DNA of 60,547 bases, taken from contig JAJPHK010000169.1 in NCBI GenBank assembly GCA_021325315.1, positions 1 to 60,547 of the forward strand, written 5' to 3'. Below, piece by piece: positions 1 to 60,547 of the stretch. A model generated the notes under the pieces. It worked only from the letters and a program-made list of their open reading frames with translations. It was not told the origin of the DNA and did no database searches. Each line of letters opens with the position of its first letter. Position 1 is the first letter of the stretch. The stretch is from Alphaproteobacteria bacterium (GTDB taxonomy: Bacteria; Pseudomonadota; Alphaproteobacteria; Rhizobiales; Xanthobacteraceae). The position numbers were made by a program, and so were the translations under genes.

Positions 1-150
1 AGCGAGCTCCTCGCGCCGGCTCGTAGTGGCCGGAGGCGGTGCCCCGTGCCGTCCCGGACGCGCGGCAGCGGGCCGCGCGCGCAGGCGCCACATCCCGCTC
101 CGCTTTCGAGACGCCTCTAGAAAACGCCCCTCGTGAGCGGGAGTAATAGG

Positions 151-179
151 AATATAAGCCTTTTATAGAAGAAAGTCAA
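151..179 (-). promoter_or_regulatory. Sigma-70-type promoter, minus strand, firing off left edge
   Basis: Read on the minus strand, TTGACT and TATATT are separated by exactly 17 bases. This is close to the housekeeping consensus and sits in an AT-rich patch inside very GC-rich DNA. Transcription would run toward position 1. The product is outside the window or is the uncharacterised 1-144 sequence. The spacing is seen directly; activity is inferred. Confidence 0.55.
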
Positions 180-405
180 GCGCTATCATGGCCGGGTAGT
201 GTCTCGGTTTCCCGTTTTCGTCATTACCGGGCCGTCGCGCCCGGCGAGCGGAACGCGAGCCGTGGCGCGGACGAGATCCGGTAATCCATGAAGACGTCCC
301 GCGTACACCGCAATTCATCATAGATCACCGGGTCTCGCAGCGTCGGCCGCTCCCTACGCTCGCGGGACGCTGCGGCCCGGTGATGACAGAAAAAGAGACA
401 CTGCC

Positions 406-490
406 CATGGCCGGGCTTGTCCCGGCCATCCACGCCTTTCTGCAGTTAGACCGTTAAGACGTGGATGCCCGCGGCAAGCGCGGGCATGAC
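406..490. repeat. Dispersed inverted repeat, copy A
   Basis: Left arm 'catggccgggcttgtcccgg' continues into 'ccatccacgcc', and the right arm is 'gacgtggatgcccgcggcaa' followed by 'gcgcgggcatgac'. The same arms occur at 1558-1652 and 18001-18088. This is a REP/BIME-like palindromic element with no coding potential. It sits just downstream of the threonine dehydratase gene on the minus strand, where it could act as a transcription terminator. Confidence 0.75.
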
Positions 491-502
491 AAATAACAAG
501 GC

Positions 503-1510
503 TTACACGCCGCCCGACAGAATCTCCGCGAACAGCTTCGCGTCGACATTCCCGCCGGACAGGACGACCGCGACCGTCTTGCCGCGCACATCGACCGCGC
601 CCGCCAAGAGCGCCGCGAGCGCGACGGCCCCGCCCGGCTCGACGACAAGCTTCAGCTCGTTAAAGGCAAAACGCATCGCGTCCTTCACTTCCTCGTCGCT
701 CGCGGCGACGCCCTCGCCGATCAGCTTGCTCGTGATTTGAAATGTGAGCTCACCCGGCCAGGGCGCGAGCAGCGCGTCGCAAATCGAGCCCGTGGCTTTT
801 GCATTGTGCTCGCGCTTGCCGCTCCTGAAAGAGTGCGCGTGCTCGTCGAATCCCGCGGGCTCGACCGTGAGGATGCGAGCGTCCGGAAACCGATCCTTGA
901 CGGCAAGCGCAATTCCCGCCGCGAGGCCGCCGCCCGAGGTCGGCATCAAGACGACTTCCGGCGCAAGCTTTTGCGCGCTCAAATCCTCGCAGATTTCCCG
1001 GCCGATCGTGCCCTGTCCGGCGATCACGAACGGATCGTCGAACGGCCGCACGAGAGTCGCGCCGCGTTCCTTCGCGATCTTTTGCCCGATCGCCTCGCGG
1101 TCTTCCTTCTCGCGGTCGTAGAGCACCACCTCCGCCCCGTGGCCTTTGGTGCGCTCGATCTTCGCCGCCGGCGCGTCGGACGGCATCACAATGAGCGCCG
1201 GCAAGCCGAGAAGCTTTGCTGCGCAAGCCACGCCTTGCGCATGATTGCCGGAGGAAAAGGCGACCACGCCGTTCTTCTTTTCGCTCGCCGGGATGCGCGA
1301 GATGCGATTGTAGGCCCCGCGAAATTTGAACGATCCCGTCCGTTGCAGCACTTCCGGCTTGAGGAAAACGCGCGCGCCCAGCCGCTTATCGAGCGTTTCG
1401 TTCGAAAGAAGCGGCGTGCGCACGGCGACGCCCGCAAGCCTTTTTGCGGCGTCCGCTACGTCCGCGGCTGTCGGAAGATGCTGGGAGGAATGCTTAGCGG
1501 GAATATTCAC
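503..1510 (-). CDS. Threonine/serine dehydratase (PLP, fold type II)
   Basis: This enzyme probably deaminates L-threonine (or L-serine) to 2-oxobutanoate (or pyruvate) using pyridoxal phosphate. The SFKFRGAYN motif carries the expected cofactor lysine at residue 62. The asparagine loop SSGNHAQG is near 87-94, the phosphate-binding glycine loop SGGGLAAG near 192-199, and SGGN lies close to the C terminus. At 335 residues there is no C-terminal ACT-like regulatory domain, so it resembles the short catabolic or eutB-type forms rather than feedback-regulated biosynthetic IlvA. The start is GTG with a weak ribosome site. Hydroxyectoine-degradation EutB or serine racemase relatives cannot be excluded, because the neighbours give no pathway clue. 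Confidence 0.85.
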   Translation of the reverse strand: MNIPAKHSSQHLPTAADVADAAKRLAGVAVRTPLLSNETLDKRLGARVFLKPEVLQRTGSFKFRGAYNRISRIPASEKKNGVVAFSSGNHAQGVACAAKLLGLPALIVMPSDAPAAKIERTKGHGAEVVLYDREKEDREAIGQKIAKERGATLVRPFDDPFVIAGQGTIGREICEDLSAQKLAPEVVLMPTSGGGLAAGIALAVKDRFPDARILTVEPAGFDEHAHSFRSGKREHNAKATGSICDALLAPWPGELTFQITSKLIGEGVAASDEEVKDAMRFAFNELKLVVEPGGAVALAALLAGAVDVRGKTVAVVLSGGNVDAKLFAEILSGGV

Positions 1511-1557
1511 GGGCGAAGTCTATAGCATCTTTCAATTGGGTTGTGCTGTTTCTCTGT

Positions 1558-1652
1558 CGTCATGCCCGGCCTCGTGCCGGGCATCCACGCCTTCCTTAAG
1601 GGAGCGAGAAAAAGGAAAGCGTGGATGGCCGGGACAAGCCCGGGCCATGACG
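1558..1652. repeat. Dispersed inverted repeat, copy B
   Basis: The sequence begins 'cgtcatgcccggcctcgtgc' and the right arm is 'gtggatggccgggacaagcc' with 'cgggccatgacg'. It has the same architecture as the copies at 406-490 and 18001-18088, with a variable centre of about 25 bases. It lies between the fadL terminator and the dehydratase gene. Confidence 0.8.
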
Positions 1653-1724
1653 AGTCAATTCAAGTGAAAGCTGCTCTAGGCCGCGATTTCGGCATTGTCA
1701 CGGCCTGAAAATGTAGGGCTGTTC

Positions 1725-1758
1725 CAAGAAAAAAGGCCGGCATTACTGCCGGCCTTTT
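1725..1758 (-). terminator. Rho-independent terminator of fadL
   Basis: The perfect hairpin aaaaggccggca-ttac-tgccggcctttt lies 18 bases past the fadL stop. Read on the minus strand it is followed by a run of T, giving a classic intrinsic terminator. Confidence 0.85.
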
Positions 1759-1775
1759 CGCGGATAGCCAATAGC

Positions 1776-3110
1776 TTACTTGGTGATGAGCGGCGCCCTC
1801 GGCTCCGGATCGAACTGATAGCGCAGCGACACCGCTACGATGTTGTTGTAGCTGTGCGACGTTCCGACCAGCGGGAAGGGAACGACGGGGACGCCGGGGG
1901 CGACCCACGCATTCGGGTTCGATACCGTGTAGTTGATCGGCGAATTGCCAAGCCACACGAAGCTATAGCCGATGTCCGTTGAAAGCCGCTCGGTCCATTT
2001 GTGGGTCGCGCCCGCCGAGAACCACCAGCGATTGTCGTCGGGCACGCCAAGCAGACGGAACTGATCCCTGCTCGGCGAGATTTCATAACCGATACCGCCG
2101 CGCAACGTCGTCGCCGCATCCCACTTGTATTCGAGGCCGAAGGAGAAGAGCCAGCCATCCCTGTAGAGGAAGCTAATTGCACTCGGATTGGTGCCGGCTG
2201 CGGGACCCGATGTAACGATGAAAGGAACCGTTTGGAGAACGCTCCAGTTCGTCCATTCGACAGTGCCGAGCGCAGTCCAGCGGCTGTCGATCTGCTGTTT
2301 GATACCCAAGCTTACCTGGTCGGGCAGCGTCGCATTCGCCTTCACATTGGCACCCGGGATACCCACCGAGGGCGCGGTGATATTTCCTTCCAGTGTCGTA
2401 TCGACGCGCGAACGATAGCCCAGCGCGATTTCCGTCATCGCCGTCGGCTTCCACGTCAGGCCCGCCGACCAGCCGACCGCCACGTCACCAAGATTGTTAA
2501 CCTCCGAATTCGGAATGCCGAGCGGCGCGGTCGTGCGCGAGAATTTTCCGTTGAACAGCCACACAACCCGCGGACCCGCGGCGATGCTGAGCTGATCGTT
2601 GACCTTCCAGCCGATGATCGGATTGAAATCGACTGTCTTAAGTCGCGCCTCATTTACGTAGAATGAACCCGCCCAAGGCGTGTCGGGATGCGTGCCCGAG
2701 CCGAACGGCGAAGTGATCGACATGCCGACATAAAGGTTTGGATTGACCTTGTAGGCGAAATAGCTCGCGGGGATATAAGCGAACTCGGCGATGTTGCCGG
2801 AATTTTGGGGGCCGTAGACGCCAAGCAGCACCGCCGATGTCCCGGTACCGGGCGTGATGACTTCATGACCAAACAGGAACGTCGTATGGGATTCCATCCC
2901 GAAGCTGTTCGTATTCGTCACCGCCGCCGGGTTCCAGAACATCGCCGAGAGGCCCATGCTCGACGTGCCCTCTCCCGCGAAGGACATGCCCTGTCCCGAC
3001 GCCGACTGTTCGTGAATGCCGATGCCGCCCGCCAGCGCAGTCTGCGAGAATGCAAGCCCGCCCAATGCCACGCCCGCAAACAGGATTTTGCGAATTCCAG
3101 CCCTTGTCAT
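1776..3110 (-). CDS. Outer-membrane transport protein, FadL/OMPP1/TodX family
   Basis: This is a beta-barrel outer-membrane porin of the long-chain fatty acid/hydrophobic-compound uptake family. The start at MTRAGIRKILFAG is chosen over the ORF-track start 11 codons upstream because it is preceded by GGGGGAATGA and gives a normal signal peptide ending near SQTALAGG. The mature N terminus shows the family's 'GIGIHEQSASGQGMSFAGEG' hatch region with later 'MFWNPA', which are FadL hallmarks. The rest is rich in alternating polar/aromatic beta strands. The length of 444 residues is typical. The substrate cannot be read from sequence: fatty acids or aromatic hydrocarbons are possible. Confidence 0.9.
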   Translation of the reverse strand: MTRAGIRKILFAGVALGGLAFSQTALAGGIGIHEQSASGQGMSFAGEGTSSMGLSAMFWNPAAVTNTNSFGMESHTTFLFGHEVITPGTGTSAVLLGVYGPQNSGNIAEFAYIPASYFAYKVNPNLYVGMSITSPFGSGTHPDTPWAGSFYVNEARLKTVDFNPIIGWKVNDQLSIAAGPRVVWLFNGKFSRTTAPLGIPNSEVNNLGDVAVGWSAGLTWKPTAMTEIALGYRSRVDTTLEGNITAPSVGIPGANVKANATLPDQVSLGIKQQIDSRWTALGTVEWTNWSVLQTVPFIVTSGPAAGTNPSAISFLYRDGWLFSFGLEYKWDAATTLRGGIGYEISPSRDQFRLLGVPDDNRWWFSAGATHKWTERLSTDIGYSFVWLGNSPINYTVSNPNAWVAPGVPVVPFPLVGTSHSYNNIVAVSLRYQFDPEPRAPLITK

Positions 3111-3435
3111 TTCATTCCCCCAGCCCGGGCGAGTCGCGCCCAACTTTTGTTCAAGGAAATCGTGCAGAGACTTGAGGTTCTGCGCAATAGGGAGGATTAC
3201 GGATGGAAGCCACCGCCGGGGCAGCTTTGCGTCCTGCCGTCTTCAATTTCTTCAATGTTTTCATTGGCCTGTCGCGCGGTCAAAAATCCTGCACACCAGG
3301 CTACTTTCCTTTCTCCAAGCAAAAATTCCGGGCTGTGACCGCACTGCAACAGGTGACGTAGCGTCAACTTGTAGTCTATGAACCCGCACGGGATGATCGG
3401 GATACGCTTCTCACCCTGAAAAAAGAGGAAAGCCT
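3111..3435. other. Divergent intergenic region between fadL and FAH-family gene
   Basis: About 325 bases separate two divergently transcribed genes, so promoters for both must lie here. Near 3423 'agaggaaag' is a good ribosome site for the plus-strand gene. I see no convincing ORF, RNA or perfect palindrome in this interval. Confidence 0.5.
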
Positions 3436-4290
3436 ATGAAGTTAGTGCGCTTCGGCCCGGCGGGCCGAGAGAAACCCGGTATTATCGACAAGGATGGCCA
3501 TATCCGGAACCTGTCGAAAATCGTGCCCGACATCGCCGGCGAAACGCTCTCTTCCGCGGGCCTCGCCAAGATCCGGAAAGCGAAAATCGAAAAGCTGCCG
3601 AAAGTCCCCGGCAAGCCTCGCCTCGGCCCTTGCGTCGGAAACGTGCGCCACTTCATCGCGATCGGTTTGAATTTCACCGATCACGCCGCCGAGGTCGGCA
3701 TGCCGCTGCCGAAAGAGCCGATCGTTTTCGCAAAAGCGCCGAACTCGATTTGCGGCCCGAACGACAATGTCATTATCCCGAAAGGCTCGACGAAGCTCGA
3801 TTATGAAGTCGAGCTCTGCATCGTGATCGGCCGGCGCGCGCAATACATCAAGTCGCAAGCCGAGGCGAAGAATTACATCGCCGGCTACACGATCTGTAAC
3901 GACGTCTCCGAGCGCTCCTTCCAGCTCGACCGCTCCGGCGGCCAATGGGACAAGGGCAAGGGCGCGCAGAATTTCGGCCCCGTCGGCCCCTGGCTCGTCA
4001 CCCGCGACGAGATCAAGGACGTGCAGAATCTGAAAATGTGGACCGACGTGAACGGCGAAAAGCGTCAGCGCGGTTCCACCAAGACCATGATTTTCGGAGC
4101 CGAATATCTCGTTTGGTATTGTTCGCAGTTCTACGTGCTCGAGCCCGGAGACCTCATCACCACCGGCACGCCGCCGGGTGTGGCGCAAGGCATGAAGCCG
4201 GAGCCGAAGTTCTTGAAGCCCGGCGACATCATCACCATGGGAATCGAAGGCCTCGGCGAGCAGCGCCAGAAGGTGGTCGCTGCAAAGTAA
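3436..4290 (+). CDS. Fumarylacetoacetate hydrolase (FAH) family protein
   Basis: This is a metal-dependent hydrolase or isomerase of the FAH superfamily, which acts on 2-oxo/enol acids such as fumarylpyruvate, acylpyruvates or ring-cleavage products. An N-terminal extension (about residues 1-65) precedes the FAH core. The metal-ligand signature LDYEVELCIVIG is at about 121-132, followed by GYTICNDVSERSFQ near 150-163, and the C-terminal half has 'GDLITTGTPPGVA'. The length of 284 fits two-domain members such as ureidoglycolate-lyase-like or 5-carboxymethyl-2-hydroxymuconate isomerase-like proteins. It is monocistronic with its own terminator. The exact substrate is unknown. Confidence 0.85.
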   Translation: MKLVRFGPAGREKPGIIDKDGHIRNLSKIVPDIAGETLSSAGLAKIRKAKIEKLPKVPGKPRLGPCVGNVRHFIAIGLNFTDHAAEVGMPLPKEPIVFAKAPNSICGPNDNVIIPKGSTKLDYEVELCIVIGRRAQYIKSQAEAKNYIAGYTICNDVSERSFQLDRSGGQWDKGKGAQNFGPVGPWLVTRDEIKDVQNLKMWTDVNGEKRQRGSTKTMIFGAEYLVWYCSQFYVLEPGDLITTGTPPGVAQGMKPEPKFLKPGDIITMGIEGLGEQRQKVVAAK

Positions 4291-4296
4291 TCAATG

Positions 4297-4326
4297 CCCG
4301 CGGGAGTTTTCCCGTGGGTTCTTTTT
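4297..4326 (+). terminator. Rho-independent terminator after FAH gene
   Basis: The stem cccgcggga-gttt-tcccgtggg (with a G-U-tolerant pair) is followed by ttcttttt, seven bases past the stop codon. Confidence 0.75.
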
Positions 4327-4396
4327 CCCGGCTTCGCCTCGACACGAATCTCCTTTTCGCTAGTCTGTCGTTGATTCTCCGCGAATCGGGATAGCG

Positions 4397-5266
4397 ATGT
4401 CTTTTTCCACGACACAGTCAAACGAAGCCCTCGTCCGCCAGCTCACCGCCTGGCTCGACGGCATCGACTACGAGATCAACTTCTGGGGCGAGTGGATGCG
4501 GAACAAGGGAGGCCAATGGGCTTCCGATTTCATCGGCCGCCAGGATCCGGACCGGCCGGTGGACCCCGCGCTGTTCGAAGGCATGGATATTTCCGGGACG
4601 CCAAAAGTGCTCGATGTCGGCGCGGGCCCCGCGACTTTCTTCGGCTACAAGCTGAACGGAAAGCCGATCGAGCTGTCCGCTTGCGATCCGCTTGCGCCGC
4701 AATACGCGAAAATGGCGGAAGAGAACGGGATCGCTTGGCCGGTCGCGACGGTGTCCGGTTTTGCCGAGGACCTGAGCGCGTTTTATCCGTGCGGCTCCTT
4801 CGACATGGTCGTATGCCGAAACGCACTCGATCATTCATTCGATCCGGTGCGCGGGATCGAGGAGATGCTCCTCGTCCTGAAAATCGGCGGCCGCGTAAAC
4901 CTCATTCATTACGCCAACGAAGCCGAGGAAGGAAACTACATCGGTTTCCACCAGTGGAATTTCGACGTCGCCGGCGGCCGGCCGATCGTCTGGAACAAGA
5001 GTTCCCGTGTCGATCTGATCGAGCGCTTCGGAAATTGCGCCGACATCACATGCGACAAGAAGGAGCGCTGGGTCCGTTCTCGCCTCGACAAGAAGCGGGA
5101 GCCGGAACTGCCGGAAAATCGCGCGCAAGTCCGGATCGCCGAACTCCTGCTCGCCACGCGCGACGCGTTCCTGTCGCGCGGCGCGAAGCCCCGCCCGCCC
5201 GAGAAGAAAAAACGCCAGTTCGTGATTTCGGCGGCGCATCCGGAAGGAGTGCTGGTCGAGGACTGA
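4397..5266 (+). CDS. Class I SAM-dependent methyltransferase
   Basis: The motif I signature VLDVGAGPAT at residues 71-80 binds S-adenosylmethionine. It is followed by SACDPLAPQY (motif II region) and FDMVVCRNALDHSFDP (motif IV/post-I), the usual order of a Rossmann methyltransferase. The C-terminal about 60 residues are basic (DKKREPE, PPEKKKRQ). It is a single gene converging with thiD, whose stop lies only 4 bases away. No substrate-specific motif is recognised. Confidence 0.8.
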   Translation: MSFSTTQSNEALVRQLTAWLDGIDYEINFWGEWMRNKGGQWASDFIGRQDPDRPVDPALFEGMDISGTPKVLDVGAGPATFFGYKLNGKPIELSACDPLAPQYAKMAEENGIAWPVATVSGFAEDLSAFYPCGSFDMVVCRNALDHSFDPVRGIEEMLLVLKIGGRVNLIHYANEAEEGNYIGFHQWNFDVAGGRPIVWNKSSRVDLIERFGNCADITCDKKERWVRSRLDKKREPELPENRAQVRIAELLLATRDAFLSRGAKPRPPEKKKRQFVISAAHPEGVLVED

Positions 5267-5270
5267 ACCG

Positions 5271-6089
5271 TCAGTTCCCGCGCTTCTTCTTCCACAGCTC
5301 GTAAAAATGATGCACCGGGCCGCGGCCCTCGCCGACTTTCAGGCCGTCCGCCGCTGCGATCGCTTCGCTTACAAACCGCTTCGCGAGCGCAACCGACTCC
5401 GCAAGCGGCATGCCGCGCGCGAGGCTGGCGGCGATCGCCGAAGACAGTGTGCAGCCGGTGCCATGGGTATTCTTGCTTGCAATGCGCCGCGCACTGAAGC
5501 GCCGAACCCCGCTTGCATCGACAAGAATGTCGATCGCCTCCGCACCCTCGAAATGCCCGCCTTTCACAAGCACGGACTGCGCGCCCAACTTCAAAATCGC
5601 CTGCCCCTGCTTCGCCATGGCGGTTTCGTCCTGCGCCACTGACTCGCCGGAAAGCGCCGCCGCTTCCCCAAGATTGGGCGTGACGACAAGCCCAAGCGGA
5701 ATCAGCCTGTTCTTCAGCGTGTCGATCGCGTCCGGCTTTAACAGAAGATCCCCGGATGTCGCGACCATCACGGGATCGAGCACGATATTTTTCGCCTTGT
5801 GCGCGGCGAGCCCCTCCGCGACCGCCTCGATGATATCCGCGCGCGCGAGCATGCCGATTTTGGTCGCGCCGATTTTCATATCCGAATAGACCGCGTCCAT
5901 CTGCTTGCGCACGAATTCGGGCGCGATATCGAAAATGCCGGAAACGCTCTTGGTGTTTTGCGCGGTCAGCGCCGCGATGACGGAGGCGCCATAGACGCCG
6001 AGCGCCGAGAAGGTTTTCAAATCGGCCTGAATCCCGGCGCCGCCGCCGGAATCGGAGCCTGCGATCGTAAGCGCAATCGGTGTCGCCAT
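5271..6089 (-). CDS. thiD: Hydroxymethylpyrimidine/phosphomethylpyrimidine kinase
   Basis: ThiD phosphorylates HMP and then HMP-phosphate to HMP-PP for thiamine biosynthesis. The N-terminal TIAGSDSGGGAGIQADLK (residues 8-25) is the family signature. The ribokinase-type anion hole and catalytic-base motif NTHGTGCTLSSAI is near 212-224. The length of 272 is standard. It is not in an operon with other thi genes here. Divergent from the small Lrp-type gene upstream. Confidence 0.93.
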   Translation of the reverse strand: MATPIALTIAGSDSGGGAGIQADLKTFSALGVYGASVIAALTAQNTKSVSGIFDIAPEFVRKQMDAVYSDMKIGATKIGMLARADIIEAVAEGLAAHKAKNIVLDPVMVATSGDLLLKPDAIDTLKNRLIPLGLVVTPNLGEAAALSGESVAQDETAMAKQGQAILKLGAQSVLVKGGHFEGAEAIDILVDASGVRRFSARRIASKNTHGTGCTLSSAIAASLARGMPLAESVALAKRFVSEAIAAADGLKVGEGRGPVHHFYELWKKKRGN

Positions 6090-6187
6090 GGTGACGGCTT
6101 AGGTCGCTATTGCGAGACTGGCAAGCGCTCCCCTTGCTTCGCTCCCGGCTTTCTGGTTGCTTGGCCGCGATATTCTCGAGGTTTTCG

Positions 6188-6424
6188 ATGATCCCGTTTT
6201 TCGTGCAGATCAAATGCAAGCTCGGCGAGGCCTACGATGTCGCCAATCGCATCGCCGATTCCGAAATCGCTTCCGAGATTTACTCGACCGCGGGCGACTA
6301 CGATCTCCTGGTGAAGTTCTACGTCAATGAAGGCACCGACATCGGGCACTTCGTGACCGAAAAAGTACAAAAGATCCCTGGCATCGAGCACACGCATACG
6401 ATCATCACCTTCAAGGCGTTTTGA
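6188..6424 (+). CDS. Stand-alone Lrp/AsnC ligand-binding (RAM) domain protein
   Basis: This 78-residue protein consists only of the alpha-beta sandwich effector domain of Lrp/AsnC regulators, without the DNA-binding helix-turn-helix. The motifs AGDYDLLVKFYV and the terminal 'EHTHTIITFKAF' match this domain. The start at MIPFFVQIKCKLG is preferred to the longer ORF-track start, whose extra 26 residues are not domain-like and overlap the thiD promoter side. Such solo domains form oligomers and bind amino acids in other organisms. The role here is unknown. Confidence 0.8.
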   Translation: MIPFFVQIKCKLGEAYDVANRIADSEIASEIYSTAGDYDLLVKFYVNEGTDIGHFVTEKVQKIPGIEHTHTIITFKAF

Positions 6425-6430
6425 TCGTGG

Positions 6431-6542
6431 CCTCATGCTTCGAGACGCATCGCTTACGCGATGCTCCTCAGCATGAGGATCAAAGTTAAGCCTCATTCTG
6501 AGGAGCGGCGCATGTAAATGCGCCGCGTCTCGAAGGATGAGG
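6431..6542. repeat. Paired 'cctcat...atgagg' inverted repeats
   Basis: Two palindromic units lie back to back. One runs 6431-6478, from 'cctcatgcttcgagacgcat' to 'cctcagcatgagg'. The other runs 6491-6542, from 'cctcattctgaggagcggcg' to 'cgtctcgaaggatgagg'. The internal words 'cgagacgc' and 'ctcctcag' recur in inverted order, so this is one mobile-repeat pair of a second family. It separates the convergent RAM-domain gene and EamA transporter gene. Confidence 0.75.
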
Positions 6543-6548
6543 CGCCAA

Positions 6549-7490
6549 TCAAACCGCCGCGCTCTGCGGCGTCTCCGCCTCGCGCTCGCGCGTGCGGTCG
6601 ATATGCAACTGGCGCTCGCGGTAAATCACGAACAGCCCCGCAAGCACCACAAGCGCCGCGCCCAGGAGCACGATCGCTTCCGGCACTTCTCCGAAGAACG
6701 AATAACCGATCACGATCGAATAGATCATCGAGGTGTAGGCGAAGGGCGCGACGGTGCCCGCTTCCGCGTGGCGATAGCTTTCGGTCACCGTGATCTGGCC
6801 GATGCCGCCGAAGATGCCGGTCAGAACCAGGATCATCGAATCCCACGGCGACGGCTTCACCCAGCCCCAGAACACCGTCACCAAGGCGGTCACGGTGCAA
6901 AGCACCGTGAAGGAAAAAACAAGCGAGGCCGTCGTCTCGGTGGCCGTGAGTTGCCGTACCTGGGTCATCGCGGCCGAAACCAGAAACGCGCCGACAAAGG
7001 CAAGAAGCGCGCCCGCCGCCGCGCCTGGTCCCCGCTCCGCGCCGAACAGATGCGGTGCGAGCATAATCAGCACGCCGACAAAGCCGACCGCGACCGCCGC
7101 CCAGCGGAACATCCGCACTCTTTCTCCCAGGAAAATCGCCGCGAGCGCGACATTGAAAAGCGGTGTGATGAAGCCGATCGCCGTCATGTCGGCGAGCGGA
7201 ATGCGCGCCAGCGAGGCGAAATTGCAGAACATCGAACCGATGCCGGCGATGGCGCGGGTAACGTGCCGGACCGGCTTGTTGAGCCGGAATGCTTCGTGCA
7301 ACTCGCCCCGCCATTGCAGCATCAGCATCAGCGGAATGAGCGCAAACAGCGAACGCGCAAAGGCGACCTCGCCGAGCGGGATCCGTTCACCGAGCGAACG
7401 GATCATCGCGGACATGATGGTGAAAGCGAGTGTGGAAGCGAGGATCAGCCCAATGCCGAGATAGGTATTCTGCGCTCCCTTATGCTTCAT
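6549..7490 (-). CDS. EamA/DMT-family inner-membrane transporter
   Basis: This 313-residue polytopic protein has two EamA repeats giving about 10 membrane segments. Characteristic features are a conserved first helix 'ILASTLAFTIMSAMIRSLG', the 'EVAFARSLFALIPL' helix and a 'FLGERVRMFRWAAV' segment at the end of repeat one. Family members export metabolites such as amino acids or nucleotides, or take part in S-adenosylmethionine transport. No substrate can be assigned. The C terminus is hydrophilic and charged (RTREREAE). Confidence 0.85.
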   Translation of the reverse strand: MKHKGAQNTYLGIGLILASTLAFTIMSAMIRSLGERIPLGEVAFARSLFALIPLMLMLQWRGELHEAFRLNKPVRHVTRAIAGIGSMFCNFASLARIPLADMTAIGFITPLFNVALAAIFLGERVRMFRWAAVAVGFVGVLIMLAPHLFGAERGPGAAAGALLAFVGAFLVSAAMTQVRQLTATETTASLVFSFTVLCTVTALVTVFWGWVKPSPWDSMILVLTGIFGGIGQITVTESYRHAEAGTVAPFAYTSMIYSIVIGYSFFGEVPEAIVLLGAALVVLAGLFVIYRERQLHIDRTREREAETPQSAAV

Positions 7491-7559
7491 GCGCTTGTTT
7501 TACGGCGCGCGAAGCAGCCGCACCAGAGCCGATCCGGCGCGGCGGTATGCGAAAAGCGC

Positions 7560-10500
7560 TTAACTCGTTCTACCGCGCCGCGCCGGCGCCGCCGGCTGGC
7601 TACGCGCCCAGAAGCGCTCGGCATGTTCCGCGATCCAGCGGCAGACGATGTAGAACACCGGTGTGAAGATCAGACCGAAGGTGGTCACGCCGATCATGCC
7701 GAAGAACACAGCCGTGCCAAGCGCCTGGCGAAGCTCGGCGCCCGCCCCGGTCGCGATCACGAGCGGAACCACGCCGAGAACGAAGGCGAGCGAAGTCATC
7801 AAAATCGGCCGCAACCGGCGATGCGCCGCCTCTTCCGCCGCCGCCCAGCGGTCCCTGCCCTGATCCTCGAGCTGTTTCGCGAATTCGACGATCAGAATCG
7901 CGTTCTTCGCCGCAAGACCGATCAGCACGATGAAGCCCACTTGCGTGAGGATGTTATTGTCCATGCCTCTGAGCGACACGCCGCTGATCGCAGCGACAAG
8001 ACACATCGGCACGATGAGGATCACCGCAACGGGCAGCGTCAGGCTCTCATATTGCGCGGCGAGCACCAGGAAGACGAACACCACCGCGAGAATGAAGGCG
8101 AAGGCCGCCGTGTTGCCGGCCCGGATTTGCTGGAAGGCGAGCGTCGTCCATTCATAGGAAAAACCTTCGGGCAGCGTCTCTTTCGCGAGCTTCTCCATGA
8201 TCTGGATCGCCTGGCCCTGCGAGTAGCCGGGTGCCGGAATGCCGTCCAGTTCGGCCGACGTGTATAGATTGTAGCGCGGCACGCGATACGGCCCTGCGAT
8301 GTCTTTCACGGTCGTGAACGAGCCGAGCGGCACGGTATCGCCGCGCGAATTACGCACGCGAATCTTCAAGACATCCTCCGGCCCGAGCCGATATGGCCCG
8401 TCCGCCTGCGTCATCACGCGGAAGGTCTTGCCCAGGAGATTGAAGTCGTTGACATAAGCGGAGCCGATATAGACCTGCAGCGCCGAGAAGACGTCGCGCA
8501 CGTCGATGCCGAGGAGCTGCGCCTTGGCGCGGTCGATGTCGAGATAGAGCTGCGGCGTCGAGTTCTCGAACAATGAGAAGACCTGCATGACCCCCGGCGT
8601 CTGGGCGGCGCGGCCCATCATCGCATAGGTCGCCTGCAGGAGCGCTCCCGGCCCGCGATTGGCGCGGTCCTCGATCATCATGCGGAAGCCGCCCGCCGTG
8701 CCGATGCCGCGCACCGGCGGCGGCACCACTGCAATCAGGAAGGCTTCCTGAATGGAGCTCAGGCGTTTCACCAGCTCTTGCTGGATCGCGGCCGCCGACT
8801 GCCGCGGGTCCTTGGCGCGCTCGTCGTAGGGAGCGAGGACGCAAAACATCGCGCCGGAGTTCGGGGCGTTGGTGAAGGTCGCACCCGAGAAGCCCACGAC
8901 GTTAACGACGTGCTCGATGCCCGGAATGTTCAGTGCGATGTCCGCCGCGCGGCGCATCACTTCGTCGGTACGCGAGATCGAAGCACCGCCGGGAAGCTGG
9001 CCGACGGTGATGAGATAACCCTGGTCGACCTGCGGAATGAACCCGACGGGGGTGCGGTAGAACTCCAGCATGCCGATGCCGATCACGCCGCCGTAGACGA
9101 CAAGCATCATGACGACCATTCGCACCGCGCGCGCCGTGAAGCGCCCGTAGGCGTGCGAGAGCCTGTCGAAATAATGGTTAAAGCCGTTGAAGAAACGCGC
9201 GATCGGCGCCGTCCAGCCCTGCGGCACGTAATCCTGGTCCGGATGCGGCTTCAGCATCAGCGCGCACATCGCCGGCGAGAGCGTCAGCGACACGATCAGC
9301 GAAATCACCGTCGCGCCCGCGATGGTGAGCGCGAACTGCCGGTAGAACTGGCCGGAAATGCCCGTGATAAAGACCGCGGGCACGAACACGGCGCACAGCA
9401 CGAGCGCGATCGCAATCAATGCGCCGCCGACCTCGTCCATGCTTTTCACCGCCGCATCGTGCGGCGACAAGCCTCTTTCTATATTGCGCTCCACGTTTTC
9501 GACGACGACGATCGCGTCGTCGACCACGATGCCGATCGCAAGCACAAGCCCGAACAGCGTCAGATTGTTCAGCGTGAAGCCGAAAACCGACATCACGAAG
9601 AAGGTGCCGATGAGCGAGATCGGAATTGCCAGCAAGGGAATGATCGCCGCGCGCCAGGTCTGCAGGAACAGGATCACGACGAGAACGACGAGAACGATCG
9701 CCTCGAAAATCGTGTGCTGCACCGCATCGACGGACTCGCGGATGAATTGCGTCGGATTATAGAGAATCCCGTACTCCAGATCCGCGGGGAAATTCCCCGA
9801 GATCTGCTTCATCGTTTTTTCGATGTTGTCCGCTGTCGCGAGCGCGTTCGAGCCCGGCTGCTGGAAAATCGCGATGCCGACCGAGGGGTCGCGGTCGCGG
9901 TAGAAGGCGGTCGAATAATCGAGTCCGTTGATCTCGACGCGCGCCACGTCCTTGAGCCGCACGATCGCCTGGGGCGTCTCCTTGATGACGATATTGGAGA
10001 ACTCCGCCGGATCGCTTAGGCGACCCAGCGTCTGCACCGCGATCTGGAACGCGCGCTGCTCTTTCACCGGCGGCGCGTTCAGAACGCCGGAAGCAACCTG
10101 AATGTTCTGGCTTGCGAGCGCCGCGACAACGTCCGAGCCGGTGAGGTTAAGCGTCTGCAGGCGCTGCGGATCGAGCCACACCCACATCGCGTAGTCGCGG
10201 CTGCCGAACACGGTGATCGAGCCCACGCCGTTCACGCGCGCGAGCACGTCCTTGATCTGCAAGGTGGCGTAGTTTGAGATGAACAGCTGGTCGCGCGTCT
10301 TCTTCGGCGAGACGAGGCTGATCACCATCATCAGATCCGGCGAGGCCTTCTGGACCACGACGCCGATATTGCGCACGTCGGCCGGCAGGCGCGGCTGCGC
10401 GATCTGCACGCGGTTCTGCACCTGCACCTGTGCGATATCGAGGTCGGTGCCGAGGTCGAAGGTGACCGAAATCGTGAACCGGCCGTCCGAGGTCGAGTTC

Positions 10501-10745
10501 GAATAGACGTAGAGCATGTTCTCCACGCCGTTGATCTGATCCTCGATCGGCGAGACGACGGTATTCGCCACCGTCTCGGCGCTTGCGCCCGGATACTGGC
10601 CGGTGATCGTGACGGTCGGCGGCGCGATCTCGGGATATTGCGCGACCGGCAAGCGCCAGAAGCTCACGGCGCCGACAATCACGAAAACGATCGAGACGAC
10701 AGCGGCAAAGATCGGGCGGTCGATGAAGAAGTGGGAAATGCGCAT
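7560..10745 (-). CDS. RND multidrug efflux pump, inner-membrane subunit (HAE1 family)
   Basis: This is a proton-driven tripartite drug exporter of the AcrB/MexB type, 1061 residues. It begins with the canonical 'MRISHFFIDRPIFAAVVSI'. The TM4 proton-relay pair is in GIVVDDAIVVVENVERN and the TM10 lysine in GLAAKNAILIVEFAKQ. The periplasmic docking domains 'FPADLEYGILYNPTQFI' and 'VGQLPGGASISRTDEV' are recognisable. Its partner adaptor ends 3 bases upstream, so the two are co-transcribed. No outer-membrane channel gene is adjacent, so a TolC-like protein elsewhere must complete the complex. No TetR- or MarR-type repressor is adjacent. Confidence 0.95.
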   Translation of the reverse strand: MRISHFFIDRPIFAAVVSIVFVIVGAVSFWRLPVAQYPEIAPPTVTITGQYPGASAETVANTVVSPIEDQINGVENMLYVYSNSTSDGRFTISVTFDLGTDLDIAQVQVQNRVQIAQPRLPADVRNIGVVVQKASPDLMMVISLVSPKKTRDQLFISNYATLQIKDVLARVNGVGSITVFGSRDYAMWVWLDPQRLQTLNLTGSDVVAALASQNIQVASGVLNAPPVKEQRAFQIAVQTLGRLSDPAEFSNIVIKETPQAIVRLKDVARVEINGLDYSTAFYRDRDPSVGIAIFQQPGSNALATADNIEKTMKQISGNFPADLEYGILYNPTQFIRESVDAVQHTIFEAIVLVVLVVILFLQTWRAAIIPLLAIPISLIGTFFVMSVFGFTLNNLTLFGLVLAIGIVVDDAIVVVENVERNIERGLSPHDAAVKSMDEVGGALIAIALVLCAVFVPAVFITGISGQFYRQFALTIAGATVISLIVSLTLSPAMCALMLKPHPDQDYVPQGWTAPIARFFNGFNHYFDRLSHAYGRFTARAVRMVVMMLVVYGGVIGIGMLEFYRTPVGFIPQVDQGYLITVGQLPGGASISRTDEVMRRAADIALNIPGIEHVVNVVGFSGATFTNAPNSGAMFCVLAPYDERAKDPRQSAAAIQQELVKRLSSIQEAFLIAVVPPPVRGIGTAGGFRMMIEDRANRGPGALLQATYAMMGRAAQTPGVMQVFSLFENSTPQLYLDIDRAKAQLLGIDVRDVFSALQVYIGSAYVNDFNLLGKTFRVMTQADGPYRLGPEDVLKIRVRNSRGDTVPLGSFTTVKDIAGPYRVPRYNLYTSAELDGIPAPGYSQGQAIQIMEKLAKETLPEGFSYEWTTLAFQQIRAGNTAAFAFILAVVFVFLVLAAQYESLTLPVAVILIVPMCLVAAISGVSLRGMDNNILTQVGFIVLIGLAAKNAILIVEFAKQLEDQGRDRWAAAEEAAHRRLRPILMTSLAFVLGVVPLVIATGAGAELRQALGTAVFFGMIGVTTFGLIFTPVFYIVCRWIAEHAERFWARSQPAAPARRGRTS

Positions 10746-10748
10746 TGT

Positions 10749-12041
10749 CTACTTCTTCTCCGGGTCGGCCTTGGCGGAAGGATCCGACATCGTTTTCTCG
10801 GAGGCCTTAGACCCGGATTCCGGCACGGATTGATAGACCTCCTGCTTGCTTCGTTCCGCGGCCGCCGCACCGGCACCGGGCTGCTTCGGTTGACCCGGCT
10901 GGCCCGGTTGCTGCCCCTCTGGCACCGGCGTCACTTTCACGCCCGGGCGCGCACGCATGAGACCGTTCACGATGACATTGTCGTTCTCGTCGAGGCCCCT
11001 CACGACCCGCAGCTTGCCGTGCAACGCGCCGAGCGTGACGAATTTCTGCTGCACCGTATTCTGGCCGTCGACCACATAGACGAACTTCCGGATCTGTTCG
11101 CTGCCGATCGCCGCATCGGGAACGAGCAGCGCCACGTATGGGCGCGAAGCCGGGACCTGAATGCGCGCAAACATGCCCGGCGTGAACAGGCCCGTCGGAT
11201 TCGGAACCACGGCGCGACCGCGAATCGTACCCGATGATTGATCGATGACGTTGTCGACGAAGTCGATCTTGCCGTCGTGGGTGAAGTCTTGCTCGTCCAG
11301 AAGCTTCAGCTTCACCGGCGTCGAGGTGTAACGCGAATCCGTATCCCGGCCGTTTTGCGCGATACGTTCGTAGCGCAGGAATGCGCCCTCGTCCGCCGTG
11401 AACTCAAAGCGGATCGGATCGATTGAAACGATGGTCGCGAGCAGCGTCGTGTTGCCCGTCGTACCGCCGGTGACCAGGTTGCCGACGGAAACGCGGCGGT
11501 CGCCGATGCGGCCGGTGATCGGAGAGCGCAGCTCGGTGAACTGCAGGTCGAGCTCGGCCTGCTTCACGGCGGCTTCGTTCGAGGCGACGGAGGCTTCGGC
11601 GATACGTTTGGTTTGGATGCGCTGCTCGAACACCTGTTGCGAAATCGTCTTGTCGGCCAAAAGCTTCTGGCCGCGCTCCAAATCCGCCTCGGCATAAGCG
11701 AGATTGGCCCGCGCCTGCGCCAGCGCGCCGCGCGCCTGATCGAGCGTGTTCTGGAACGGCCGCTTGTCGATCGTAAACAGAAGATCGCCTTTTTTCACGA
11801 TCGCGCCGTCGGCGAAATCGATCGAGTCGAGATAGCCGGAAACGCGCGCGCGGATTTCGACCGTGTCGACCGCGACGAAACGGCCGACATACTCATCGTG
11901 ATCGACGACTTCCTGCTTCACGGGATGCGCCACGGTGACGGGCGGCGGCGGCGGCGCCTGCGGCGCCTGTCCGCAATTCGAAAGCGTGAAAGCGATAAAA
12001 ACAGCCGTTAACAGGCGTAGCGGAAATGCAATGCGATTCAT
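10749..12041 (-). CDS. RND efflux periplasmic adaptor (membrane fusion protein)
   Basis: This links the RND pump to an outer-membrane channel. The start at MNRIAFPLRLL is preferred over the ORF-track start nine codons earlier; a GGGAT ribosome-like site precedes it. The N terminus has a hydrophobic signal and TLSNC, which resembles a lipobox but with Asn before Cys. Domains run in order: beta-barrel/lipoyl start (YVGRFVAVDTVEIRARVSGYL), alpha-hairpin (LDQARGALAQARANLAYAEADLERG), lipoyl end (FTELRSPITGRIGDRRVSVGNLV), and membrane-proximal domain. The last about 55 residues are an unusual Gln/Pro/Gly- and Lys-rich tail (GQQPGQPGQP), probably disordered. Confidence 0.93.
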   Translation of the reverse strand: MNRIAFPLRLLTAVFIAFTLSNCGQAPQAPPPPPVTVAHPVKQEVVDHDEYVGRFVAVDTVEIRARVSGYLDSIDFADGAIVKKGDLLFTIDKRPFQNTLDQARGALAQARANLAYAEADLERGQKLLADKTISQQVFEQRIQTKRIAEASVASNEAAVKQAELDLQFTELRSPITGRIGDRRVSVGNLVTGGTTGNTTLLATIVSIDPIRFEFTADEGAFLRYERIAQNGRDTDSRYTSTPVKLKLLDEQDFTHDGKIDFVDNVIDQSSGTIRGRAVVPNPTGLFTPGMFARIQVPASRPYVALLVPDAAIGSEQIRKFVYVVDGQNTVQQKFVTLGALHGKLRVVRGLDENDNVIVNGLMRARPGVKVTPVPEGQQPGQPGQPKQPGAGAAAAERSKQEVYQSVPESGSKASEKTMSDPSAKADPEKK

Positions 12042-12112
12042 TGGGGTATCCCATGGGTGGGCGCTCATAGCGCATCTGCAGCATGGAGGAAACCCGGAGG
12101 CGTGCTTTACGA

Positions 12113-13681
12113 CTAAATCCGGCCGCCGTCCGTGGATTTGACACCGCTTGCCGTTGCGGCATCGCGCAGCAAACTCCTGAGCCAGTCCCGGCCGAGGAAT
12201 ATGACAATCAGCGCCGCGTACAGAATTGTTCCGCCTGCGAGCAAAATAAGCAGCAATATTTCTTCGCGAAAATGTGACAGGCCGACATACGAAGCGGCGA
12301 AATACTGTCCTGCGTAGAACGCAAGGCCAAGCACAGTCCCAATCATGGCGAAGAACGCAAGATGATTCGTGCTTACCGCCGGACGCTCAAACCTTAGTCT
12401 ATGTGCGGCCCAGATCAGGAGGATGAGGTTGAGCCAGGCGCCCGCCGCGGTCGCGAGCGCCAGCCCCACCTGCGCGAGCGGGCCGGTAAGTACGATTTTC
12501 AATAAAATATTCACGAAAACCGCCGTGAGCGCTGCTTTTACGGGTGTCGCCGTATTGCCGCGCGCGAGAAACGGCGCGGTGAAGCTCCGCATCAGCATGA
12601 AGGGAACGAGTCCCGTCGCATAGGCGGCGAGCGTCGCGGCGGCGGCGATCGCGTCGGCCGGCGTAAACGCGCCCCGCATGAACAGCGCGCGCATAATAAG
12701 GTCGGGAATGGCGATCGCGGCCGCAACAAAAGGAACGGCGATCAAGAGCGAAAGCTCGATCGCCCTGCCCTGCGAAGCCGCGGCGCCCGCTTCGTCATTC
12801 GCCGCCAGCCGCCGCGACATTTCCGGAAGCAACACAATGCCGATGGCAATTGCCACGACGCCGATGGGGAGCTGGTTGATGCGGTCGGCATAATAGAGTG
12901 CGGAGAGCGAACCCGCCGGCAGGAATGTCGCGATCATGGTGTCGGCGAAGAGCGCAAGCTGCACGCCGCCCGCGCCGATGATCGCGGGGCCGAGCGCCTT
13001 CAGAAACCGCTTGGTCGGCTCGTCGAGTTTCGGAAGCCGGAAGCGGAAGCCAAAGCCGTGCTTCTCGGCGTCGATATCCACCGCGATCACCTGCAGAATG
13101 CCGGAGATCAGCACGCCCCAGGCCGCCGCGTGCCCGGCGCTCGGGAACCACGCCGCGACCAGCAGCGCCCCCGCCATGCAGACATTCAGCAGCACAGGCG
13201 CCCCCGCCGCGGTGGCAAAACGCTGATTGGCGTTGAGCGTGCCGGAAATCATCGCGAGCATCGCGGTCAGACCGAGATACGGGAAGGTGATCCGCGTCAG
13301 CGTAACCGCGAGATCGAAGCGCGCGGGATCGTCCGAGAGTCCCGGCGCGAGCAGTTTCACCATCTGCGGCGTGAAGATCCACGCGAGCGCCAGAAGAAAA
13401 GTTTGAACGAGCAAGAGACCTGTTCCGATTTCGTCGGCGAAATCTCGGGCCTTCTGTTGCCCGTCCTGCTCCAGCCTGCGCGCATAGGCGGGCACGAAGG
13501 CGTTCGAGAACGCGCCCTCCGCGAAAATCGCCCGGAAATGGTTAGGCAGGCGAAACGCGACAAGAAACGCATCCGCGATCGGGCCCGCGCCGAGGATCGC
13601 CGCCATTACGATGTCGCGCACGAAGCCGGTGACGCGCGAGATCAGCGTCCAGCCTCCGACGGTGAAGATGTTTTTGATCAT
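12113..13681 (-). CDS. murJ: Lipid II flippase MurJ (MviN family)
   Basis: MurJ moves lipid II across the inner membrane during peptidoglycan synthesis. It is 522 residues with about 14 predicted membrane segments. The N terminus 'NIFTVGGWTLISRVTGFVRDI' is the family signature, followed by 'GAGPIADAFLVAFRLPNHFRAIFAEGAFSNAFVP', with the conserved charged residues in the central cavity. The gene lies upstream of, and in the same direction as, the efflux adaptor with a 71-base gap. Functional linkage to efflux is doubtful. Confidence 0.95.
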   Translation of the reverse strand: MIKNIFTVGGWTLISRVTGFVRDIVMAAILGAGPIADAFLVAFRLPNHFRAIFAEGAFSNAFVPAYARRLEQDGQQKARDFADEIGTGLLLVQTFLLALAWIFTPQMVKLLAPGLSDDPARFDLAVTLTRITFPYLGLTAMLAMISGTLNANQRFATAAGAPVLLNVCMAGALLVAAWFPSAGHAAAWGVLISGILQVIAVDIDAEKHGFGFRFRLPKLDEPTKRFLKALGPAIIGAGGVQLALFADTMIATFLPAGSLSALYYADRINQLPIGVVAIAIGIVLLPEMSRRLAANDEAGAAASQGRAIELSLLIAVPFVAAAIAIPDLIMRALFMRGAFTPADAIAAAATLAAYATGLVPFMLMRSFTAPFLARGNTATPVKAALTAVFVNILLKIVLTGPLAQVGLALATAAGAWLNLILLIWAAHRLRFERPAVSTNHLAFFAMIGTVLGLAFYAGQYFAASYVGLSHFREEILLLILLAGGTILYAALIVIFLGRDWLRSLLRDAATASGVKSTDGGRI

Positions 13682-13714
13682 CGGCGCATATTCCCTGCGC
13701 GAAGGAGCGCCAAA

Positions 13715-13843
13715 TCCCTCCCCCTCACCCTCGAAACGTCTCGCTCGCGCTCGACGTTTCTCTTCCCTCTCCCCCTCCCGAATTCGGGAGGGGGAGAGGG
13801 AAAGGGAGCGGCGAAGCCGCGACCGGGTGAGAGGGAGGGAAAA
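13715..13843. repeat. Nested inverted-repeat element with 40-bp perfect palindrome
   Basis: The outer arms are 'tccctccccctcaccc' and 'gggtgagagggaggga'. Inside is 'gaaacgtc' (13733-13740) with 'gacgtttc' (13753-13760). At 13763-13802 there is an uninterrupted 40-base palindrome centred on GAATTC ('ttccctctccccctcccg' and its exact complement). It lies upstream of murJ and downstream of the aminotransferase gene, both on the minus strand. It resembles the Hyphomicrobiales CCCTCCCC-type repeat, also seen in short form at 30608-30629. Confidence 0.8.
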
Positions 13844-13889
13844 GAAATCTGCGGCGTAAATAATTTTATTGCAGAATTCTGCAGCAATC

Positions 13890-15044
13890 TCAGCCGACCA
13901 GCGCGCGCTTCACCGCATCCACAATGCGGTCCTGCGTCGACTCGTCGAGATAGGCGTGCATCGGAAGCGAGATCACTTCGTGCGAAAGTTTCTCGGTGAC
14001 CGGCAAGCCGCCGTCCGCCGCCGGAAACTTCTTGTAGGCTTCGTGCCGGTGCGGAGGCTTCGCGTAATAAATCGCGGTCGGAATGCCTTCGGCCTTCAGC
14101 GCGGCGGCCAAGCCGTCGCGGCGCCCGGGTTGCACGCGAATCGTGTATTGCGCCCATACCGAAGTGTAACCTTCCGGCACGCGCGGGACGATGGCGTATT
14201 GGCCGAGCTTTTCGCTGTAACGGGCCGCGATTTTATTGCGCGCCGCGATTTCAGCCGGGAAAATCTTGAGTTTTTCAAGGAGTACTGCGGCCTGGATCGT
14301 GTCGAGCCGGCCTGTGATGCCAATGTGGGAGAACTCGGGCTTGCCGGGCAACTGGCCGTGCACACGCAGGCCACGTATGAGCTCCGCAAGCTCGTCGTCA
14401 TTGGTGAACACAGCACCGCCGTCGCCGTAGCAGCCCAAGGGCTTCGCCGGGAAAAAGCTCGTCGCCGCCGCCAAGCCGATGCCGCCGATTTTCTTTGCTT
14501 TGTAGACGCCGCCGAATCCTTGCGCCGCATCGTCGAGCACGAAGAGTTTGTTCTCTTCCGCGACCGCGGCGACCGCGTCATGATCGGCGGGCAGCCCGAA
14601 CAAATCGACCGGAATCACCGCTTTCGGCTTCAACCCGAGCTTCTTCGCGGTCGCGATCGCCTTCTTCAGGCTCTCTACATCCATGTTAAACGTGTCTTCG
14701 TGCACGTCGACGAAGACAGGCGTGGCGCCGACAAGCGCGACGACCTCGCAAGTAGCGGCGAAGGTGAAGGACGGGCAGAAAACGGCGTCGCCGGGCCCGA
14801 TCTTCTTGGCGAGCAGCACGAGCATCAGCGCGTCGGTGCCGCTCGCGCAGGAAATCGTGTGTTTCACGCCCGCGAAGCTTGAGAGCTGCCCTTCCAGCTC
14901 GCGCACCTCCGGGCCAAGAATGAACTGGCAGTGATCGAGAACTTTCGCCACCGCTTCGTCGATCGCTTCGCCGAGCCTTTTGCGTTGCGCGCCGATATCG
15001 ATGAACGGAATCGGTTTTATCTCGGGGCGAGCGTGCTGGTTCAT
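13890..15044 (-). CDS. DegT/DnrJ/EryC1 sugar aminotransferase
   Basis: This PLP-dependent enzyme transaminates a keto group on a nucleotide sugar. The start at MNQHARPEIKPIPF is chosen because the longer ORF-track start would overlap the upstream gene. The family N terminus IPFIDIGAQ is present. The PLP lysine lies in FFPAKPLGCYGDGGAVFTND, and SGTDALMLVLLA marks the cofactor phosphate region. The gene is 19 bases downstream of a Gfo/Idh/MocA dehydrogenase. Oxidise-then-aminate pairs of this kind (GnnA/GnnB, WlbA/WlbC) make 3-amino-3-deoxy UDP-GlcNAc derivatives. The pair could supply 2,3-diaminoglucose for lipid A, which is inference. Confidence 0.85.
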   Translation of the reverse strand: MNQHARPEIKPIPFIDIGAQRKRLGEAIDEAVAKVLDHCQFILGPEVRELEGQLSSFAGVKHTISCASGTDALMLVLLAKKIGPGDAVFCPSFTFAATCEVVALVGATPVFVDVHEDTFNMDVESLKKAIATAKKLGLKPKAVIPVDLFGLPADHDAVAAVAEENKLFVLDDAAQGFGGVYKAKKIGGIGLAAATSFFPAKPLGCYGDGGAVFTNDDELAELIRGLRVHGQLPGKPEFSHIGITGRLDTIQAAVLLEKLKIFPAEIAARNKIAARYSEKLGQYAIVPRVPEGYTSVWAQYTIRVQPGRRDGLAAALKAEGIPTAIYYAKPPHRHEAYKKFPAADGGLPVTEKLSHEVISLPMHAYLDESTQDRIVDAVKRALVG

Positions 15045-15063
15045 CGCAATCTCAGCTCGACGA

Positions 15064-16068
15064 TCAACCGGCGACCGCACGCGGCCCGCGCTTCGGCACC
15101 GCTATGCCGCCCTTGAGGCACTGAATCGCGATCTCGAGGCTGGAAACGCCCTCGTCGCCGCCCACGAGCGGTTTTTCGTCTTCGCGGACCGCCTTGATGA
15201 AGGCGAGAAGCTCCGCGCGCAGCGGTTCGGCATGGCCCACCGAAAGATGCCGCATGGAATAGCTGCCGTCCGGCTGGAAGCCGAAGCACTCCGTCACCTG
15301 CCGCGTGAGCAAGTCGCCGATCACGTATTTGTCGCGCGTCGCGACATGCACGGTGCGCGCCTTGAACGGCGTGAGCCAGTTGGTGTTGATGTGCGCGAGC
15401 ACGCCCGACGCCGTGCGGAACTGCAGGAGCGCGATGTCCTCGCGCTCCGCGATCGCGCGCGTGAGCTGCGGCTGCACCTCGACGATTTCGGATTCGGTGA
15501 ACCAGCGGATCAGGTCGATGTCGTGCACGGCAAGATCGGTGACGACGCCGACATTCGACATGCGCGGCGGGAAGGGGCCGACCCGGGTGATTGCGATCGA
15601 AAGGATTTCCTGGCTGGAGATCGCCTGCTTGATCGCCTGCACGGTCGGATTGAACCGCTCGACATGGCCGACCATGAGCTTCACGCCCTTGCGGCGCGCG
15701 GCGGCGACGATCGCGCGTCCCTCTTCCACGCTCGGCGCGATCGGTTTTTCGACGAGAATATCAACGCCCGCCTCGATGCAATCGAGCGCGATCTCGTGAT
15801 GCAGATGCGTCGGCGCCGCGATGATCACCGCGTCGAGACCGAGCGCCAAAAGCGATTTATGATCGGCAACCGCCTTGCAGCCCAAGAGGCCCGCGATTTT
15901 TCCGGCGACCGCCGCATCCGGATCGGCGATCGCAACAAGCTCGATGCCCGGAAGTTCGGCGAGCACGCGCGCATGGTTCGAGCCCATGACGCCGCTGCCT
16001 ACGATTCCGAAGCGCAAATTTTCCGAGGGGGATTTTTCGCGCGCGTTGGCGCGTACACCCGATGTCAT
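15064..16068 (-). CDS. Gfo/Idh/MocA-family nucleotide-sugar dehydrogenase
   Basis: This NAD(P)-dependent oxidoreductase has the Rossmann motif FGIVGSGVMGSNHARVL near residues 20-36. The conserved EKPIA is near 126-130 and VGHVERFNP near 147-155. The 'VERFNP' variant is typical of the WlbA/GnnA type that oxidises the 3-hydroxyl of UDP-GlcNAc. A good ribosome site (AGGGGAAAT) precedes the start. It is the first gene of the pair with the DegT aminotransferase. Assignment to 3-amino-sugar synthesis rests on that context. Other sugar dehydrogenase roles remain possible. Confidence 0.82.
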   Translation of the reverse strand: MTSGVRANAREKSPSENLRFGIVGSGVMGSNHARVLAELPGIELVAIADPDAAVAGKIAGLLGCKAVADHKSLLALGLDAVIIAAPTHLHHEIALDCIEAGVDILVEKPIAPSVEEGRAIVAAARRKGVKLMVGHVERFNPTVQAIKQAISSQEILSIAITRVGPFPPRMSNVGVVTDLAVHDIDLIRWFTESEIVEVQPQLTRAIAEREDIALLQFRTASGVLAHINTNWLTPFKARTVHVATRDKYVIGDLLTRQVTECFGFQPDGSYSMRHLSVGHAEPLRAELLAFIKAVREDEKPLVGGDEGVSSLEIAIQCLKGGIAVPKRGPRAVAG

Positions 16069-16196
16069 CCGATTTCCCCTAGATTCCCTAGGTCTTGTCT
16101 AACATGAGGCACCTGTGTGGCGCGACCCGCGCGCCGCGCAATACCGTCACAAATGATTTCAATGGTTTACAGCGCGGATTACGTGCGGTGCATGCC

Positions 16197-16952
16197 CTAC
16201 TCGGCGGCAGTTCGCCGCACGCCGCCGGTTTCCAGCGTTAATCCCGCGGCTAGCGTGTCGGCACGAAATGCTTTCACACCGTCGAGCGAGAGTTCTTCCG
16301 CGGTTTTGGTGCCGAGCGCTGTGAGCTTTTTGAGAATGTCGGCGGGCGCCGTGATGATGTGGCAGCCCATACGGTCCGCCTCGATCACGTTCCACACTTC
16401 GCGCGTCGAAGCCCAGATCACTTCCACTTGCTTCGTCGCGCGCGCTTCTTTCACCGCGGCCTCGACGAGCGGAACGTAATCGATGCCCAGATCCGCGAGC
16501 CGGCCGGCGAAGACGGAAACGATTCCGCCCGGCCCTTGCGAGAGCGCGAGCGTCGCCTTCTTCGCCTGTTCCACCGTCGTCACCACCGTGACGTTGATCT
16601 TCACGCCCTCGCCCGAGAGCCGCCGGATGGCGTCGGTCAGCATCTCCCCTTTGGTGTTGATGATCGGGAGCTTGACGTAAACATTCTTGCCCCAGGCCGT
16701 GATCAGCCGCGCTTCCGCGATCATCTGGTCGATATCGTCGGAAATGACCTCGAAGGAAATGTGTTTGTCCGGCACCGCCGCGACGAGCTCGCGCGCATAG
16801 CTCTCGTAATCCTTCACCCCCGCCTTCTTCAGGAGCGACGGATTGGTGGTGAAGCCCGCGATATGCTTCTGCTTCGCCATTTCCACGATCTGCGCCTTGT
16901 CGGCGCCGTCGGTGAACAGCTTCACTTTGAGTGAGGCAAGCGTGGTGGCCAT
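16197..16952 (-). CDS. Transaldolase / fructose-6-phosphate aldolase-like enzyme
   Basis: This class I aldolase transfers or cleaves a dihydroxyacetone unit via a Schiff-base lysine. TTNPSL (35-40) is the conserved N-terminal motif and the catalytic lysine is in VYVKLPI (Lys94). The 251-residue length is close to the short FSA/TalC-type transaldolases. A clear GGAG ribosome site lies before the ATG. It could feed sedoheptulose-7-phosphate, the precursor of the ADP-heptose pathway encoded next door, but this link is inference. The gene stands alone and is divergent from waaC. Confidence 0.88.
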   Translation of the reverse strand: MATTLASLKVKLFTDGADKAQIVEMAKQKHIAGFTTNPSLLKKAGVKDYESYARELVAAVPDKHISFEVISDDIDQMIAEARLITAWGKNVYVKLPIINTKGEMLTDAIRRLSGEGVKINVTVVTTVEQAKKATLALSQGPGGIVSVFAGRLADLGIDYVPLVEAAVKEARATKQVEVIWASTREVWNVIEADRMGCHIITAPADILKKLTALGTKTAEELSLDGVKAFRADTLAAGLTLETGGVRRTAAE

Positions 16953-17039
16953 GGCATCTCCAGGGAAAGGGTCGGCTTGCGTTATAGCCGATAACGGGGC
17001 TATTCGGGCGCGCGGCCCCCGTCAAGTCCGGCGCGGTTT

Positions 17040-17993
17040 ATGACCGAAATCCTCTTTATCAAGACCTCCTCGATGGGTGATGTGCTCCATCACATGCCGG
17101 CCGTGACCGAGGCGAAGCGGCACTTTCCGGGCGCGCGCATCACCTGGGTGGTGGACGAGATGTATGCGCCGCTAGCCGCGCTTCACCCTGCCGTGGACGA
17201 AATCATCACCATCGCGCAGCGGCGCTGGCGGAAGAGAATTTTCAGCGCGCAATCGTGGCGGGAATTTTTTACCGCCGTGAAAAAGCTGCGGGCGCGGAAT
17301 TTCGACAAGGTCATCGACACCCAGGGGCTCGTTCGCACTGCGCTCATGGGCAAGCTCGCGCGCGGCGAGCGGCACGGCTACGACGCCGCGAGCATCCGCG
17401 AACCTTTTGCGGCACGTTTTTACGATGTGAATCACAAAGTCGGCTGGGATCTGCATGTGATCGCGCGCAACCGTACGCTCACCGCCCGCGCGCTCTGTTA
17501 TGAAGTGCAAGATGAGCCAGACTACGGCTTCGACCGCAAAAAGATTCAGCCGAGCGCGAGCGGCAACTACGCGATCATCTTCCACGCCACTGCCAAAACC
17601 AAAAAAGAATGGCCGGAAGAACGCTGGATCGAGGTTGGACGGGCGCTCGCGAAACGCGGTCTCGAAGTCGTGCTGCCTTGGGGCAACGATGTCGAGCGCG
17701 CGCGCAGCGAACGGATCGCCGCACAGGTGCCGAACGCGCGCGTGCCGGAACGCGTGCCGATCATGGAGGTCGCAAAGCTGATCGCCGGCGCGAAGATCGT
17801 TTGCGGCGTCGATACAGGTTTCCTGCACATCGCCGCAGCGCTCGGCGTGCCGGTGGTCGCGGTCTTCACGATCGCCAAATCACACACGGCGATCCCGGTC
17901 GGCCCCGGCCCTGTCGAGATGATCGGCGCGGCGAACGGCTTGCCGGAAGTACGGGACGTGATTGCGGCGATAGAGAAAGTCACCAAGACTTAG
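17040..17993 (+). CDS. waaC: LPS heptosyltransferase I
   Basis: This GT9-family enzyme adds the first L-glycero-D-manno-heptose from ADP-heptose to Kdo2-lipid A at the inner membrane. N-terminal 'ILFIKTSSMGDVLHHMPAVTEAKRHFP' is the WaaC signature. The C-terminal nucleotide-sugar region has 'CGVDTGFLHIAAALGVPVVAVF'. The length of 317 is typical. It converges with waaF, with a dispersed inverted repeat between the two stops. Confidence 0.93.
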   Translation: MTEILFIKTSSMGDVLHHMPAVTEAKRHFPGARITWVVDEMYAPLAALHPAVDEIITIAQRRWRKRIFSAQSWREFFTAVKKLRARNFDKVIDTQGLVRTALMGKLARGERHGYDAASIREPFAARFYDVNHKVGWDLHVIARNRTLTARALCYEVQDEPDYGFDRKKIQPSASGNYAIIFHATAKTKKEWPEERWIEVGRALAKRGLEVVLPWGNDVERARSERIAAQVPNARVPERVPIMEVAKLIAGAKIVCGVDTGFLHIAAALGVPVVAVFTIAKSHTAIPVGPGPVEMIGAANGLPEVRDVIAAIEKVTKT

Positions 17994-18000
17994 TTCATCG

Positions 18001-18088
18001 TCATGCCCGCACTTGTTGCGGGCATCCACGCCTTGCTTTCTTGAAATTCGGAAAAGACGTGGATGGCCGGGACAAGCCCGGCCATGAC
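18001..18088. repeat. Dispersed inverted repeat, copy C (between waaC and waaF)
   Basis: The arms 'tcatgcccgcacttgttgcg' and 'acgtggatggccgggacaag' with 'cccggccatga' match copies A and B. It fills nearly the whole gap between the convergent waaC and waaF stops, and could serve as a bidirectional terminator. Confidence 0.8.
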
Positions 18089-18089
18089 A

Positions 18090-19100
18090 TCAATTCTTCT
18101 TCAACGCCCTCATCGTCGCCTGGAACACTTCCTCGACCGGAATGTCCTCGGTCGTGCGGTTGCGCACGTCGTTGTCGCCGGGCTTGCGCCACGGCGCCTC
18201 GATGATCGCCGAAATCGGATTGAGCGGCGCCCAGTGCCACGGGCTTGTCGGCCCGAATAGGCCGACGGTCGGAGTGCCGATCGCGGCGGCGATGTGCATG
18301 AGCCCGGAGTCGTTCGACACGGCGGCGTTCGCCGCGGCGAGCTGCAGGATGCCGTTGCGCAAATCGTTGCTGGTAAGATCCTGCGCATAGCGGCCGTTCG
18401 CGGAAATGAGCTGCGCGTAATTCTTTTCGCTCGGTCCGCCCACGACCCAGACGTCACACCCCTCGCCCGTGAGCTTCTTCGCGAGGTCCGCATAGCGCAA
18501 TTCCGGCCAGCGCTTGCCCGGCCCGACTGCGCCCGGACAAAGCGCCACGGCCGGACGCCCCGTTTCTTTCAGCCCAACGCGCGCACGCCACGCCACGATC
18601 TCTTCCTTCGGCACGACGATCTCGGGAAGAGGCCATTCCTTCGGCAGCTTCGCCCCCTTCGGCAGAGCGAGCGCTGCGCACTGGTCGATCATGCGCGGCA
18701 GTTTCTTTTCGCCGTAGCGCACGTCGGTGAGCAGCCCGTAGCGCATCTCGCCGACAAAGCCGACACGCTCGGGAATGCCCGCAAGATAAGAAGGCAGCGC
18801 CGCCTTCCATTTGCGCGACATGATCAACGCGGTGCCGTAATGCTCGGGTGCGAGTTTCGCAGCAAGTTCCGCGTTCTCTTTATACGCAAGCCTGCGCCGC
18901 GGAATGTCGTGTACGATCGCCTTGCGCACACCCGGCATGTAGTCGGCCATCGGCGCGCAGAGCGTGGAGCTCACGATATCGACCGGCCGGTGCGGAAAGC
19001 GCTCCTTCAGCACCTTCACCACCGAGTGGCAGCGCACGAAATCGCCGATCCAAACATACGGCACGAGCAAAATCGGCCGCTCGTCGCGGAGCCGGGTCAT
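18090..19100 (-). CDS. waaF: LPS heptosyltransferase II-type glycosyltransferase
   Basis: This GT9 enzyme is expected to add the second core heptose. The true start is MTRLRDERPILLVPYVWIGD (336 residues), overlapping the gmhB stop as ATGA. The ORF track's 478-residue version adds about 140 out-of-family residues from the gmhB region. Features are 'WIGDFVRCHSVVKVLKERFP' at the N terminus, 'VALCPGAVGPGKRWP' mid-protein, and 'SNDSGLMHIAAAIGTPTVGLFGPTSPWHWAPL' near the C terminus, the classic WaaF nucleotide-binding face. It is the last gene of the gmhA-gmhB-waaF operon. Confidence 0.92.
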   Translation of the reverse strand: MTRLRDERPILLVPYVWIGDFVRCHSVVKVLKERFPHRPVDIVSSTLCAPMADYMPGVRKAIVHDIPRRRLAYKENAELAAKLAPEHYGTALIMSRKWKAALPSYLAGIPERVGFVGEMRYGLLTDVRYGEKKLPRMIDQCAALALPKGAKLPKEWPLPEIVVPKEEIVAWRARVGLKETGRPAVALCPGAVGPGKRWPELRYADLAKKLTGEGCDVWVVGGPSEKNYAQLISANGRYAQDLTSNDLRNGILQLAAANAAVSNDSGLMHIAAAIGTPTVGLFGPTSPWHWAPLNPISAIIEAPWRKPGDNDVRNRTTEDIPVEEVFQATMRALKKN

Positions 19101-19621
19101 CGCTTCACACCCGGAATATGCGTGCGCACGAAATCGAGAAGATTGCCGCCGGTGAACAGAAGCGGCGTAATCCCCGCGCCGCGCGCCGCCTGCATATCGC
19201 TTTCCTTGTCGCCGATCAGAAAGCTTTTCTCTTTCAACACCGGCCAGAACTTCATCAGGTCTTCGATCATGCCGCAGCCGGGCTTGCGCCAGTCGGAGAC
19301 GCGCCGGAAGTGAGGGATTGTTCCTTCCGGGTGAAACGGGCAATGCCGCCAGTCGTCGATATGCGCGCCAGCACGGTTGAATTCCAAATTCATGTAATCG
19401 TGCAACGCCTGCATGTCGTCTTCGGAATAAAGCCCGCGCGCGATGCCGGACTGGTTGGTCGCGACGAACGCATAATAGCTCGCATCGTTCACGGCTTTCA
19501 CGGCCTCGATCGCGCCCTCGATCCATTCGAAGTTCTTGCGATTGGAAACATAGCCGTGATCGACATTCAAAACGCCGTCGCGGTCGAAAAATACGGCGGG
19601 ACGCGGCGTTCGCTCGGTCAT
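19097..19621 (-). CDS. gmhB: D-glycero-beta-D-manno-heptose-1,7-bisphosphate 7-phosphatase
   Basis: This HAD-superfamily phosphatase removes the 7-phosphate in ADP-heptose synthesis. The start at MTERTPRPAVFFDRDGVLN gives 174 residues; the longer ORF-track start reads through gmhA's tail. Motif I is FFDRDGVLN and motif II is ATNQSGIARG. The zinc-loop cysteine/histidine segment 'HCPFHPEG...CGCRKP'-like region appears in reduced form as HCPFHPEG with later 'RKPGCGMI'. The motif III/IV region is 'SFLIGDKESDMQAARGAG'. It overlaps waaF by 4 bases and follows gmhA by 10. Confidence 0.92.
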   Translation of the reverse strand: MTERTPRPAVFFDRDGVLNVDHGYVSNRKNFEWIEGAIEAVKAVNDASYYAFVATNQSGIARGLYSEDDMQALHDYMNLEFNRAGAHIDDWRHCPFHPEGTIPHFRRVSDWRKPGCGMIEDLMKFWPVLKEKSFLIGDKESDMQAARGAGITPLLFTGGNLLDFVRTHIPGVKR

Positions 19622-19631
19622 TTCTCTTTGG

Positions 19632-20240
19632 TCATTTCTTGGCGAGTCGCCGCTCGACAAGGCCGCAGACGACATGCGCGGCGGTGATGTGAACCTGCTG
19701 GATGATCGGCGTCTTGTCGGAGGGTGCTCGCAGCATGAGATCGCATTGCTGCACCATCGGCCCGTCCTTCGCACCGCCGAAGCCGACCGTGACGAGACCG
19801 AGCGCCTTCGCCGCTCCCAACGCCTTCAGAATATTCCGCGACTTGCCTGAAGTCGAAATCGCGATCAGCACGTCGCCCCTTTTTCCGAGCGCAAGCACCT
19901 GCCGCTCGAACACATGATCGAAGCCGTAGTCGTTGCCGATTGCCGTCAGCGCCGAGGTGTCGGTCGTGAGAGCGATCGCCGCGAGCGCCGCGCGCTCGGC
20001 TTCGTACCGGCCCACGAGTTCGGCCGCGATGTGCTGCGCGTCGGCCGCGCTCCCGCCGTTTCCGCATAGGAGCACTTTCCCGCCGCTCGAAAGCGCGCCC
20101 GCCACCGCGTCGGTGATTTTGTCGATGGAGGCAAGGAATGCCCCATCCTCCGCCGCTTTCGCGAAGGCGTCTCGCGAGGCGCTCAAATGCTCCTTGGCAT
20201 AGGCGGTTTCGGCAGGGTTCATGGGCGTTGCGGGTAGCAT
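19632..20240 (-). CDS. gmhA: Sedoheptulose-7-phosphate isomerase
   Basis: This SIS-domain enzyme converts sedoheptulose-7-phosphate to heptose-7-phosphate, the first committed step to ADP-heptose. Features include CGNGGSAADAQHIAAELVGRYE (about 60-81), the 'SALTAIGNDYGFDHVFERQV' segment, 'AISTSGKSRNILKAL', and the C-terminal 'IQQVHITAAHVVCGLVE'. The start may be 20240 or the internal ATG at 20222 (MNPAETAYAKE); neither has a strong ribosome site. It leads the gmhA-gmhB-waaF operon, divergent from hldD-hldE. Confidence 0.93.
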   Translation of the reverse strand: MLPATPMNPAETAYAKEHLSASRDAFAKAAEDGAFLASIDKITDAVAGALSSGGKVLLCGNGGSAADAQHIAAELVGRYEAERAALAAIALTTDTSALTAIGNDYGFDHVFERQVLALGKRGDVLIAISTSGKSRNILKALGAAKALGLVTVGFGGAKDGPMVQQCDLMLRAPSDKTPIIQQVHITAAHVVCGLVERRLAKK

Positions 20241-20404
20241 CCGGTATTAAGAGTGTCTAGGTCGCGCCCTTTCGCGCTGGCGAGCGAAGCGAGCGGCCAG
20301 CGCGAAAATGCAAAAAACGGCGCTCCATAAATCATAAAAATGGAGCGCCGTTGCGTATGCCGCTTTCCTGCGGCAAAGGTTAGCGAAACGAGCGGACATT
20401 CGGC
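20241..20404. promoter_or_regulatory. Divergent gmhA/hldD control region with two stem-loops
   Basis: The inverted repeat 'ttcgcgctggc...gccagcgcgaa' is at 20271-20306. A perfect 13-bp stem 'aacggcgctccat...atggagcgccgtt' is at 20316-20352. Read toward gmhA, the second stem is followed by TTTTTT, i.e. it has intrinsic-terminator form upstream of gmhA. It may stop antisense transcription or act as a leader terminator. Confidence 0.6.
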
Positions 20405-21382
20405 ATGATTTTGGTTACCGGCGGCGCCGGCTTCATCGGCTCCAACTTGGTCGCGAGCCTGAACGAGCGCGGCGTCACCAGCGTCGCCGTGAACGACCAT
20501 TTCGACGGCGCCAAGATGAAGAACCTTGCGAAGCGCAAGGTCGCGGAGCTCGTACAACCCGGCGATCTCCTGCGCTGGCTCGAGGGAAGGAAGCTCGACG
20601 CCATCCTGCACATGGGCGCGATCTCGTCCACGACCGCCACGGACGAGCGCGAGGTGATGAGCGCCAATTACGATCTTCCCATGCGGCTCGTGGAATGGTG
20701 CACCAAGACCAAAACGCCGCTGATCTACGCCTCCTCCGCCGCGACCTATGGCGATGGAAGCCAGGGCTTCTCTGACGACAACTCGCCCGAAGCGCTCGCG
20801 AAGCTCGCGCCGCTCAATCTTTACGGCCGCTCGAAGGCGCGCTTCGATCTCGACCTTGTGAAACGTGCGCGCGCGGGCGACGCAATGCCGCCGCAGTGGG
20901 TCGGGCTCAAATTTTTCAACGTCTTCGGCCCGAACGAATATCACAAGGGCGACATGCAGAGCGTGCTCGCCAAGGTCTTCCCGCAGGTGAAAGCGGGGGC
21001 GCCTGTGCGCCTCTTCAAATCCGATCGTCCCGGTGTCGCCGACGGTGAACAAAGCCGCGACTTTATCTATGTGCTCGACGCCGCAAAGATCGTGATGTGG
21101 TTCCTCGACCGTCCGAACGTGAACGGCATCTATAATGTCGGCACCGGAAAAGCGCGCTCTTTCCGCGACATGATGACGGCGATGCTGAAGGCCATGGGCC
21201 GCAAGCCGGAAATCGAATATATCGACATGCCGAGAGAACTTTCCGGCAAATACCAGTACTGGACCGAAGCAAGGATGGAGCGATTGCGCGCCGCGGGCTA
21301 CGATGCACCCTTCCAAGCGCTCGAGGACTCCGTCGCCGATTATGTGAAGAACTATCTCGACAAGCCCGATCCCTACCGCTGA
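20405..21382 (+). CDS. hldD: ADP-L-glycero-D-manno-heptose 6-epimerase
   Basis: This short-chain-dehydrogenase-type epimerase makes the L,D-heptose isomer used in the LPS core. The NAD(P) motif VTGGAGFIGSNLVASL is at residues 4-19. The N-terminal 'VNDHFDGAKMKNL' segment is HldD-specific. The catalytic tyrosine/lysine are in NLYGRSKARFD. 'FFNVFGPNEYHKGDMQSV' is a strong HldD signature. It is the first gene of the hldD-hldE operon, with a 10-base gap to hldE. Confidence 0.95.
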   Translation: MILVTGGAGFIGSNLVASLNERGVTSVAVNDHFDGAKMKNLAKRKVAELVQPGDLLRWLEGRKLDAILHMGAISSTTATDEREVMSANYDLPMRLVEWCTKTKTPLIYASSAATYGDGSQGFSDDNSPEALAKLAPLNLYGRSKARFDLDLVKRARAGDAMPPQWVGLKFFNVFGPNEYHKGDMQSVLAKVFPQVKAGAPVRLFKSDRPGVADGEQSRDFIYVLDAAKIVMWFLDRPNVNGIYNVGTGKARSFRDMMTAMLKAMGRKPEIEYIDMPRELSGKYQYWTEARMERLRAAGYDAPFQALEDSVADYVKNYLDKPDPYR

Positions 21383-21392
21383 AAGATTCTCG

Positions 21393-22865
21393 ATGTTCGA
21401 CTACGAAAAGCGCCTCGCCGAACTCTCGCAACAGACGGTTCTCGTCGTCGGCGACCTGATGCTCGACCGCTTCGTCTATGGCGAGGTCGGCCGCATCTCG
21501 CCGGAAGCGCCCGCGCCGGTGCTTGCCGTGAAGCGCGAGGAAACGAATCCGGGCGGCGCGGGCAACGTCGCGCGCAACATCGCGGGACTGGGCGCGCGCT
21601 GCATTCTCGTTTCGGCAATCGGCGACGACGATGCGGGCAAGACGCTCTCCGAGACATTCGGCCTCACCGGCGGTCAGATCGACGCCAGACTCGTGCTCGA
21701 CGCCGGCAGGCCGACGACGCAGAAAGCGCGCTTCGTCTCCGATCAGCATTCGACGCATCTTCTGCGCGCCGACTGGGAAGAGACGCATCCGCTTCCCAAG
21801 CATTGCGAAGAGGAAATCCTGACCAACGCCCTGAAGGCTCTTCCCGCCTGCGGCGCGCTGGTCATTTCCGACTATGGCAAGGGTGTGCTGACGCCGCATG
21901 TGATCGAAATGCTGATCGACGCCGCGCGCAAGGCGAAGAAGCCGATCGTGGTCGACCCGAAGCACCACGATTATAGAATCTACAAGCACGCGACGCTGAT
22001 CACACCGAACCGTGCCGAGCTTTCGCGCGCGGCGCATCGCGATCTGCGCAAGACGGAAGACATCATTCTGGCCGCGGCCAAGCTGATCGAGGATGCCTCG
22101 CTCGATGCGATTCTCGTCACCCGCAGCGAGGAAGGCATGACGCTGGTGCGCGCCAAGGGCGATCCGGTCCATGTCCCCTCGCATGCGGTGAAAGTGCGCG
22201 ACGTTTCGGGCGCCGGGGACACCGTGGTTGCGACGATCGCCACGATGCTCGCGCTCAGCACCGATCTAGAAGCGGCGGCGCGCGCGGCGAACGCCGCCGC
22301 CGCGGTCGTCATCGGCAAGCGCGGCACGGCGGCGGTAAATTTCATCGAAATGCGCGCCGTGCTCGTGCCGAGCGCGGTGCGTGCGCATGACGAAAAGATC
22401 GCCCGCGACTGGAAAGTAATGGACGAGTATCTCGACGAGTGGCGAAAGGCGGGCTTACGCATCGGCTTCACCAATGGCGTGTTCGATCTTGTCCACCCCG
22501 GTCATCTCAAGGTGCTCGCCGGCGCCCGCGCCGCCTGCGACCGGCTGGTGGTCGGCATCAACAGCGATGCTTCCACCCGCCGCCTGAAAGGCGCCGCGCG
22601 CCCGATCCAGGACGAGGTCGCCCGCGCCGAAGTGCTCGCAGCGCTGGAAGCAACCGATCTCGTGGTCATCTTCGAGGAAGACACGCCGCTCGAACTGATC
22701 AAACGCATCAAGCCGCAGGTGATCGTGAAAGGCGGCGACTACAAGCGCGAGCAGGTCGTGGGCTTTGACGTCGTCGAAGCCATGGGCGGCGAGGTTGTCA
22801 TCGTCGACACGCTGCCCGAGCGTTCGACCACGCGGCTCGTGGAGCGTTCGAAAAAGCCCGCTTGA
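21393..22865 (+). CDS. hldE: Bifunctional heptose-7-P kinase / heptose-1-P adenylyltransferase
   Basis: This two-domain enzyme catalyses two steps of ADP-heptose synthesis. The N-terminal ribokinase-fold domain (about 1-325) shows NPGGAGNVARNIAGLGA and the catalytic VSGAGDTVVA. The C-terminal nucleotidyltransferase domain (about 355-490) shows FTNGVFDLVHPGHLKVL with the HxGH motif and INSDASTRRLKG. At 490 residues it is a normal fused HldE. With gmhA, gmhB and hldD the pathway is complete in this window. Confidence 0.96.
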   Translation: MFDYEKRLAELSQQTVLVVGDLMLDRFVYGEVGRISPEAPAPVLAVKREETNPGGAGNVARNIAGLGARCILVSAIGDDDAGKTLSETFGLTGGQIDARLVLDAGRPTTQKARFVSDQHSTHLLRADWEETHPLPKHCEEEILTNALKALPACGALVISDYGKGVLTPHVIEMLIDAARKAKKPIVVDPKHHDYRIYKHATLITPNRAELSRAAHRDLRKTEDIILAAAKLIEDASLDAILVTRSEEGMTLVRAKGDPVHVPSHAVKVRDVSGAGDTVVATIATMLALSTDLEAAARAANAAAAVVIGKRGTAAVNFIEMRAVLVPSAVRAHDEKIARDWKVMDEYLDEWRKAGLRIGFTNGVFDLVHPGHLKVLAGARAACDRLVVGINSDASTRRLKGAARPIQDEVARAEVLAALEATDLVVIFEEDTPLELIKRIKPQVIVKGGDYKREQVVGFDVVEAMGGEVVIVDTLPERSTTRLVERSKKPA

Positions 22866-22947
22866 GCGCGTCCGTTACCACTCGTTAACCGGCCTTCAAA
22901 ACAGATCGGTCACTTTCTCTCTATAGTGTGAGGGCCGGAGGGATTGC

Positions 22948-23934
22948 ATGGCGGTCTTGGTCACGGGCGGCGCCGGTTATATCGGCAGCCACATGGTGCT
23001 CGCGCTCGTCGACGCGGGCGAAGCCGCCGTCGTGCTCGACGACCTCTCGACCGGCTTCCGCGAGGCCGTGCACCCGAAAGCGAAACTCGTCGTCGGCGAT
23101 GTTAGTGACGAGAAGCTCGTCGCGTCTCTTATCAAGGAACACAAGATTGATGCCGTGATTCATTTCGCCGCGAAGATCGTGGTGCCGGATTCGGTCGCGG
23201 ACCCGCTCGGCTATTATCTCGCGAACACCGTGAAGACCCGCGCGCTGCTCTCCGCCGTGATTGGGGCAGGGGTGAAGCATTTCGTCTTTTCTTCCACCGC
23301 CGCGGTTTACGGCAACCCGGAGGAAAATCCGGTGAGCGAGGACGCGAAGCTCTCGCCGATGTCGCCCTACGGCTTCTCGAAGCTCATTTCCGAGTGGATG
23401 CTGCGCGACGTCGCGAATGCCTATGACTTCCGTTATGTCGCGCTCCGCTATTTCAATGTCGCGGGCGCCGACCCTGAAGGCCGCGCCGGGCAATCCACCA
23501 AGGGCGCAACGCACCTGATCAAGGTCGCCTGCGAAACCGCGGTCGGCAAACGCAACCGCATGTCCGTCTTCGGCACCGACTATCCGACGCCGGACGGCAC
23601 CTGTATCCGCGACTACATCCACGTTTCCGATCTCGTCGCCGCGCATCTTGCGGCGCTCAAGCATCTGCGCGCCGGCGGCGAGAACCTGGTGCTGAACTGC
23701 GGCTATGGCCGCGGCTATTCCGTGCTCGAAGTGATCGACGCCGTGAAGAAGGTCTCCGGCAAGGACTTCCCGGTGGAACTCGCGCCGCGCCGGCCGGGGG
23801 ATCCGGCCGCGATCGTCGCGCGCGCCGATAAAATCCGCGCGAAGCTCGGCTGGCAGCCGAGGCTCGACGACCTCTCAAAAATCGTCACCCACGCGCTCGC
23901 GTGGGAAACCGGGTTGAAAAACCGCGCCGGTTAA
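22948..23934 (+). CDS. galE: UDP-glucose 4-epimerase
   Basis: GalE interconverts UDP-glucose and UDP-galactose (or the GlcNAc forms) for surface polysaccharide synthesis. The NAD-binding VTGGAGYIGSHMVLAL starts at residue 4. The catalytic serine/tyrosine/lysine are in SSTAAVYG and MSPYGFSK. 'ALRYFNVAGADPEGRAGQ' is GalE-specific. A strong ribosome site (GGAGGGA) precedes the ATG. The length of 328 is standard. Confidence 0.94.
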   Translation: MAVLVTGGAGYIGSHMVLALVDAGEAAVVLDDLSTGFREAVHPKAKLVVGDVSDEKLVASLIKEHKIDAVIHFAAKIVVPDSVADPLGYYLANTVKTRALLSAVIGAGVKHFVFSSTAAVYGNPEENPVSEDAKLSPMSPYGFSKLISEWMLRDVANAYDFRYVALRYFNVAGADPEGRAGQSTKGATHLIKVACETAVGKRNRMSVFGTDYPTPDGTCIRDYIHVSDLVAAHLAALKHLRAGGENLVLNCGYGRGYSVLEVIDAVKKVSGKDFPVELAPRRPGDPAAIVARADKIRAKLGWQPRLDDLSKIVTHALAWETGLKNRAG

Positions 23935-24019
23935 TCCGCGCATTCAAGCCAAATCTCCCGGCCGCTTGCCCCTTTGCGCGCGGCATGCGAAACCCCGCCG
24001 CGCGTAAGGGTAGGTTTTC

Positions 24020-25333
24020 ATGCGTATCGCAATGATCGGCACCGGCTATGTCGGCCTTGTTTCCGGCGCCTGCTTCGCCGACTTCGGTCACAAGGTAATT
24101 TGCGTCGACAACGACGCCGGAAAAATCGCGTCGCTCCTGCAGGGCGTGATGCCGATTTTCGAGCCGGGCCTCGATGACCTCGTCGAGCGGAACGCCAAGG
24201 AAGGCCGACTGGAGTTTTCCACCGATCTTGCGAGCGCGGTGAAAAACTCCGACGTCGTTTTTATCGCCGTCGGCACCCCGTCGCGCCGCGGCGACGGCCA
24301 CGCCGACCTATCTTACGTGCACGGCGCCGCGCGCGAGATTGCCGCCGCGATCGACCACTACACAGTCGTCGTCACCAAATCGACCGTGCCCGTCGGAACC
24401 GGCGACGAGGTCGAGGAAATCATCCGCGCGGCGAAACCGAAGGGCGAATTCGCCGTCGTCTCGAACCCGGAATTCTTGCGCGAGGGCGCGGCGATCAACG
24501 ACTTCAAGCGGCCCGACCGCATCGTGATCGGCGCCGAGGACGAGCGCGCGAAGGAAGTGATGGCCGAGGTCTATCGCCCGCTTTATCTGAACGCCTCGCC
24601 CATCCTGTTCACCAAGCGCCGCACCGCCGAGATCATCAAATACGCCGCGAACGCGTTTCTCGCGACCAAGATCACCTTCATCAACGAGATCGCCGACCTT
24701 TGCGAAAAGGTCGGCGGCAACGTGCAGGACGTCGCGCGCGGCATCGGCCTCGACAACCGCATCGGCTCGAAATTTCTGCACGCCGGTCCCGGCTACGGCG
24801 GCTCGTGCTTTCCGAAGGACACGATCGCGCTGATGAAGACCGCACGCGACGCGGGCGCGCCGACGAAGATCGTCGAAGCGGTCGTCGCCGTGAACGACGC
24901 GCGCAAGCAGGCGATGGCGGAAAAAATTATCAAAGCGCTCGGCGGCAGCGTCAAAGGCAAGACGATCGCCGTGCTCGGCCTCACCTTCAAGCCAAACACC
25001 GACGACATGCGCGAAGCCCCGAGCCTCGTCATCGTGCCGACGCTTCAAAAAGCGGGCGCGCATGTGAACGCGCACGATCCGCAGGGCATGGAGGAAGCCG
25101 CGATGCTTCTTCCGGGCGTACGGATGTGCAAAAATCCGTACGAGGCGGCGAAAGACGCCGACGCTCTTGCGATCGTTACCGAATGGGATGCCTATCGCGC
25201 GCTCGATCTTGCGCGCCTGAAGCAGGAGCTGAAAGCGCCGGTCGTCGTGGACCTGCGGAATATCTACAATCCCGAGGAAATGGCGGCAAAGGGCTTTCGC
25301 TACACGAGCGTCGGCCGCCCGGACGCGGGTTGA
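24020..25333 (+). CDS. ugd: UDP-glucose 6-dehydrogenase
   Basis: This oxidises UDP-glucose to UDP-glucuronate with two NAD+. The Rossmann motif is MIGTGYVGLVSGACFADFGH (5-24). 'NPEFLREGAAINDF' is the substrate-binding loop, and 'GPGYGGSCFPKD' contains the catalytic cysteine. 'LTFKPNTDDMREAPS' marks the C-terminal domain. At 437 residues it is standard. Together with galU and galE it supplies acidic sugars for exopolysaccharide or LPS. Its stop abuts the convergent rmlD-like gene. Confidence 0.95.
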   Translation: MRIAMIGTGYVGLVSGACFADFGHKVICVDNDAGKIASLLQGVMPIFEPGLDDLVERNAKEGRLEFSTDLASAVKNSDVVFIAVGTPSRRGDGHADLSYVHGAAREIAAAIDHYTVVVTKSTVPVGTGDEVEEIIRAAKPKGEFAVVSNPEFLREGAAINDFKRPDRIVIGAEDERAKEVMAEVYRPLYLNASPILFTKRRTAEIIKYAANAFLATKITFINEIADLCEKVGGNVQDVARGIGLDNRIGSKFLHAGPGYGGSCFPKDTIALMKTARDAGAPTKIVEAVVAVNDARKQAMAEKIIKALGGSVKGKTIAVLGLTFKPNTDDMREAPSLVIVPTLQKAGAHVNAHDPQGMEEAAMLLPGVRMCKNPYEAAKDADALAIVTEWDAYRALDLARLKQELKAPVVVDLRNIYNPEEMAAKGFRYTSVGRPDAG

Positions 25334-25334
25334 G

Positions 25335-26276
25335 TTAAGCCGGCGGAGGCGCGGCCGCCGTCGCCGCAGCGGCCGCCTGTGCCGCCTTGCGGTTCGCCGC
25401 CGAAATCAGCGAAGCCACGACTTCGGCGACGCGGAAATTCCACGGGCTCGCCGTATAGCCAAATGTGGAACGAAAGCGTGAACTGTCGAGTTCGCAATTT
25501 AGGCCGCGCTTCGCGGCGGTCGGATACTCCGACAACTTGATCTCGACGACTTTCGGCGTCTTTCCGGTAAACACCGCCTGCCGCTGCACGATTTCGGTTG
25601 CGAATTTGTACCAGCTCGTCGCGCCGTTTCCGGCGAAATGGAAAATGCCCGAGACCTTCGCCTCGGCCGCGAGCTTGCGCGCGGCGACCAGGATCGCTTC
25701 CGCGAGATCGATCGTCGCGGTCGGGCAGCCGATCTGGTCGCCCACCATGCGCAGTTCGTCCCGCTCGCCCGCGAGCTTCATGACGTTCCGGAGAAAATTC
25801 CGCCCGTGCGGCCCGTAAATCCATGAGGTGCGGATGATGAGATGGCGTTGCGCAAGTTCGCGCACCTTCGCCTCGCCCTCCGCCTTGGTGCGGCCATACA
25901 CGCTGATGGGCGAAACCTTGTCGTTCTCGACATAGGGGCGCTTTCTCGTCCCGTCGAACACCTGATCGCAGGAAAGATGAATGAGCGGCACGCCCGCGTT
26001 CGCGCAAGCCGCGGCGAGCACCGCGGGTCCCGTGACATTGACCGCAGCCGCAAGCTCCGGCTCGCGCTCCGCGCGGTCGATCGAAGTGTAGGCCGCGGCG
26101 TTAACCACGGCCGCCGGGCGATGCACGTCGAGCGCGGCGCGGACCGTCACCTCGTTCGTGATGTCGGCTTCCTGCCGCGAAAGCCCCGCAATCGGCACGC
26201 CGCGCGCGCTCGCAAGCGCCACCACTTCCCGGCCGACCTGGCCGCGCGCACCAAAAACGAGAATGGGCCCGTTCAT
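25335..26276 (-). CDS. dTDP-4-dehydrorhamnose reductase-like (RmlD family)
   Basis: This is an NAD(P)H-dependent nucleotide-sugar reductase. The start at MNGPILVFGARGQVG is fixed by the ribosome site GAGGGAACAGG; the longer ORF-track start is upstream of it. Family motifs are AAYTSIDRAEREPELA, LSCDQVFDGTRKRPYVE, and catalytic SVYGRTKAEGE, followed by RTSWIYGPHGRNF. The C terminus carries a low-complexity alanine tail (AAQAAAAATAAAPPPA) not typical of RmlD. No rmlA, rmlB or rmlC lies nearby, so the actual substrate could be another 4-keto sugar. Confidence 0.85.
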   Translation of the reverse strand: MNGPILVFGARGQVGREVVALASARGVPIAGLSRQEADITNEVTVRAALDVHRPAAVVNAAAYTSIDRAEREPELAAAVNVTGPAVLAAACANAGVPLIHLSCDQVFDGTRKRPYVENDKVSPISVYGRTKAEGEAKVRELAQRHLIIRTSWIYGPHGRNFLRNVMKLAGERDELRMVGDQIGCPTATIDLAEAILVAARKLAAEAKVSGIFHFAGNGATSWYKFATEIVQRQAVFTGKTPKVVEIKLSEYPTAAKRGLNCELDSSRFRSTFGYTASPWNFRVAEVVASLISAANRKAAQAAAAATAAAPPPA

Positions 26277-26371
26277 CCTGTTCCCTCGCGGTTCCGCGCC
26301 GCATTTGCCAAGCCGCGCAAGAACCGACATAGAAGCTTCGAATTCGATTGCCCGCAAGCTATGGGGGACAG

Positions 26372-27253
26372 ATGTCCAGAATAAGAAAGGCCATTTTCCC
26401 GGTCGCCGGCCTCGGCACCCGCTTCCTGCCCGCGACCAAGGCGATGCCGAAGGAGATGCTCACGGTCGTCGACCGGCCGCTGATCCAGTATGTGGTGGAC
26501 GAGGCGCGCGAAGCGGGCATCGAGCATTTCATTTTCGTCACCGGCCGCAACAAGGAAGTGATCGAGGATCACTTCGACCGCCAGTTCGAGCTCGAGATGA
26601 CGCTCCGGGAGCGGAACAAAAAGGCGGAACTCGCGCTGCTCGAAGAGGATCTGCCGCAACCGGGCGCCACCAGCTTCATCCGCCAGCAATTGCCGCTCGG
26701 CCTTGGCCACGCCGTCTGGTGCGCGCGCGAAATCGTCGGGCGCGAGCCCTTCGCCCTCCTCCTCCCTGATGTGCTCGTGCAGGCGAAAAAGTCATGCCTC
26801 GCGCAGATGATCGCCACCTACGACAAACTGGATGCGAAAGCGAACCTGATTGCCGTCGAGGAGGTGCCCGAGGACCGCACGCACATGTACGGCGTGGTCG
26901 GCATGGGCGAGCGGAACGGCAATGCCTTCAAGATCACCGGCATGGTCGAGAAGCCCGCGAAGGGCACCGCTCCCTCGAACCGCATCATCACCGGCCGCTA
27001 CGTCTTGCAGCCGGAAATTTTCGATTTTCTCGCAAAACAGGGGCGCGGCGCGGGCGGCGAGATCCAGCTCACCGACGCGATGATCGCGCTCTCCAAAAGC
27101 CAGCCGTTTTACGGCTACGATTTCGAGGGCCGCACTTTCGATTGCGGCTCCAAGATCGGGTTTCTGTCGGCGAATGTCTCCTACGCGCTTGCGCGCGAGG
27201 ATCTCGCGGACGAATTCCGCGGCGAGCTGAACGCACTCCTTGGCAAAAAGTGA
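26372..27253 (+). CDS. galU: UTP-glucose-1-phosphate uridylyltransferase
   Basis: GalU makes UDP-glucose, the substrate of the neighbouring galE and ugd products. The start is the ATG of MSRIRKAIFPVAG, preceded by GGGGGACAG; the ORF track's upstream TTG start is unlikely. Nucleotide-binding AGLGTRFLPATKAMPKEML is the GalU signature, and 'RQQLPLGLGHAVWCAR', 'LLPDVLV' and 'VEKPAKGTAPSNRIITGRYVL' follow in the family order. The length of 293 is normal. Divergent from rmlD-like. Confidence 0.95.
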   Translation: MSRIRKAIFPVAGLGTRFLPATKAMPKEMLTVVDRPLIQYVVDEAREAGIEHFIFVTGRNKEVIEDHFDRQFELEMTLRERNKKAELALLEEDLPQPGATSFIRQQLPLGLGHAVWCAREIVGREPFALLLPDVLVQAKKSCLAQMIATYDKLDAKANLIAVEEVPEDRTHMYGVVGMGERNGNAFKITGMVEKPAKGTAPSNRIITGRYVLQPEIFDFLAKQGRGAGGEIQLTDAMIALSKSQPFYGYDFEGRTFDCGSKIGFLSANVSYALAREDLADEFRGELNALLGKK

Positions 27254-27331
27254 AAGCGAAACGATTGCAGCCATTTCGGCTAGGACATTGACTTTACGGC
27301 AAAAACCGGCTCAATCCCGCGCGCAGCCGCC

Positions 27332-29128
27332 ATGTTGATGGATCGGATCAAATACCGCCTCTCCGGACTTTTCGGTGAGGATGCACGCGCAATCATCCCG
27401 CGGCTTCTCGCCGCGAGCGGCCGCCGTTATGCAGGCCGTTATCTCCTCGCCCTGTTCTTCATGCTGCTGGTCGCGGGTTCCACGTCCTTCTCGGCCTATT
27501 TGATGAAAGACGTGGTGAACAAGATTTTCGTCGAGGGCCGCGAATGGGCGATCTGGGCCTTGGGCGGCACGCTGGTCGCGCTCTCGGCGGTGAAGGGTTT
27601 TTCCGCCTACGGCCAGGCGGTGACCCTCGGCAAGATCGGCACGCGGATCATCGCGGACTATCAGAACCGCCTGTACGATAACCTGCTCAAGCAGGGCATT
27701 CCGTTTTTTGCCGGGCGTCATTCCTCGGAATTTCTCAACCGCCTGAACTCGGGTGCGAACGGCGCCCGTCAAATCCTTCAGATTCTGATCACGACGCTGG
27801 GCCGCGATCTCGTCACGCTCATCGGCCTCGTCGCCGTGATGGTTATTCAGGACGCTCTGCTTGCCTTTATCTGTCTCGTCGCGATGCCGATCGCCGTGAT
27901 GGGCGTCCGCCAGCTCATTCGCCGCACGCGGAATATCGTGAAGCGGCAGTTCATCGGCTCCGGCAAGGTTCTGCAAGCGATGCAGGAGACGATCCAGGGT
28001 ATCCGCGTCGTCAAGGCCTTCACGATGGAAGACGACCTGCGCACGCGCATGCAGGGCCATATCAAGGAGGTCGAGCAAGCTACGAACAAGCTGACGCGCG
28101 TGAGTTCACGTACTACCCCACTGATGGAAATGCTCGGCGGCTTCGCGGTTGCCGGCGCAGTGATGTATGCGGGCCTTGGCGTCCTGAAGGGCGGCCGCAT
28201 GCCGGGCGAATTTTTCTCGGTGATTACCGCCCTCCTCCTTGCCTACGAGCCCGCGAAACGCCTCGCCCGCGTCAATATCGATCTCGCGGCGAACCTCACC
28301 TATGTCCGCTTTCTCTTCGACGTCCTCGACAACAAGCCCGCCGAGGAAGAACCCGCGAACCTGCCGAAGCTCAGGGTGGAGGGCGGCAAGATCGAGTTCC
28401 GCGACGTCGATTTCGGTTATCGTCCCGACGAACCCGTGCTGCGCCGCTTCTCGATGACGGCGGAGCCGGGCGAAACCACGGCGCTTGTCGGCCCTTCCGG
28501 CGCCGGCAAATCCACGATCATGGCGCTCTTGGAGCGTTACTACGATCCGCAATCGGGCTCGATCCTGATCGACGGGCAGGAAATCACGAAGGTGTCGCGC
28601 CGCTCGCTGCGCGATGCGATGGCCTATGTAAGTCAGGAAGTCTTCCTCTTCTCCGGCACGATCCGCGACAACATCGCCTTCGGCCATCCGGAGGCGAAAG
28701 AAAGCGACATCGTCGCTGCAGCGAAGGCGGCGCATGCGCACGATTTCATCATGGGCTTCGGGCCTGGCTACGACACGCAGGTCGGCGAGCACGGCACGCA
28801 GCTTTCGGGCGGCCAGCGTGCGCGCATTTCCATCGCCCGCGCGTTCTTAAAGAACTCTCCTATTCTTCTCCTCGACGAGCCGACGGCGGCGCTCGATTCC
28901 GAATCCGAGGTGATGGTGCAGCGCGCGATCGACGCGCTCAAGGTTTCGCGCACGACGCTGGTGATCGCACACCGCCTGCAAACCGTGCTCGCCGCCAATC
29001 GCATCCTTGTGATCGAGCACGGCAAGATCGTCGAGAGCGGCCGGCATGAAGAGCTGGTCGCGCGCCGCGGCCGCTATTTCGATTTCTACGAAATGCAGTT
29101 TAGCGAGCGGCGGGCGGCCAGCGCCTGA
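27332..29128 (+). CDS. MsbA-like ABC exporter (fused permease/ATPase)
   Basis: This homodimeric exporter has an N-terminal six-helix membrane domain (about 25-330) and a C-terminal ATPase (about 360-590). It has Walker A GPSGAGKST, a Q-loop at YVSQEVFLF, signature LSGGQRARISIARA, Walker B ILLLDEPTAALD and H-loop VIAHRLQT. Its placement between galU and manC suggests export of a lipid-linked saccharide or lipid A-type molecule. The specific cargo is inferred only. A second in-frame ATG lies two codons downstream. Confidence 0.88.
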   Translation: MLMDRIKYRLSGLFGEDARAIIPRLLAASGRRYAGRYLLALFFMLLVAGSTSFSAYLMKDVVNKIFVEGREWAIWALGGTLVALSAVKGFSAYGQAVTLGKIGTRIIADYQNRLYDNLLKQGIPFFAGRHSSEFLNRLNSGANGARQILQILITTLGRDLVTLIGLVAVMVIQDALLAFICLVAMPIAVMGVRQLIRRTRNIVKRQFIGSGKVLQAMQETIQGIRVVKAFTMEDDLRTRMQGHIKEVEQATNKLTRVSSRTTPLMEMLGGFAVAGAVMYAGLGVLKGGRMPGEFFSVITALLLAYEPAKRLARVNIDLAANLTYVRFLFDVLDNKPAEEEPANLPKLRVEGGKIEFRDVDFGYRPDEPVLRRFSMTAEPGETTALVGPSGAGKSTIMALLERYYDPQSGSILIDGQEITKVSRRSLRDAMAYVSQEVFLFSGTIRDNIAFGHPEAKESDIVAAAKAAHAHDFIMGFGPGYDTQVGEHGTQLSGGQRARISIARAFLKNSPILLLDEPTAALDSESEVMVQRAIDALKVSRTTLVIAHRLQTVLAANRILVIEHGKIVESGRHEELVARRGRYFDFYEMQFSERRAASA

Positions 29129-29149
29129 GCCGGTTGCGGGATGACTTGA

Positions 29150-30577
29150 ATGGCGAAATTGATTCACCCGGTCATTCTCTGCGGCGGCGCGGGGACAAGG
29201 CTTTGGCCCGCCTCGCGCGACAGCCGGCCGAAGCAATTCCTGAAGCTGCTCGGGCCGTTTTCGACCTTGCAGGAAACGGTCAGGCGCGTTTCCGATCCGG
29301 CGATATTTGCAAAGCCCCTCATCATCACGAATTACGACTATCGCTTTCTGGTGCGGGAGCAACTTGAGGAAATCGGCGCGGACGCGAAGATCGTACTCGA
29401 GCCCGCGCGCCGCGATTCCGCCCCGGCCATTGCCGCCGCCGCCGAACTTCTCGCCGCCGGCGAACCCGGCGCGTTTATCCTCATGCTTGCCGCCGATCAT
29501 GTCGTCACCGCGCCCGAACGTTTCGTCGAATCCTGCAAGGTCGCGAAAATGGCGGCGGAAGCCGGCCGCATCGTGACCTTCGGCTGCGTGCCGGACTGGC
29601 CCGCGACGGGTTACGGCTATATCAAGCCGGGCGCGGCGCTCGGCGGCGTGAAGGACGCGAGCGAAGTCGAGAAATTCGTCGAGAAGCCCGACGAGAAAGC
29701 CGCTACGCGCTATATCGCCGAGGGCTATCTCTGGAACTCCGGAAACTTTCTGTTCAAAGCCGATACGTTCCTCGGCGAATACGCGGCCTTCGAGCCCGAA
29801 AGCGCCAAGGCCGTGCAGGCGGCGGTGAAAAACGCCGCGACCGACCTCGGCTTTATCTTGCTCGACGAAAAGCCCTTCAAGGCGGCAGTGCAAAAATCGA
29901 TCGACTACGCGGTGATGGAAAAGACCAGGCACGTCGCCGTCGTGCGCGCCGATTTCGGCTGGTCCGATCTCGGAGGCTGGCACGCGGTCTGGAGCCACAC
30001 GGCCCGCGATGCTGATGGAAACGCGCATCGCGGCAAGGTCGTGATGCTGGATACCGGCGATTGCTATATCGCAAGCGACAATAAGCTCGTCGCCGCGCTC
30101 GGCGTGAAGAATCTCGTGGCCGTAATCGAGGACGACGCCGTGCTGATCGCCGACCGCACACGCGCGGAGGACTTGCGCAAACTCGTCGAAGAGCTTCGCA
30201 AGCAAGGCCATGCCGAGGCGAATAACCACGCCCGCGTCCACCGCCCGTGGGGCAATTACCAGAGCCTCGACCGCGGCGACCGCTATCAGGTGAAGCGCAT
30301 CATCGTGAAGCCGGGCGGCCGGCTGTCGCTGCAGAAACACCGGCACCGCGCCGAGCATTGGGTCGTCGTGCGCGGTACCGCGCGCGTCACGATCGGCGAG
30401 GAAGTCCGCGACCTGCACGAAAACGAGTCGGTCTTCGTGCCGCTCGGCTGCAAACACCGGCTGGAGAATCTCGGCAAGATTCCGCTCGAGCTGATCGAGG
30501 TGCAGACCGGCTCCTATCTCGGCGAGGACGACATCGTTCGCATCGAGGACGACTATCGCCGCAAGGACGGCGAATAA
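29150..30577 (+). CDS. manC: Mannose-1-P guanylyltransferase / mannose-6-P isomerase (bifunctional)
   Basis: This makes GDP-mannose for surface polysaccharide. The N-terminal nucleotidyltransferase has CGGAGTRLWPASRDSRPKQF (12-31) and 'FVEKPDEKAA'. The C-terminal cupin (about 370-475) has the type II isomerase motif KPGGRLSLQKHRHRAEHWVVVRG. At 475 residues it is the standard ManC/AlgA/XanB form. It follows the ABC exporter by 21 bases and is probably co-transcribed. No phosphomannomutase gene is adjacent. Confidence 0.95.
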   Translation: MAKLIHPVILCGGAGTRLWPASRDSRPKQFLKLLGPFSTLQETVRRVSDPAIFAKPLIITNYDYRFLVREQLEEIGADAKIVLEPARRDSAPAIAAAAELLAAGEPGAFILMLAADHVVTAPERFVESCKVAKMAAEAGRIVTFGCVPDWPATGYGYIKPGAALGGVKDASEVEKFVEKPDEKAATRYIAEGYLWNSGNFLFKADTFLGEYAAFEPESAKAVQAAVKNAATDLGFILLDEKPFKAAVQKSIDYAVMEKTRHVAVVRADFGWSDLGGWHAVWSHTARDADGNAHRGKVVMLDTGDCYIASDNKLVAALGVKNLVAVIEDDAVLIADRTRAEDLRKLVEELRKQGHAEANNHARVHRPWGNYQSLDRGDRYQVKRIIVKPGGRLSLQKHRHRAEHWVVVRGTARVTIGEEVRDLHENESVFVPLGCKHRLENLGKIPLELIEVQTGSYLGEDDIVRIEDDYRRKDGE

Positions 30578-30580
30578 CTC

Positions 30581-30645
30581 GCCCCCACCTGCTCGCTGCG
30601 CTCGCTTCCTCCCCCGCTTGCGGGGGAGGGATAGGGAGGGGGCAA
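30581..30645. terminator. Bidirectional hairpin between convergent genes
   Basis: The core stem cctcccccgc-tt-gcgggggagg is at 30608-30629. The outer arms are 'gcccccacc' and 'ggagggggc'. It sits between the converging manC and NADPH-dependent FMN reductase stops. It belongs to the same CCCTCCCC repeat type as 13715-13843 and probably serves as a terminator for both strands. Confidence 0.65.
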
Positions 30646-30648
30646 GTC

Positions 30649-31200
30649 TTATGCCTTCACCCGCTCCACGAATTTCGCGAACGCTTCCAACTGCCTCTTC
30701 AGAAAATCCTTCGTCGCCTCGTCCGTCAGCTCGCCCTTTTCGTTGAATTTGGTCTGCGCCATGCCCACGAAAATCTCCGGCGTGTTGAACACGAAGGCGC
30801 CGAGAAACACGAACATCTGCCGCATGTGATATTGCATGCGCGCGCCGCCGAGCGGGCCCTGCGAGGCCGACTGGATCGCGACCGGCTTTTCCTTGAACGG
30901 CTGGTCCTTGAGCCGCGACACCCAGTCAATCGCATTCTTGAGCGCGCCCGGGATCGTATAGTTGTATTCCGGCGAATTGATAATCACCGCGTCCGCCGCG
31001 CGGATCCGGCCGGCGAAATTCGTCACCACTTCGGGGAATTTCCCGTCGGCGTGCAGGTCGGCGACATAAAGCGGAAATTTGTCGATGCCCGAAAGCTCCG
31101 TGAGCTTCATGCCCGAAGGCGCAAGCGAAGGCAGCGCGTTCATCACCATCCGATTGTAGGAGCCCTTGCGAAGGCTGCCGCAAATCGTAACCACGTCCAT
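30649..31200 (-). CDS. NADPH-dependent FMN reductase / flavodoxin-fold quinone reductase
   Basis: This 183-residue flavoprotein belongs to the NADPH-dependent FMN/azo/chromate reductase family. The start at MDVVTICGSLRKGSYNRM is fixed by a strong AAAGGAGA ribosome site; the ORF-track extension is spurious. The FMN phosphate loop is GSLRKGSYN, and the isoalloxazine-binding motif is 'NSPEYNYTIPGALKNAIDW'. It lies downstream of a GST gene on the same strand, so both may serve oxidative or xenobiotic stress. Confidence 0.9.
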   Translation of the reverse strand: MDVVTICGSLRKGSYNRMVMNALPSLAPSGMKLTELSGIDKFPLYVADLHADGKFPEVVTNFAGRIRAADAVIINSPEYNYTIPGALKNAIDWVSRLKDQPFKEKPVAIQSASQGPLGGARMQYHMRQMFVFLGAFVFNTPEIFVGMAQTKFNEKGELTDEATKDFLKRQLEAFAKFVERVKA

Positions 31201-31241
31201 GAAAATCTCCTTTGGTCTTGTCCGGTCGCTCGCCGCTCCGC

Positions 31242-31877
31242 CTACTCCAGCGGAATTTCGACGAATTTCCGGAATTCTTCGTGATTGTCGCGCACGCGCG
31301 AAAGCCACGCGGCGTTGTGCGCGAAATCCGGGCGCGTCGCGAGAAACGGATTCCGCGTCCAGCGGTCGGCGAAAATCGAAAGCGCGATGTCGGCGATCGA
31401 GAACTTCCCGGCGACATATTCCCGATCTTTCAGCCGATGATCGAGAATTTCATATGCACTTGCGGCCTGTTCCACGAGCTTCGCGATTTCCGCCTTGTCC
31501 TGTTTCTCCTCCGGGGTGCGGATCGTGGCGAGAAACACCTTCGTATCCGCGGGCGACAGGGTCGAAAGCGACCAGTCGAGCCAGCGGTTGATGTCGGCGC
31601 GCGTCTTCGGATCCAAAGGATAGAGCGCCTCGCCGCCGTAACGCTCGCACAGATAACGCATGATTGCGTTCGATTCCCACAGCACGAAATCGCCGTCCTC
31701 GAGCGTCGGCACCCGCCCGTTCGGATTGAGCGCGCGGTAGGCGGGCGTATTGACCACGCCGAACTTGCCGCCTGCGTCCACGCGCTCGATATCGAGCTTG
31801 AGCGCATGTGAAACCCACAAAACTTTCTTGACATTGGAGGACGTCACCCTCCCCCAAATTTTGATTTTCCTGCTCAT
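31242..31877 (-). CDS. Glutathione S-transferase family protein
   Basis: The N-terminal thioredoxin-fold domain begins MSRKIKIWGRVTSSNVKKVLW, and a serine (SSN) occupies the usual catalytic position. 'NPNGRVPTLEDGDFVLWESNAIMRYL' gives the cis-Pro and the glutathione gamma-glutamyl-binding E-S pair. The helical C-terminal domain has 'FSIADIALSIFADRW' (N-capping box). The length of 211 is typical. It is 41 bases upstream of the FMN reductase start and probably in one operon. Confidence 0.92.
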   Translation of the reverse strand: MSRKIKIWGRVTSSNVKKVLWVSHALKLDIERVDAGGKFGVVNTPAYRALNPNGRVPTLEDGDFVLWESNAIMRYLCERYGGEALYPLDPKTRADINRWLDWSLSTLSPADTKVFLATIRTPEEKQDKAEIAKLVEQAASAYEILDHRLKDREYVAGKFSIADIALSIFADRWTRNPFLATRPDFAHNAAWLSRVRDNHEEFRKFVEIPLE

Positions 31878-32002
31878 TCAAGCTTTCCTGAATCGGCGCG
31901 CGGGCCCTGTTTTTCTGTGCGGAACACCGTACTCGTTGACCGCCCCGCCCTCTCACCTTACCCTAACGGCAAGCGGCCCGGAACGCTCGCGCAGGGCGAA
32001 AC

Positions 32003-32863
32003 ATGCCGCAGAGAAGCTGCGCTATTGGGGAGGGACTCGCCATTCTCCAGGCTGGATTGCGCACCGTCGCGCCCGCCGAAATCTCAACGGCCGCGCGCGA
32101 TGTCATCAACGTAAAGCGCCTCAGCAAGCAATATGGCGGCGGCGCGGAGCCGATCCTTGCGCTCAAGGACATCGACTTCGCGATCCCCGAAGGCGAATTT
32201 CTTTCGATCGTCGGCCCTTCCGGCTGCGGCAAATCCACGTTGCTCAAAATCCTCGCAGGCCTCATGCCGGCATCCGGCGGCGAAGCTTTGTTGAACGGCA
32301 CGCCAATCGGCGGCCCGCGGCGGGATATCGGCGTCGTGTTCCAGTCGCCGGTGCTCTTCCCCTGGCGAAGCGTGCTCAACAACGTGCTGCTGCCGGCCGA
32401 TGTCCAGCGCCTCGGCCGCACGGTCATGGAAAAGCGCGCTTACGATCTTTTGAGGCTTGTGCATCTGAACGGCTTCGAGCGGCGCTACCCTTGGGAGCTC
32501 TCGGGCGGCATGCAGCAGCGCGTCGCGCTCGTGCGCGCACTCATTCACGATCCGGCGCTCTTGCTCATGGACGAGCCGTTCGGCGCGCTTGACGCCATGA
32601 CACGCGAGCAGATGAATGTTGAACTGCAGCGGCTCTGGATGGAGCGGAAGAAAACGGTCGTCTTTATCACCCACTCCACTGCCGAAGCCGTCTTCCTTGG
32701 CGACCGTGTGATGGTGATGACGCCGCGCCCCGGACAAGTGGGCGATATTTTCCGGGTCGATCTTCCCCGCCCGCGCGGGCTCGAAGTCATGAACACCGAA
32801 AAGTTCGGCGGCTATGTCCGCCGCATTCGCGAGGTGCTGAACGCTGGAGGAGGCCTCGAATGA
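32003..32863 (+). CDS. ABC transporter ATPase, nitrate/sulfonate/taurine type
   Basis: This is the ATP-binding subunit of an SsuB/TauB-like importer. Walker A is GPSGCGKST, the Q-loop lies in GVVFQSPVLFPW, the signature is LSGGMQQRVALVRA, Walker B is LLLMDEPFGALD and the H-loop is VFITHSTAEA. It has about 35 extra residues before the ATPase fold. The permease start overlaps its stop by 4 bases. The three genes form a tight operon ATPase-permease-binding protein. Substrate unknown; the adjacent cysG gives only weak support for a sulfur or nitrogen source. Confidence 0.9.
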   Translation: MPQRSCAIGEGLAILQAGLRTVAPAEISTAARDVINVKRLSKQYGGGAEPILALKDIDFAIPEGEFLSIVGPSGCGKSTLLKILAGLMPASGGEALLNGTPIGGPRRDIGVVFQSPVLFPWRSVLNNVLLPADVQRLGRTVMEKRAYDLLRLVHLNGFERRYPWELSGGMQQRVALVRALIHDPALLLMDEPFGALDAMTREQMNVELQRLWMERKKTVVFITHSTAEAVFLGDRVMVMTPRPGQVGDIFRVDLPRPRGLEVMNTEKFGGYVRRIREVLNAGGGLE

Positions 32864-33669
32864 GATTTGGCGTCACCGGCATGGTTCTGCGCGTGATTCT
32901 GATTTTCGTGTTTCTTCTTTTTTGGGAAGCGGTCGTTCGCTTGTTCGGCATTCCGGCCTTTATCCTGCCGCCGCCCAGCAATGTGCTTCTTGCGCTCTAT
33001 CGCGGTTTCGCGAGCGCCCTTTATGTCGGGCATATCGGCGTGACGCTCGCCGAAACTTTCATGGGTTTTGCACTCGGCTCCGTGCTTGCCTTCTCGCTCG
33101 GGGTTGCGGTCGCTCTCTCCCGCCGCGTCGAATATTATCTCTATCCGTTCATCGTGATGTTTCAGGCGATGCCGAAAGTAGCATTGGCGCCGCTCGTCAT
33201 CATCTGGTTCGGGCTCGGCATCACATCGAAAGTCGTAGCCGCGGCGCTGGTCGCCTTCTTCCCTCTGATGGTGAACACGATCGCGGGCCTGCGCTCCGCC
33301 GACGAAGACCGGGTGAACCTGATGCGCTCGCTCGCCGCTTCGCGCTGGCAGATTTTCTGGATGCTGCAGCTCCCGAATGCGATGCCCTACATTTTCGCGG
33401 GGCTTGAGATTGCGATGATCTTCGCGCTGATCGGCGCGATCGTAGGCGAATTCGTCGGCGCGACCTCCGGCCTCGGCATGCTGATCCAGAGCATGAATTT
33501 CACCATGGATGTCGCGGGCCAGTTTTCCATTCTGCTCATTCTTTCTGCGCTCGGCCTCCTGCTGAACGGACTGGTCGTTACCCTCCGGCGCCGGGTGCTA
33601 TTCTGGGATCAATCGGAAAAAGCGGACGCGGCCGAGCAAGCCGTGGCCGAAAAGGGAGGTGTCTCGTGA
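32860..33669 (+). CDS. ABC transporter permease, SsuC/TauC type
   Basis: This 269-residue inner-membrane subunit has about six membrane helices. The conserved N-terminal 'LFWEAVVRLFGIPAFILPPPSNVL' is typical of SsuC/TauC. The coupling-helix motif 'EDRVNLMRSLAASRWQIFWMLQLPNAMPYIFAGLEIA' is the EAA loop that contacts the ATPase. Its start overlaps the ATPase stop, and its stop overlaps the binding-protein start as GTGA. Confidence 0.9.
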   Translation: MRFGVTGMVLRVILIFVFLLFWEAVVRLFGIPAFILPPPSNVLLALYRGFASALYVGHIGVTLAETFMGFALGSVLAFSLGVAVALSRRVEYYLYPFIVMFQAMPKVALAPLVIIWFGLGITSKVVAAALVAFFPLMVNTIAGLRSADEDRVNLMRSLAASRWQIFWMLQLPNAMPYIFAGLEIAMIFALIGAIVGEFVGATSGLGMLIQSMNFTMDVAGQFSILLILSALGLLLNGLVVTLRRRVLFWDQSEKADAAEQAVAEKGGVS

Positions 33670-34730
33670 AACGTCTTGCTGCCGCCTTGTCGATTTCCGC
33701 CGCGCTTGCTGCTTTCGCGAATCCGGCGAATGCGATCGAAACGGTCCGTGTGGGCTGGTGTGCGAAAACCGTGAGCTCCGCCGCCGCGCCCTTCGCGATC
33801 GCCACCAAAATGGGCTGGTTCGAGAAGGCGGGCATCAAGGTCGAGCTTGTGCCGCTGCCCGGCTCCACCGATTGCGTGAAGGCGGTCGCCACCAAGGATG
33901 TCGACGTATCGCTTCCTTCCGTCGAGCCGCTCGCGATCATCCGGCCGCAAGGCGTGAAAGCAAAAATCTTCTATACCGCCTACCAGGGTAACATTTACGG
34001 GATCGTCGTTCCCGCCGACAGCAAGGTGCAGAAATTCACCGACCTGAAAGGCAAGCGGATCGGCGTGACCTCGATGGCGTCCGCAGGCGTGATCATCGCG
34101 CGCGCGCTCGCGAGCATCAACGGCATAGATCCCGATCGCGACATCACCATCGTGGTCGCGGGCGAAGCCGGGCAAACCGCGGCTCTCGTCAACAGTGGCC
34201 AGCTCGACGCCCTCTCGCAATTCGACACACAATATGCGCTCACCGAAAATGCCGGCGCCAAACTCCGCCGACTCGACGATGCCAACAAGGCCATCGCTCA
34301 CTATCCCGCGAATGGCTTCGTGGTGCTGGAAGACACCCTTGCCAAGAAACGCGCACAAATGGTTGCGCTCGGCAAGGGATACGCCATGGGTGAAGTATAC
34401 GCGTTCGCGAACCCCGAGGCCGCGATCCGCATCTTGTGGGAGGTCTTCCCGCAGACCAAGGCCACAGGTAAGGACGAGGCAACCGCGCTGAAAAACGATC
34501 TCATCACGCTCAAGGCGCGCATGGAGAACTGGAAGCTCTCCGCCGGCGGCGTCACCAAGTGGGGCGAGAACAACGTCTCGAACTACGACGCCTATATCGA
34601 TTTCCTGGTGAAGAACGGCGTCGTGAAACAAAAAGTGCCGGCCGCCGATCTCGTGACGAACGATCTGATCGCCGACATCAACAAATTCGACGAGAGCGAA
34701 ATCCAAAAGCTCGCGAAGAACTACAAGTAA
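33666..34730 (+). CDS. ABC substrate-binding protein, SsuA/THI5-like
   Basis: This periplasmic binding protein is 354 residues with a Sec signal peptide ending near FANPANA. It starts at GTG with a GGGAGG ribosome site. The mature part begins 'IETVRVGWCAKTVSSAAAPFAIATKMGWFEKAGIKVELVP', the NMT1/THI5-like fold used for nitrate, sulfonate, taurine or pyrimidine precursors. An odd feature is Cys in VGWCAKT and CVKAV. The ligand is not deducible. It is the last gene of the importer operon, convergent with cysG 3 bases away. Confidence 0.88.
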   Translation: MKRLAAALSISAALAAFANPANAIETVRVGWCAKTVSSAAAPFAIATKMGWFEKAGIKVELVPLPGSTDCVKAVATKDVDVSLPSVEPLAIIRPQGVKAKIFYTAYQGNIYGIVVPADSKVQKFTDLKGKRIGVTSMASAGVIIARALASINGIDPDRDITIVVAGEAGQTAALVNSGQLDALSQFDTQYALTENAGAKLRRLDDANKAIAHYPANGFVVLEDTLAKKRAQMVALGKGYAMGEVYAFANPEAAIRILWEVFPQTKATGKDEATALKNDLITLKARMENWKLSAGGVTKWGENNVSNYDAYIDFLVKNGVVKQKVPAADLVTNDLIADINKFDESEIQKLAKNYK

Positions 34731-34733
34731 GTT

Positions 34734-36212
34734 TCAGTCGGCGGCGCGTGTGTGGCGCGCCGCTTGCGCGATGACGTCGCCGGCGGAAGCCGCGTCGTAA
34801 TTCGCAAGCGCCTGCCCGATCAGCACGAGAAGCGGGCCGGAAACGGACTCGGCCGCAAGCCGTGCAGGCAGGTCGCGCAACGTTGAGACAATGACCTGCT
34901 CATCCGGCCGGGTCGCACGCGAAACTGCGATCGCGGGCGTATTCGCATCGAGGCCGTTTTCCATCGCATGCTTGGAAAACTCGCCGATGGTTCGCACCGG
35001 CATGTAAACGACAGTCGTCGCCTTCGGATCGGCGACGCTTCCCCAATCGAAATCGGCGGGCAATTTTCCGTCCTCGGCATGGCCCGTGACATATTGCAGG
35101 CGCCGCGCTTCGCGCCGGTGCGTGAGCGAAACCGAAAGCCGTGCGGCCGCGCCCTGCGCCGCTGTGATCCCCGGCACAACCTCGACCGGAATCCCTTCGG
35201 CCTTGCACGCCGCGATTTCCTCGCCCGCGCGGCCGAAGATCATCGGGTCGCCCCCCTTGAGCCGCACCACGCGCTTGCCGCTCTTCGCGAGCGAGATCAT
35301 CAGCGCGTTGATTTCTTCCTGCTTGCAGGAAGGTCCGCGTGCGGTCTTTCCGACCAGCATCTTCTTCGCCTCGCGCCGCGCGAAATCGAGAATTTCCGGC
35401 GCCACGAGGTCGTCGATCAAGATCACATCCGCCGATTGCAGCGCGCGCACAGCGCGTAGTGTGAGGAGCTCGGGGTTGCCCGGCCCCGCGCCGACGAGCG
35501 CGACCGAGCCGCGATCCGCGCTCTCGCCCTCGGCGCGTGTGCCTGCGAGCAATTCGTCAAAATCGGAAGCCGCCGGGGCGCGGTCGGCATTCGCAATCGC
35601 CCGCGCAGTGAACATCTGCCAGAAGCGGCGGCGTCCGCCGAACGAGAGTCCCGACGCCTGCACTCTCAAACGCCAGCTCTTCGCCGCCTCCGCCCAGCGC
35701 GCGTAACCGGCGGGCAGGATCGATTCCAGCTTTGCGCGGATCGCCTGCCCGAACACGGGCGCCGCGCCGTCGGTCGAAACGCCGACCACGAGCGGCGAGC
35801 GGTTCACGATCGCGCCGAAGGCGAAGTCGCAATATTTCGGCTTGTCGATCACGTTCACCGGCACGCCCGCCCTGCGCGCGGCGGCGGCAAAGCGCGCGGC
35901 TTCCTCCTCGTCCTCGCAGCCGCCGATCGCGATCGCGCAGCCTTGAAAATCCGAATCCGCCCAGGCTCGGCGATGAACAGTGATCGCGCCTTTCGGCGGA
36001 TCATTCGCAAGCGCGAGCAATTCTTCCGACGGCGTTTCCGCGAAAACCTGCACGAGCGCGCCGGTCGCGGACAAAAGCTCCACTTTCCAGACCGCTCCAG
36101 CATTGGTGCCGGAAACGAGCGCGCGTTTTCCTTCAAGCGCAAAAAAGAGCGGCAGCCGCGCCAGGGGCTCCATGCGCGGCGGTTTCGTTTCGGAAGGTTT
36201 GCGTTCCGTCAT
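34734..36212 (-). CDS. cysG: Siroheme synthase (fused precorrin-2 dehydrogenase / uroporphyrinogen-III methyltransferase)
   Basis: This makes siroheme for sulfite and nitrite reductases. The start is [17 protein letters not shown] with an AGAAGAG ribosome site. The N-terminal half is the dehydrogenase/ferrochelatase, with the probable catalytic Asp in [15 protein letters not shown] and [15 protein letters not shown]. The C-terminal half is the SAM methyltransferase with [34 protein letters not shown] and [15 protein letters not shown]. The expected GGG NAD motif is degenerate here ([13 protein letters not shown]). At 492 residues it is full length. Confidence 0.92.
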
Positions 36213-36371
36213 GAACGCTCTTCTAGATCGTGCCCGGCGGCCCTGCAATTCGCGATAGAGCGCGACAGGTACGCACTCGCCGCAGGGTTAAGGGCCGGTG
36301 GCATAAGCGAAATTGCATTTCCGCGGCACCCCGGCTGCGTTAATATCCGCCGCGAAAAAGTGGAATTCGGC

Positions 36372-36872
36372 ATGGTCCGGCGCAACGAGATTCGCGAAAA
36401 CGAAGTGGCGGTGGAGTTTCCCGACGCGCCCGTCGCCAATTTTATTTTCATCGGCCGTATCCATACGCCCTGGACCGACCGCCTCGCCTGCCCGCGGCAA
36501 GGGCGGCAGGACGGCCCCGTCTGCCGCATCGAAATTTTCGAGCCATGGATCGCGGCGCTCGACGGCATCGAAAAATACCAGCACCTCGAAGTGCTCTACT
36601 GGCTGCACGAATCCCGCCGCGACCTCGTCAAGCAGAGTCCGGCCAACGACGGCTCCGTGCGCGGCACCTTCAGCCTGCGCTCGCCGGTGCGCCCAAACCC
36701 CATCGGCACACAACTCGTTCGGCTGGTGAAGGTCGAGGGAGGAAATGTCTTTGTGCAGGGCCTTGATTGCCTCGACGGCACCCCTCTTCTCGACCTCAAA
36801 CCCGACCGCTGCGCCTTCACGCCGATCGCGCCGCGTCAGCCGGGCGATGACGAGGTTGCACCAAAGGCTTAA
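36372..36872 (+). CDS. trmO: tRNA m6t6A37 methyltransferase TrmO (TsaA-like)
   Basis: TrmO methylates t6A37 in tRNA-Thr using S-adenosylmethionine. I start it at [12 protein letters not shown] (166 residues); the 309-residue ORF-track version reads through the cysG promoter region. Conserved motifs are '[12 protein letters not shown]', '[12 protein letters not shown]' and '[21 protein letters not shown]', the latter being the family fingerprint. '[15 protein letters not shown]' follows. Divergent from cysG. Confidence 0.92.
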
Positions 36873-36911
36873 GGGCGTTTTCTTGGCGATCCAGCGGCTT
36901 AGTAGCCGCTT

Positions 36912-37190
36912 TTACATCGCTTGCTTAAGACACTCGCCCGCCGCTTCCGCCGCCGGCCGTGCCTGATCGCGGCTCAGCTTTCCGCCGATCACCAGCGCCC
37001 GTGTCTTCGAGCGAACGACCTCTTTCATGTCGACGCCCGGCGCCACCGAGCCGACCGAAGCGGCGTAAATCTGCTTCGCTTCCGGCGGGAGTTTGGCCAC
37101 GCAAGCGTCGGCCGAAGCGCGGTTTGCGAAAGACGGTGCCGCCGAAACCGGCAAAACCGCGGCAGTCAAAATGAGTACGAAATAACGCAT
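36912..37190 (-). CDS. Small secreted protein of unknown function
   Basis: The start MRYFVLILTAAVLPVSAAPSFA gives a clear signal peptide and a mature protein of about 70 residues. The ribosome site GGGGGAAT supports this start over the ORF-track one. The mature part has two cysteines (DACVAKL and GECLKQAM), probably forming a disulfide in the periplasm, and the repeat-like 'RSKTRALVIGGKLSRDQARPAAEAAGECL'. I do not recognise a named family. Confidence 0.7.
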   Translation of the reverse strand: MRYFVLILTAAVLPVSAAPSFANRASADACVAKLPPEAKQIYAASVGSVAPGVDMKEVVRSKTRALVIGGKLSRDQARPAAEAAGECLKQAM

Positions 37191-37263
37191 CGATTCCCCC
37201 AAAAAATTTGATTGCTCATTTATACGCATCGGCGCGCGGGAGGAAAGCGGTTTGGTTGCAGCG

Positions 37264-38202
37264 TTAATGGACGCCGCTGTCGATGGAAGGCTGGCGCGAC
37301 GCCAAAAACACTCCGCTTAAAATCAGCGCGAAGCCGAGAACGTGAAAGGCCCGCAACTGTTCGCCGAGAAAAACGCTCGCCAAGAGCGCGCTGTAAAGCG
37401 GCGTGAGATGCAGGAACGGCCCCGCCCGGTTGGGGCCGATCAATTCCACGCCGCGCGTCCAGGCCGCATAGGAAATCAGACTCGGAAAAATCGCGACATA
37501 GATGACCGTGAAGAAAACGAACCAGGTCTCGTGAAATCGCGGCCCGGCGGCATATTCCCAGATCGCAAAGGGCAGCGCCGAGACCGTCGAAACCGCCGCG
37601 AATATAAAAATAAACGACAGCCAGTGCATTTTCGGTGCGAGCCGAAGATAGCTCGAATAGATCGCCATGATCGCCATGTTCGCGACGATAATAATGTCGC
37701 CGATATTGAAATTCAGATTCGCGATCGTCTCGACGCTGAGCTTGGAGACGATGACGAGAACGCCCGCAAACGAAATCAGAATGCCGCCGATCTGCGCCGC
37801 TGTAAGCCGATCGCGAAATATCAACGCTCCCGTCACGAGAATAAAAACCGGCGTGAGCGAATTCAGCACCGAGACGTTGAGCGCGGTCGTGTATTGCAGC
37901 CCGATATATTGACCGGCCGAAAAGATCGATCCGCCGCTCACGCCGAGAAAGAAAAGAAGAAACCAGTGCCGTTTGATCACCGGCCAGTCGCGCGCGAGAT
38001 GCGGCCTGGCGAACGGCCAGAGAAAAACCGCCGGCAACAGCCAGCGCAGCATCGCAAGCCCGATCGGCGGCGCTTCGCCCGCGATCGCGCGGCCAAGCAC
38101 GTGATTTCCCGACCAGAACAGCGAGGCGATCGCAAGCAGGAGATAAGCGTTGTTGGCGACCCGATCGGACGCGTTCAGGGAGCCGTTCCGGTCGAGGGCC
38201 AT
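37264..38202 (-). CDS. EamA/DMT-family transporter (second)
   Basis: This 312-residue protein starts at MALDRNGSLNASDR (GGAATTC ribosome-like site). About ten membrane segments form two EamA repeats. 'LLAIASLFWSGNHVLGRAIAGEAPPIGLAMLRWL' opens the first and 'LIGPNRAGPFLHLTPLYSALLASVFLGEQLRAFHVLGFALILSG' closes the second, both textbook for the family. It shares little with the DMT protein at 6549-7490. Substrate unknown. It follows the small membrane protein gene on the same strand. Confidence 0.88.
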   Translation of the reverse strand: MALDRNGSLNASDRVANNAYLLLAIASLFWSGNHVLGRAIAGEAPPIGLAMLRWLLPAVFLWPFARPHLARDWPVIKRHWFLLFFLGVSGGSIFSAGQYIGLQYTTALNVSVLNSLTPVFILVTGALIFRDRLTAAQIGGILISFAGVLVIVSKLSVETIANLNFNIGDIIIVANMAIMAIYSSYLRLAPKMHWLSFIFIFAAVSTVSALPFAIWEYAAGPRFHETWFVFFTVIYVAIFPSLISYAAWTRGVELIGPNRAGPFLHLTPLYSALLASVFLGEQLRAFHVLGFALILSGVFLASRQPSIDSGVH

Positions 38203-38215
38203 CAAGAATTCCAAT

Positions 38216-38590
38216 TCAATGCGCGAACGCCATGAGAAACGACAGACAGGCCGCAGCCCCCGAAAACGCGAGCAACGAACTCCTGCCGTCAACGAACCGA
38301 TCGGAGAAGAGCTGAAGCAAAAGCGGAGCGGCCAACACCACCGCTCCTCCGCCGATCACAGCAGCATACCACGGTACGCTGGCCTGGACGAAATAAATAC
38401 CGAGGGCAACGCAAACAAGCGAAAGCGCGATTGTTCCGAAGAGAATGAGGCGGCCCGGGGCGGTTTTTAATTTTTTCGAACGGTGCTCAACCGGAAAATG
38501 CCCGCTTGCCGCGAGCGCATACATCGAGGCGGCAAGCAGAAGCGCCATGAACAAAACGAGGTTTACGATCTGCATGAGCGACAGACTCAT
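38216..38590 (-). CDS. Small four-helix membrane protein, unknown function
   Basis: This 124-residue protein has four predicted hydrophobic segments (about 5-28, 48-68, 75-95, 104-122) joined by short loops. The ribosome site AGGGGAG supports the annotated ATG. It lies 13 bases upstream of the DMT transporter start, so the two are probably co-transcribed. Divergent from the PanB-like gene, whose operator lies in the shared 118-base gap. No family recognised. Confidence 0.75.
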   Translation of the reverse strand: MSLSLMQIVNLVLFMALLLAASMYALAASGHFPVEHRSKKLKTAPGRLILFGTIALSLVCVALGIYFVQASVPWYAAVIGGGAVVLAAPLLLQLFSDRFVDGRSSLLAFSGAAACLSFLMAFAH

Positions 38591-38661
38591 CGAAACTCCC
38601 CTTTCGGCCCGGACGCAAAATCGCGCTTGCGCCCGGCCTCGCGATTCGTAACATATATGAG

Positions 38662-38671
38662 AGATATATCA
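38662..38671. promoter_or_regulatory. Predicted GntR operator 1 (AGATATATCA)
   Basis: This differs by one base from the TGATATATCA palindrome found before the two other operons. It ends 38 bp before the PanB-like start. A second partial palindrome, 'catatatga', immediately precedes it (38652-38660). It lies upstream of the operon that encodes the GntR regulator, consistent with autoregulation (inference). Confidence 0.6.
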
Positions 38672-38708
38672 CTTGTATCTGCAATAAGGGCAAGCACTGC
38701 GGGGGAAC

Positions 38709-39611
38709 ATGAACGCGCAAGATCCGAAAGCCGCGAAGAGCGTGTCCGAGCCGGAACGGAAAAAGCGGACCATCACCGAAATTCGCGAGTCGAAGAAAAC
38801 GGGGGAAAAGATGGTCTACATGTCCGTCCCCGACTACACCTCGGCGCAATGGGCGGAGAAAGCCGGAGTCGACGTCGCGGTTCTCGGCGACAGCCTCGCG
38901 ATGATCTCGCACGGGCATGCGAGCACGATTCCCGCAACAATGGATATGATGATCATGCACGGCCAGGCCGTGCGCCGCGGCGCACCGAATACCTTTGCCC
39001 TCGGCTGCATGCCATACCAAAGTTACAACGCCGTCGATCGCGCGCTGGAAAACGCAACTCGCTTTATGCAGGACGCTCTCATGGACGCGGTAAAGCCGCA
39101 GGGCGGCAAGTCGCAAGCGCATATTTTGAAGGCGCTGGTGGACGCGGGCATTCCTACCGCCTCGCATATCGGTCTCACGCCCCACACCATCGCGATGTTC
39201 GGCGGCTTCAAGATTCAAGGCCGCACGGCGGAAGCCGCCATGAAAATCCTTGAGGACGCGCTCGCGATCGAGGACGCCGGCTGCTTCATGCTCGAATTCG
39301 AGGCGGTGCCCGCGAAAATCGCGAAGCTGATTTCCGAGCAGCTTACGATCCCGACGATCGGTATTGGCGCCGGCAACGGCACCGACGGGCAAATTCTGCT
39401 CTGTTACGATCTTCTCGGCGTATTTACCGATTTCAAGCCGAAATTCACCAAGCGGTACGCAAAACTTACCGAAGTCGCGGTCGACGGCATCAAGCAATAT
39501 GTGAAGGAAGTGAAAGAAGGCGCGTTCCCCGACGACGACCATTCCTATGGCGTGAACGAGCCCGAATATGAGAAGTTCGCAGCGATGGTCGCAAAGCGGC
39601 GGCAGATTTGA
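38709..39611 (+). CDS. PanB-like enzyme (ketopantoate hydroxymethyltransferase family), divergent
   Basis: The fold family is clear: VAVLGDSLAM (Asp61), VRRGAPNTFALG, GIPTASHIGLTPHTI, FKIQGRT and TIGIGAGNGTDGQIL match PanB in order over 300 residues. Relative to E. coli PanB as I recall it, Asp45 is kept (Asp61), but Asp84 of 'ADLPF' is Cys100 ('GCMPY') and Glu114 of 'KIEGG' is Gln131 ('KPQGG'). The catalytic Glu181 is kept (Glu198). Two of three metal-ligand positions are thus changed. No panC is nearby. It is first in an operon with a GntR regulator and DUF6166-type gene, so a catabolic or other C-C lyase role is more likely than pantothenate synthesis. Confidence 0.8.
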   Translation: MNAQDPKAAKSVSEPERKKRTITEIRESKKTGEKMVYMSVPDYTSAQWAEKAGVDVAVLGDSLAMISHGHASTIPATMDMMIMHGQAVRRGAPNTFALGCMPYQSYNAVDRALENATRFMQDALMDAVKPQGGKSQAHILKALVDAGIPTASHIGLTPHTIAMFGGFKIQGRTAEAAMKILEDALAIEDAGCFMLEFEAVPAKIAKLISEQLTIPTIGIGAGNGTDGQILLCYDLLGVFTDFKPKFTKRYAKLTEVAVDGIKQYVKEVKEGAFPDDDHSYGVNEPEYEKFAAMVAKRRQI

Positions 39612-39631
39612 GCGGCTCGAAGCGAGGGAAA

Positions 39632-40324
39632 ATGACGAAACATATGGCGGTCCCGAAGAAAAATCAGACGACCCGCCTGACGAAAGGCGTGCAGACGCTG
39701 ACCGAAGAGGCCTATGCGCAGATCGAGGAGCGGATCGTCACGCTTCGCCTGAAGCCCGGCGAGGTGCTTTCCGAACAGGCCCTCTCCGTCTCGCTCAAGA
39801 TCGGCCGCACGCCGATCCGCGAAGCGTTGCAGCGGCTCGCCCGCGAAGGATTGATCATCGTGCTGCCGCGGAAGGGCATTCTTGTTTCCGATATCAACCC
39901 GCGCAAACAGCTCCTTGTGCTCGAAGTGCGGCGCGAACTGGAACGCCTGTTGAGCCGTTCCGGCGCCGAGCGCGCAACCAAGGAAGAGCGCGAACAGCTG
40001 ATGGAAACCGGCCGCGCGATGGATGTCGCCGGCAAGAACAACGACGACATCGCCTTCATGCGCCTCGACAGCGATCTCAACCGGCTTTTGCTTGAGGCCG
40101 GTCATAACGAATATGCGGCGCGCGCAATGCGCCTCACGCAGGGTCTTTCTCGCCGCTTCTGGTACATGCATTACCGCGAAGCCGCCGATCTTCCGCTTTG
40201 CGCGAAGTTGCACGCTGAGCAAGCGCGCGCAATCGCCAAAGGCGATCCCGCAAAGGCGGCAAAAGCTTCCGACTATCTCATGGACTATGTCGAAAGCTTC
40301 ACCCGCACGACAGTCGAAGTGTAA
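39632..40324 (+). CDS. GntR-family transcriptional regulator (FadR/FCD type)
   Basis: The start is MTKHMAVPKK after GCGAGGGAAA; the ORF track's TTG start is less likely. The N-terminal winged helix-turn-helix (about 24-90) has 'LKPGEVLSEQALSVSLKIGRTPIREALQRLAREGLI'. The C-terminal FCD effector domain (about 95-225) has 'LDSDLNRLLLEAGHNEYAARAM', with Asp/His residues as in metal-binding FCD domains. It is the second gene after the PanB-like enzyme (20-base gap). The conserved palindrome TGATATATCA before three neighbouring operons is its probable target. Confidence 0.92.
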   Translation: MTKHMAVPKKNQTTRLTKGVQTLTEEAYAQIEERIVTLRLKPGEVLSEQALSVSLKIGRTPIREALQRLAREGLIIVLPRKGILVSDINPRKQLLVLEVRRELERLLSRSGAERATKEEREQLMETGRAMDVAGKNNDDIAFMRLDSDLNRLLLEAGHNEYAARAMRLTQGLSRRFWYMHYREAADLPLCAKLHAEQARAIAKGDPAKAAKASDYLMDYVESFTRTTVEV

Positions 40325-40336
40325 CGGAGTGAAACG

Positions 40337-40636
40337 ATGAAAACTTACGAGGGAAAGCGAACCATCGACGGCCTGCGCGTCACGGTCGACGGCAAGCCGC
40401 TCGGGGAGCACTACGAAGTCAAGAAGTTCACGAACTTCGGTTTCGAATGGACCTATGAGGGCGAAAGTCCGCGCCAGCTCGCGCTCGCAATTTTGGTCGA
40501 CTATCTCGGTGACAACGAACGCGCGATCCGGCTTTCCGAACCGTTCATGAAAGCGGTGGTCGCCAATCTCGATAACGACTGGACTCTAAAGAGCAACGAA
40601 ATCGACAGCGCCCTGAAAAGCATCGAGAAACATTAA
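40337..40636 (+). CDS. DUF6166-like protein
   Basis: This 99-residue cytoplasmic protein shows 'KTYEGKRTIDGLRVTVDGKPL' at the N terminus, 'GFEWTYEGESPRQLALAILVDYLGDNERAIRL' in the centre and 'WTLKSNEID' at the end. That order matches what I recall of the DUF6166 family. No function is known to me. It starts 12 bases after the GntR stop with GGAG just upstream, so it is the third gene of the operon. Confidence 0.75.
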   Translation: MKTYEGKRTIDGLRVTVDGKPLGEHYEVKKFTNFGFEWTYEGESPRQLALAILVDYLGDNERAIRLSEPFMKAVVANLDNDWTLKSNEIDSALKSIEKH

Positions 40637-40699
40637 CAAAACCGATGCAGGCGGGGTCCGATTCCGCTTGCGCCGCGGCTTGTTTCTGTGACATGGCAC

Positions 40700-40709
40700 T
40701 GATATATCA
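40700..40709. promoter_or_regulatory. Predicted GntR operator 2 (TGATATATCA)
   Basis: This perfect 10-bp palindrome, in the context ACTGATATATCATT, ends 58 bp before the start of the Liv-type binding-protein gene. It is the same sequence as operator 3 and one base from operator 1. Position and symmetry fit an FCD-type GntR site. Confidence 0.65.
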
Positions 40710-40767
40710 TTCGAAAGAATAAAAACGCACCGGCAAAACCGGGACAACCACCCTGGGGAGGATCCAA

Positions 40768-42045
40768 ATGAAGAAGTTCTCACGCCGTACTTTGCTGAAA
40801 TCCGCCGCCGCCATCGGCGCGCTCGCGCCCGCCGGCGTCTTTGCGCCTGCGATCGCGCAAAACAAGCCGCTCAAGATCGGCATTCTCGCGCCGCGCTCAG
40901 GGATAGCCGCAAGCGCCGGCCTGAACGGCATCTACGCCGCCCAATGGACAGTCGAGAAATTCAATGCCGCGGGCGGCATCGCCGGCCGCAAGGTCGAGCT
41001 TGTAATTGAGGATGAAACCTCCCCGAAGGACACGATTGAGCGCTTCTCCAAGCTCGTGCAGCAGGAGAACGTCGATCACGTTCAGGGTATCGTATCGACC
41101 GGCGTCGGGCTCGCGCTCGGTCCTGTCGTCGAAGAAGCCAGAGCGCTTACGATTTTCTGGGACGGCACGACCCAAGACGGCGTCGTCGAGAAACTTCCGA
41201 ACCCGAAATATCTCTTCAAGAGCACCGACAACGAATGCGAAGCGGTGATGTCGTCGCTGCTCGCCGTCAAATACTGGAAGGGCAAATTCAAGCGGATCGC
41301 GGGCATCAATCCCGACTATTCCTATGGCCGCAACAACATGGCCGCCTTCGTCGCGATCCTGAAACGCTTCAACATTGAGCATGAAGTCGTAACCGAGCAG
41401 TGGCCGAAGGTCGGTACCATGGATCTCACGAGCCATGTCGCCGCGCTGCAGGCGGCAAAGCCCGATCTCATTTTCTCCTCGCTACTGTTTGCGGATCTTC
41501 CCGTGTTCATGAAGCAGGCGCACGCCGCGGGTCTCACGCAAAGCGCGAAGCTCGTCTTCCCGGCCGCCGGCTGGCAACAGACGGCGCTGAAGAAAGAATT
41601 CACGCCGGAAGGCATGCTGTTCGGCTGCAATACGCTCTCCTTCGACAATCCGAAAGCGAGCGCCACTGCGAAGGAATTCGTCGCCTGGTATCATGACAAG
41701 CACAACGACTATCCGAACTGGGAAGCGGACCGCGCTTACTTCTCCCTGATTTCCTACAAGCAAGCCTACGAGAAGGCTGCGAAGGCGAAAGGCGGCACCC
41801 CCTCCACCGACGACATCGCGCAGGCGATGGTCGGCCTCGAGGTCGAAAGCCTCGGCGGCAAAGGCGGCTGGCGCAAGGATCACATCGCCGACCAGACCTT
41901 CGTGCAGGGCCTGACGACACACAAGAACAAGTACGATTTCGTCACGCTCGGCGAGCAGCAGGACACGATGTACTCAACCGAGCTGCAGAAACCTGCCGGC
42001 GCGGATTTCTGGGAGTGGATCAAGACCGCGAATTTCAAGGTCTGA
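40768..42045 (+). CDS. Liv-type ABC substrate-binding protein (Tat signal)
   Basis: This periplasmic binding protein is 425 residues with a twin-arginine-type signal SRRTLLKSAAAIGALAPAGVFAPAIAQ. The mature part starts 'NKPLKIGILAPRSGIAASAGLNGIYAAQWTVEKFNAAGGIAGRKVELVIEDE', the type I periplasmic fold used for amino acids, amides and aromatic acids. It starts an operon with livHMGF-like genes (19-base gap) and has its own copy of the TGATATATCA site. The ligand is unknown; co-regulation with the PanB-like enzyme suggests a related substrate. Confidence 0.88.
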   Translation: MKKFSRRTLLKSAAAIGALAPAGVFAPAIAQNKPLKIGILAPRSGIAASAGLNGIYAAQWTVEKFNAAGGIAGRKVELVIEDETSPKDTIERFSKLVQQENVDHVQGIVSTGVGLALGPVVEEARALTIFWDGTTQDGVVEKLPNPKYLFKSTDNECEAVMSSLLAVKYWKGKFKRIAGINPDYSYGRNNMAAFVAILKRFNIEHEVVTEQWPKVGTMDLTSHVAALQAAKPDLIFSSLLFADLPVFMKQAHAAGLTQSAKLVFPAAGWQQTALKKEFTPEGMLFGCNTLSFDNPKASATAKEFVAWYHDKHNDYPNWEADRAYFSLISYKQAYEKAAKAKGGTPSTDDIAQAMVGLEVESLGGKGGWRKDHIADQTFVQGLTTHKNKYDFVTLGEQQDTMYSTELQKPAGADFWEWIKTANFKV

Positions 42046-42063
42046 TAGACTCCATAGCGTTCG

Positions 42064-42945
42064 ATGTCTGCGTTTGCCAACATATTGCTCGGCGGCGTTT
42101 TCCACGCCGCCGTGCTCTTCCTCGTCGCCGCCGGGCTGCAGCTCGTCTTCGGCGTGCAGAAAATTTTGAATCTCGCCTGCGGCTCGTTCTACGCGCTCGG
42201 CGCCTATTTCGGCATCAGCTTCGTCGCCCACATGACGAAATACGGAATGCCGCCGTGGCTCCTCCTGCCGGCGTTAATCGTCGCGGGATTGTTGATCGGC
42301 CTGATCGGGCCGTTCATCGAGCGGCTCCTGCGCTTCGTCTACGACCGCGACGAAAGCTTTCAGCTCCTCCTCACCTTCGCTATCCTTCTGATGTTCCAGG
42401 ACGTGTTCCGCTTTCTGTGGAGTGCGAATCCGCTGCAGGTAAACGTCGATTACCTCGTTTACGGCAAGCTTTCGTCCGGCGATTTTTCCGTGCCAGTCTA
42501 CAATCTCATGGTGATCGCCGCCGCGATTTTGATCGCGGCCGGACTTGGCCTCTTTCTGCAGAAAACCAATTACGGCCGCGTGCTGCGCGCGACCGCCGAG
42601 AACCGCGCCATGGCCGAAGCCCTCGGCGTGAACGTGCGGAGCGTCTATGCCGTCGTGTTCACTGTCGGCACGATGCTGGGAACGGTCGCGGGCACACTGG
42701 TGATCCCGACGGCCGCCGCATCGCTCGAAATCCCCGGCGAATTCGTCGTGGAAGCTTTCGCCGTCGTCGTGATTGGCGGGCTCGGATCGATGCCAGGAGC
42801 GCTCGCGGGTGCACTTGTCGTTGGCCTCATTCATGCGCTTTCGATCGTGATTTATCCTGAGCTTGAGCTGCTCGTGACATATCTGATCGTGATCGGCGTC
42901 CTTCTCTTCCGGCCTGCGGGCCTGTTCGGAAAGCCCGCGACATGA
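42064..42945 (+). CDS. LivH-type ABC permease
   Basis: This 293-residue inner-membrane permease belongs to the branched-chain amino acid transporter family. 'GLQLVFGVQKILNLACGSFYALGAYFG' matches the LivH N-terminal signature. The family loop 'ALGVNVRSVYAVVFTVGTMLGTVAGTL' and 'FAVVVIGGLGSMPGALAGALVVG' follow. It overlaps the LivM gene by 4 bases. It forms a heterodimeric channel with the next gene product. Confidence 0.92.
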   Translation: MSAFANILLGGVFHAAVLFLVAAGLQLVFGVQKILNLACGSFYALGAYFGISFVAHMTKYGMPPWLLLPALIVAGLLIGLIGPFIERLLRFVYDRDESFQLLLTFAILLMFQDVFRFLWSANPLQVNVDYLVYGKLSSGDFSVPVYNLMVIAAAILIAAGLGLFLQKTNYGRVLRATAENRAMAEALGVNVRSVYAVVFTVGTMLGTVAGTLVIPTAAASLEIPGEFVVEAFAVVVIGGLGSMPGALAGALVVGLIHALSIVIYPELELLVTYLIVIGVLLFRPAGLFGKPAT

Positions 42946-43946
42946 AATCGAAATATGCCCTCCTCCTCGCCGCCGCGGGGATCGCCGCCCTGATCGCGCT
43001 TCCGCATTTCGCGCGGCCGTTTTACGTGAGCTTGATGATTCCGTTCTTCGCTTATGCGATTGCGCTTCTCGGCTTCAATCTTCTGTTCGGCTATAGCGGC
43101 TTGCTTTCGTTCGGCCACGCGATGTTCATTGGCGTCGGCGCTTATGGCACCGCCATCGTTTCCGGTGTGCTCGGCATCAAGAGTTTTGAAGTGGCGCTCA
43201 TCGCGGTCATCGTAGGCGCCACGCTGATCGCGGTTCCCATCGGCGCGCTGTGCGTGCGCTACACCGGCATTTTCTTCGGCATGCTGACGCTCGCCTTCGG
43301 CATGCTCTTCCACTCCTTCCTGTTCAAGTTCTATTACGTCACCGGCGGCGACAGCGGTATGCGCGTGCCGCGCATGGACATCCTCGGGCTCGAATTCGCG
43401 CAATACAACAAGATCGGCTTCCTCACCGGCCCGTTTTACTATTACTGCCTCGTTCTCATGGTGATCGCCGGCGCCGTTATGTGGCGGATCGTGCATTCGC
43501 CCTTTGGCCTGCACCTGAAGGCGCTCCGGGATAATCCGCGCAAGGCGGAATATCTCGGCGTGCGCGTGTGGCAATTCCGGCTCGCGGCTTTCGTGATCTC
43601 CGCGATCTTTGGCGCGATAGGCGGCGCGATCCTGGGTTTCCGTGTGGGCCTTGCCGATCCCGAACTCGTCTATTGGACGCATTCGGGCCAGCTCGTGTTC
43701 ATGACCGTGCTTGGCGGCTTCTCGAATTTCTTTGGGCCGATCATCGGCGCCCTCACCTACACGCTCTTGCAAGACCAGTTGCAATCGCTCACGCAATATT
43801 GGCGCTTCGTGCTGGGAGCCGTGCTGGCGATCATTGTGATCGGTTTCCCGGGCGGTATCGCCGGCGCAATCGAGGTCTTGGCGGCTCGCCTTCGCCAGCG
43901 CAAAACCGAAAGCGCTACGGCAGTAAAAAAGGCGGTGACGCCATGA
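42942..43946 (+). CDS. LivM-type ABC permease
   Basis: This 334-residue second permease has 'IALLGFNLLFGYSGLLSFGHAMFIGVGAYG' as its LivM hallmark, 'RDNPRKAEYLGVRVWQFRLAAFVISAIFGAIGGAI' as the coupling region, and 'TVLGGFSNFFGPIIGALTYTLLQ' near the end. The C-terminal tail is hydrophilic (RLRQRKTESATAVKKAV). ATGA overlaps at both ends indicate tight translational coupling. Confidence 0.92.
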   Translation: MKSKYALLLAAAGIAALIALPHFARPFYVSLMIPFFAYAIALLGFNLLFGYSGLLSFGHAMFIGVGAYGTAIVSGVLGIKSFEVALIAVIVGATLIAVPIGALCVRYTGIFFGMLTLAFGMLFHSFLFKFYYVTGGDSGMRVPRMDILGLEFAQYNKIGFLTGPFYYYCLVLMVIAGAVMWRIVHSPFGLHLKALRDNPRKAEYLGVRVWQFRLAAFVISAIFGAIGGAILGFRVGLADPELVYWTHSGQLVFMTVLGGFSNFFGPIIGALTYTLLQDQLQSLTQYWRFVLGAVLAIIVIGFPGGIAGAIEVLAARLRQRKTESATAVKKAVTP

Positions 43947-44704
43947 CCATCCTCTTGCAGACCAACAGCGTCGGAAAGGCCTATGGCGCCTATCGCGCGC
44001 TTTCGGACGTCAGCATCGCCGTCAATGCCGGCGAAAAAATCTCCATCGTCGGCCCCAATGGCGCGGGCAAAACGACGCTTGTGAACCTGCTCACGGGTCT
44101 GCTCGTCCCGACCGAAGGCGAGGTTTTCTTCAAGAACGAGAATATCGCGGGCCGCGATCCGGTGGCGCTTGCCGAGCGCGGGCTCGCGCGCGCATTCCAG
44201 CTTGTGCACATCTTTCCGAAACTCACCGTCGAGGAAACGATCGCCGCCGCAATCGTCACGCGTCAGAAGAAACGCTGGCGGATGTTCTCTTCGCTCCATG
44301 GCGACACGAGCGTGACAAAACGCGCACGTGAAGTCGCCGAAATCTTCGGACTGGAAAATCGGCTCGATACGGTTTCGCAACTTCTCTCCCAGGGCGAAAA
44401 GAAGCTCCTCGATGTCGCCTCCGCCTTCGCGCTCGAGCCGGAAGTCATTCTTCTCGACGAGCCGACCTCCGGCATCTCGACGAACGACAAGCATCGCGTG
44501 ATGAAGACGCTGATCGCCGCCGCCGAACGCGCGGGTGTGAAAGCCATGATCCTGGTCGAGCACGACATGGATCTGGTCGCCACCTATTCCGACCGCATCA
44601 TCGCGATCGCCGAGGGAAAAATGCTCGCGGATCTCCCGCCGAAACAATTCTTCTCGACCGAATCCGTGATCGAAATCGTCGTCGGCAAAAAACGGAGCCA
44701 CTGA
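43943..44704 (+). CDS. LivG-type ABC ATPase
   Basis: The start is MTILLQTNSVGKAYG, overlapping the livM stop; the ORF track's longer start is in livM. It is 253 residues. Walker A is GPNGAGKTT and the Q-loop region is RAFQLVHIFPKLT. The signature is an atypical LSQGEKK in place of the more usual LSYGQ/LSGGQ. Walker B is VILLDEPTSGIS and the H-loop is LVEHDMDLV. Its ATP-hydrolysis partner is the next gene. Confidence 0.9.
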   Translation: MTILLQTNSVGKAYGAYRALSDVSIAVNAGEKISIVGPNGAGKTTLVNLLTGLLVPTEGEVFFKNENIAGRDPVALAERGLARAFQLVHIFPKLTVEETIAAAIVTRQKKRWRMFSSLHGDTSVTKRAREVAEIFGLENRLDTVSQLLSQGEKKLLDVASAFALEPEVILLDEPTSGISTNDKHRVMKTLIAAAERAGVKAMILVEHDMDLVATYSDRIIAIAEGKMLADLPPKQFFSTESVIEIVVGKKRSH

Positions 44705-45423
44705 TGCTGTCCGTGCGCGATCTCACCGTCGACATTCAAGGGAGCCGCATCCTGCGCGGGATTTCGATCGAGGTGAAAGCGGGCGAGCTCGTCTGCCTTG
44801 TCGGCCGCAACGGCGCCGGCAAAAGCACCACCTTCCGCACCATCATGGGCTTCCGCCGTCCTGTCTCCGGCACAATCGATTTCAACGGCGAAAGTCTGCT
44901 CGGCCGCCGCCCCTTCGAGGTCGCGCGGCAGGGCATCGGCTTTTCGCCGGAGGAAAGCGAAGTGTTCGGCGAACTCACCGTCGCCGAGAACATCGCGATG
45001 CCCACCTGGCCGCAGGCGGGCGGCCGCAACCAGCAGGAGCGCGCAGCCCTCGCCTACGAAGTCTTCCCCAAACTCACGCGCTACCGCGATCGCGGCGGCC
45101 AGGAGCTTTCCGGCGGCGAGCGCAAGATGGTGTCGATCGCCCGGGCGCTCGCGTCCGACCCGAAGCTTCTCCTGCTGGATGAGCCGACCGAGGGTCTGTC
45201 GCCCGCCGTGATTCCCGCGATTGTGGACGGCATCGCCTCGATCCGCGCCCTCGGGCACGCAGTCTTCATCGCCGAGTCGAATGTCCACCACGTTCCCGAA
45301 TTCGCCGACCGGCTCTATGTCATTGAACGGGGAGAGATAATTTTCACTGGCCTGCCGAAGGACGCCGCTAGGCACCCGGCTGTCGCCAAGGTCATCGCGG
45401 GCAGCACGGAACCCGCGATCTAG
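44704..45423 (+). CDS. LivF-type ABC ATPase
   Basis: This is 239 residues with Walker A GRNGAGKST, signature LSGGERKMVSIARA and Walker B LLLLDEPTEGLSP. The usual H-loop 'EQN' is ESN ('FIAESNVHHVPEFADR'). A one-base overlap (TGATG) couples it to livG. It ends the five-gene importer operon; the third palindrome site follows 34 bases downstream, upstream of the next operon. Confidence 0.9.
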   Translation: MLSVRDLTVDIQGSRILRGISIEVKAGELVCLVGRNGAGKSTTFRTIMGFRRPVSGTIDFNGESLLGRRPFEVARQGIGFSPEESEVFGELTVAENIAMPTWPQAGGRNQQERAALAYEVFPKLTRYRDRGGQELSGGERKMVSIARALASDPKLLLLDEPTEGLSPAVIPAIVDGIASIRALGHAVFIAESNVHHVPEFADRLYVIERGEIIFTGLPKDAARHPAVAKVIAGSTEPAI

Positions 45424-45457
45424 CGGATTGACCCGGAATTCGAGCGTGATAGACTAC

Positions 45458-45467
45458 TGATATATCA
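45458..45467. promoter_or_regulatory. Predicted GntR operator 3 (TGATATATCA)
   Basis: This perfect 10-bp palindrome, in the context ACTGATATATCACA, ends 52 bp before the hydroxylase-superfamily gene. It is identical in core to operator 2, including the flanking AC. It is the evidence that the desaturase-like operon belongs to the same local regulon. Confidence 0.65.
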
Positions 45468-45519
45468 CAGATCAAAGGAAGACCCGCGAAAGCGGGCACA
45501 GCAAAGCGGAGAATGAACC

Positions 45520-46290
45520 ATGATCAGCGAGCGCCAAATCGCCTTTCGCCAGGAATACCGGTCCCGCATCATGGGCTGGTACGACGGCTACTTTCACATT
45601 CTCATCATCTACGCGATGGGTGCGGCCGCCTTCTACATCTACCTGCAGCACATCGAAAACGTGACCTGGCTCGAATGGCTAACCGTACCGATTACGTTCC
45701 TGTTCACGAACGTCTTCGAATGGGCCGTGCATAAATATGTCATGCACCGGCCGGTCAACATCAAAGGCCTGCGTTCGGTCTACGAGCGCCACACGCTGAA
45801 CCACCACCAGTTCTTCACCGACGAGGAAATGCGCTTCCGCGACCACAAGGACTGGCGTGTGACGGTGTTCCCGCCCTACGCGCTTGTCGTCTTCATCCTG
45901 ATGTCGCTCCCGGGCGCCATCGTCCTTGGCTACATCTTCTCGCCGAATGTCGGCTGGCTGTTTATGGCGACGACGACCGGCATGTACCTCATCTACGAGT
46001 TCATGCATTTCTGCTGCCACGTCGATGAAAACTGGTTTGTGCGCAACTGCCCGTTTGTGAACACGCTTCGTCGCCACCACACCGCGCATCACAATGCGCG
46101 GCTGATGATGGAAACGAACATGAACCTCACCTTCCCGATCGCGGATTGGCTGTTCGGCACATCCGATCTCGATCGCGGCCTCCTGGGCACGCTGTTCAAC
46201 GGCTATGACACACGCTATCTCAAGAAAAACCTGCGTGGCACACCGAAGCGGCCCGACGTCGCGGCCGCCCAGCCGATCGGAGCGGAATAA
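45520..46290 (+). CDS. Fatty acid hydroxylase / sterol desaturase superfamily membrane protein
   Basis: This 256-residue di-iron membrane oxygenase family protein has hydrophobic segments near 25-45, 52-70, 118-138 and 144-164. The metal-binding histidine clusters are HKYVMH (71-76), HTLNHH (91-96), HFCCH (163-167) and HHTAHH (186-191), the arrangement expected of the superfamily. It is preceded by the same palindrome as the two upstream operons. The substrate cannot be inferred: lipid, sterol, hopanoid or carotenoid hydroxylation are all possible for the fold. Confidence 0.87.
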   Translation: MISERQIAFRQEYRSRIMGWYDGYFHILIIYAMGAAAFYIYLQHIENVTWLEWLTVPITFLFTNVFEWAVHKYVMHRPVNIKGLRSVYERHTLNHHQFFTDEEMRFRDHKDWRVTVFPPYALVVFILMSLPGAIVLGYIFSPNVGWLFMATTTGMYLIYEFMHFCCHVDENWFVRNCPFVNTLRRHHTAHHNARLMMETNMNLTFPIADWLFGTSDLDRGLLGTLFNGYDTRYLKKNLRGTPKRPDVAAAQPIGAE

Positions 46291-46301
46291 GGAGTCGCGC
46301 C

Positions 46302-46496
46302 ATGCCGAATGACGTCAAAGCGATTGTTTCGGCGATCACCCTGATCGTGGCGGCGGTGCTCGCTTACTGGAGCAAGTCGCCGGTGCACCACGACCTCGCA
46401 AATGTGGTGATGATCACAGCGGTCTTCATGGTGATCGCGATGTGGGTCTTCCCCGAAGCGGGGGTGAAAAAAGGCGACGTGAAGAAAATAAAATAA
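46302..46496 (+). CDS. Small two-helix membrane protein
   Basis: This 64-residue protein has two hydrophobic segments (about 6-23 and 31-50) and a lysine-rich C-terminal tail (KKGDVKKIK). It starts 11 bases after the hydroxylase stop and ends just before a strong terminator, so it is the second gene of that operon and possibly an accessory subunit. No family recognised. Confidence 0.72.
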   Translation: MPNDVKAIVSAITLIVAAVLAYWSKSPVHHDLANVVMITAVFMVIAMWVFPEAGVKKGDVKKIK

Positions 46497-46518
46497 GTTC
46501 GCCTCGATCCTTGTGCGG

Positions 46519-46554
46519 AAACCCCGGCACCAATGCCGGGGTTTTTGCTTTTTT
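46519..46554 (+). terminator. Rho-independent terminator of hydroxylase operon
   Basis: The stem aaaccccggca-ccaa-tgccggggttt is followed by ttgcttttttgg, 22 bases past the stop codon. It is a strong GC stem with a T-rich tail. Confidence 0.85.
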
Positions 46555-46587
46555 GGAACCTTCGGTCGCGGACGGCGTTAAAATGCA

Positions 46588-46671
46588 ATGGGACGCGCTT
46601 TGATTCTCTGGCTTCTCGGCATTCCGTTGCCGGTCATCTTGTTACTCTGGCTGTTTGGCTTTTTCCAATAG
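46588..46671 (+). CDS. 27-residue hydrophobic membrane peptide
   Basis: ATG to TAG encodes MGRALILWLLGIPLPVIL followed by LLWLFGFFQ, a single highly hydrophobic segment. It is too short for the ORF track. Similar tiny 'MGRxxLLWLLGxPxP' peptides are, as I recall, common in rhizobia and relatives, which supports a real gene. The ribosome site is weak. Function unknown. Confidence 0.6.
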   Translation: MGRALILWLLGIPLPVILLLWLFGFFQ

Positions 46672-46692
46672 CCGCCGACTCGGGGAACGATC

Positions 46693-46932
46693 ATGGGCAT
46701 GCCTAAAATTAACTTGTCCGCTCTGCGCTGTCCGCAATGCGCGGGCCCGGCGAGGCTTGTGGACGCCAACAGCATCGATACCCCCGAAGACGAAGACAAT
46801 GAGCTACTTTCCTTTGAATGCGATACCTGTGGCCCCTTCACGGTGCTGGCGCTCGCCGACGGTGAGAAAGACGAAGCCATGGAACCCCGCCTCGCGCGTC
46901 CCGGCACAGAATGGCGAGACTTGTGGGCCTAG
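46693..46932 (+). CDS. Small zinc-ribbon-like protein 1
   Basis: This 79-residue protein has CPQC (13-16) and CDTC (43-46), giving a two-knuckle CXXC...CXXC metal site. The rest is acidic (PEDEDNE). It ends in 'TEWRDLWA'. GGGGAAC provides a ribosome site. No enzymatic domain. It sits next to a second CXXC-pair protein and could be regulatory or structural. Confidence 0.65.
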   Translation: MGMPKINLSALRCPQCAGPARLVDANSIDTPEDEDNELLSFECDTCGPFTVLALADGEKDEAMEPRLARPGTEWRDLWA

Positions 46933-46969
46933 TTGCGCTAGCGTCTTTTCCGTTCTTTGAACGGAAACC

Positions 46970-47185
46970 ATGCGGACCAAGCTCAAGGTCATCCCCGAAC
47001 CCGAGCCGCGCACCCGCGCGACCATCGTCTCGCCCACCGCGCCTGTAATCAAAGGGCCGGGGACGGATGACTATACCTGCGGCAATTGCGACCGAATCCT
47101 GATCGCGGGGATCGCGGCCGGGAAAACGTTTAAAAGCATCGTCATAAGATGCCCCGCTTGCGGGGCATTCAACGAGACGCCCTAG
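46970..47185 (+). CDS. Small zinc-ribbon-like protein 2
   Basis: This 71-residue protein has CGNC (37-40) and CPAC (61-64), again a two-knuckle zinc site. The first half is Pro/Thr-rich and probably disordered. A hairpin (tttccgttc-ttt-gaacggaaa, 46947-46967) ends 2 bases before the ATG and includes the likely ribosome site. The last bases overlap the stop of the convergent transporter gene. Confidence 0.65.
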   Translation: MRTKLKVIPEPEPRTRATIVSPTAPVIKGPGTDDYTCGNCDRILIAGIAAGKTFKSIVIRCPACGAFNETP

Positions 47186-48405
47186 CGCAACGGCGCGTCC
47201 GGATGCCAGCCGATAACGGCGAGCATCACGAAGAAACCGATGATATAGGCGACGGTGACGTGCCAGCCGTGGCGCAACCATAGGCCGGCGGATTTCGCTT
47301 CCGGATACATATTGGAGAGCGCGACGCCCGCCGACGAACCGAACCAGATCATCGATCCGCCGAAGCCTACCGCGTAGGCTAGATAGCCCCAGTCGTAGCC
47401 GCCCTGCTTGAGCGCAAGCGCCGTGAGCGGAATATTGTCGAACACCGCCGACACGAAACCGAGTCCCATCGCCGTCTGCCACGAGGCAGAAGGCAATTTC
47501 TCGACCGGCATCATCGATGCGGCGGTGACGAGCGAGAGCAGAAAGATCGTGCCCTTGAATGTTTCAGGCATCACATGCCAGTCCGGCCGGCGCAGTCCGG
47601 TGGTGAGGAAAATCACCGCCCAGACCGAGATGCCGAGCAGCGGCACGTGATCGAGCAGCGAGGGATATTTCACATTTGCGCCGATGTTCACGACAAGCGC
47701 GACGATTAGAATAGCCGCGACGATGAACACACGCGCTCCGTCGATCTCAATTCCTTTTTTCGCTTTTTTCTCGATGGGAGAATATTTTTGCTGCTGAATC
47801 GCCGCAGGGATAGCGAAAATAAGAAGTGCCGGAAGGGCGGCGGTGTAAGCTTCGAGCACGCTGAGCGGACTCACGCCCGCGATCCACATCATCGTGGTGG
47901 TGGTATCGCCGACGACGCTGCCGGATCCCCCCGCGTTGGAAGCGGCTACGATCGCGGCGAGATAGCCGATATGCACTTTTTTCCGGAACACGTGCCGCGC
48001 CACCGTGCCGCCGATCAGGGCCGCTGCGATATTATCGAGGAAGCTCGAAAGCACGAACACAAGCACGAGCAAGACCACACCGCCCTTCCAGTCGTCCGGC
48101 AAAAGCCTCGGCATTTCGTCGGGGATGCCGCTCTGTTCGAAATGCCGCGACAGGAGCGCAAAACCCATCAAAAGGAGAAACAGGTTCGTGAGCGTCACCC
48201 ACTCGTGCTCCATGTGGAGCCCAAGTCCCACGAGCCCTGTGCCGGTTTTGAAGCCGGTGAACAGGAGCTTATAGGCGACGATGACCGCAAGCCCGCCGAC
48301 CCCGATCGGAAGCGTGTGATGATGAAAAAGCGCGATGCCCAAGAGCGTTAGCGCAAACAGGATGAAATCGACGGGAATTCCGAACAGAAGAATTGGCTCG
48401 ACCAC
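47182..48405 (-). CDS. NhaD/citrate-transporter (ion transporter superfamily) membrane protein
   Basis: This 407-residue protein has about 11 membrane segments. 'LSSFLDNIAAALIGGTVARHVF' and 'NAGGSGSVVGDTTTTMMWIAGV' match the NhaD/ArsB/CitM superfamily: a DN pair and a GDTTTT loop typical of NhaD-type Na+/H+ antiporters. A second inverted repeat half has 'SAVFDNIPLTALALKQGGYDW'. It starts at GTG after GAGAGG. An Na+/H+ antiporter is the best guess; an organic-acid carrier is the alternative. Confidence 0.85.
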   Translation of the reverse strand: MVEPILLFGIPVDFILFALTLLGIALFHHHTLPIGVGGLAVIVAYKLLFTGFKTGTGLVGLGLHMEHEWVTLTNLFLLLMGFALLSRHFEQSGIPDEMPRLLPDDWKGGVVLLVLVFVLSSFLDNIAAALIGGTVARHVFRKKVHIGYLAAIVAASNAGGSGSVVGDTTTTMMWIAGVSPLSVLEAYTAALPALLIFAIPAAIQQQKYSPIEKKAKKGIEIDGARVFIVAAILIVALVVNIGANVKYPSLLDHVPLLGISVWAVIFLTTGLRRPDWHVMPETFKGTIFLLSLVTAASMMPVEKLPSASWQTAMGLGFVSAVFDNIPLTALALKQGGYDWGYLAYAVGFGGSMIWFGSSAGVALSNMYPEAKSAGLWLRHGWHVTVAYIIGFFVMLAVIGWHPDAPLR

Positions 48406-48691
48406 GGCAACCTCTCACCTTAAATGGCGGACATACCAGCCAGCGGAAAAGGCACGAGCGGCGTCCCTGAGTGCCGCACGCAATTTTCTTTGCTGTCCGA
48501 TGATCCCCACCCGACTGCGATATTGTACCCGGCTCGCGTTCGCAAGAAAGAGATCTCTAGCCGCACACATCGCGTGAAAGAAAGAGGCTTTTCGCCCTAG
48601 GTTTGAGTCGACAGCGCGCAATTTTCTCGCCACTCTGGCTAATATATTTCAGAAAAACGGCGCCGAAGAACGCCATGCAAGGGAGGCTACC
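48406..48691. other. Divergent intergenic region, transporter / ABC operon
   Basis: The 286 bases between two divergent genes contain no convincing ORF or RNA. An AT-rich patch 'ggctaatatatttcag' near 48638 could be part of a promoter for the plus-strand operon, and 'gggaggc' precedes its GTG. The TGATATATCA site is not present here. Confidence 0.45.
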
Positions 48692-50029
48692 GTGAGAATT
48701 TCCGCATCGTTATTGCGCCTATTATTCGCGGGCACATTCGGTGTTTTCGCATTTGCAGCAAACGCACAGGGGCTCGAGGACAAGCTTACGATCGTAACCT
48801 CGTATTCCAAAGACCTTACCGGCCCGCTCGCGGAGGGCTTCGAGAAAAAGCATCCCGGCACAAGGGTCGAGGTGCAGAACCGCAACACCGCGGCGGCCGT
48901 TACCTTTATTCAGGAGACCAAATCCAATCCGCCCGACATTTTCTGGGCCTCCGCGCCGGACGCATTCGAAGTGTTGAAACAGAACGGGCTCTTGCAAAAA
49001 TACAAGCCGAAGGCCGAAGGCATCGCCACCAAGGCCGGCTCCTATCCGATCAACGATCCCGATAATTTCTATACGGGTTTCGCCGCCTCGGGTTACGGCA
49101 TCGAATACAACACGCGCTATCTCAAGGCGAACGATCTGCCCGCGCCGAAGGAATGGGACGATCTGAAGAAGCCGGTTTATTTTGGCCATGTGGGAATTTC
49201 AGCACCCTCCCGATCCGGCACCACGCATTTGACCGTCGAAACCATTTTGCAGGGCGAAGGCTGGGAAAAAGGCTGGGCGACGCTTTTGGAAATCGGCGGA
49301 AACCTTACGCAAGTTTCCGACCGTTCCTTCGGCGTTCCCGATGCCGTGAACAGCGGCCAGTACGGAATCGGCATCGTGATCGATTTCTTCGGCCTCTCCG
49401 GCAAGGCCTCCGGCTTCCCGGTCGAATTCGTCTACCCGACCGTGACCGCGATCGTGCCGGCCAATATCGGCATCATCAAAGGGGCGAAGAACCAGAAAGC
49501 GGCGGAAGCCTTCATCGAATATCTGTTGTCCGAAGAAGGCCAGCAGATTTTGCTGTTGCCTAAAATCCAGCGCCTGCCGGTGCGGCTCGCGACCTACGAC
49601 AAGGCGCCCCCCGGCTTCCCCAACCCGTTCAAGAACGAAAAGCTCGGCGCGGGCGTAAAATTCGACGTCGATCTTTCCGAAAAGCGCTACGAGCTTGTGA
49701 ACTCGCTCTTCGACCGCATCATCACCTTCCGGCTGAAGGAATTGAACGCTGCGTGGAAAGCGATCCACGACACCGAGAAGAAGCTCGGCGCGAAAGCAAG
49801 CCCCGCGGCCAAGAAATTGCTTGCGGACGCGCGGCGCCTGGCGACTACGGTACCGATCTCCGGAGCGGAGGCGAACGATCCCGCGATCGCGAACTCGTTC
49901 CACAAGCTGAAGAAGGGCGAAACGGCCGCCGGCCGCCAGGCCGAATTCGAACAGAAGTGGGATGAAACCGCGGTGAAGAATTACACGGAAGCGAAGTCGC
50001 TCGCGGCAAAAGCGGCGATCGCCAAGTAA
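48692..50029 (+). CDS. ABC substrate-binding protein (Fe3+/polyamine-type class)
   Basis: This 445-residue periplasmic protein starts at GTG and has a signal peptide ending near FAANAQG. The mature part starts 'LEDKLTIVTSYSKDLTGPLAEGFEKKHPG', the extracellular-binding-protein family 1 type used by iron, thiamine, phosphonate and polyamine importers. 'APSRSGTTHLTVETILQGEGW' and 'AKNQKAAEAFIEYLLSEEGQQ' are typical. The C-terminal about 110 residues (predicted helical, Lys/Ala-rich) extend beyond the usual 330-350 length. Ligand unknown; linked genes suggest an organic nitrogen compound. Confidence 0.87.
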   Translation: MRISASLLRLLFAGTFGVFAFAANAQGLEDKLTIVTSYSKDLTGPLAEGFEKKHPGTRVEVQNRNTAAAVTFIQETKSNPPDIFWASAPDAFEVLKQNGLLQKYKPKAEGIATKAGSYPINDPDNFYTGFAASGYGIEYNTRYLKANDLPAPKEWDDLKKPVYFGHVGISAPSRSGTTHLTVETILQGEGWEKGWATLLEIGGNLTQVSDRSFGVPDAVNSGQYGIGIVIDFFGLSGKASGFPVEFVYPTVTAIVPANIGIIKGAKNQKAAEAFIEYLLSEEGQQILLLPKIQRLPVRLATYDKAPPGFPNPFKNEKLGAGVKFDVDLSEKRYELVNSLFDRIITFRLKELNAAWKAIHDTEKKLGAKASPAAKKLLADARRLATTVPISGAEANDPAIANSFHKLKKGETAAGRQAEFEQKWDETAVKNYTEAKSLAAKAAIAK

Positions 50030-50057
50030 ACCGCAGCAAGTGAGCTGAGCGCGGGGC

Positions 50058-51785
50058 ATGGCGAATACTGCGACGATACCGTCGGCGCCGCTCTCGGCGA
50101 GACTCGGCGCGAGCCCCGCGCAAATCGCGGCGGTCGCGCTGGTCGCGCTCTTTCTGCTCGCGTTCCTGATCGTCCCGATCGTACGCGTGATCCAGATCGC
50201 CTTCACGGGGCTCGACGGCGGATTTTCGCTGGTTCATTTCGGCGATTTCTTCCAGACCACGCTGCTCCGCGAATCCTTCTGGAATTCGATCTATACCGCC
50301 TCGATGACGGTGGTCGTCGCGAGCATCATCGCGGTGCCGCTCGCGACGATCATTTCGCGTTTCCGGTTTCGAGGCGCGGCGCTCATCCACACGCTCGGGG
50401 TCATTCCGCTTGTGATGCCGCCTTTTGTCGGCGCGGTCGCAATGCAGCTGATCTATGGCCGCAACGGCTCCGTTAACCTCCTGCTGCACGACTGGTTCGG
50501 TTTTCGCATTCCGTTCATGGAAGGGCTGAACGGCGTGATTTTTGTCGAGGCCGTGCACTATTTTCCGTTCATCCTGCTCAACCTTTCCGCCGCCCTCTCG
50601 AATATCGATTCCGCCATGGAAGAGTCGGCGCAAAATCTCGGCGCTTCCGGATTCGCGCTATTCCGAAAGATCGTTTTTCCGCTTGCGCTCCCCGGCTACG
50701 TCGCGGGTGCGGCGCTCGTCTTCGTGAAGGTCTTCGACGATCTCGCGACCCCGCTTCTCCTGAGCGTCACCAACATGCTTGCGCCGCAAGCCTATCTCCG
50801 CATTACCTCGGTCGGCATCGCCGACCCGCAAGGTTATGTGATTTCGGTCATCATGATCGCCTGCGCACTCGCGACCATCGGGCTCTCACAGCTCGCATTA
50901 CGCGGGCGGGATTTTTCCACACAGCAGCGCGGCGGCGGCGGACTCTCGCGCAGAAAGCTTGGCAAAAGCGGCACGATTCTCGCGACAGCTTTCGTGATTG
51001 TAACGCTTCTCATCGTTCTCTCGCCGCATATCGGCATCTTGCTGCTTTCGTTCGGCACCGTCTGGTCCTTCGCGGTGCTGCCCGACGGCTACACGCTCGC
51101 GCATTACGCCACGATCGCGCACGAGGCCGGGCCGTACATCACGAACACACTCCTCTATTGCGGCCTCGCCGGCTTCATCGACATCGTGCTCGCTTCCGTT
51201 ATCGCCTATGTCGTGCTGCGCACCCGGCTCAAGGGCCGTCACCTCGTCGAGCAAATGGCAATGGCGGCGATTGCCATTCCCGGCCTCGTGCTCGGCATCG
51301 GCCTTCTTCGCACTTATTACGACGTGCACCTCCCCATGACCGGCGAGCCGCTCGCGACCTTCTGGGGCATGCTCGTGATCGCCTACGCCGTGCGCCGCTT
51401 GCCCTATGCGCTGGTCTCGGCGAAAGCCGCGCTCCATCAACTGCATGTGCATCTGGAAGAGGCGGCCGAAAGCCTTGGCGCGGGAAAATTCACGACGCTT
51501 ACCCGTATTGTCGTTCCGCTGATGACCGGCGGGCTGCTCGCCGGTTTCGTCACGAGCTTCGCCACCGCCGCGGTCGAGCTTTCCGCGACCCTCATCCTTG
51601 TCACCCGTCCGCCCGATGCGCCGATCTCCTACGGCATCTATGTCTATATGCAGGCGGCGGCCGGGCGCGGACCGGGCGCCGCGCTTGGTGTGCTCGCCGT
51701 GCTGGTGGTCGCGATCGCGACGTTCCTATCCTATCGTTTCGCCGAACGCGAGCGCGATCTCAAATCCCGCGAGGGCGTATTCTGA
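50058..51785 (+). CDS. Fused ABC permease (FbpB-like, two membrane domains)
   Basis: This 575-residue inner-membrane protein contains two tandem permease domains, about 20-285 and 315-560. Each carries an EAA-type coupling motif: 'MEESAQNLGASGFALFRKIVFPLALPGYVAG' and 'LEEAAESLGAGKFTTLTRIVVPLMTGGLLAG'. The fused layout is common for iron-type importers. It overlaps the ATPase start by one base (TGATG). Confidence 0.9.
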   Translation: MANTATIPSAPLSARLGASPAQIAAVALVALFLLAFLIVPIVRVIQIAFTGLDGGFSLVHFGDFFQTTLLRESFWNSIYTASMTVVVASIIAVPLATIISRFRFRGAALIHTLGVIPLVMPPFVGAVAMQLIYGRNGSVNLLLHDWFGFRIPFMEGLNGVIFVEAVHYFPFILLNLSAALSNIDSAMEESAQNLGASGFALFRKIVFPLALPGYVAGAALVFVKVFDDLATPLLLSVTNMLAPQAYLRITSVGIADPQGYVISVIMIACALATIGLSQLALRGRDFSTQQRGGGGLSRRKLGKSGTILATAFVIVTLLIVLSPHIGILLLSFGTVWSFAVLPDGYTLAHYATIAHEAGPYITNTLLYCGLAGFIDIVLASVIAYVVLRTRLKGRHLVEQMAMAAIAIPGLVLGIGLLRTYYDVHLPMTGEPLATFWGMLVIAYAVRRLPYALVSAKAALHQLHVHLEEAAESLGAGKFTTLTRIVVPLMTGGLLAGFVTSFATAAVELSATLILVTRPPDAPISYGIYVYMQAAAGRGPGAALGVLAVLVVAIATFLSYRFAERERDLKSREGVF

Positions 51786-52816
51786 TGGCGACCGGCGTTT
51801 CCATTGAAAATGTGAGCTTCGGCTATGGCGGCGCGCTCGTGCTGAACGACGTGAGCCTTTCCATCGAGCCCGGCGAATATTTTTGTTTTCTCGGCCCGTC
51901 CGGCTCCGGCAAAACGACGCTTCTCCGCCTGCTGGCTGGCTTCGGCACGCCGTCGAAAGGCCGCATCGTGATCGGCGGCAAAGACGTCACGTATCTTCCG
52001 CCATGGGAGCGCAATCTCGGCATGGTGTTTCAGAGCTACGCGCTCTGGCCGCACATGACCGTCGCGAAGAACGTCGCCTTCGGCCTCGAGCGCCGCAAGC
52101 TGCCGCGGACTGAGATCGGCCGCAAGGTGGCGGCCGCGCTCGAACGCGTCGGGCTTTCCCATCTCGCCGACCGCCGCCCGTCGCAGCTCTCCGGCGGCCA
52201 GCAGCAGCGCGTGGCGCTCGCGCGCACGCTGGTGATCGAGCCCTCCGTTCTGTTGCTCGACGAGCCGCTTTCCAATCTCGATGCCAAGCTCCGCACCGAA
52301 ATGCGCGTGGAGCTGAAGCGGCTCCAGCGTGAGCTCGGCATCACCACGATCTACGTCACCCACGATCAGGAAGAAGCGAACGCCGCCGCGGAACGCATCG
52401 CCGTGCTCGACGGCGGCAGGATTCAGCAGATCGGCTCTCCCGTCGATATGTACGATCATCCGGCAACCCGCTTCGTCGCGGCGTTCCTAGGCACCGCCAA
52501 CCTTGTCGAAGGGAAGATCGAGGGAGGCCGCTTCCTCGCCGATGGCATCGTGCTCGACGGCATCAACGCGCCTTCCGGCCGCGCTTGCGTTTCGATCCGT
52601 CCGCAGCATATCGCCGTACAGGCCTCCGGCACCGGCCTTCCGGGCGTCGTGGAAGAACGCGAATTTCTCGGCGAAACCACCCGCTATCGCATCAAGGCCG
52701 GCGGTCATCGTCTGATCGTCGACGAGCCGCACAGGCGCGACACCGAGCCGCGCGAAGTCGGCGCGATGGTGGGCCTTGCCGTCGACATCAAGCAGATTTC
52801 GATTCTGCGCGATTAG
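51785..52816 (+). CDS. ABC ATPase, FbpC/PotA-like
   Basis: This is 343 residues; the start MATGVSIENVSFGYG overlaps the permease stop, while the ORF track's longer start is inside the permease. Walker A GPSGSGKTT, Q-loop MVFQSYALWPH, signature LSGGQQQRVALART, Walker B LLLDEPLSNLD, H-loop VTHDQEEA. A C-terminal TOBE-type domain (about 270-343, 'RPQHIAVQ') follows. It completes the three-gene importer and is followed 16 bases later by an amidase gene. Confidence 0.92.
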   Translation: MATGVSIENVSFGYGGALVLNDVSLSIEPGEYFCFLGPSGSGKTTLLRLLAGFGTPSKGRIVIGGKDVTYLPPWERNLGMVFQSYALWPHMTVAKNVAFGLERRKLPRTEIGRKVAAALERVGLSHLADRRPSQLSGGQQQRVALARTLVIEPSVLLLDEPLSNLDAKLRTEMRVELKRLQRELGITTIYVTHDQEEANAAAERIAVLDGGRIQQIGSPVDMYDHPATRFVAAFLGTANLVEGKIEGGRFLADGIVLDGINAPSGRACVSIRPQHIAVQASGTGLPGVVEEREFLGETTRYRIKAGGHRLIVDEPHRRDTEPREVGAMVGLAVDIKQISILRD

Positions 52817-52832
52817 GCGGTATTGTTTTTCG

Positions 52833-54017
52833 ATGTCCTCCATCCTCGACCGCGACAAGCTGAACGCCTTCACCCGCCACACGCACATTGAAGTTGCAGG
52901 CGCGCCCGCAGGCCCGCTCAAGGGCCTCACCTTCGGCGTGAAGGACATTTACGACGTGGCCGGTGTGAAAACCGGCTTCGGCAGCCCCGCGTGGCTGGAA
53001 ACGCACGACGTACCGGCGAAGAACGCGGCCATTGTCGAAACCCTGCTGAAAGCCGGCGCCAGCATCGTAGGCAAGACCCACACCGAAGAAATGGCCTGGA
53101 GCATCAACGGCATCAACGCCCATTACGGCCGCCCAATTAATGTCCGCGCCGAGGGCCGCGTGTGCGGCGGCTCGTCGAGCGGCTCGGCGTCGGCGGTCGC
53201 GGGCGGGCTCTGCGATTTCGCACTTGGCAGCGATACCGGCGGTTCCGTCCGCCTGCCTGCGAGCTACACGGGAATTTACGGCCTACGCCCGACTCACGGG
53301 CGGCTTTCGCTCGAAGGTGTCATGCCGCTCGCACCAAGCTTTGACGTTCCCGGCTGGTTCGCCCGCGACATGGATATCTTCACGAAAGTGGGAAAAGTTT
53401 TGCTGAAAAGCGGCGCGTGGGATGCGAAGCCGCGCGAACTCCTGATCGCCGAGGACATGTTCGCGCTTCTGGGCGCACGGGAGAAAGAAGCGCTGCAACC
53501 GGCCGTCAAACGCATCGCGAGTCTCTATGGCGAGCCGCGCCCGGTCAAAATCGCCGACCGCCCGTTGCGCGACTGTTTCGAGCTTTACCGCATTATTCAG
53601 GCAGCCGAGGTCTGGAAAATCCACGGCGAATGGGTCACGAAATACAAGCCCACCTTCGGCCCTGGCATTCAGGAACGAATGTACGGAGCGGCAAAAATCG
53701 ATCCCGCCGAATACGAGAAAGCGAAAGCCGAACGCGAGAAAGTTTCGGCTTACGTCGCCGCATTGCTGAAAAACGATGCGATGATCGTATTGCCTACAGT
53801 GCCGGAAATCGCCCCGCTGATCGAGCGGCCGCTCGCGGAATCCGAAAATTATCGCGGCAAGGCGATGAGCCTGTTGAGCGTATCGGTGCTTTCGCGCACG
53901 CCGCAGATGTCGCTTCCGCTCGGGACTCTCGACGGCTGCCCGTTCGGCATTTCCATCATGGGTGAGCAAGGCGCCGACGAGATGCTGATTTCGGCCGCGC
54001 AAGAGATCGCGTCATGA
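52833..54017 (+). CDS. Amidase (amidase-signature family)
   Basis: This 394-residue Ser-Ser-Lys hydrolase starts MSSILDRDKLNAFTRH. The catalytic lysine is in GVKDIYD (Lys37), the bridging serine in CGGSSSGSASAVAGG (about Ser115) and the nucleophile in GSDTGGSVRLPAS (Ser138). 'GIYGLRPTHGR' follows. It is at the short end of the family. It overlaps the downstream M20 hydrolase by ATGA and follows the ABC ATPase closely, so uptake and amide hydrolysis are probably linked. Confidence 0.93.
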   Translation: MSSILDRDKLNAFTRHTHIEVAGAPAGPLKGLTFGVKDIYDVAGVKTGFGSPAWLETHDVPAKNAAIVETLLKAGASIVGKTHTEEMAWSINGINAHYGRPINVRAEGRVCGGSSSGSASAVAGGLCDFALGSDTGGSVRLPASYTGIYGLRPTHGRLSLEGVMPLAPSFDVPGWFARDMDIFTKVGKVLLKSGAWDAKPRELLIAEDMFALLGAREKEALQPAVKRIASLYGEPRPVKIADRPLRDCFELYRIIQAAEVWKIHGEWVTKYKPTFGPGIQERMYGAAKIDPAEYEKAKAEREKVSAYVAALLKNDAMIVLPTVPEIAPLIERPLAESENYRGKAMSLLSVSVLSRTPQMSLPLGTLDGCPFGISIMGEQGADEMLISAAQEIAS

Positions 54018-55276
54018 AGCAGAATTTGCAGATCGATCCCGAGCGGCTCTGGGACGAGATCATGGAGACCAGCAAGATCGGCGGAACGCCAAAAGGCGGC
54101 ATTAATCGCCTAACGCTGACCGATCTCGACCGGCAGGTGCGCGACTGGTTCAAGCAAAAAGCCGAAGGCCTCGGCTGCATCGTCACCGTCGACGACATGG
54201 GCGCGATGTTCGCGCGCCGCCCCGGCCAGCGGAAAGACGTTCCGCCGATCGCCATGGGCAGCCATCTCGACACCCAGCCCACCGGCGGAAAATTCGACGG
54301 GGTGCTCGGCGTCCTCGGCGCGCTCGAAGCGCTCCGCACGTTGCACGAAGCGGGCTACGAGACCTTCGCGCCGATCGAGGTCGTGAACTGGACCAACGAG
54401 GAAGGCGCGCGTTTCGCGCCCGCCATGGTCTCGTCCGGCGTCTTTGCGGGCGCCTTCGAGCATGACTGGGCGTCCTCGCGAAAGGATCCCGACGGAATCA
54501 CTTTCGCCGAGGCTCTGGAGAAAATCGGATACCGCGGCCCGGAGAAATGCGGCGAGCATCCGCTCTCCGGATTTTTCGAGCTGCATATCGAGCAAGGCCC
54601 GCTCCTTGAGGCTGAGGGCAAGGAAATCGGGGTCGTCACCGGCATCCAAGGCATTCGCTGGTTCGAGGTGACGGTGACCGGCCAGGATGCGCATTCCGGC
54701 ACGACGCCGATGCCGCGCCGGCGGAACGCGCTTCTCAGCGCAACCGGGATCGTCGAAAAAGTGAATGCGATCGCGCTTGCGCACGCGCCGCTCGCCGTCG
54801 GAACGGTAGGCTTGATGCAAGTGAGACCCAATTCCCCGAATGTCGTCCCGGGCGAGGTGTTCTTCACCGTCGATCTGCGCCATCCCGAAGCGAAGACGCT
54901 CGATGCCATGGAAAGCGAGCTGCGCGCCGCGATCACAAATGCGTGCAAACCGCAAAATCTCGAATCCAAAGTTTCAAAAATTCTCGACCAGCCGCCCGTG
55001 CATTTCGATCAGGATTGCATTGGATGCGTCCGCGAAGCCGCGAAAAATTCCGGCTATTCCATGCGCGACATCGTCTCGGGCGCAGGCCACGACGCCGGTT
55101 ACGTCTCGCGCGTCGCGCCCGCGAGCATGATCTTCGTTCCCTGCCACAATGGCATCAGCCACAACGAGGCGGAATTTACGTCGAAGGAACAATGCGCCGC
55201 GGGAGCGCAGGTGCTTTTGCAGGCGGTGCTGAATTACGACCGCAAGCTCGCGGAGCGGCACGGCAGCAAACGGTAA
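54014..55276 (+). CDS. M20-family Zn hydrolase (N-carbamoyl-amino-acid / allantoate amidohydrolase type)
   Basis: This 420-residue binuclear metalloenzyme has the metal ligands in MGSHLDTQPTGGKFDGVLGV (His84, Asp95), NWTNEEGARF (Glu129/130) and a later HIEQGP (His near 193). 'GQDAHSGTTPMPRRRNAL' marks the dimerisation domain. 'PCHNGISHNEAEFTS' holds the last histidine ligand. The family hydrolyses N-carbamoyl-L-amino acids, ureidopropionate or allantoate, and the substrate here is unassigned. Co-operonic with the amidase. Confidence 0.92.
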   Translation: MKQNLQIDPERLWDEIMETSKIGGTPKGGINRLTLTDLDRQVRDWFKQKAEGLGCIVTVDDMGAMFARRPGQRKDVPPIAMGSHLDTQPTGGKFDGVLGVLGALEALRTLHEAGYETFAPIEVVNWTNEEGARFAPAMVSSGVFAGAFEHDWASSRKDPDGITFAEALEKIGYRGPEKCGEHPLSGFFELHIEQGPLLEAEGKEIGVVTGIQGIRWFEVTVTGQDAHSGTTPMPRRRNALLSATGIVEKVNAIALAHAPLAVGTVGLMQVRPNSPNVVPGEVFFTVDLRHPEAKTLDAMESELRAAITNACKPQNLESKVSKILDQPPVHFDQDCIGCVREAAKNSGYSMRDIVSGAGHDAGYVSRVAPASMIFVPCHNGISHNEAEFTSKEQCAAGAQVLLQAVLNYDRKLAERHGSKR

Positions 55277-55405
55277 TTTGGAAGCGATGCAACATAAGGC
55301 ATCGCGCGGCAAAATTTCGCTCTCGACCGCCGCAAGCCAGTCCCGTAACATTCCGGACGGCAGCTCAAACTCGTTACAAAAAAATAGCCGCCCAGGAGGA
55401 GCAAT

Positions 55406-56623
55406 ATGCCATCTCGCCGTTTCGGCCTGCCGACGTTCGTCGCAGGATTATTTGCCTTTTCCGCGTCCGCTTTCGCCGCCGATCCGATCAAGGTCGGCGT
55501 CACCATCGCCCAGTCGCCTCCCGGTTCCGTTTCGCAGGGAACGCAGGTGAAGGACGGGCTCGAAGTCGCCGCCAAGATCATCAACGACGCGGGCGGCGTG
55601 AACGGCAGCAAGATCGAGCTGATCTATGAAGACACGCAGGGCATTCCCGAAAAAGCCCGCGCCGCGGTCGAAAAGCTGATCACCCGCGATCAGGTCGTCG
55701 CCGTCACCGGCGAGCACCAGAGCTCGGCGGCACTTGCCGGCATCGAAGTCGCACACCGCTATCATGTTCCCTACATCAATACGAACGGCTGGTCCGACGT
55801 CATCCGCGAGAAGGGCTATCCGGAAGTGTTCAACCCGGGCAATTACAACAGCCGCGTCGCGATCGCCGTTGCCGAAACGATGAAATCGCTCGGCGCGAAA
55901 AACGTGGTGGCGTTTTGCGAAAACACCGACTACGGCGTCGGTCTCGCGAAACTGATCGGCGCGCAGATCGCCGAACGCGCGCAGGGTATCAGCTACAAAT
56001 ATGAAACGCTCGACCGCGCCTCGAAGGACTATCTCCCGGCGATCCTGCCGCTCAAGGCGAATCCGCCGGACGTGGTCGTCGAAATCATGCTGCCGCCCGG
56101 TGCCTATATCCTGCTCAACCAATTGAACGAGCAGGGCGTCGCGCCGACGGCGAAAACCATGATCTACGACGCCTCCGGCATCGCGGATTATCCGGATTTC
56201 TGGCAGAACGTCGGCGACGCCGCGAAGAATATGCTCGTCTTCGGCCTCTATCACCCGAAGATGCCGCTGCCCGATCTCGGCAAGAAAGTCGCCGCCGATT
56301 ACACGGCGAAGACCAAGGGCGATCCGAACCGCCTGCTCTTCCAGGCCGCGGACAGCCTTTTCCTGATTGCCGAAGCGATCAAGACGGCGAAGTCCACCAA
56401 GGCCGACGACATGATCAAGGCGCTCGAAGGCATCAAGTGGACGGGCACGCGCGGCGAGGTCTCGTTCTCGAGCGAGAAGTCGGGCTTCAAGTACCACCAG
56501 TGGCTCGATGTCCCCTACGTGACCTTCCAGGTCACGGCGGTGAAGCAGCCGGTCGCGGACATGAAGCTCGTGCAAGATCCGGGTAAGCCGCTCGATATGT
56601 CGCGTGTCGAGAAAACAAAATAA
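55406..56623 (+). CDS. Liv-type ABC substrate-binding protein (second system)
   Basis: This 405-residue periplasmic binding protein is preceded by the strong ribosome site AGGAGGAG. Signal peptide: 'FVAGLFAFSASAFAADP'. The mature part 'IKVGVTIAQSPPGSVSQGTQVKDGLEVAAKIINDAGG' and 'EDTQGIPEKARAAVEKLI' fit the LivK/amide-binding class. It has the same fold class as the 40768 protein but no obvious close identity by eye. It is followed by a hairpin and then LivH, a common way to express the binding protein more than the membrane parts. Confidence 0.9.
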   Translation: MPSRRFGLPTFVAGLFAFSASAFAADPIKVGVTIAQSPPGSVSQGTQVKDGLEVAAKIINDAGGVNGSKIELIYEDTQGIPEKARAAVEKLITRDQVVAVTGEHQSSAALAGIEVAHRYHVPYINTNGWSDVIREKGYPEVFNPGNYNSRVAIAVAETMKSLGAKNVVAFCENTDYGVGLAKLIGAQIAERAQGISYKYETLDRASKDYLPAILPLKANPPDVVVEIMLPPGAYILLNQLNEQGVAPTAKTMIYDASGIADYPDFWQNVGDAAKNMLVFGLYHPKMPLPDLGKKVAADYTAKTKGDPNRLLFQAADSLFLIAEAIKTAKSTKADDMIKALEGIKWTGTRGEVSFSSEKSGFKYHQWLDVPYVTFQVTAVKQPVADMKLVQDPGKPLDMSRVEKTK

Positions 56624-56641
56624 CCGGCAACAAAAGAAGAC

Positions 56642-56663
56642 GGGAGGCGCAGCCGCGCCTCCC
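56642..56663 (+). promoter_or_regulatory. Stem-loop between binding-protein gene and permease gene
   Basis: The perfect stem gggaggcgc-agcc-gcgcctccc lies between the SBP stop and livH start. Only 'ctttc' follows, so it is not a full terminator. It may stabilise the upstream message or partly attenuate, giving excess binding protein, as known in other ABC operons. Confidence 0.6.
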
Positions 56664-56684
56664 CTTTCAACTTTCGCAGTCTGA

Positions 56685-57575
56685 ATGCTGACTCTCGATC
56701 TCCTCATCAACGGGCTCATCATCGGCGTGTTCTACGCGTTGATGGCGATCGGCCTTTCGCTGATTTTCGGCATCCTGAAGGTCGTGAATTTCGCGCATGG
56801 CGAGTTCTACATGGTGGGGGCCTACGCCTACACGCTTTCCGCGCTTGCGCTCGGCATCTCGCCGTGGGTCTCGCTGCCCTTCGCGCTCTTGGTCGGGCTG
56901 CTGCTCGGGCTTGTCGTCGAGCGGCTTCTGATGCGGCCGCTCTACAGCGGCTACACCTCCTGGGGCGTGATGCGCGACGAATATGCGGTGATCGTCACCT
57001 TCGCGCTCTCGATTTTCCTCATCAATATCGTCGACAAGGTGGTCGGGCCTTACGCCTACAAAGGCCCTGCCCTCATCGGGATTTCCCGCATCACGATCGG
57101 GCCGCTCGCGATCTCCGGCCATCGCTTGATCGCGGCAATGGTTGCGGTCACGGTCATTATCGTTGTTGCGCTCATCATTCGTTACTCGTTCTGGGGCCGG
57201 CAGATCCAGGCGGTCTCGCAGAACCGCCTCGGTGCGTCGCTCGCCGGCATTGATACGGCAAAGGCGAGCGCCATCGTCTTTTCGCTCGCGGGCGGCTTGG
57301 CAGCGGTATCCGGCGCGTTGCTCGCCAACATCTTCAACCCGACACCCGATGTCGGCGTTTTCCCCGCGATCAAATCCTACGTGATTGTGGTGTTGGGCGG
57401 CATGGGCTCGGTGCCCGGCAGCATCATCGCGAGCCTCATTCTCGGCGTGTTCGAGAGCTTCGGCGGCGTCTATATCTCGTATCAGTACCGCGACACGTTC
57501 GGCCTCTTCATCCTGATCCTGTTCCTGCTGTTCCGGCCGCAAGGCCTGTTCGGCGAAAAAGCGCGGGAGGTCTGA
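56685..57575 (+). CDS. LivH-type ABC permease (second system)
   Basis: This 296-residue membrane protein shows 'GLIIGVFYALMAIGLSLIFGILKVVNFAHGEFYMVGAYAY', the LivH signature at the N terminus. The coupling loop is 'RLGASLAGIDTAKASAIVFSLAGGLAAVSGALL', followed by 'YVIVVLGGMGSVPGSIIASLILG'. Its stop overlaps the LivM start by one base (TGATG). Confidence 0.93.
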   Translation: MLTLDLLINGLIIGVFYALMAIGLSLIFGILKVVNFAHGEFYMVGAYAYTLSALALGISPWVSLPFALLVGLLLGLVVERLLMRPLYSGYTSWGVMRDEYAVIVTFALSIFLINIVDKVVGPYAYKGPALIGISRITIGPLAISGHRLIAAMVAVTVIIVVALIIRYSFWGRQIQAVSQNRLGASLAGIDTAKASAIVFSLAGGLAAVSGALLANIFNPTPDVGVFPAIKSYVIVVLGGMGSVPGSIIASLILGVFESFGGVYISYQYRDTFGLFILILFLLFRPQGLFGEKAREV

Positions 57576-58552
57576 TGAAGACGGGCGGCCATCCGAGCAA
57601 TCGGCGTCTTCGCATCGAGTTCCTTGTCTCGCTCGCGATTCTTCTCGCCGTGGCGGTGCTGCCGGCCATCGTGAAAAACGCCTACTGGCAGGGCGTTATC
57701 GTTGTTTCGATGTATTTCGCGATGCTCGCGATCGCCTGGAACATTCTCGCGGGATACACCGGGCAGTTTTCGCTCGCGCCCGCCACCTTCGGAATGATCG
57801 GCGCCTATTCCACGGGGCTGCTCGCCTACTACTACAACACGGGTTTTGCGATCGGCATTTCGGCGGCGATCATCGTCTCGGGCCTCATCGGCCTCGTCCT
57901 CGGCCGCATCGTGCTGCGCCTGCGCGGACCTTATCTCGCGCTCACCACGCTTTCCTTCGCCGAAATCATGCGGCTTGTGATCTCGAACTCGATCGACTTC
58001 ACACGCGGCGATCTCGGCCTGAATGTGCCCGGCATTTTTCAGGACCGTCTTCCCTATTACTACATGATGGTTTTGGTGCTGCTGATCGTTCAAGTCGGGC
58101 TCTTCTATCTCCTGCGCTCGCGCGCGGGGCTTTACCTGCGCGCGATCCGTGACGACGAAATCGCCGCCGCAAGCCGTGGCGTGCGGATCGTCTATTGGAA
58201 GACCTTCGCGTTCACCCTGAGCGCCGCGATCTGCGGCCTTGCAGGCGCGCTTTACGGCCACTTCGCGCAATTCGTCAGCCCCGAACTCGGTCTCCTGCAG
58301 CAGACCGGCGTCGTCATCAGCATGGTTGTGATCGGCGGTCTCGGCACGATGGTGGGACCGCTCATCGGCGCGCTTCTCGTTTACGTCGCCTCCGAGTTTT
58401 TGCGCGATGTCGGCAACTACCAGCTCGTGGTCTTCGCGCTTCTTGTCATCATCTTCGCGCGCTTCTTCCGGGCGGGGTTGTGGGGCATTTTGCTCGCGCT
58501 CTTTGGCATCAGAGCGCCCCGCCCGGTGGCCGTGGCGCCGGCGGCGGAATGA
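57575..58552 (+). CDS. LivM-type ABC permease (second system)
   Basis: This 325-residue second permease has 'YFAMLAIAWNILAGYTGQFSLAPATFGMIGAYS', 'RDDEIAAASRGVRIVYWKTFAFTLSAAICGLAGALYG' (coupling) and 'MVVIGGLGTMVGPLIGALLVYVASEFLR'. The N-terminal cytoplasmic part is Lys/Arg-rich. It forms the channel with the LivH subunit. Confidence 0.93.
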   Translation: MKTGGHPSNRRLRIEFLVSLAILLAVAVLPAIVKNAYWQGVIVVSMYFAMLAIAWNILAGYTGQFSLAPATFGMIGAYSTGLLAYYYNTGFAIGISAAIIVSGLIGLVLGRIVLRLRGPYLALTTLSFAEIMRLVISNSIDFTRGDLGLNVPGIFQDRLPYYYMMVLVLLIVQVGLFYLLRSRAGLYLRAIRDDEIAAASRGVRIVYWKTFAFTLSAAICGLAGALYGHFAQFVSPELGLLQQTGVVISMVVIGGLGTMVGPLIGALLVYVASEFLRDVGNYQLVVFALLVIIFARFFRAGLWGILLALFGIRAPRPVAVAPAAE

Positions 58553-58555
58553 GCG

Positions 58556-59275
58556 ATGCCATACCTCTCCATCAGCCACGTCAGCAAATCCTTCGGCGGC
58601 CTGAAAGCGCTCGACAACGCGACTTTCTCGCTCGAGGCGGGCGAACTCGTCGGCCTGATCGGCCCGAACGGCTCGGGTAAGACAACGTTGATCAACATTC
58701 TCTCCGGCCACCTCCCCTGCGATTCCGGCGAGGTGCAGCTCGACGGCGAGCCGATCACCGGCCTCCGCCCCGAAGTGCTCGCGCGCCGCGGCGTATTGCG
58801 CATGTTTCAGCTCACCCGCGCCTTCCCGCGCATGAGCGCCTTCGACAATCTCCTGGTCACGGGCTGCGCGCTCGGCTTGTCGCAAGAGCAAGCCGAAACG
58901 AGAGCGCTCGGCCTGCTCGAAGACTTGAGCCTCACCCGCATCATGAATCTGGATGCCGGCCAGCTTTCCGGCGGGCAAATGAAGCTCCTCGAATTCGGCT
59001 CCTGCTTCATGGTGCCGCCGCGGATCGCGCTCCTGGACGAGCCCTTCGCCGCGGTGCATCCGACGCTCAAGGAAATCATGAGCGGCTTCATCCGCCGGCG
59101 TCATGCCGAAGGCCAGACCTTCATCCTTGTCAGCCACGACATGCCGGTGATCGTCGAGCTCTGTCCGCGCACGGTCTGCATGAATGCGGGCCGCGTGATC
59201 GCGGACGAATCCACCCGCGCCGTGCTCACCGACAAGGTCGTAATCGAAGCCTATCTCGGCGAGGCCGCGGCATGA
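58556..59275 (+). CDS. LivG-type ABC ATPase (second system)
   Basis: This is 239 residues with Walker A GPNGSGKTT, Q-loop RMFQLTRAFP, signature LSGGQMKLLEF, Walker B IALLDEPFAAVHP and H-loop LVSHDMPVI. The start lies 3 bases after the LivM stop. Its end overlaps the LivF start as ATGA. The Walker B tail 'FAAVHP' is less common than 'xAGLNP' but retains the catalytic Glu. Confidence 0.92.
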   Translation: MPYLSISHVSKSFGGLKALDNATFSLEAGELVGLIGPNGSGKTTLINILSGHLPCDSGEVQLDGEPITGLRPEVLARRGVLRMFQLTRAFPRMSAFDNLLVTGCALGLSQEQAETRALGLLEDLSLTRIMNLDAGQLSGGQMKLLEFGSCFMVPPRIALLDEPFAAVHPTLKEIMSGFIRRRHAEGQTFILVSHDMPVIVELCPRTVCMNAGRVIADESTRAVLTDKVVIEAYLGEAAA

Positions 59276-60015
59276 GCGCGCTTCTTTCGCTCGAAAACGT
59301 GAGCGCCGGCTATGTCGCCGAGATCGACATTCTGCGCGGCGTGAACATCGAAATTGCCGAAGGCGCGATCACGGGCCTTATCGGCCTGAACGGCGCCGGC
59401 AAATCGACGATCATGAAAACGATCTGCGGCTTCCTCGCGCCGAGCGCGGGCAAGATCCGTTTCGACGGCGAGGACATCACCGGGATTCCCGCGCACAGGG
59501 TGATTGACCGCCGGATTTCCTACATTCCGCAGGAATCGAGCCTCTTCAACTATATGAGCGTTGAAAACAATCTGATGCTGCCCCTGGAGCATCTCGCGCG
59601 CAAGAAGATCGGCCTCACCACGGACGATCTCGATGCGCGTCTGCAAAATTGTTTCGATAAATTCCCGCTTCTGCGCGAGCGCCGCAATGCGAAAGCAGGC
59701 GACCTCTCCGGCGGCCAGCAGAAAATGCTGGAATTCGCCAAGGCCTATCTGCAGCGCCCGCGCCTCTGCCTGATCGACGAGCCGAGCATCGGGCTCGCGC
59801 CGAAAGTCGCGGAAGAAGTCTATCAGTGGATCAATCTGTTCGCGGCGGAAAAAATGGCGATCTTATTGGTGGACCACAACGTCCGCCGCGTGGTGAAGAT
59901 GTCGTCCTATATCTACGTGCTTTCCCTCGGCGAGATCACGGCCAAGGGCAAACCGGAGGATTTCGCCGGCGACCTGCACGAGCAGGTCAAGGCCTGGCTC
60001 GGCATCAATTTTTAA
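59272..60015 (+). CDS. LivF-type ABC ATPase (second system)
   Basis: This is 247 residues with Walker A GLNGAGKST, signature LSGGQQKMLEFAKA and Walker B LCLIDEPSIGLAP. The H-loop is VDHNVRRV. Residues 85-125 carry the 'MLPLEHLARKKIGLTTDDLDARLQ' insert of the Liv helical region. It completes the five-gene importer that follows the amidase/hydrolase genes. Confidence 0.92.
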   Translation: MSALLSLENVSAGYVAEIDILRGVNIEIAEGAITGLIGLNGAGKSTIMKTICGFLAPSAGKIRFDGEDITGIPAHRVIDRRISYIPQESSLFNYMSVENNLMLPLEHLARKKIGLTTDDLDARLQNCFDKFPLLRERRNAKAGDLSGGQQKMLEFAKAYLQRPRLCLIDEPSIGLAPKVAEEVYQWINLFAAEKMAILLVDHNVRRVVKMSSYIYVLSLGEITAKGKPEDFAGDLHEQVKAWLGINF

Positions 60016-60017
60016 AA

Positions 60018-60344
60018 TTATTGTGCGGGCGCCGCTTTCGGAGCGGCCTTTTTCTTCGCAGGCGCCTTGGCTTTCGTTTCGGTGAATTTATTGAAGCAGA
60101 TGAGCCGCTCGTCTTCCTCCTTCAGGAAGCGGCAGTCTTGCGCGGTCCTCGCCTTTTTCTTCGCCTTCGCCGCGTCGGGCTCCGGCGCGATGATCGCATC
60201 GAAGCAGTTAAGCCGCTCCTTGGTCATGTCGTCTTCCAACAGGCAATCTTTCATCTTTGTCTTCTGCGCGGCGGTTTGCGCATAGGCGGGCGCCGCGAGG
60301 CTGATGCCGAAAACGACCAAAAGGCCGCGAATGAAGTTCGTCAT
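60018..60344 (-). CDS. Small periplasmic protein with duplicated Cys motif
   Basis: This 108-residue protein has a signal peptide (MTNFIRGLLVVFGISLAAPAYAQ). The mature part holds two related segments, DCLLEDDMTKERLNCFD (33-49) and DCRFLKEEDERLICFN (70-85). Each has two cysteines 12-13 residues apart ending in RLxCF. The second follows a Lys/Ala linker, and the C terminus is Ala/Pro/Lys-rich and probably disordered. The 'RLxCFD' pattern recurs in many proteobacterial periplasmic proteins; no function known to me. Convergent with livF, 2 bases apart. Confidence 0.72.
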   Translation of the reverse strand: MTNFIRGLLVVFGISLAAPAYAQTAAQKTKMKDCLLEDDMTKERLNCFDAIIAPEPDAAKAKKKARTAQDCRFLKEEDERLICFNKFTETKAKAPAKKKAAPKAAPAQ

Positions 60345-60449
60345 GGAAGATCGTCCGTTCTAAAGGCTCAAAAGACCGTCGCAATTTATCGAGGAGCGGC
60401 TAGAATTCAACTCGCTTCCGGCCTCTGCGTCATTCCGACAGGTTAACCC

Positions 60450-60547
60450 ATGCGTGAATATCCGAAATTCAAGGCCTGCGCCGCCCATGTCGCGCCGGTA
60501 TTTCTCGACACGAAAGCGACGGTCGGGAAAGCCTGCTCCTTGATCGC
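60450..60547 (+). CDS. Nitrilase-family hydrolase, N-terminal fragment (window edge)
   Basis: ATG opens MREYPKFKACAAHVAPVFLD followed by TKATVGKACSLI, with no stop before the window ends. 'AAHVAPVFLDTxATVxKACxLI' is the start of aliphatic nitrilases/cyanide-degrading carbon-nitrogen hydrolases. The catalytic Glu-Lys-Cys lie beyond the edge, so the call rests on about 32 residues. Its neighbourhood (amidase, carbamoylase-type hydrolase, importers) fits nitrile or amide catabolism. Confidence 0.7.
   Translation, partial: MREYPKFKACAAHVAPVFLDTKATVGKACSLI

Follow-up and report, generated by a model that had tools for sequence, protein, structure and literature searches.

A candidate GntR/FCD regulon with a tandem palindromic operator and a putative oxidative pathway for an imported acid

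Three adjacent operons within the window (the whole 60,547-nucleotide stretch of DNA that was analysed) are preceded by the same operator, and this arrangement is kept in orthologous loci, which supports a single regulon. These three transcription units would form one local regulon under the GntR/FCD protein whose gene lies in the first unit; judging from sequence comparison, we put the probability of the regulon and of the regulator's role in it at about 0.8.

The gene cluster and its operators

The cluster and its regulatory elements comprise the following features:

38216..38590, - strand: 124-aa membrane protein; ORF divergent from panB, with a common operator region
38649..38671, + strand: operator O1, TAACATATATGAG-AGATATATCA, 5' of panB-gntR-DUF6166; main palindrome with one mismatch
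38709..39611, + strand: PanB-like enzyme, 300 aa (PF02548, 1.6e-94)
39632..40324, + strand: GntR/FCD transcriptional regulator, putative operator binder (PF00392, 8.2e-19; PF07729, 2.1e-18)
40337..40636, + strand: DUF6166 protein, 99 aa (PF19663, 1.4e-29)
40689..40709, + strand: tandem operator O2, TGACATGGCAC-TGATATATCA, 5' of the importer operon
40768..42045, + strand: Liv/HAAT-type substrate-binding protein (PF13458, 7.3e-56)
42064..42945, + strand: permease, LivH type (PF02653)
42942..43946, + strand: permease, LivM type (PF02653)
43943..44704, + strand: ATPase, LivG type (PF00005)
44704..45423, + strand: ATPase, LivF type (PF00005)
45447..45467, + strand: tandem operator O3, TGATAGACTAC-TGATATATCA, 5' of the hydroxylase operon
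45520..46290, + strand: membrane di-iron hydroxylase, FA_hydroxylase superfamily (PF04116, 1.6e-9)
46302..46496, + strand: 64-aa membrane protein, constant partner of the hydroxylase
46515..46548, + strand: Rho-independent terminator-like hairpin (15-pair stem, then a T run) ending the hydroxylase operon

Scanned against Rfam and for tRNA genes, the window gave no matches. For comparison, we located orthologues of the regulator in relatives and compared their loci; in addition, a search with the hydroxylase alignment yielded 80 named loci, mostly from metagenome-assembled genomes of alpha-, beta- and gammaproteobacteria. The core of the gene set consists of the PanB-like enzyme, the GntR/FCD regulator, DUF6166 (45 of the 80 loci), the hydroxylase and the 64-aa membrane protein (64 of the 80). 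A frequent companion of this core is the divergent 124-aa membrane protein, with homologues in 16 related loci (26-55% identity) that mostly adjoin panB. The synteny of the gene set is conserved in related loci, a check that the initial, sequence-only reading of this DNA had proposed for nine genes; the set stands, but it numbers ten genes, plus the divergent membrane gene, overlooked in that inventory, as the eleventh.

The hydroxylase contains 11 histidines that are invariant among 22 homologues (H71, H76; H91, H95, H96; H163, H167; H186, H187, H190, H191) and fit the histidine clusters of the superfamily, HX3-4H, HX2-3HH, HX3H and HX2-3HH. The structural model of this protein (pLDDT 74.5) found no fold match in the PDB at E<=0.001, and comparison of its profile with PDB sequences returned spurious receptor matches only. 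The DUF6166 model (pLDDT 83) likewise had no PDB fold match.

The exact palindrome TGATATATCA occupies positions 40700-40709 and 45458-45467, 58 bp upstream of the livK start codon (40768) and 52 bp upstream of that of the hydroxylase (45520), respectively. A one-mismatch copy, AGATATATCA, lies at 38662-38671, between panB and the divergent membrane gene. All three positions had been given correctly before, as had the first two gaps; the distance to the panB start codon (38709) is 37 bp rather than 38 bp. Allowing one mismatch to TGATATATCA, the window contains three matches against 0.41 expected, a number reached in 2 of 100 shuffles. O1 is the weakest of the three operators, and relatives carry TAACATAYGAG-ACATATATCA or TAATATATCA at the same position.

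The earlier reading had named a palindrome frequent genome-wide in non-promoter DNA as fatal to it, and this is not what is seen: the 2.94-Mb assembly contains exactly two exact copies, both within the cluster. Tolerating one mismatch raises the number to nine sites, three of them in the cluster, compared to five for the reversed control. Because Markov models predict 0.3-1.4 exact copies per genome, the count of two alone proves little. What is rare is their location: placed at random, both copies would fall within the ~345 bp of intergenic sequence 5' of the cluster operons with a probability of about 1e-8.

Conservation of the operator and its probable regulator

The decisive evidence for the operator is its conservation across genomes. 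The palindrome also precedes livK and the hydroxylase gene in other genera of the family, and many alpha-, beta- and gammaproteobacterial genomes carry it 5' of orthologous genes, as anticipated. Among the related loci, sites with at most one mismatch are found 5' of the hydroxylase in 34/78 cases, of DUF6166 in 21/45, of the PhyH dioxygenase in 14/26, of LivK in 8/10 and of PanB in 9/30; upstream of the operon-internal genes GntR, DctM and DctP, there are no such sites. For 29 palindromes of equal base composition, used as controls, the means were 0-0.48 per gene set and the maxima 0-6. Most of the remaining PanB promoters contain ACATATATCA, which departs from TGATATATCA at two positions, or weaker matches.

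The operator extends beyond the palindrome. The TGATATATCA-type palindrome recognised earlier is its strong half, in which, over 95 sites aligned in the direction of transcription, TGAT-AT-ATCA is near-invariant, but its extent had been underestimated: exactly 11 bp upstream lies a second box, a weaker TGAYAT with the frequencies T(.80) G(.57) A(.72) T/C A(.62) T(.62) A(.75). In one related locus, both copies are near-perfect (TAATATATCAT-TGGTATATCA). The natural reading of this architecture is that two regulator dimers would sit side by side on the tandem operator. Across 385 genomes of the class, the tandem pattern TGAYANNNNNNTGATATATCA has only six matches. Two belong to the cluster analysed here and are the only ones in its genome, a third is next to another copy of the cluster, and no cluster genes are present at the remaining three.

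The protein that docks on the palindrome is very probably the GntR/FCD regulator encoded in the cluster, which combines an N-terminal GntR helix-turn-helix domain (PF00392, 67.5 bits, cut-off 27) with a C-terminal FCD domain (PF07729, 67.4 bits, cut-off 24.3). The earlier assignment of this role to the cluster GntR gains support from the related genomes, in which the presence of the operator goes with that of the orthologue even where the two are not linked. Where the motif is present without a linked GntR gene, 9/10 genomes encode a close orthologue elsewhere (59-68% identical), whereas among genomes with a hydroxylase locus devoid of the motif, the orthologue was found in 3/14 (Fisher two-sided p = 0.0028, for a small set of genomes hand-chosen, unblinded, by the analyst from the related loci). 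The exceptions are one genome (G511) with the motif and no detectable orthologue, and the three genomes in which the orthologue is present and the motif is absent 5' of that hydroxylase copy. Autoregulation is the least certain part of this scheme, because O1, the site preceding the operon that includes gntR, is the weakest.

A different regulator, either a paralogous GntR or a global factor, might act at the palindrome while the cluster GntR acts elsewhere, but this appears unlikely, even though TGATATATCA alone is not private to the regulator of the cluster. Members of the family that lack the orthologue hold about 0.5 copies of the palindrome per genome, well above the reversed control and mostly without a GntR gene nearby, and the palindrome is also found upstream at paralogous GntR loci (for example, L019, L020, L024 and L143). 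That paralogues use it too speaks for a motif common to members of this GntR subfamily. However, in this genome, the exact palindrome is confined to the cluster, the tandem form is near-specific to it, and the co-occurrence of operator and orthologue at unlinked positions ties the site to the cluster regulator. The off-cluster copies inspected in carrier genomes showed no link to the cluster, with the exception of L143, where the palindrome lies beside a paralogous GntR gene and corrinoid genes.

It is highly improbable that the conserved element is mainly a promoter, an extended -10 (TGaTATATc), rather than an operator. The sequence TGATATATC does resemble an extended -10, and the sites are AT-rich and located about 50-60 bp 5' of start codons. 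A -10 element, however, requires neither the right-half C nor the A through which the perfect palindrome extends and which are near-invariant over the 95 sites, and a sigma-70 scan detected no promoter above chance at the sites; on these two grounds, a pure promoter element was rejected. Furthermore, the element is absent from the other promoters of the same genome, includes a tandem box at a fixed distance of 11 bp and tracks one regulator.

Importers, the PanB-like enzyme and the proposed pathway

The importer is an exchangeable module outside the core. The claim that the five-gene importer belongs to the regulon is supported here, where the operator precedes it, but the importer is not part of the core; a TRAP transporter takes its place elsewhere, usually together with PhyH: the dioxygenase is present in 22/30 TRAP loci and absent in 10/10 loci with the Liv-type ABC importer. 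With importers switching in this manner, the substrates may differ between lineages. The TRAP binding protein of the relatives is closest to binders of alpha-keto acids and lactate (TakP 2hzk, 2zzv), the best PDB match being TakP/SmoM 2hzk (9e-46); unlike that of TakP, the importer of the relatives is genetically linked to PhyH and the hydroxylase.

Genes for corrinoid methyltransferases are linked in 4/80 loci, and in two of the other genomes (L048, L086), the operator precedes a corrinoid-protein gene. In some relatives, the cluster is accompanied by a UroD-type methyltransferase, a corrinoid protein, an activator and methyl-THF enzymes, reminiscent of the MtgC and CmuA-like corrinoid systems; no corrinoid-methyltransferase genes were found near the cluster in the window. 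BoxB/Paa-like genes beside two other loci (L055, L062) were identified by eye only, and an aromatic substrate was not accepted on this evidence.

The PanB-like enzyme represents a distinct subfamily. It scores 285.5 bits with TIGR00222, above the 207.55 cut-off, belongs to the same Pfam family as ketopantoate hydroxymethyltransferase (PanB) and retains the equivalents of D45, K112, H136 and E181. Of D45, D84 and E114, which we take to be the three acidic Mg ligands of E. coli PanB, D45 alone is kept, D84 being replaced by C in 28/29 orthologues and E114 by Q in 29/29. Outside the cluster, the same genome encodes a separate canonical PanB with all Mg ligands, so that pantothenate biosynthesis was rejected as the role of the cluster, as well as a third, GcvT-linked PanB with the usual ligands.

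We propose the following scheme. The regulator would most likely bind TGAYATNNNNN-TGATATATCA in the form of two dimers spaced by one helical turn (11 bp), the strong half of the operator containing an extended -10-like TGaTATATC. Without the inducer, it would block panB-gntR-DUF6166 (autoregulation) and the divergent membrane gene, along with the importer and hydroxylase operons. Induction would probably come from the compound taken up by the importer or from a pathway intermediate; a carboxylate, the ligand type to which these regulators usually respond, is plausible. Once induced, cells would take up the compound, and the membrane di-iron hydroxylase would oxidise it together with the 64-aa membrane protein; the PanB-derived enzyme, with its altered metal site, would then process the product, and one-carbon units would pass to tetrahydrofolate. 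What the analysis shows is the operators with their conservation and tandem spacing, the co-occurrence of regulator and operator, the conserved genes and the altered residues. Binding by the GntR protein is proposed on top of these, and repression, the nature of the inducer, the sequence of reactions and the substrate are deduced from gene content, from the type of regulator and from the -10-like sequence that the operator overlaps.

Our preferred reading is that the GntR protein acts as a local repressor; the outline of the pathway under its control, an oxidative breakdown of a small acid brought in by the importer along an undescribed route, is put forward more tentatively. Equally conjectural is a more specific version: an aerobic pathway of soil and marine Proteobacteria in which the hydroxylase, with or without PhyH, and the altered PanB paralogue might cleave or transfer a one-carbon unit from a 2-oxo or 2-hydroxy acid that the cell has imported, with DUF6166 and the 64-aa protein as dedicated components. 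It seems rather unlikely that a genuine regulon here serves biosynthesis or the modification of membrane lipids instead. Enzymes of the hydroxylase superfamily do act on lipids and carotenoids, the hydroxylase partner here is a small membrane protein, and in some loci the core has no linked importer. Nevertheless, importers recur under the same operator, the TRAP binding protein is closest to binders of alpha-keto acids and lactate, and corrinoid C1 genes enter the regulon in relatives, all of which speaks for catabolism of an imported compound.

Relation to known regulons

By type, the system is a local regulon of the GntR/FCD class. The literature searched, which covered few subscription journals and preprints, contained nothing relevant on the role of the motif, on DUF6166 or on the gene-family combinations, and no account was found there of an orthologous group having this operator and these genes, in agreement with the initial remark that no named pathway with these genes was known. 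The regulon unites in one unit a DUF for which no literature was found, a PanB subfamily that has diverged, a hydroxylase constantly paired with a small membrane protein, and importers that can replace one another. Many soil and marine bacteria, most of them uncultured, carry this unit, and it points to an environmental compound that is common and has an undescribed route of breakdown. The tandem operator provides a specific search string for it.

The closest parallels are the local catabolic FCD regulons of the FadR subfamily, such as those of LldR, GlcC, DgoR and PdhR, which share the GntR helix-turn-helix and FCD domains, the location of the regulator gene within its own regulon and short palindromes just 5' of operons with weaker half-sites nearby. 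According to the FadR survey (PMC4494728), regulators of this subfamily sense small carboxylates, and their genes often sit with their targets. The published boxes follow TKGT/ACMA with a GT-N2-3-AC core, with exceptions that include BioR and NanR; the half-sites described here, TGAT/ATCA, do not fit this consensus. For 13 FadR groups, the survey reports additional half-sites at a distance of 7-12 nt from the centre of the site, so that a weaker box beside the palindrome is a known trait of the subfamily and not a defining one; the fixed 11-bp tandem box nonetheless sets the present operator apart from those of the four named regulons, and the gene set fits no regulator group named in the parts of the survey consulted. 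Another FCD GntR protein, NanR, also places several dimers on closely spaced boxes, namely, three dimers on (GGTATA)3 (PMC8012715). Its targets are unrelated genes, and its boxes are direct GGTATA repeats, in contrast to the full palindrome and single degenerate copy of the operator described here.

Genes adjoining the cluster

Divergent from panB in the window is the gene of a membrane protein, which is likely to be an additional regulon member.

38216-38590, minus strand: 124-aa membrane protein; homologues adjoin panB in relatives

A hemerythrin-like gene lies between gntR and the DUF6166 gene in three related loci (L074, at 4778-5344, L086 and L087); the encoded protein might act as an oxygen or iron partner to the di-iron enzyme. 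In another relative, the cluster is flanked by a complete corrinoid C1 gene set, with putative operators at 3406 and 13267.

L048:3406-19299: UroD-B12 fusion, corrinoid protein, UroD, methyl-THF enzyme, activator, MetF-like

PanB paralogues

The genome under study (G000) encodes a third PanB paralogue that retains the canonical Mg ligands.

C151:19584-20357 (locus L146): third PanB paralogue, directly after a GcvT-like aminomethyltransferase gene

In a SAR116 relative (L118:557-6228), genes for a second PanB paralogue, a PdxA-like protein and a DUF1537-kinase-like protein, all annotated by eye only, adjoin PhyH and are divergent from DUF6166; this gene content hints at acid-sugar chemistry.

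The palindrome in other contexts

In three relatives (L149, L156 and L157), TGATATATCA is embedded in a different conserved context, TGATATATCATTGTGATTCGG, with no GntR gene close to these copies, apparently an unrelated element. In L055 and L062 (2-9.5 kb), BoxB/PaaK/PaaI/PaaG-like genes, identified by eye, adjoin the hydroxylase gene, and the palindrome lies between the PaaG-like gene and the following operon. A paralogous GntR gene next to UroD-type methyltransferase and ASKHA activator genes is also preceded by the palindrome, which suggests that the motif is common to the GntR subfamily.

L143:5568-6315 (Betaproteobacteria bin90): paralogous GntR gene, TGATATATCA upstream
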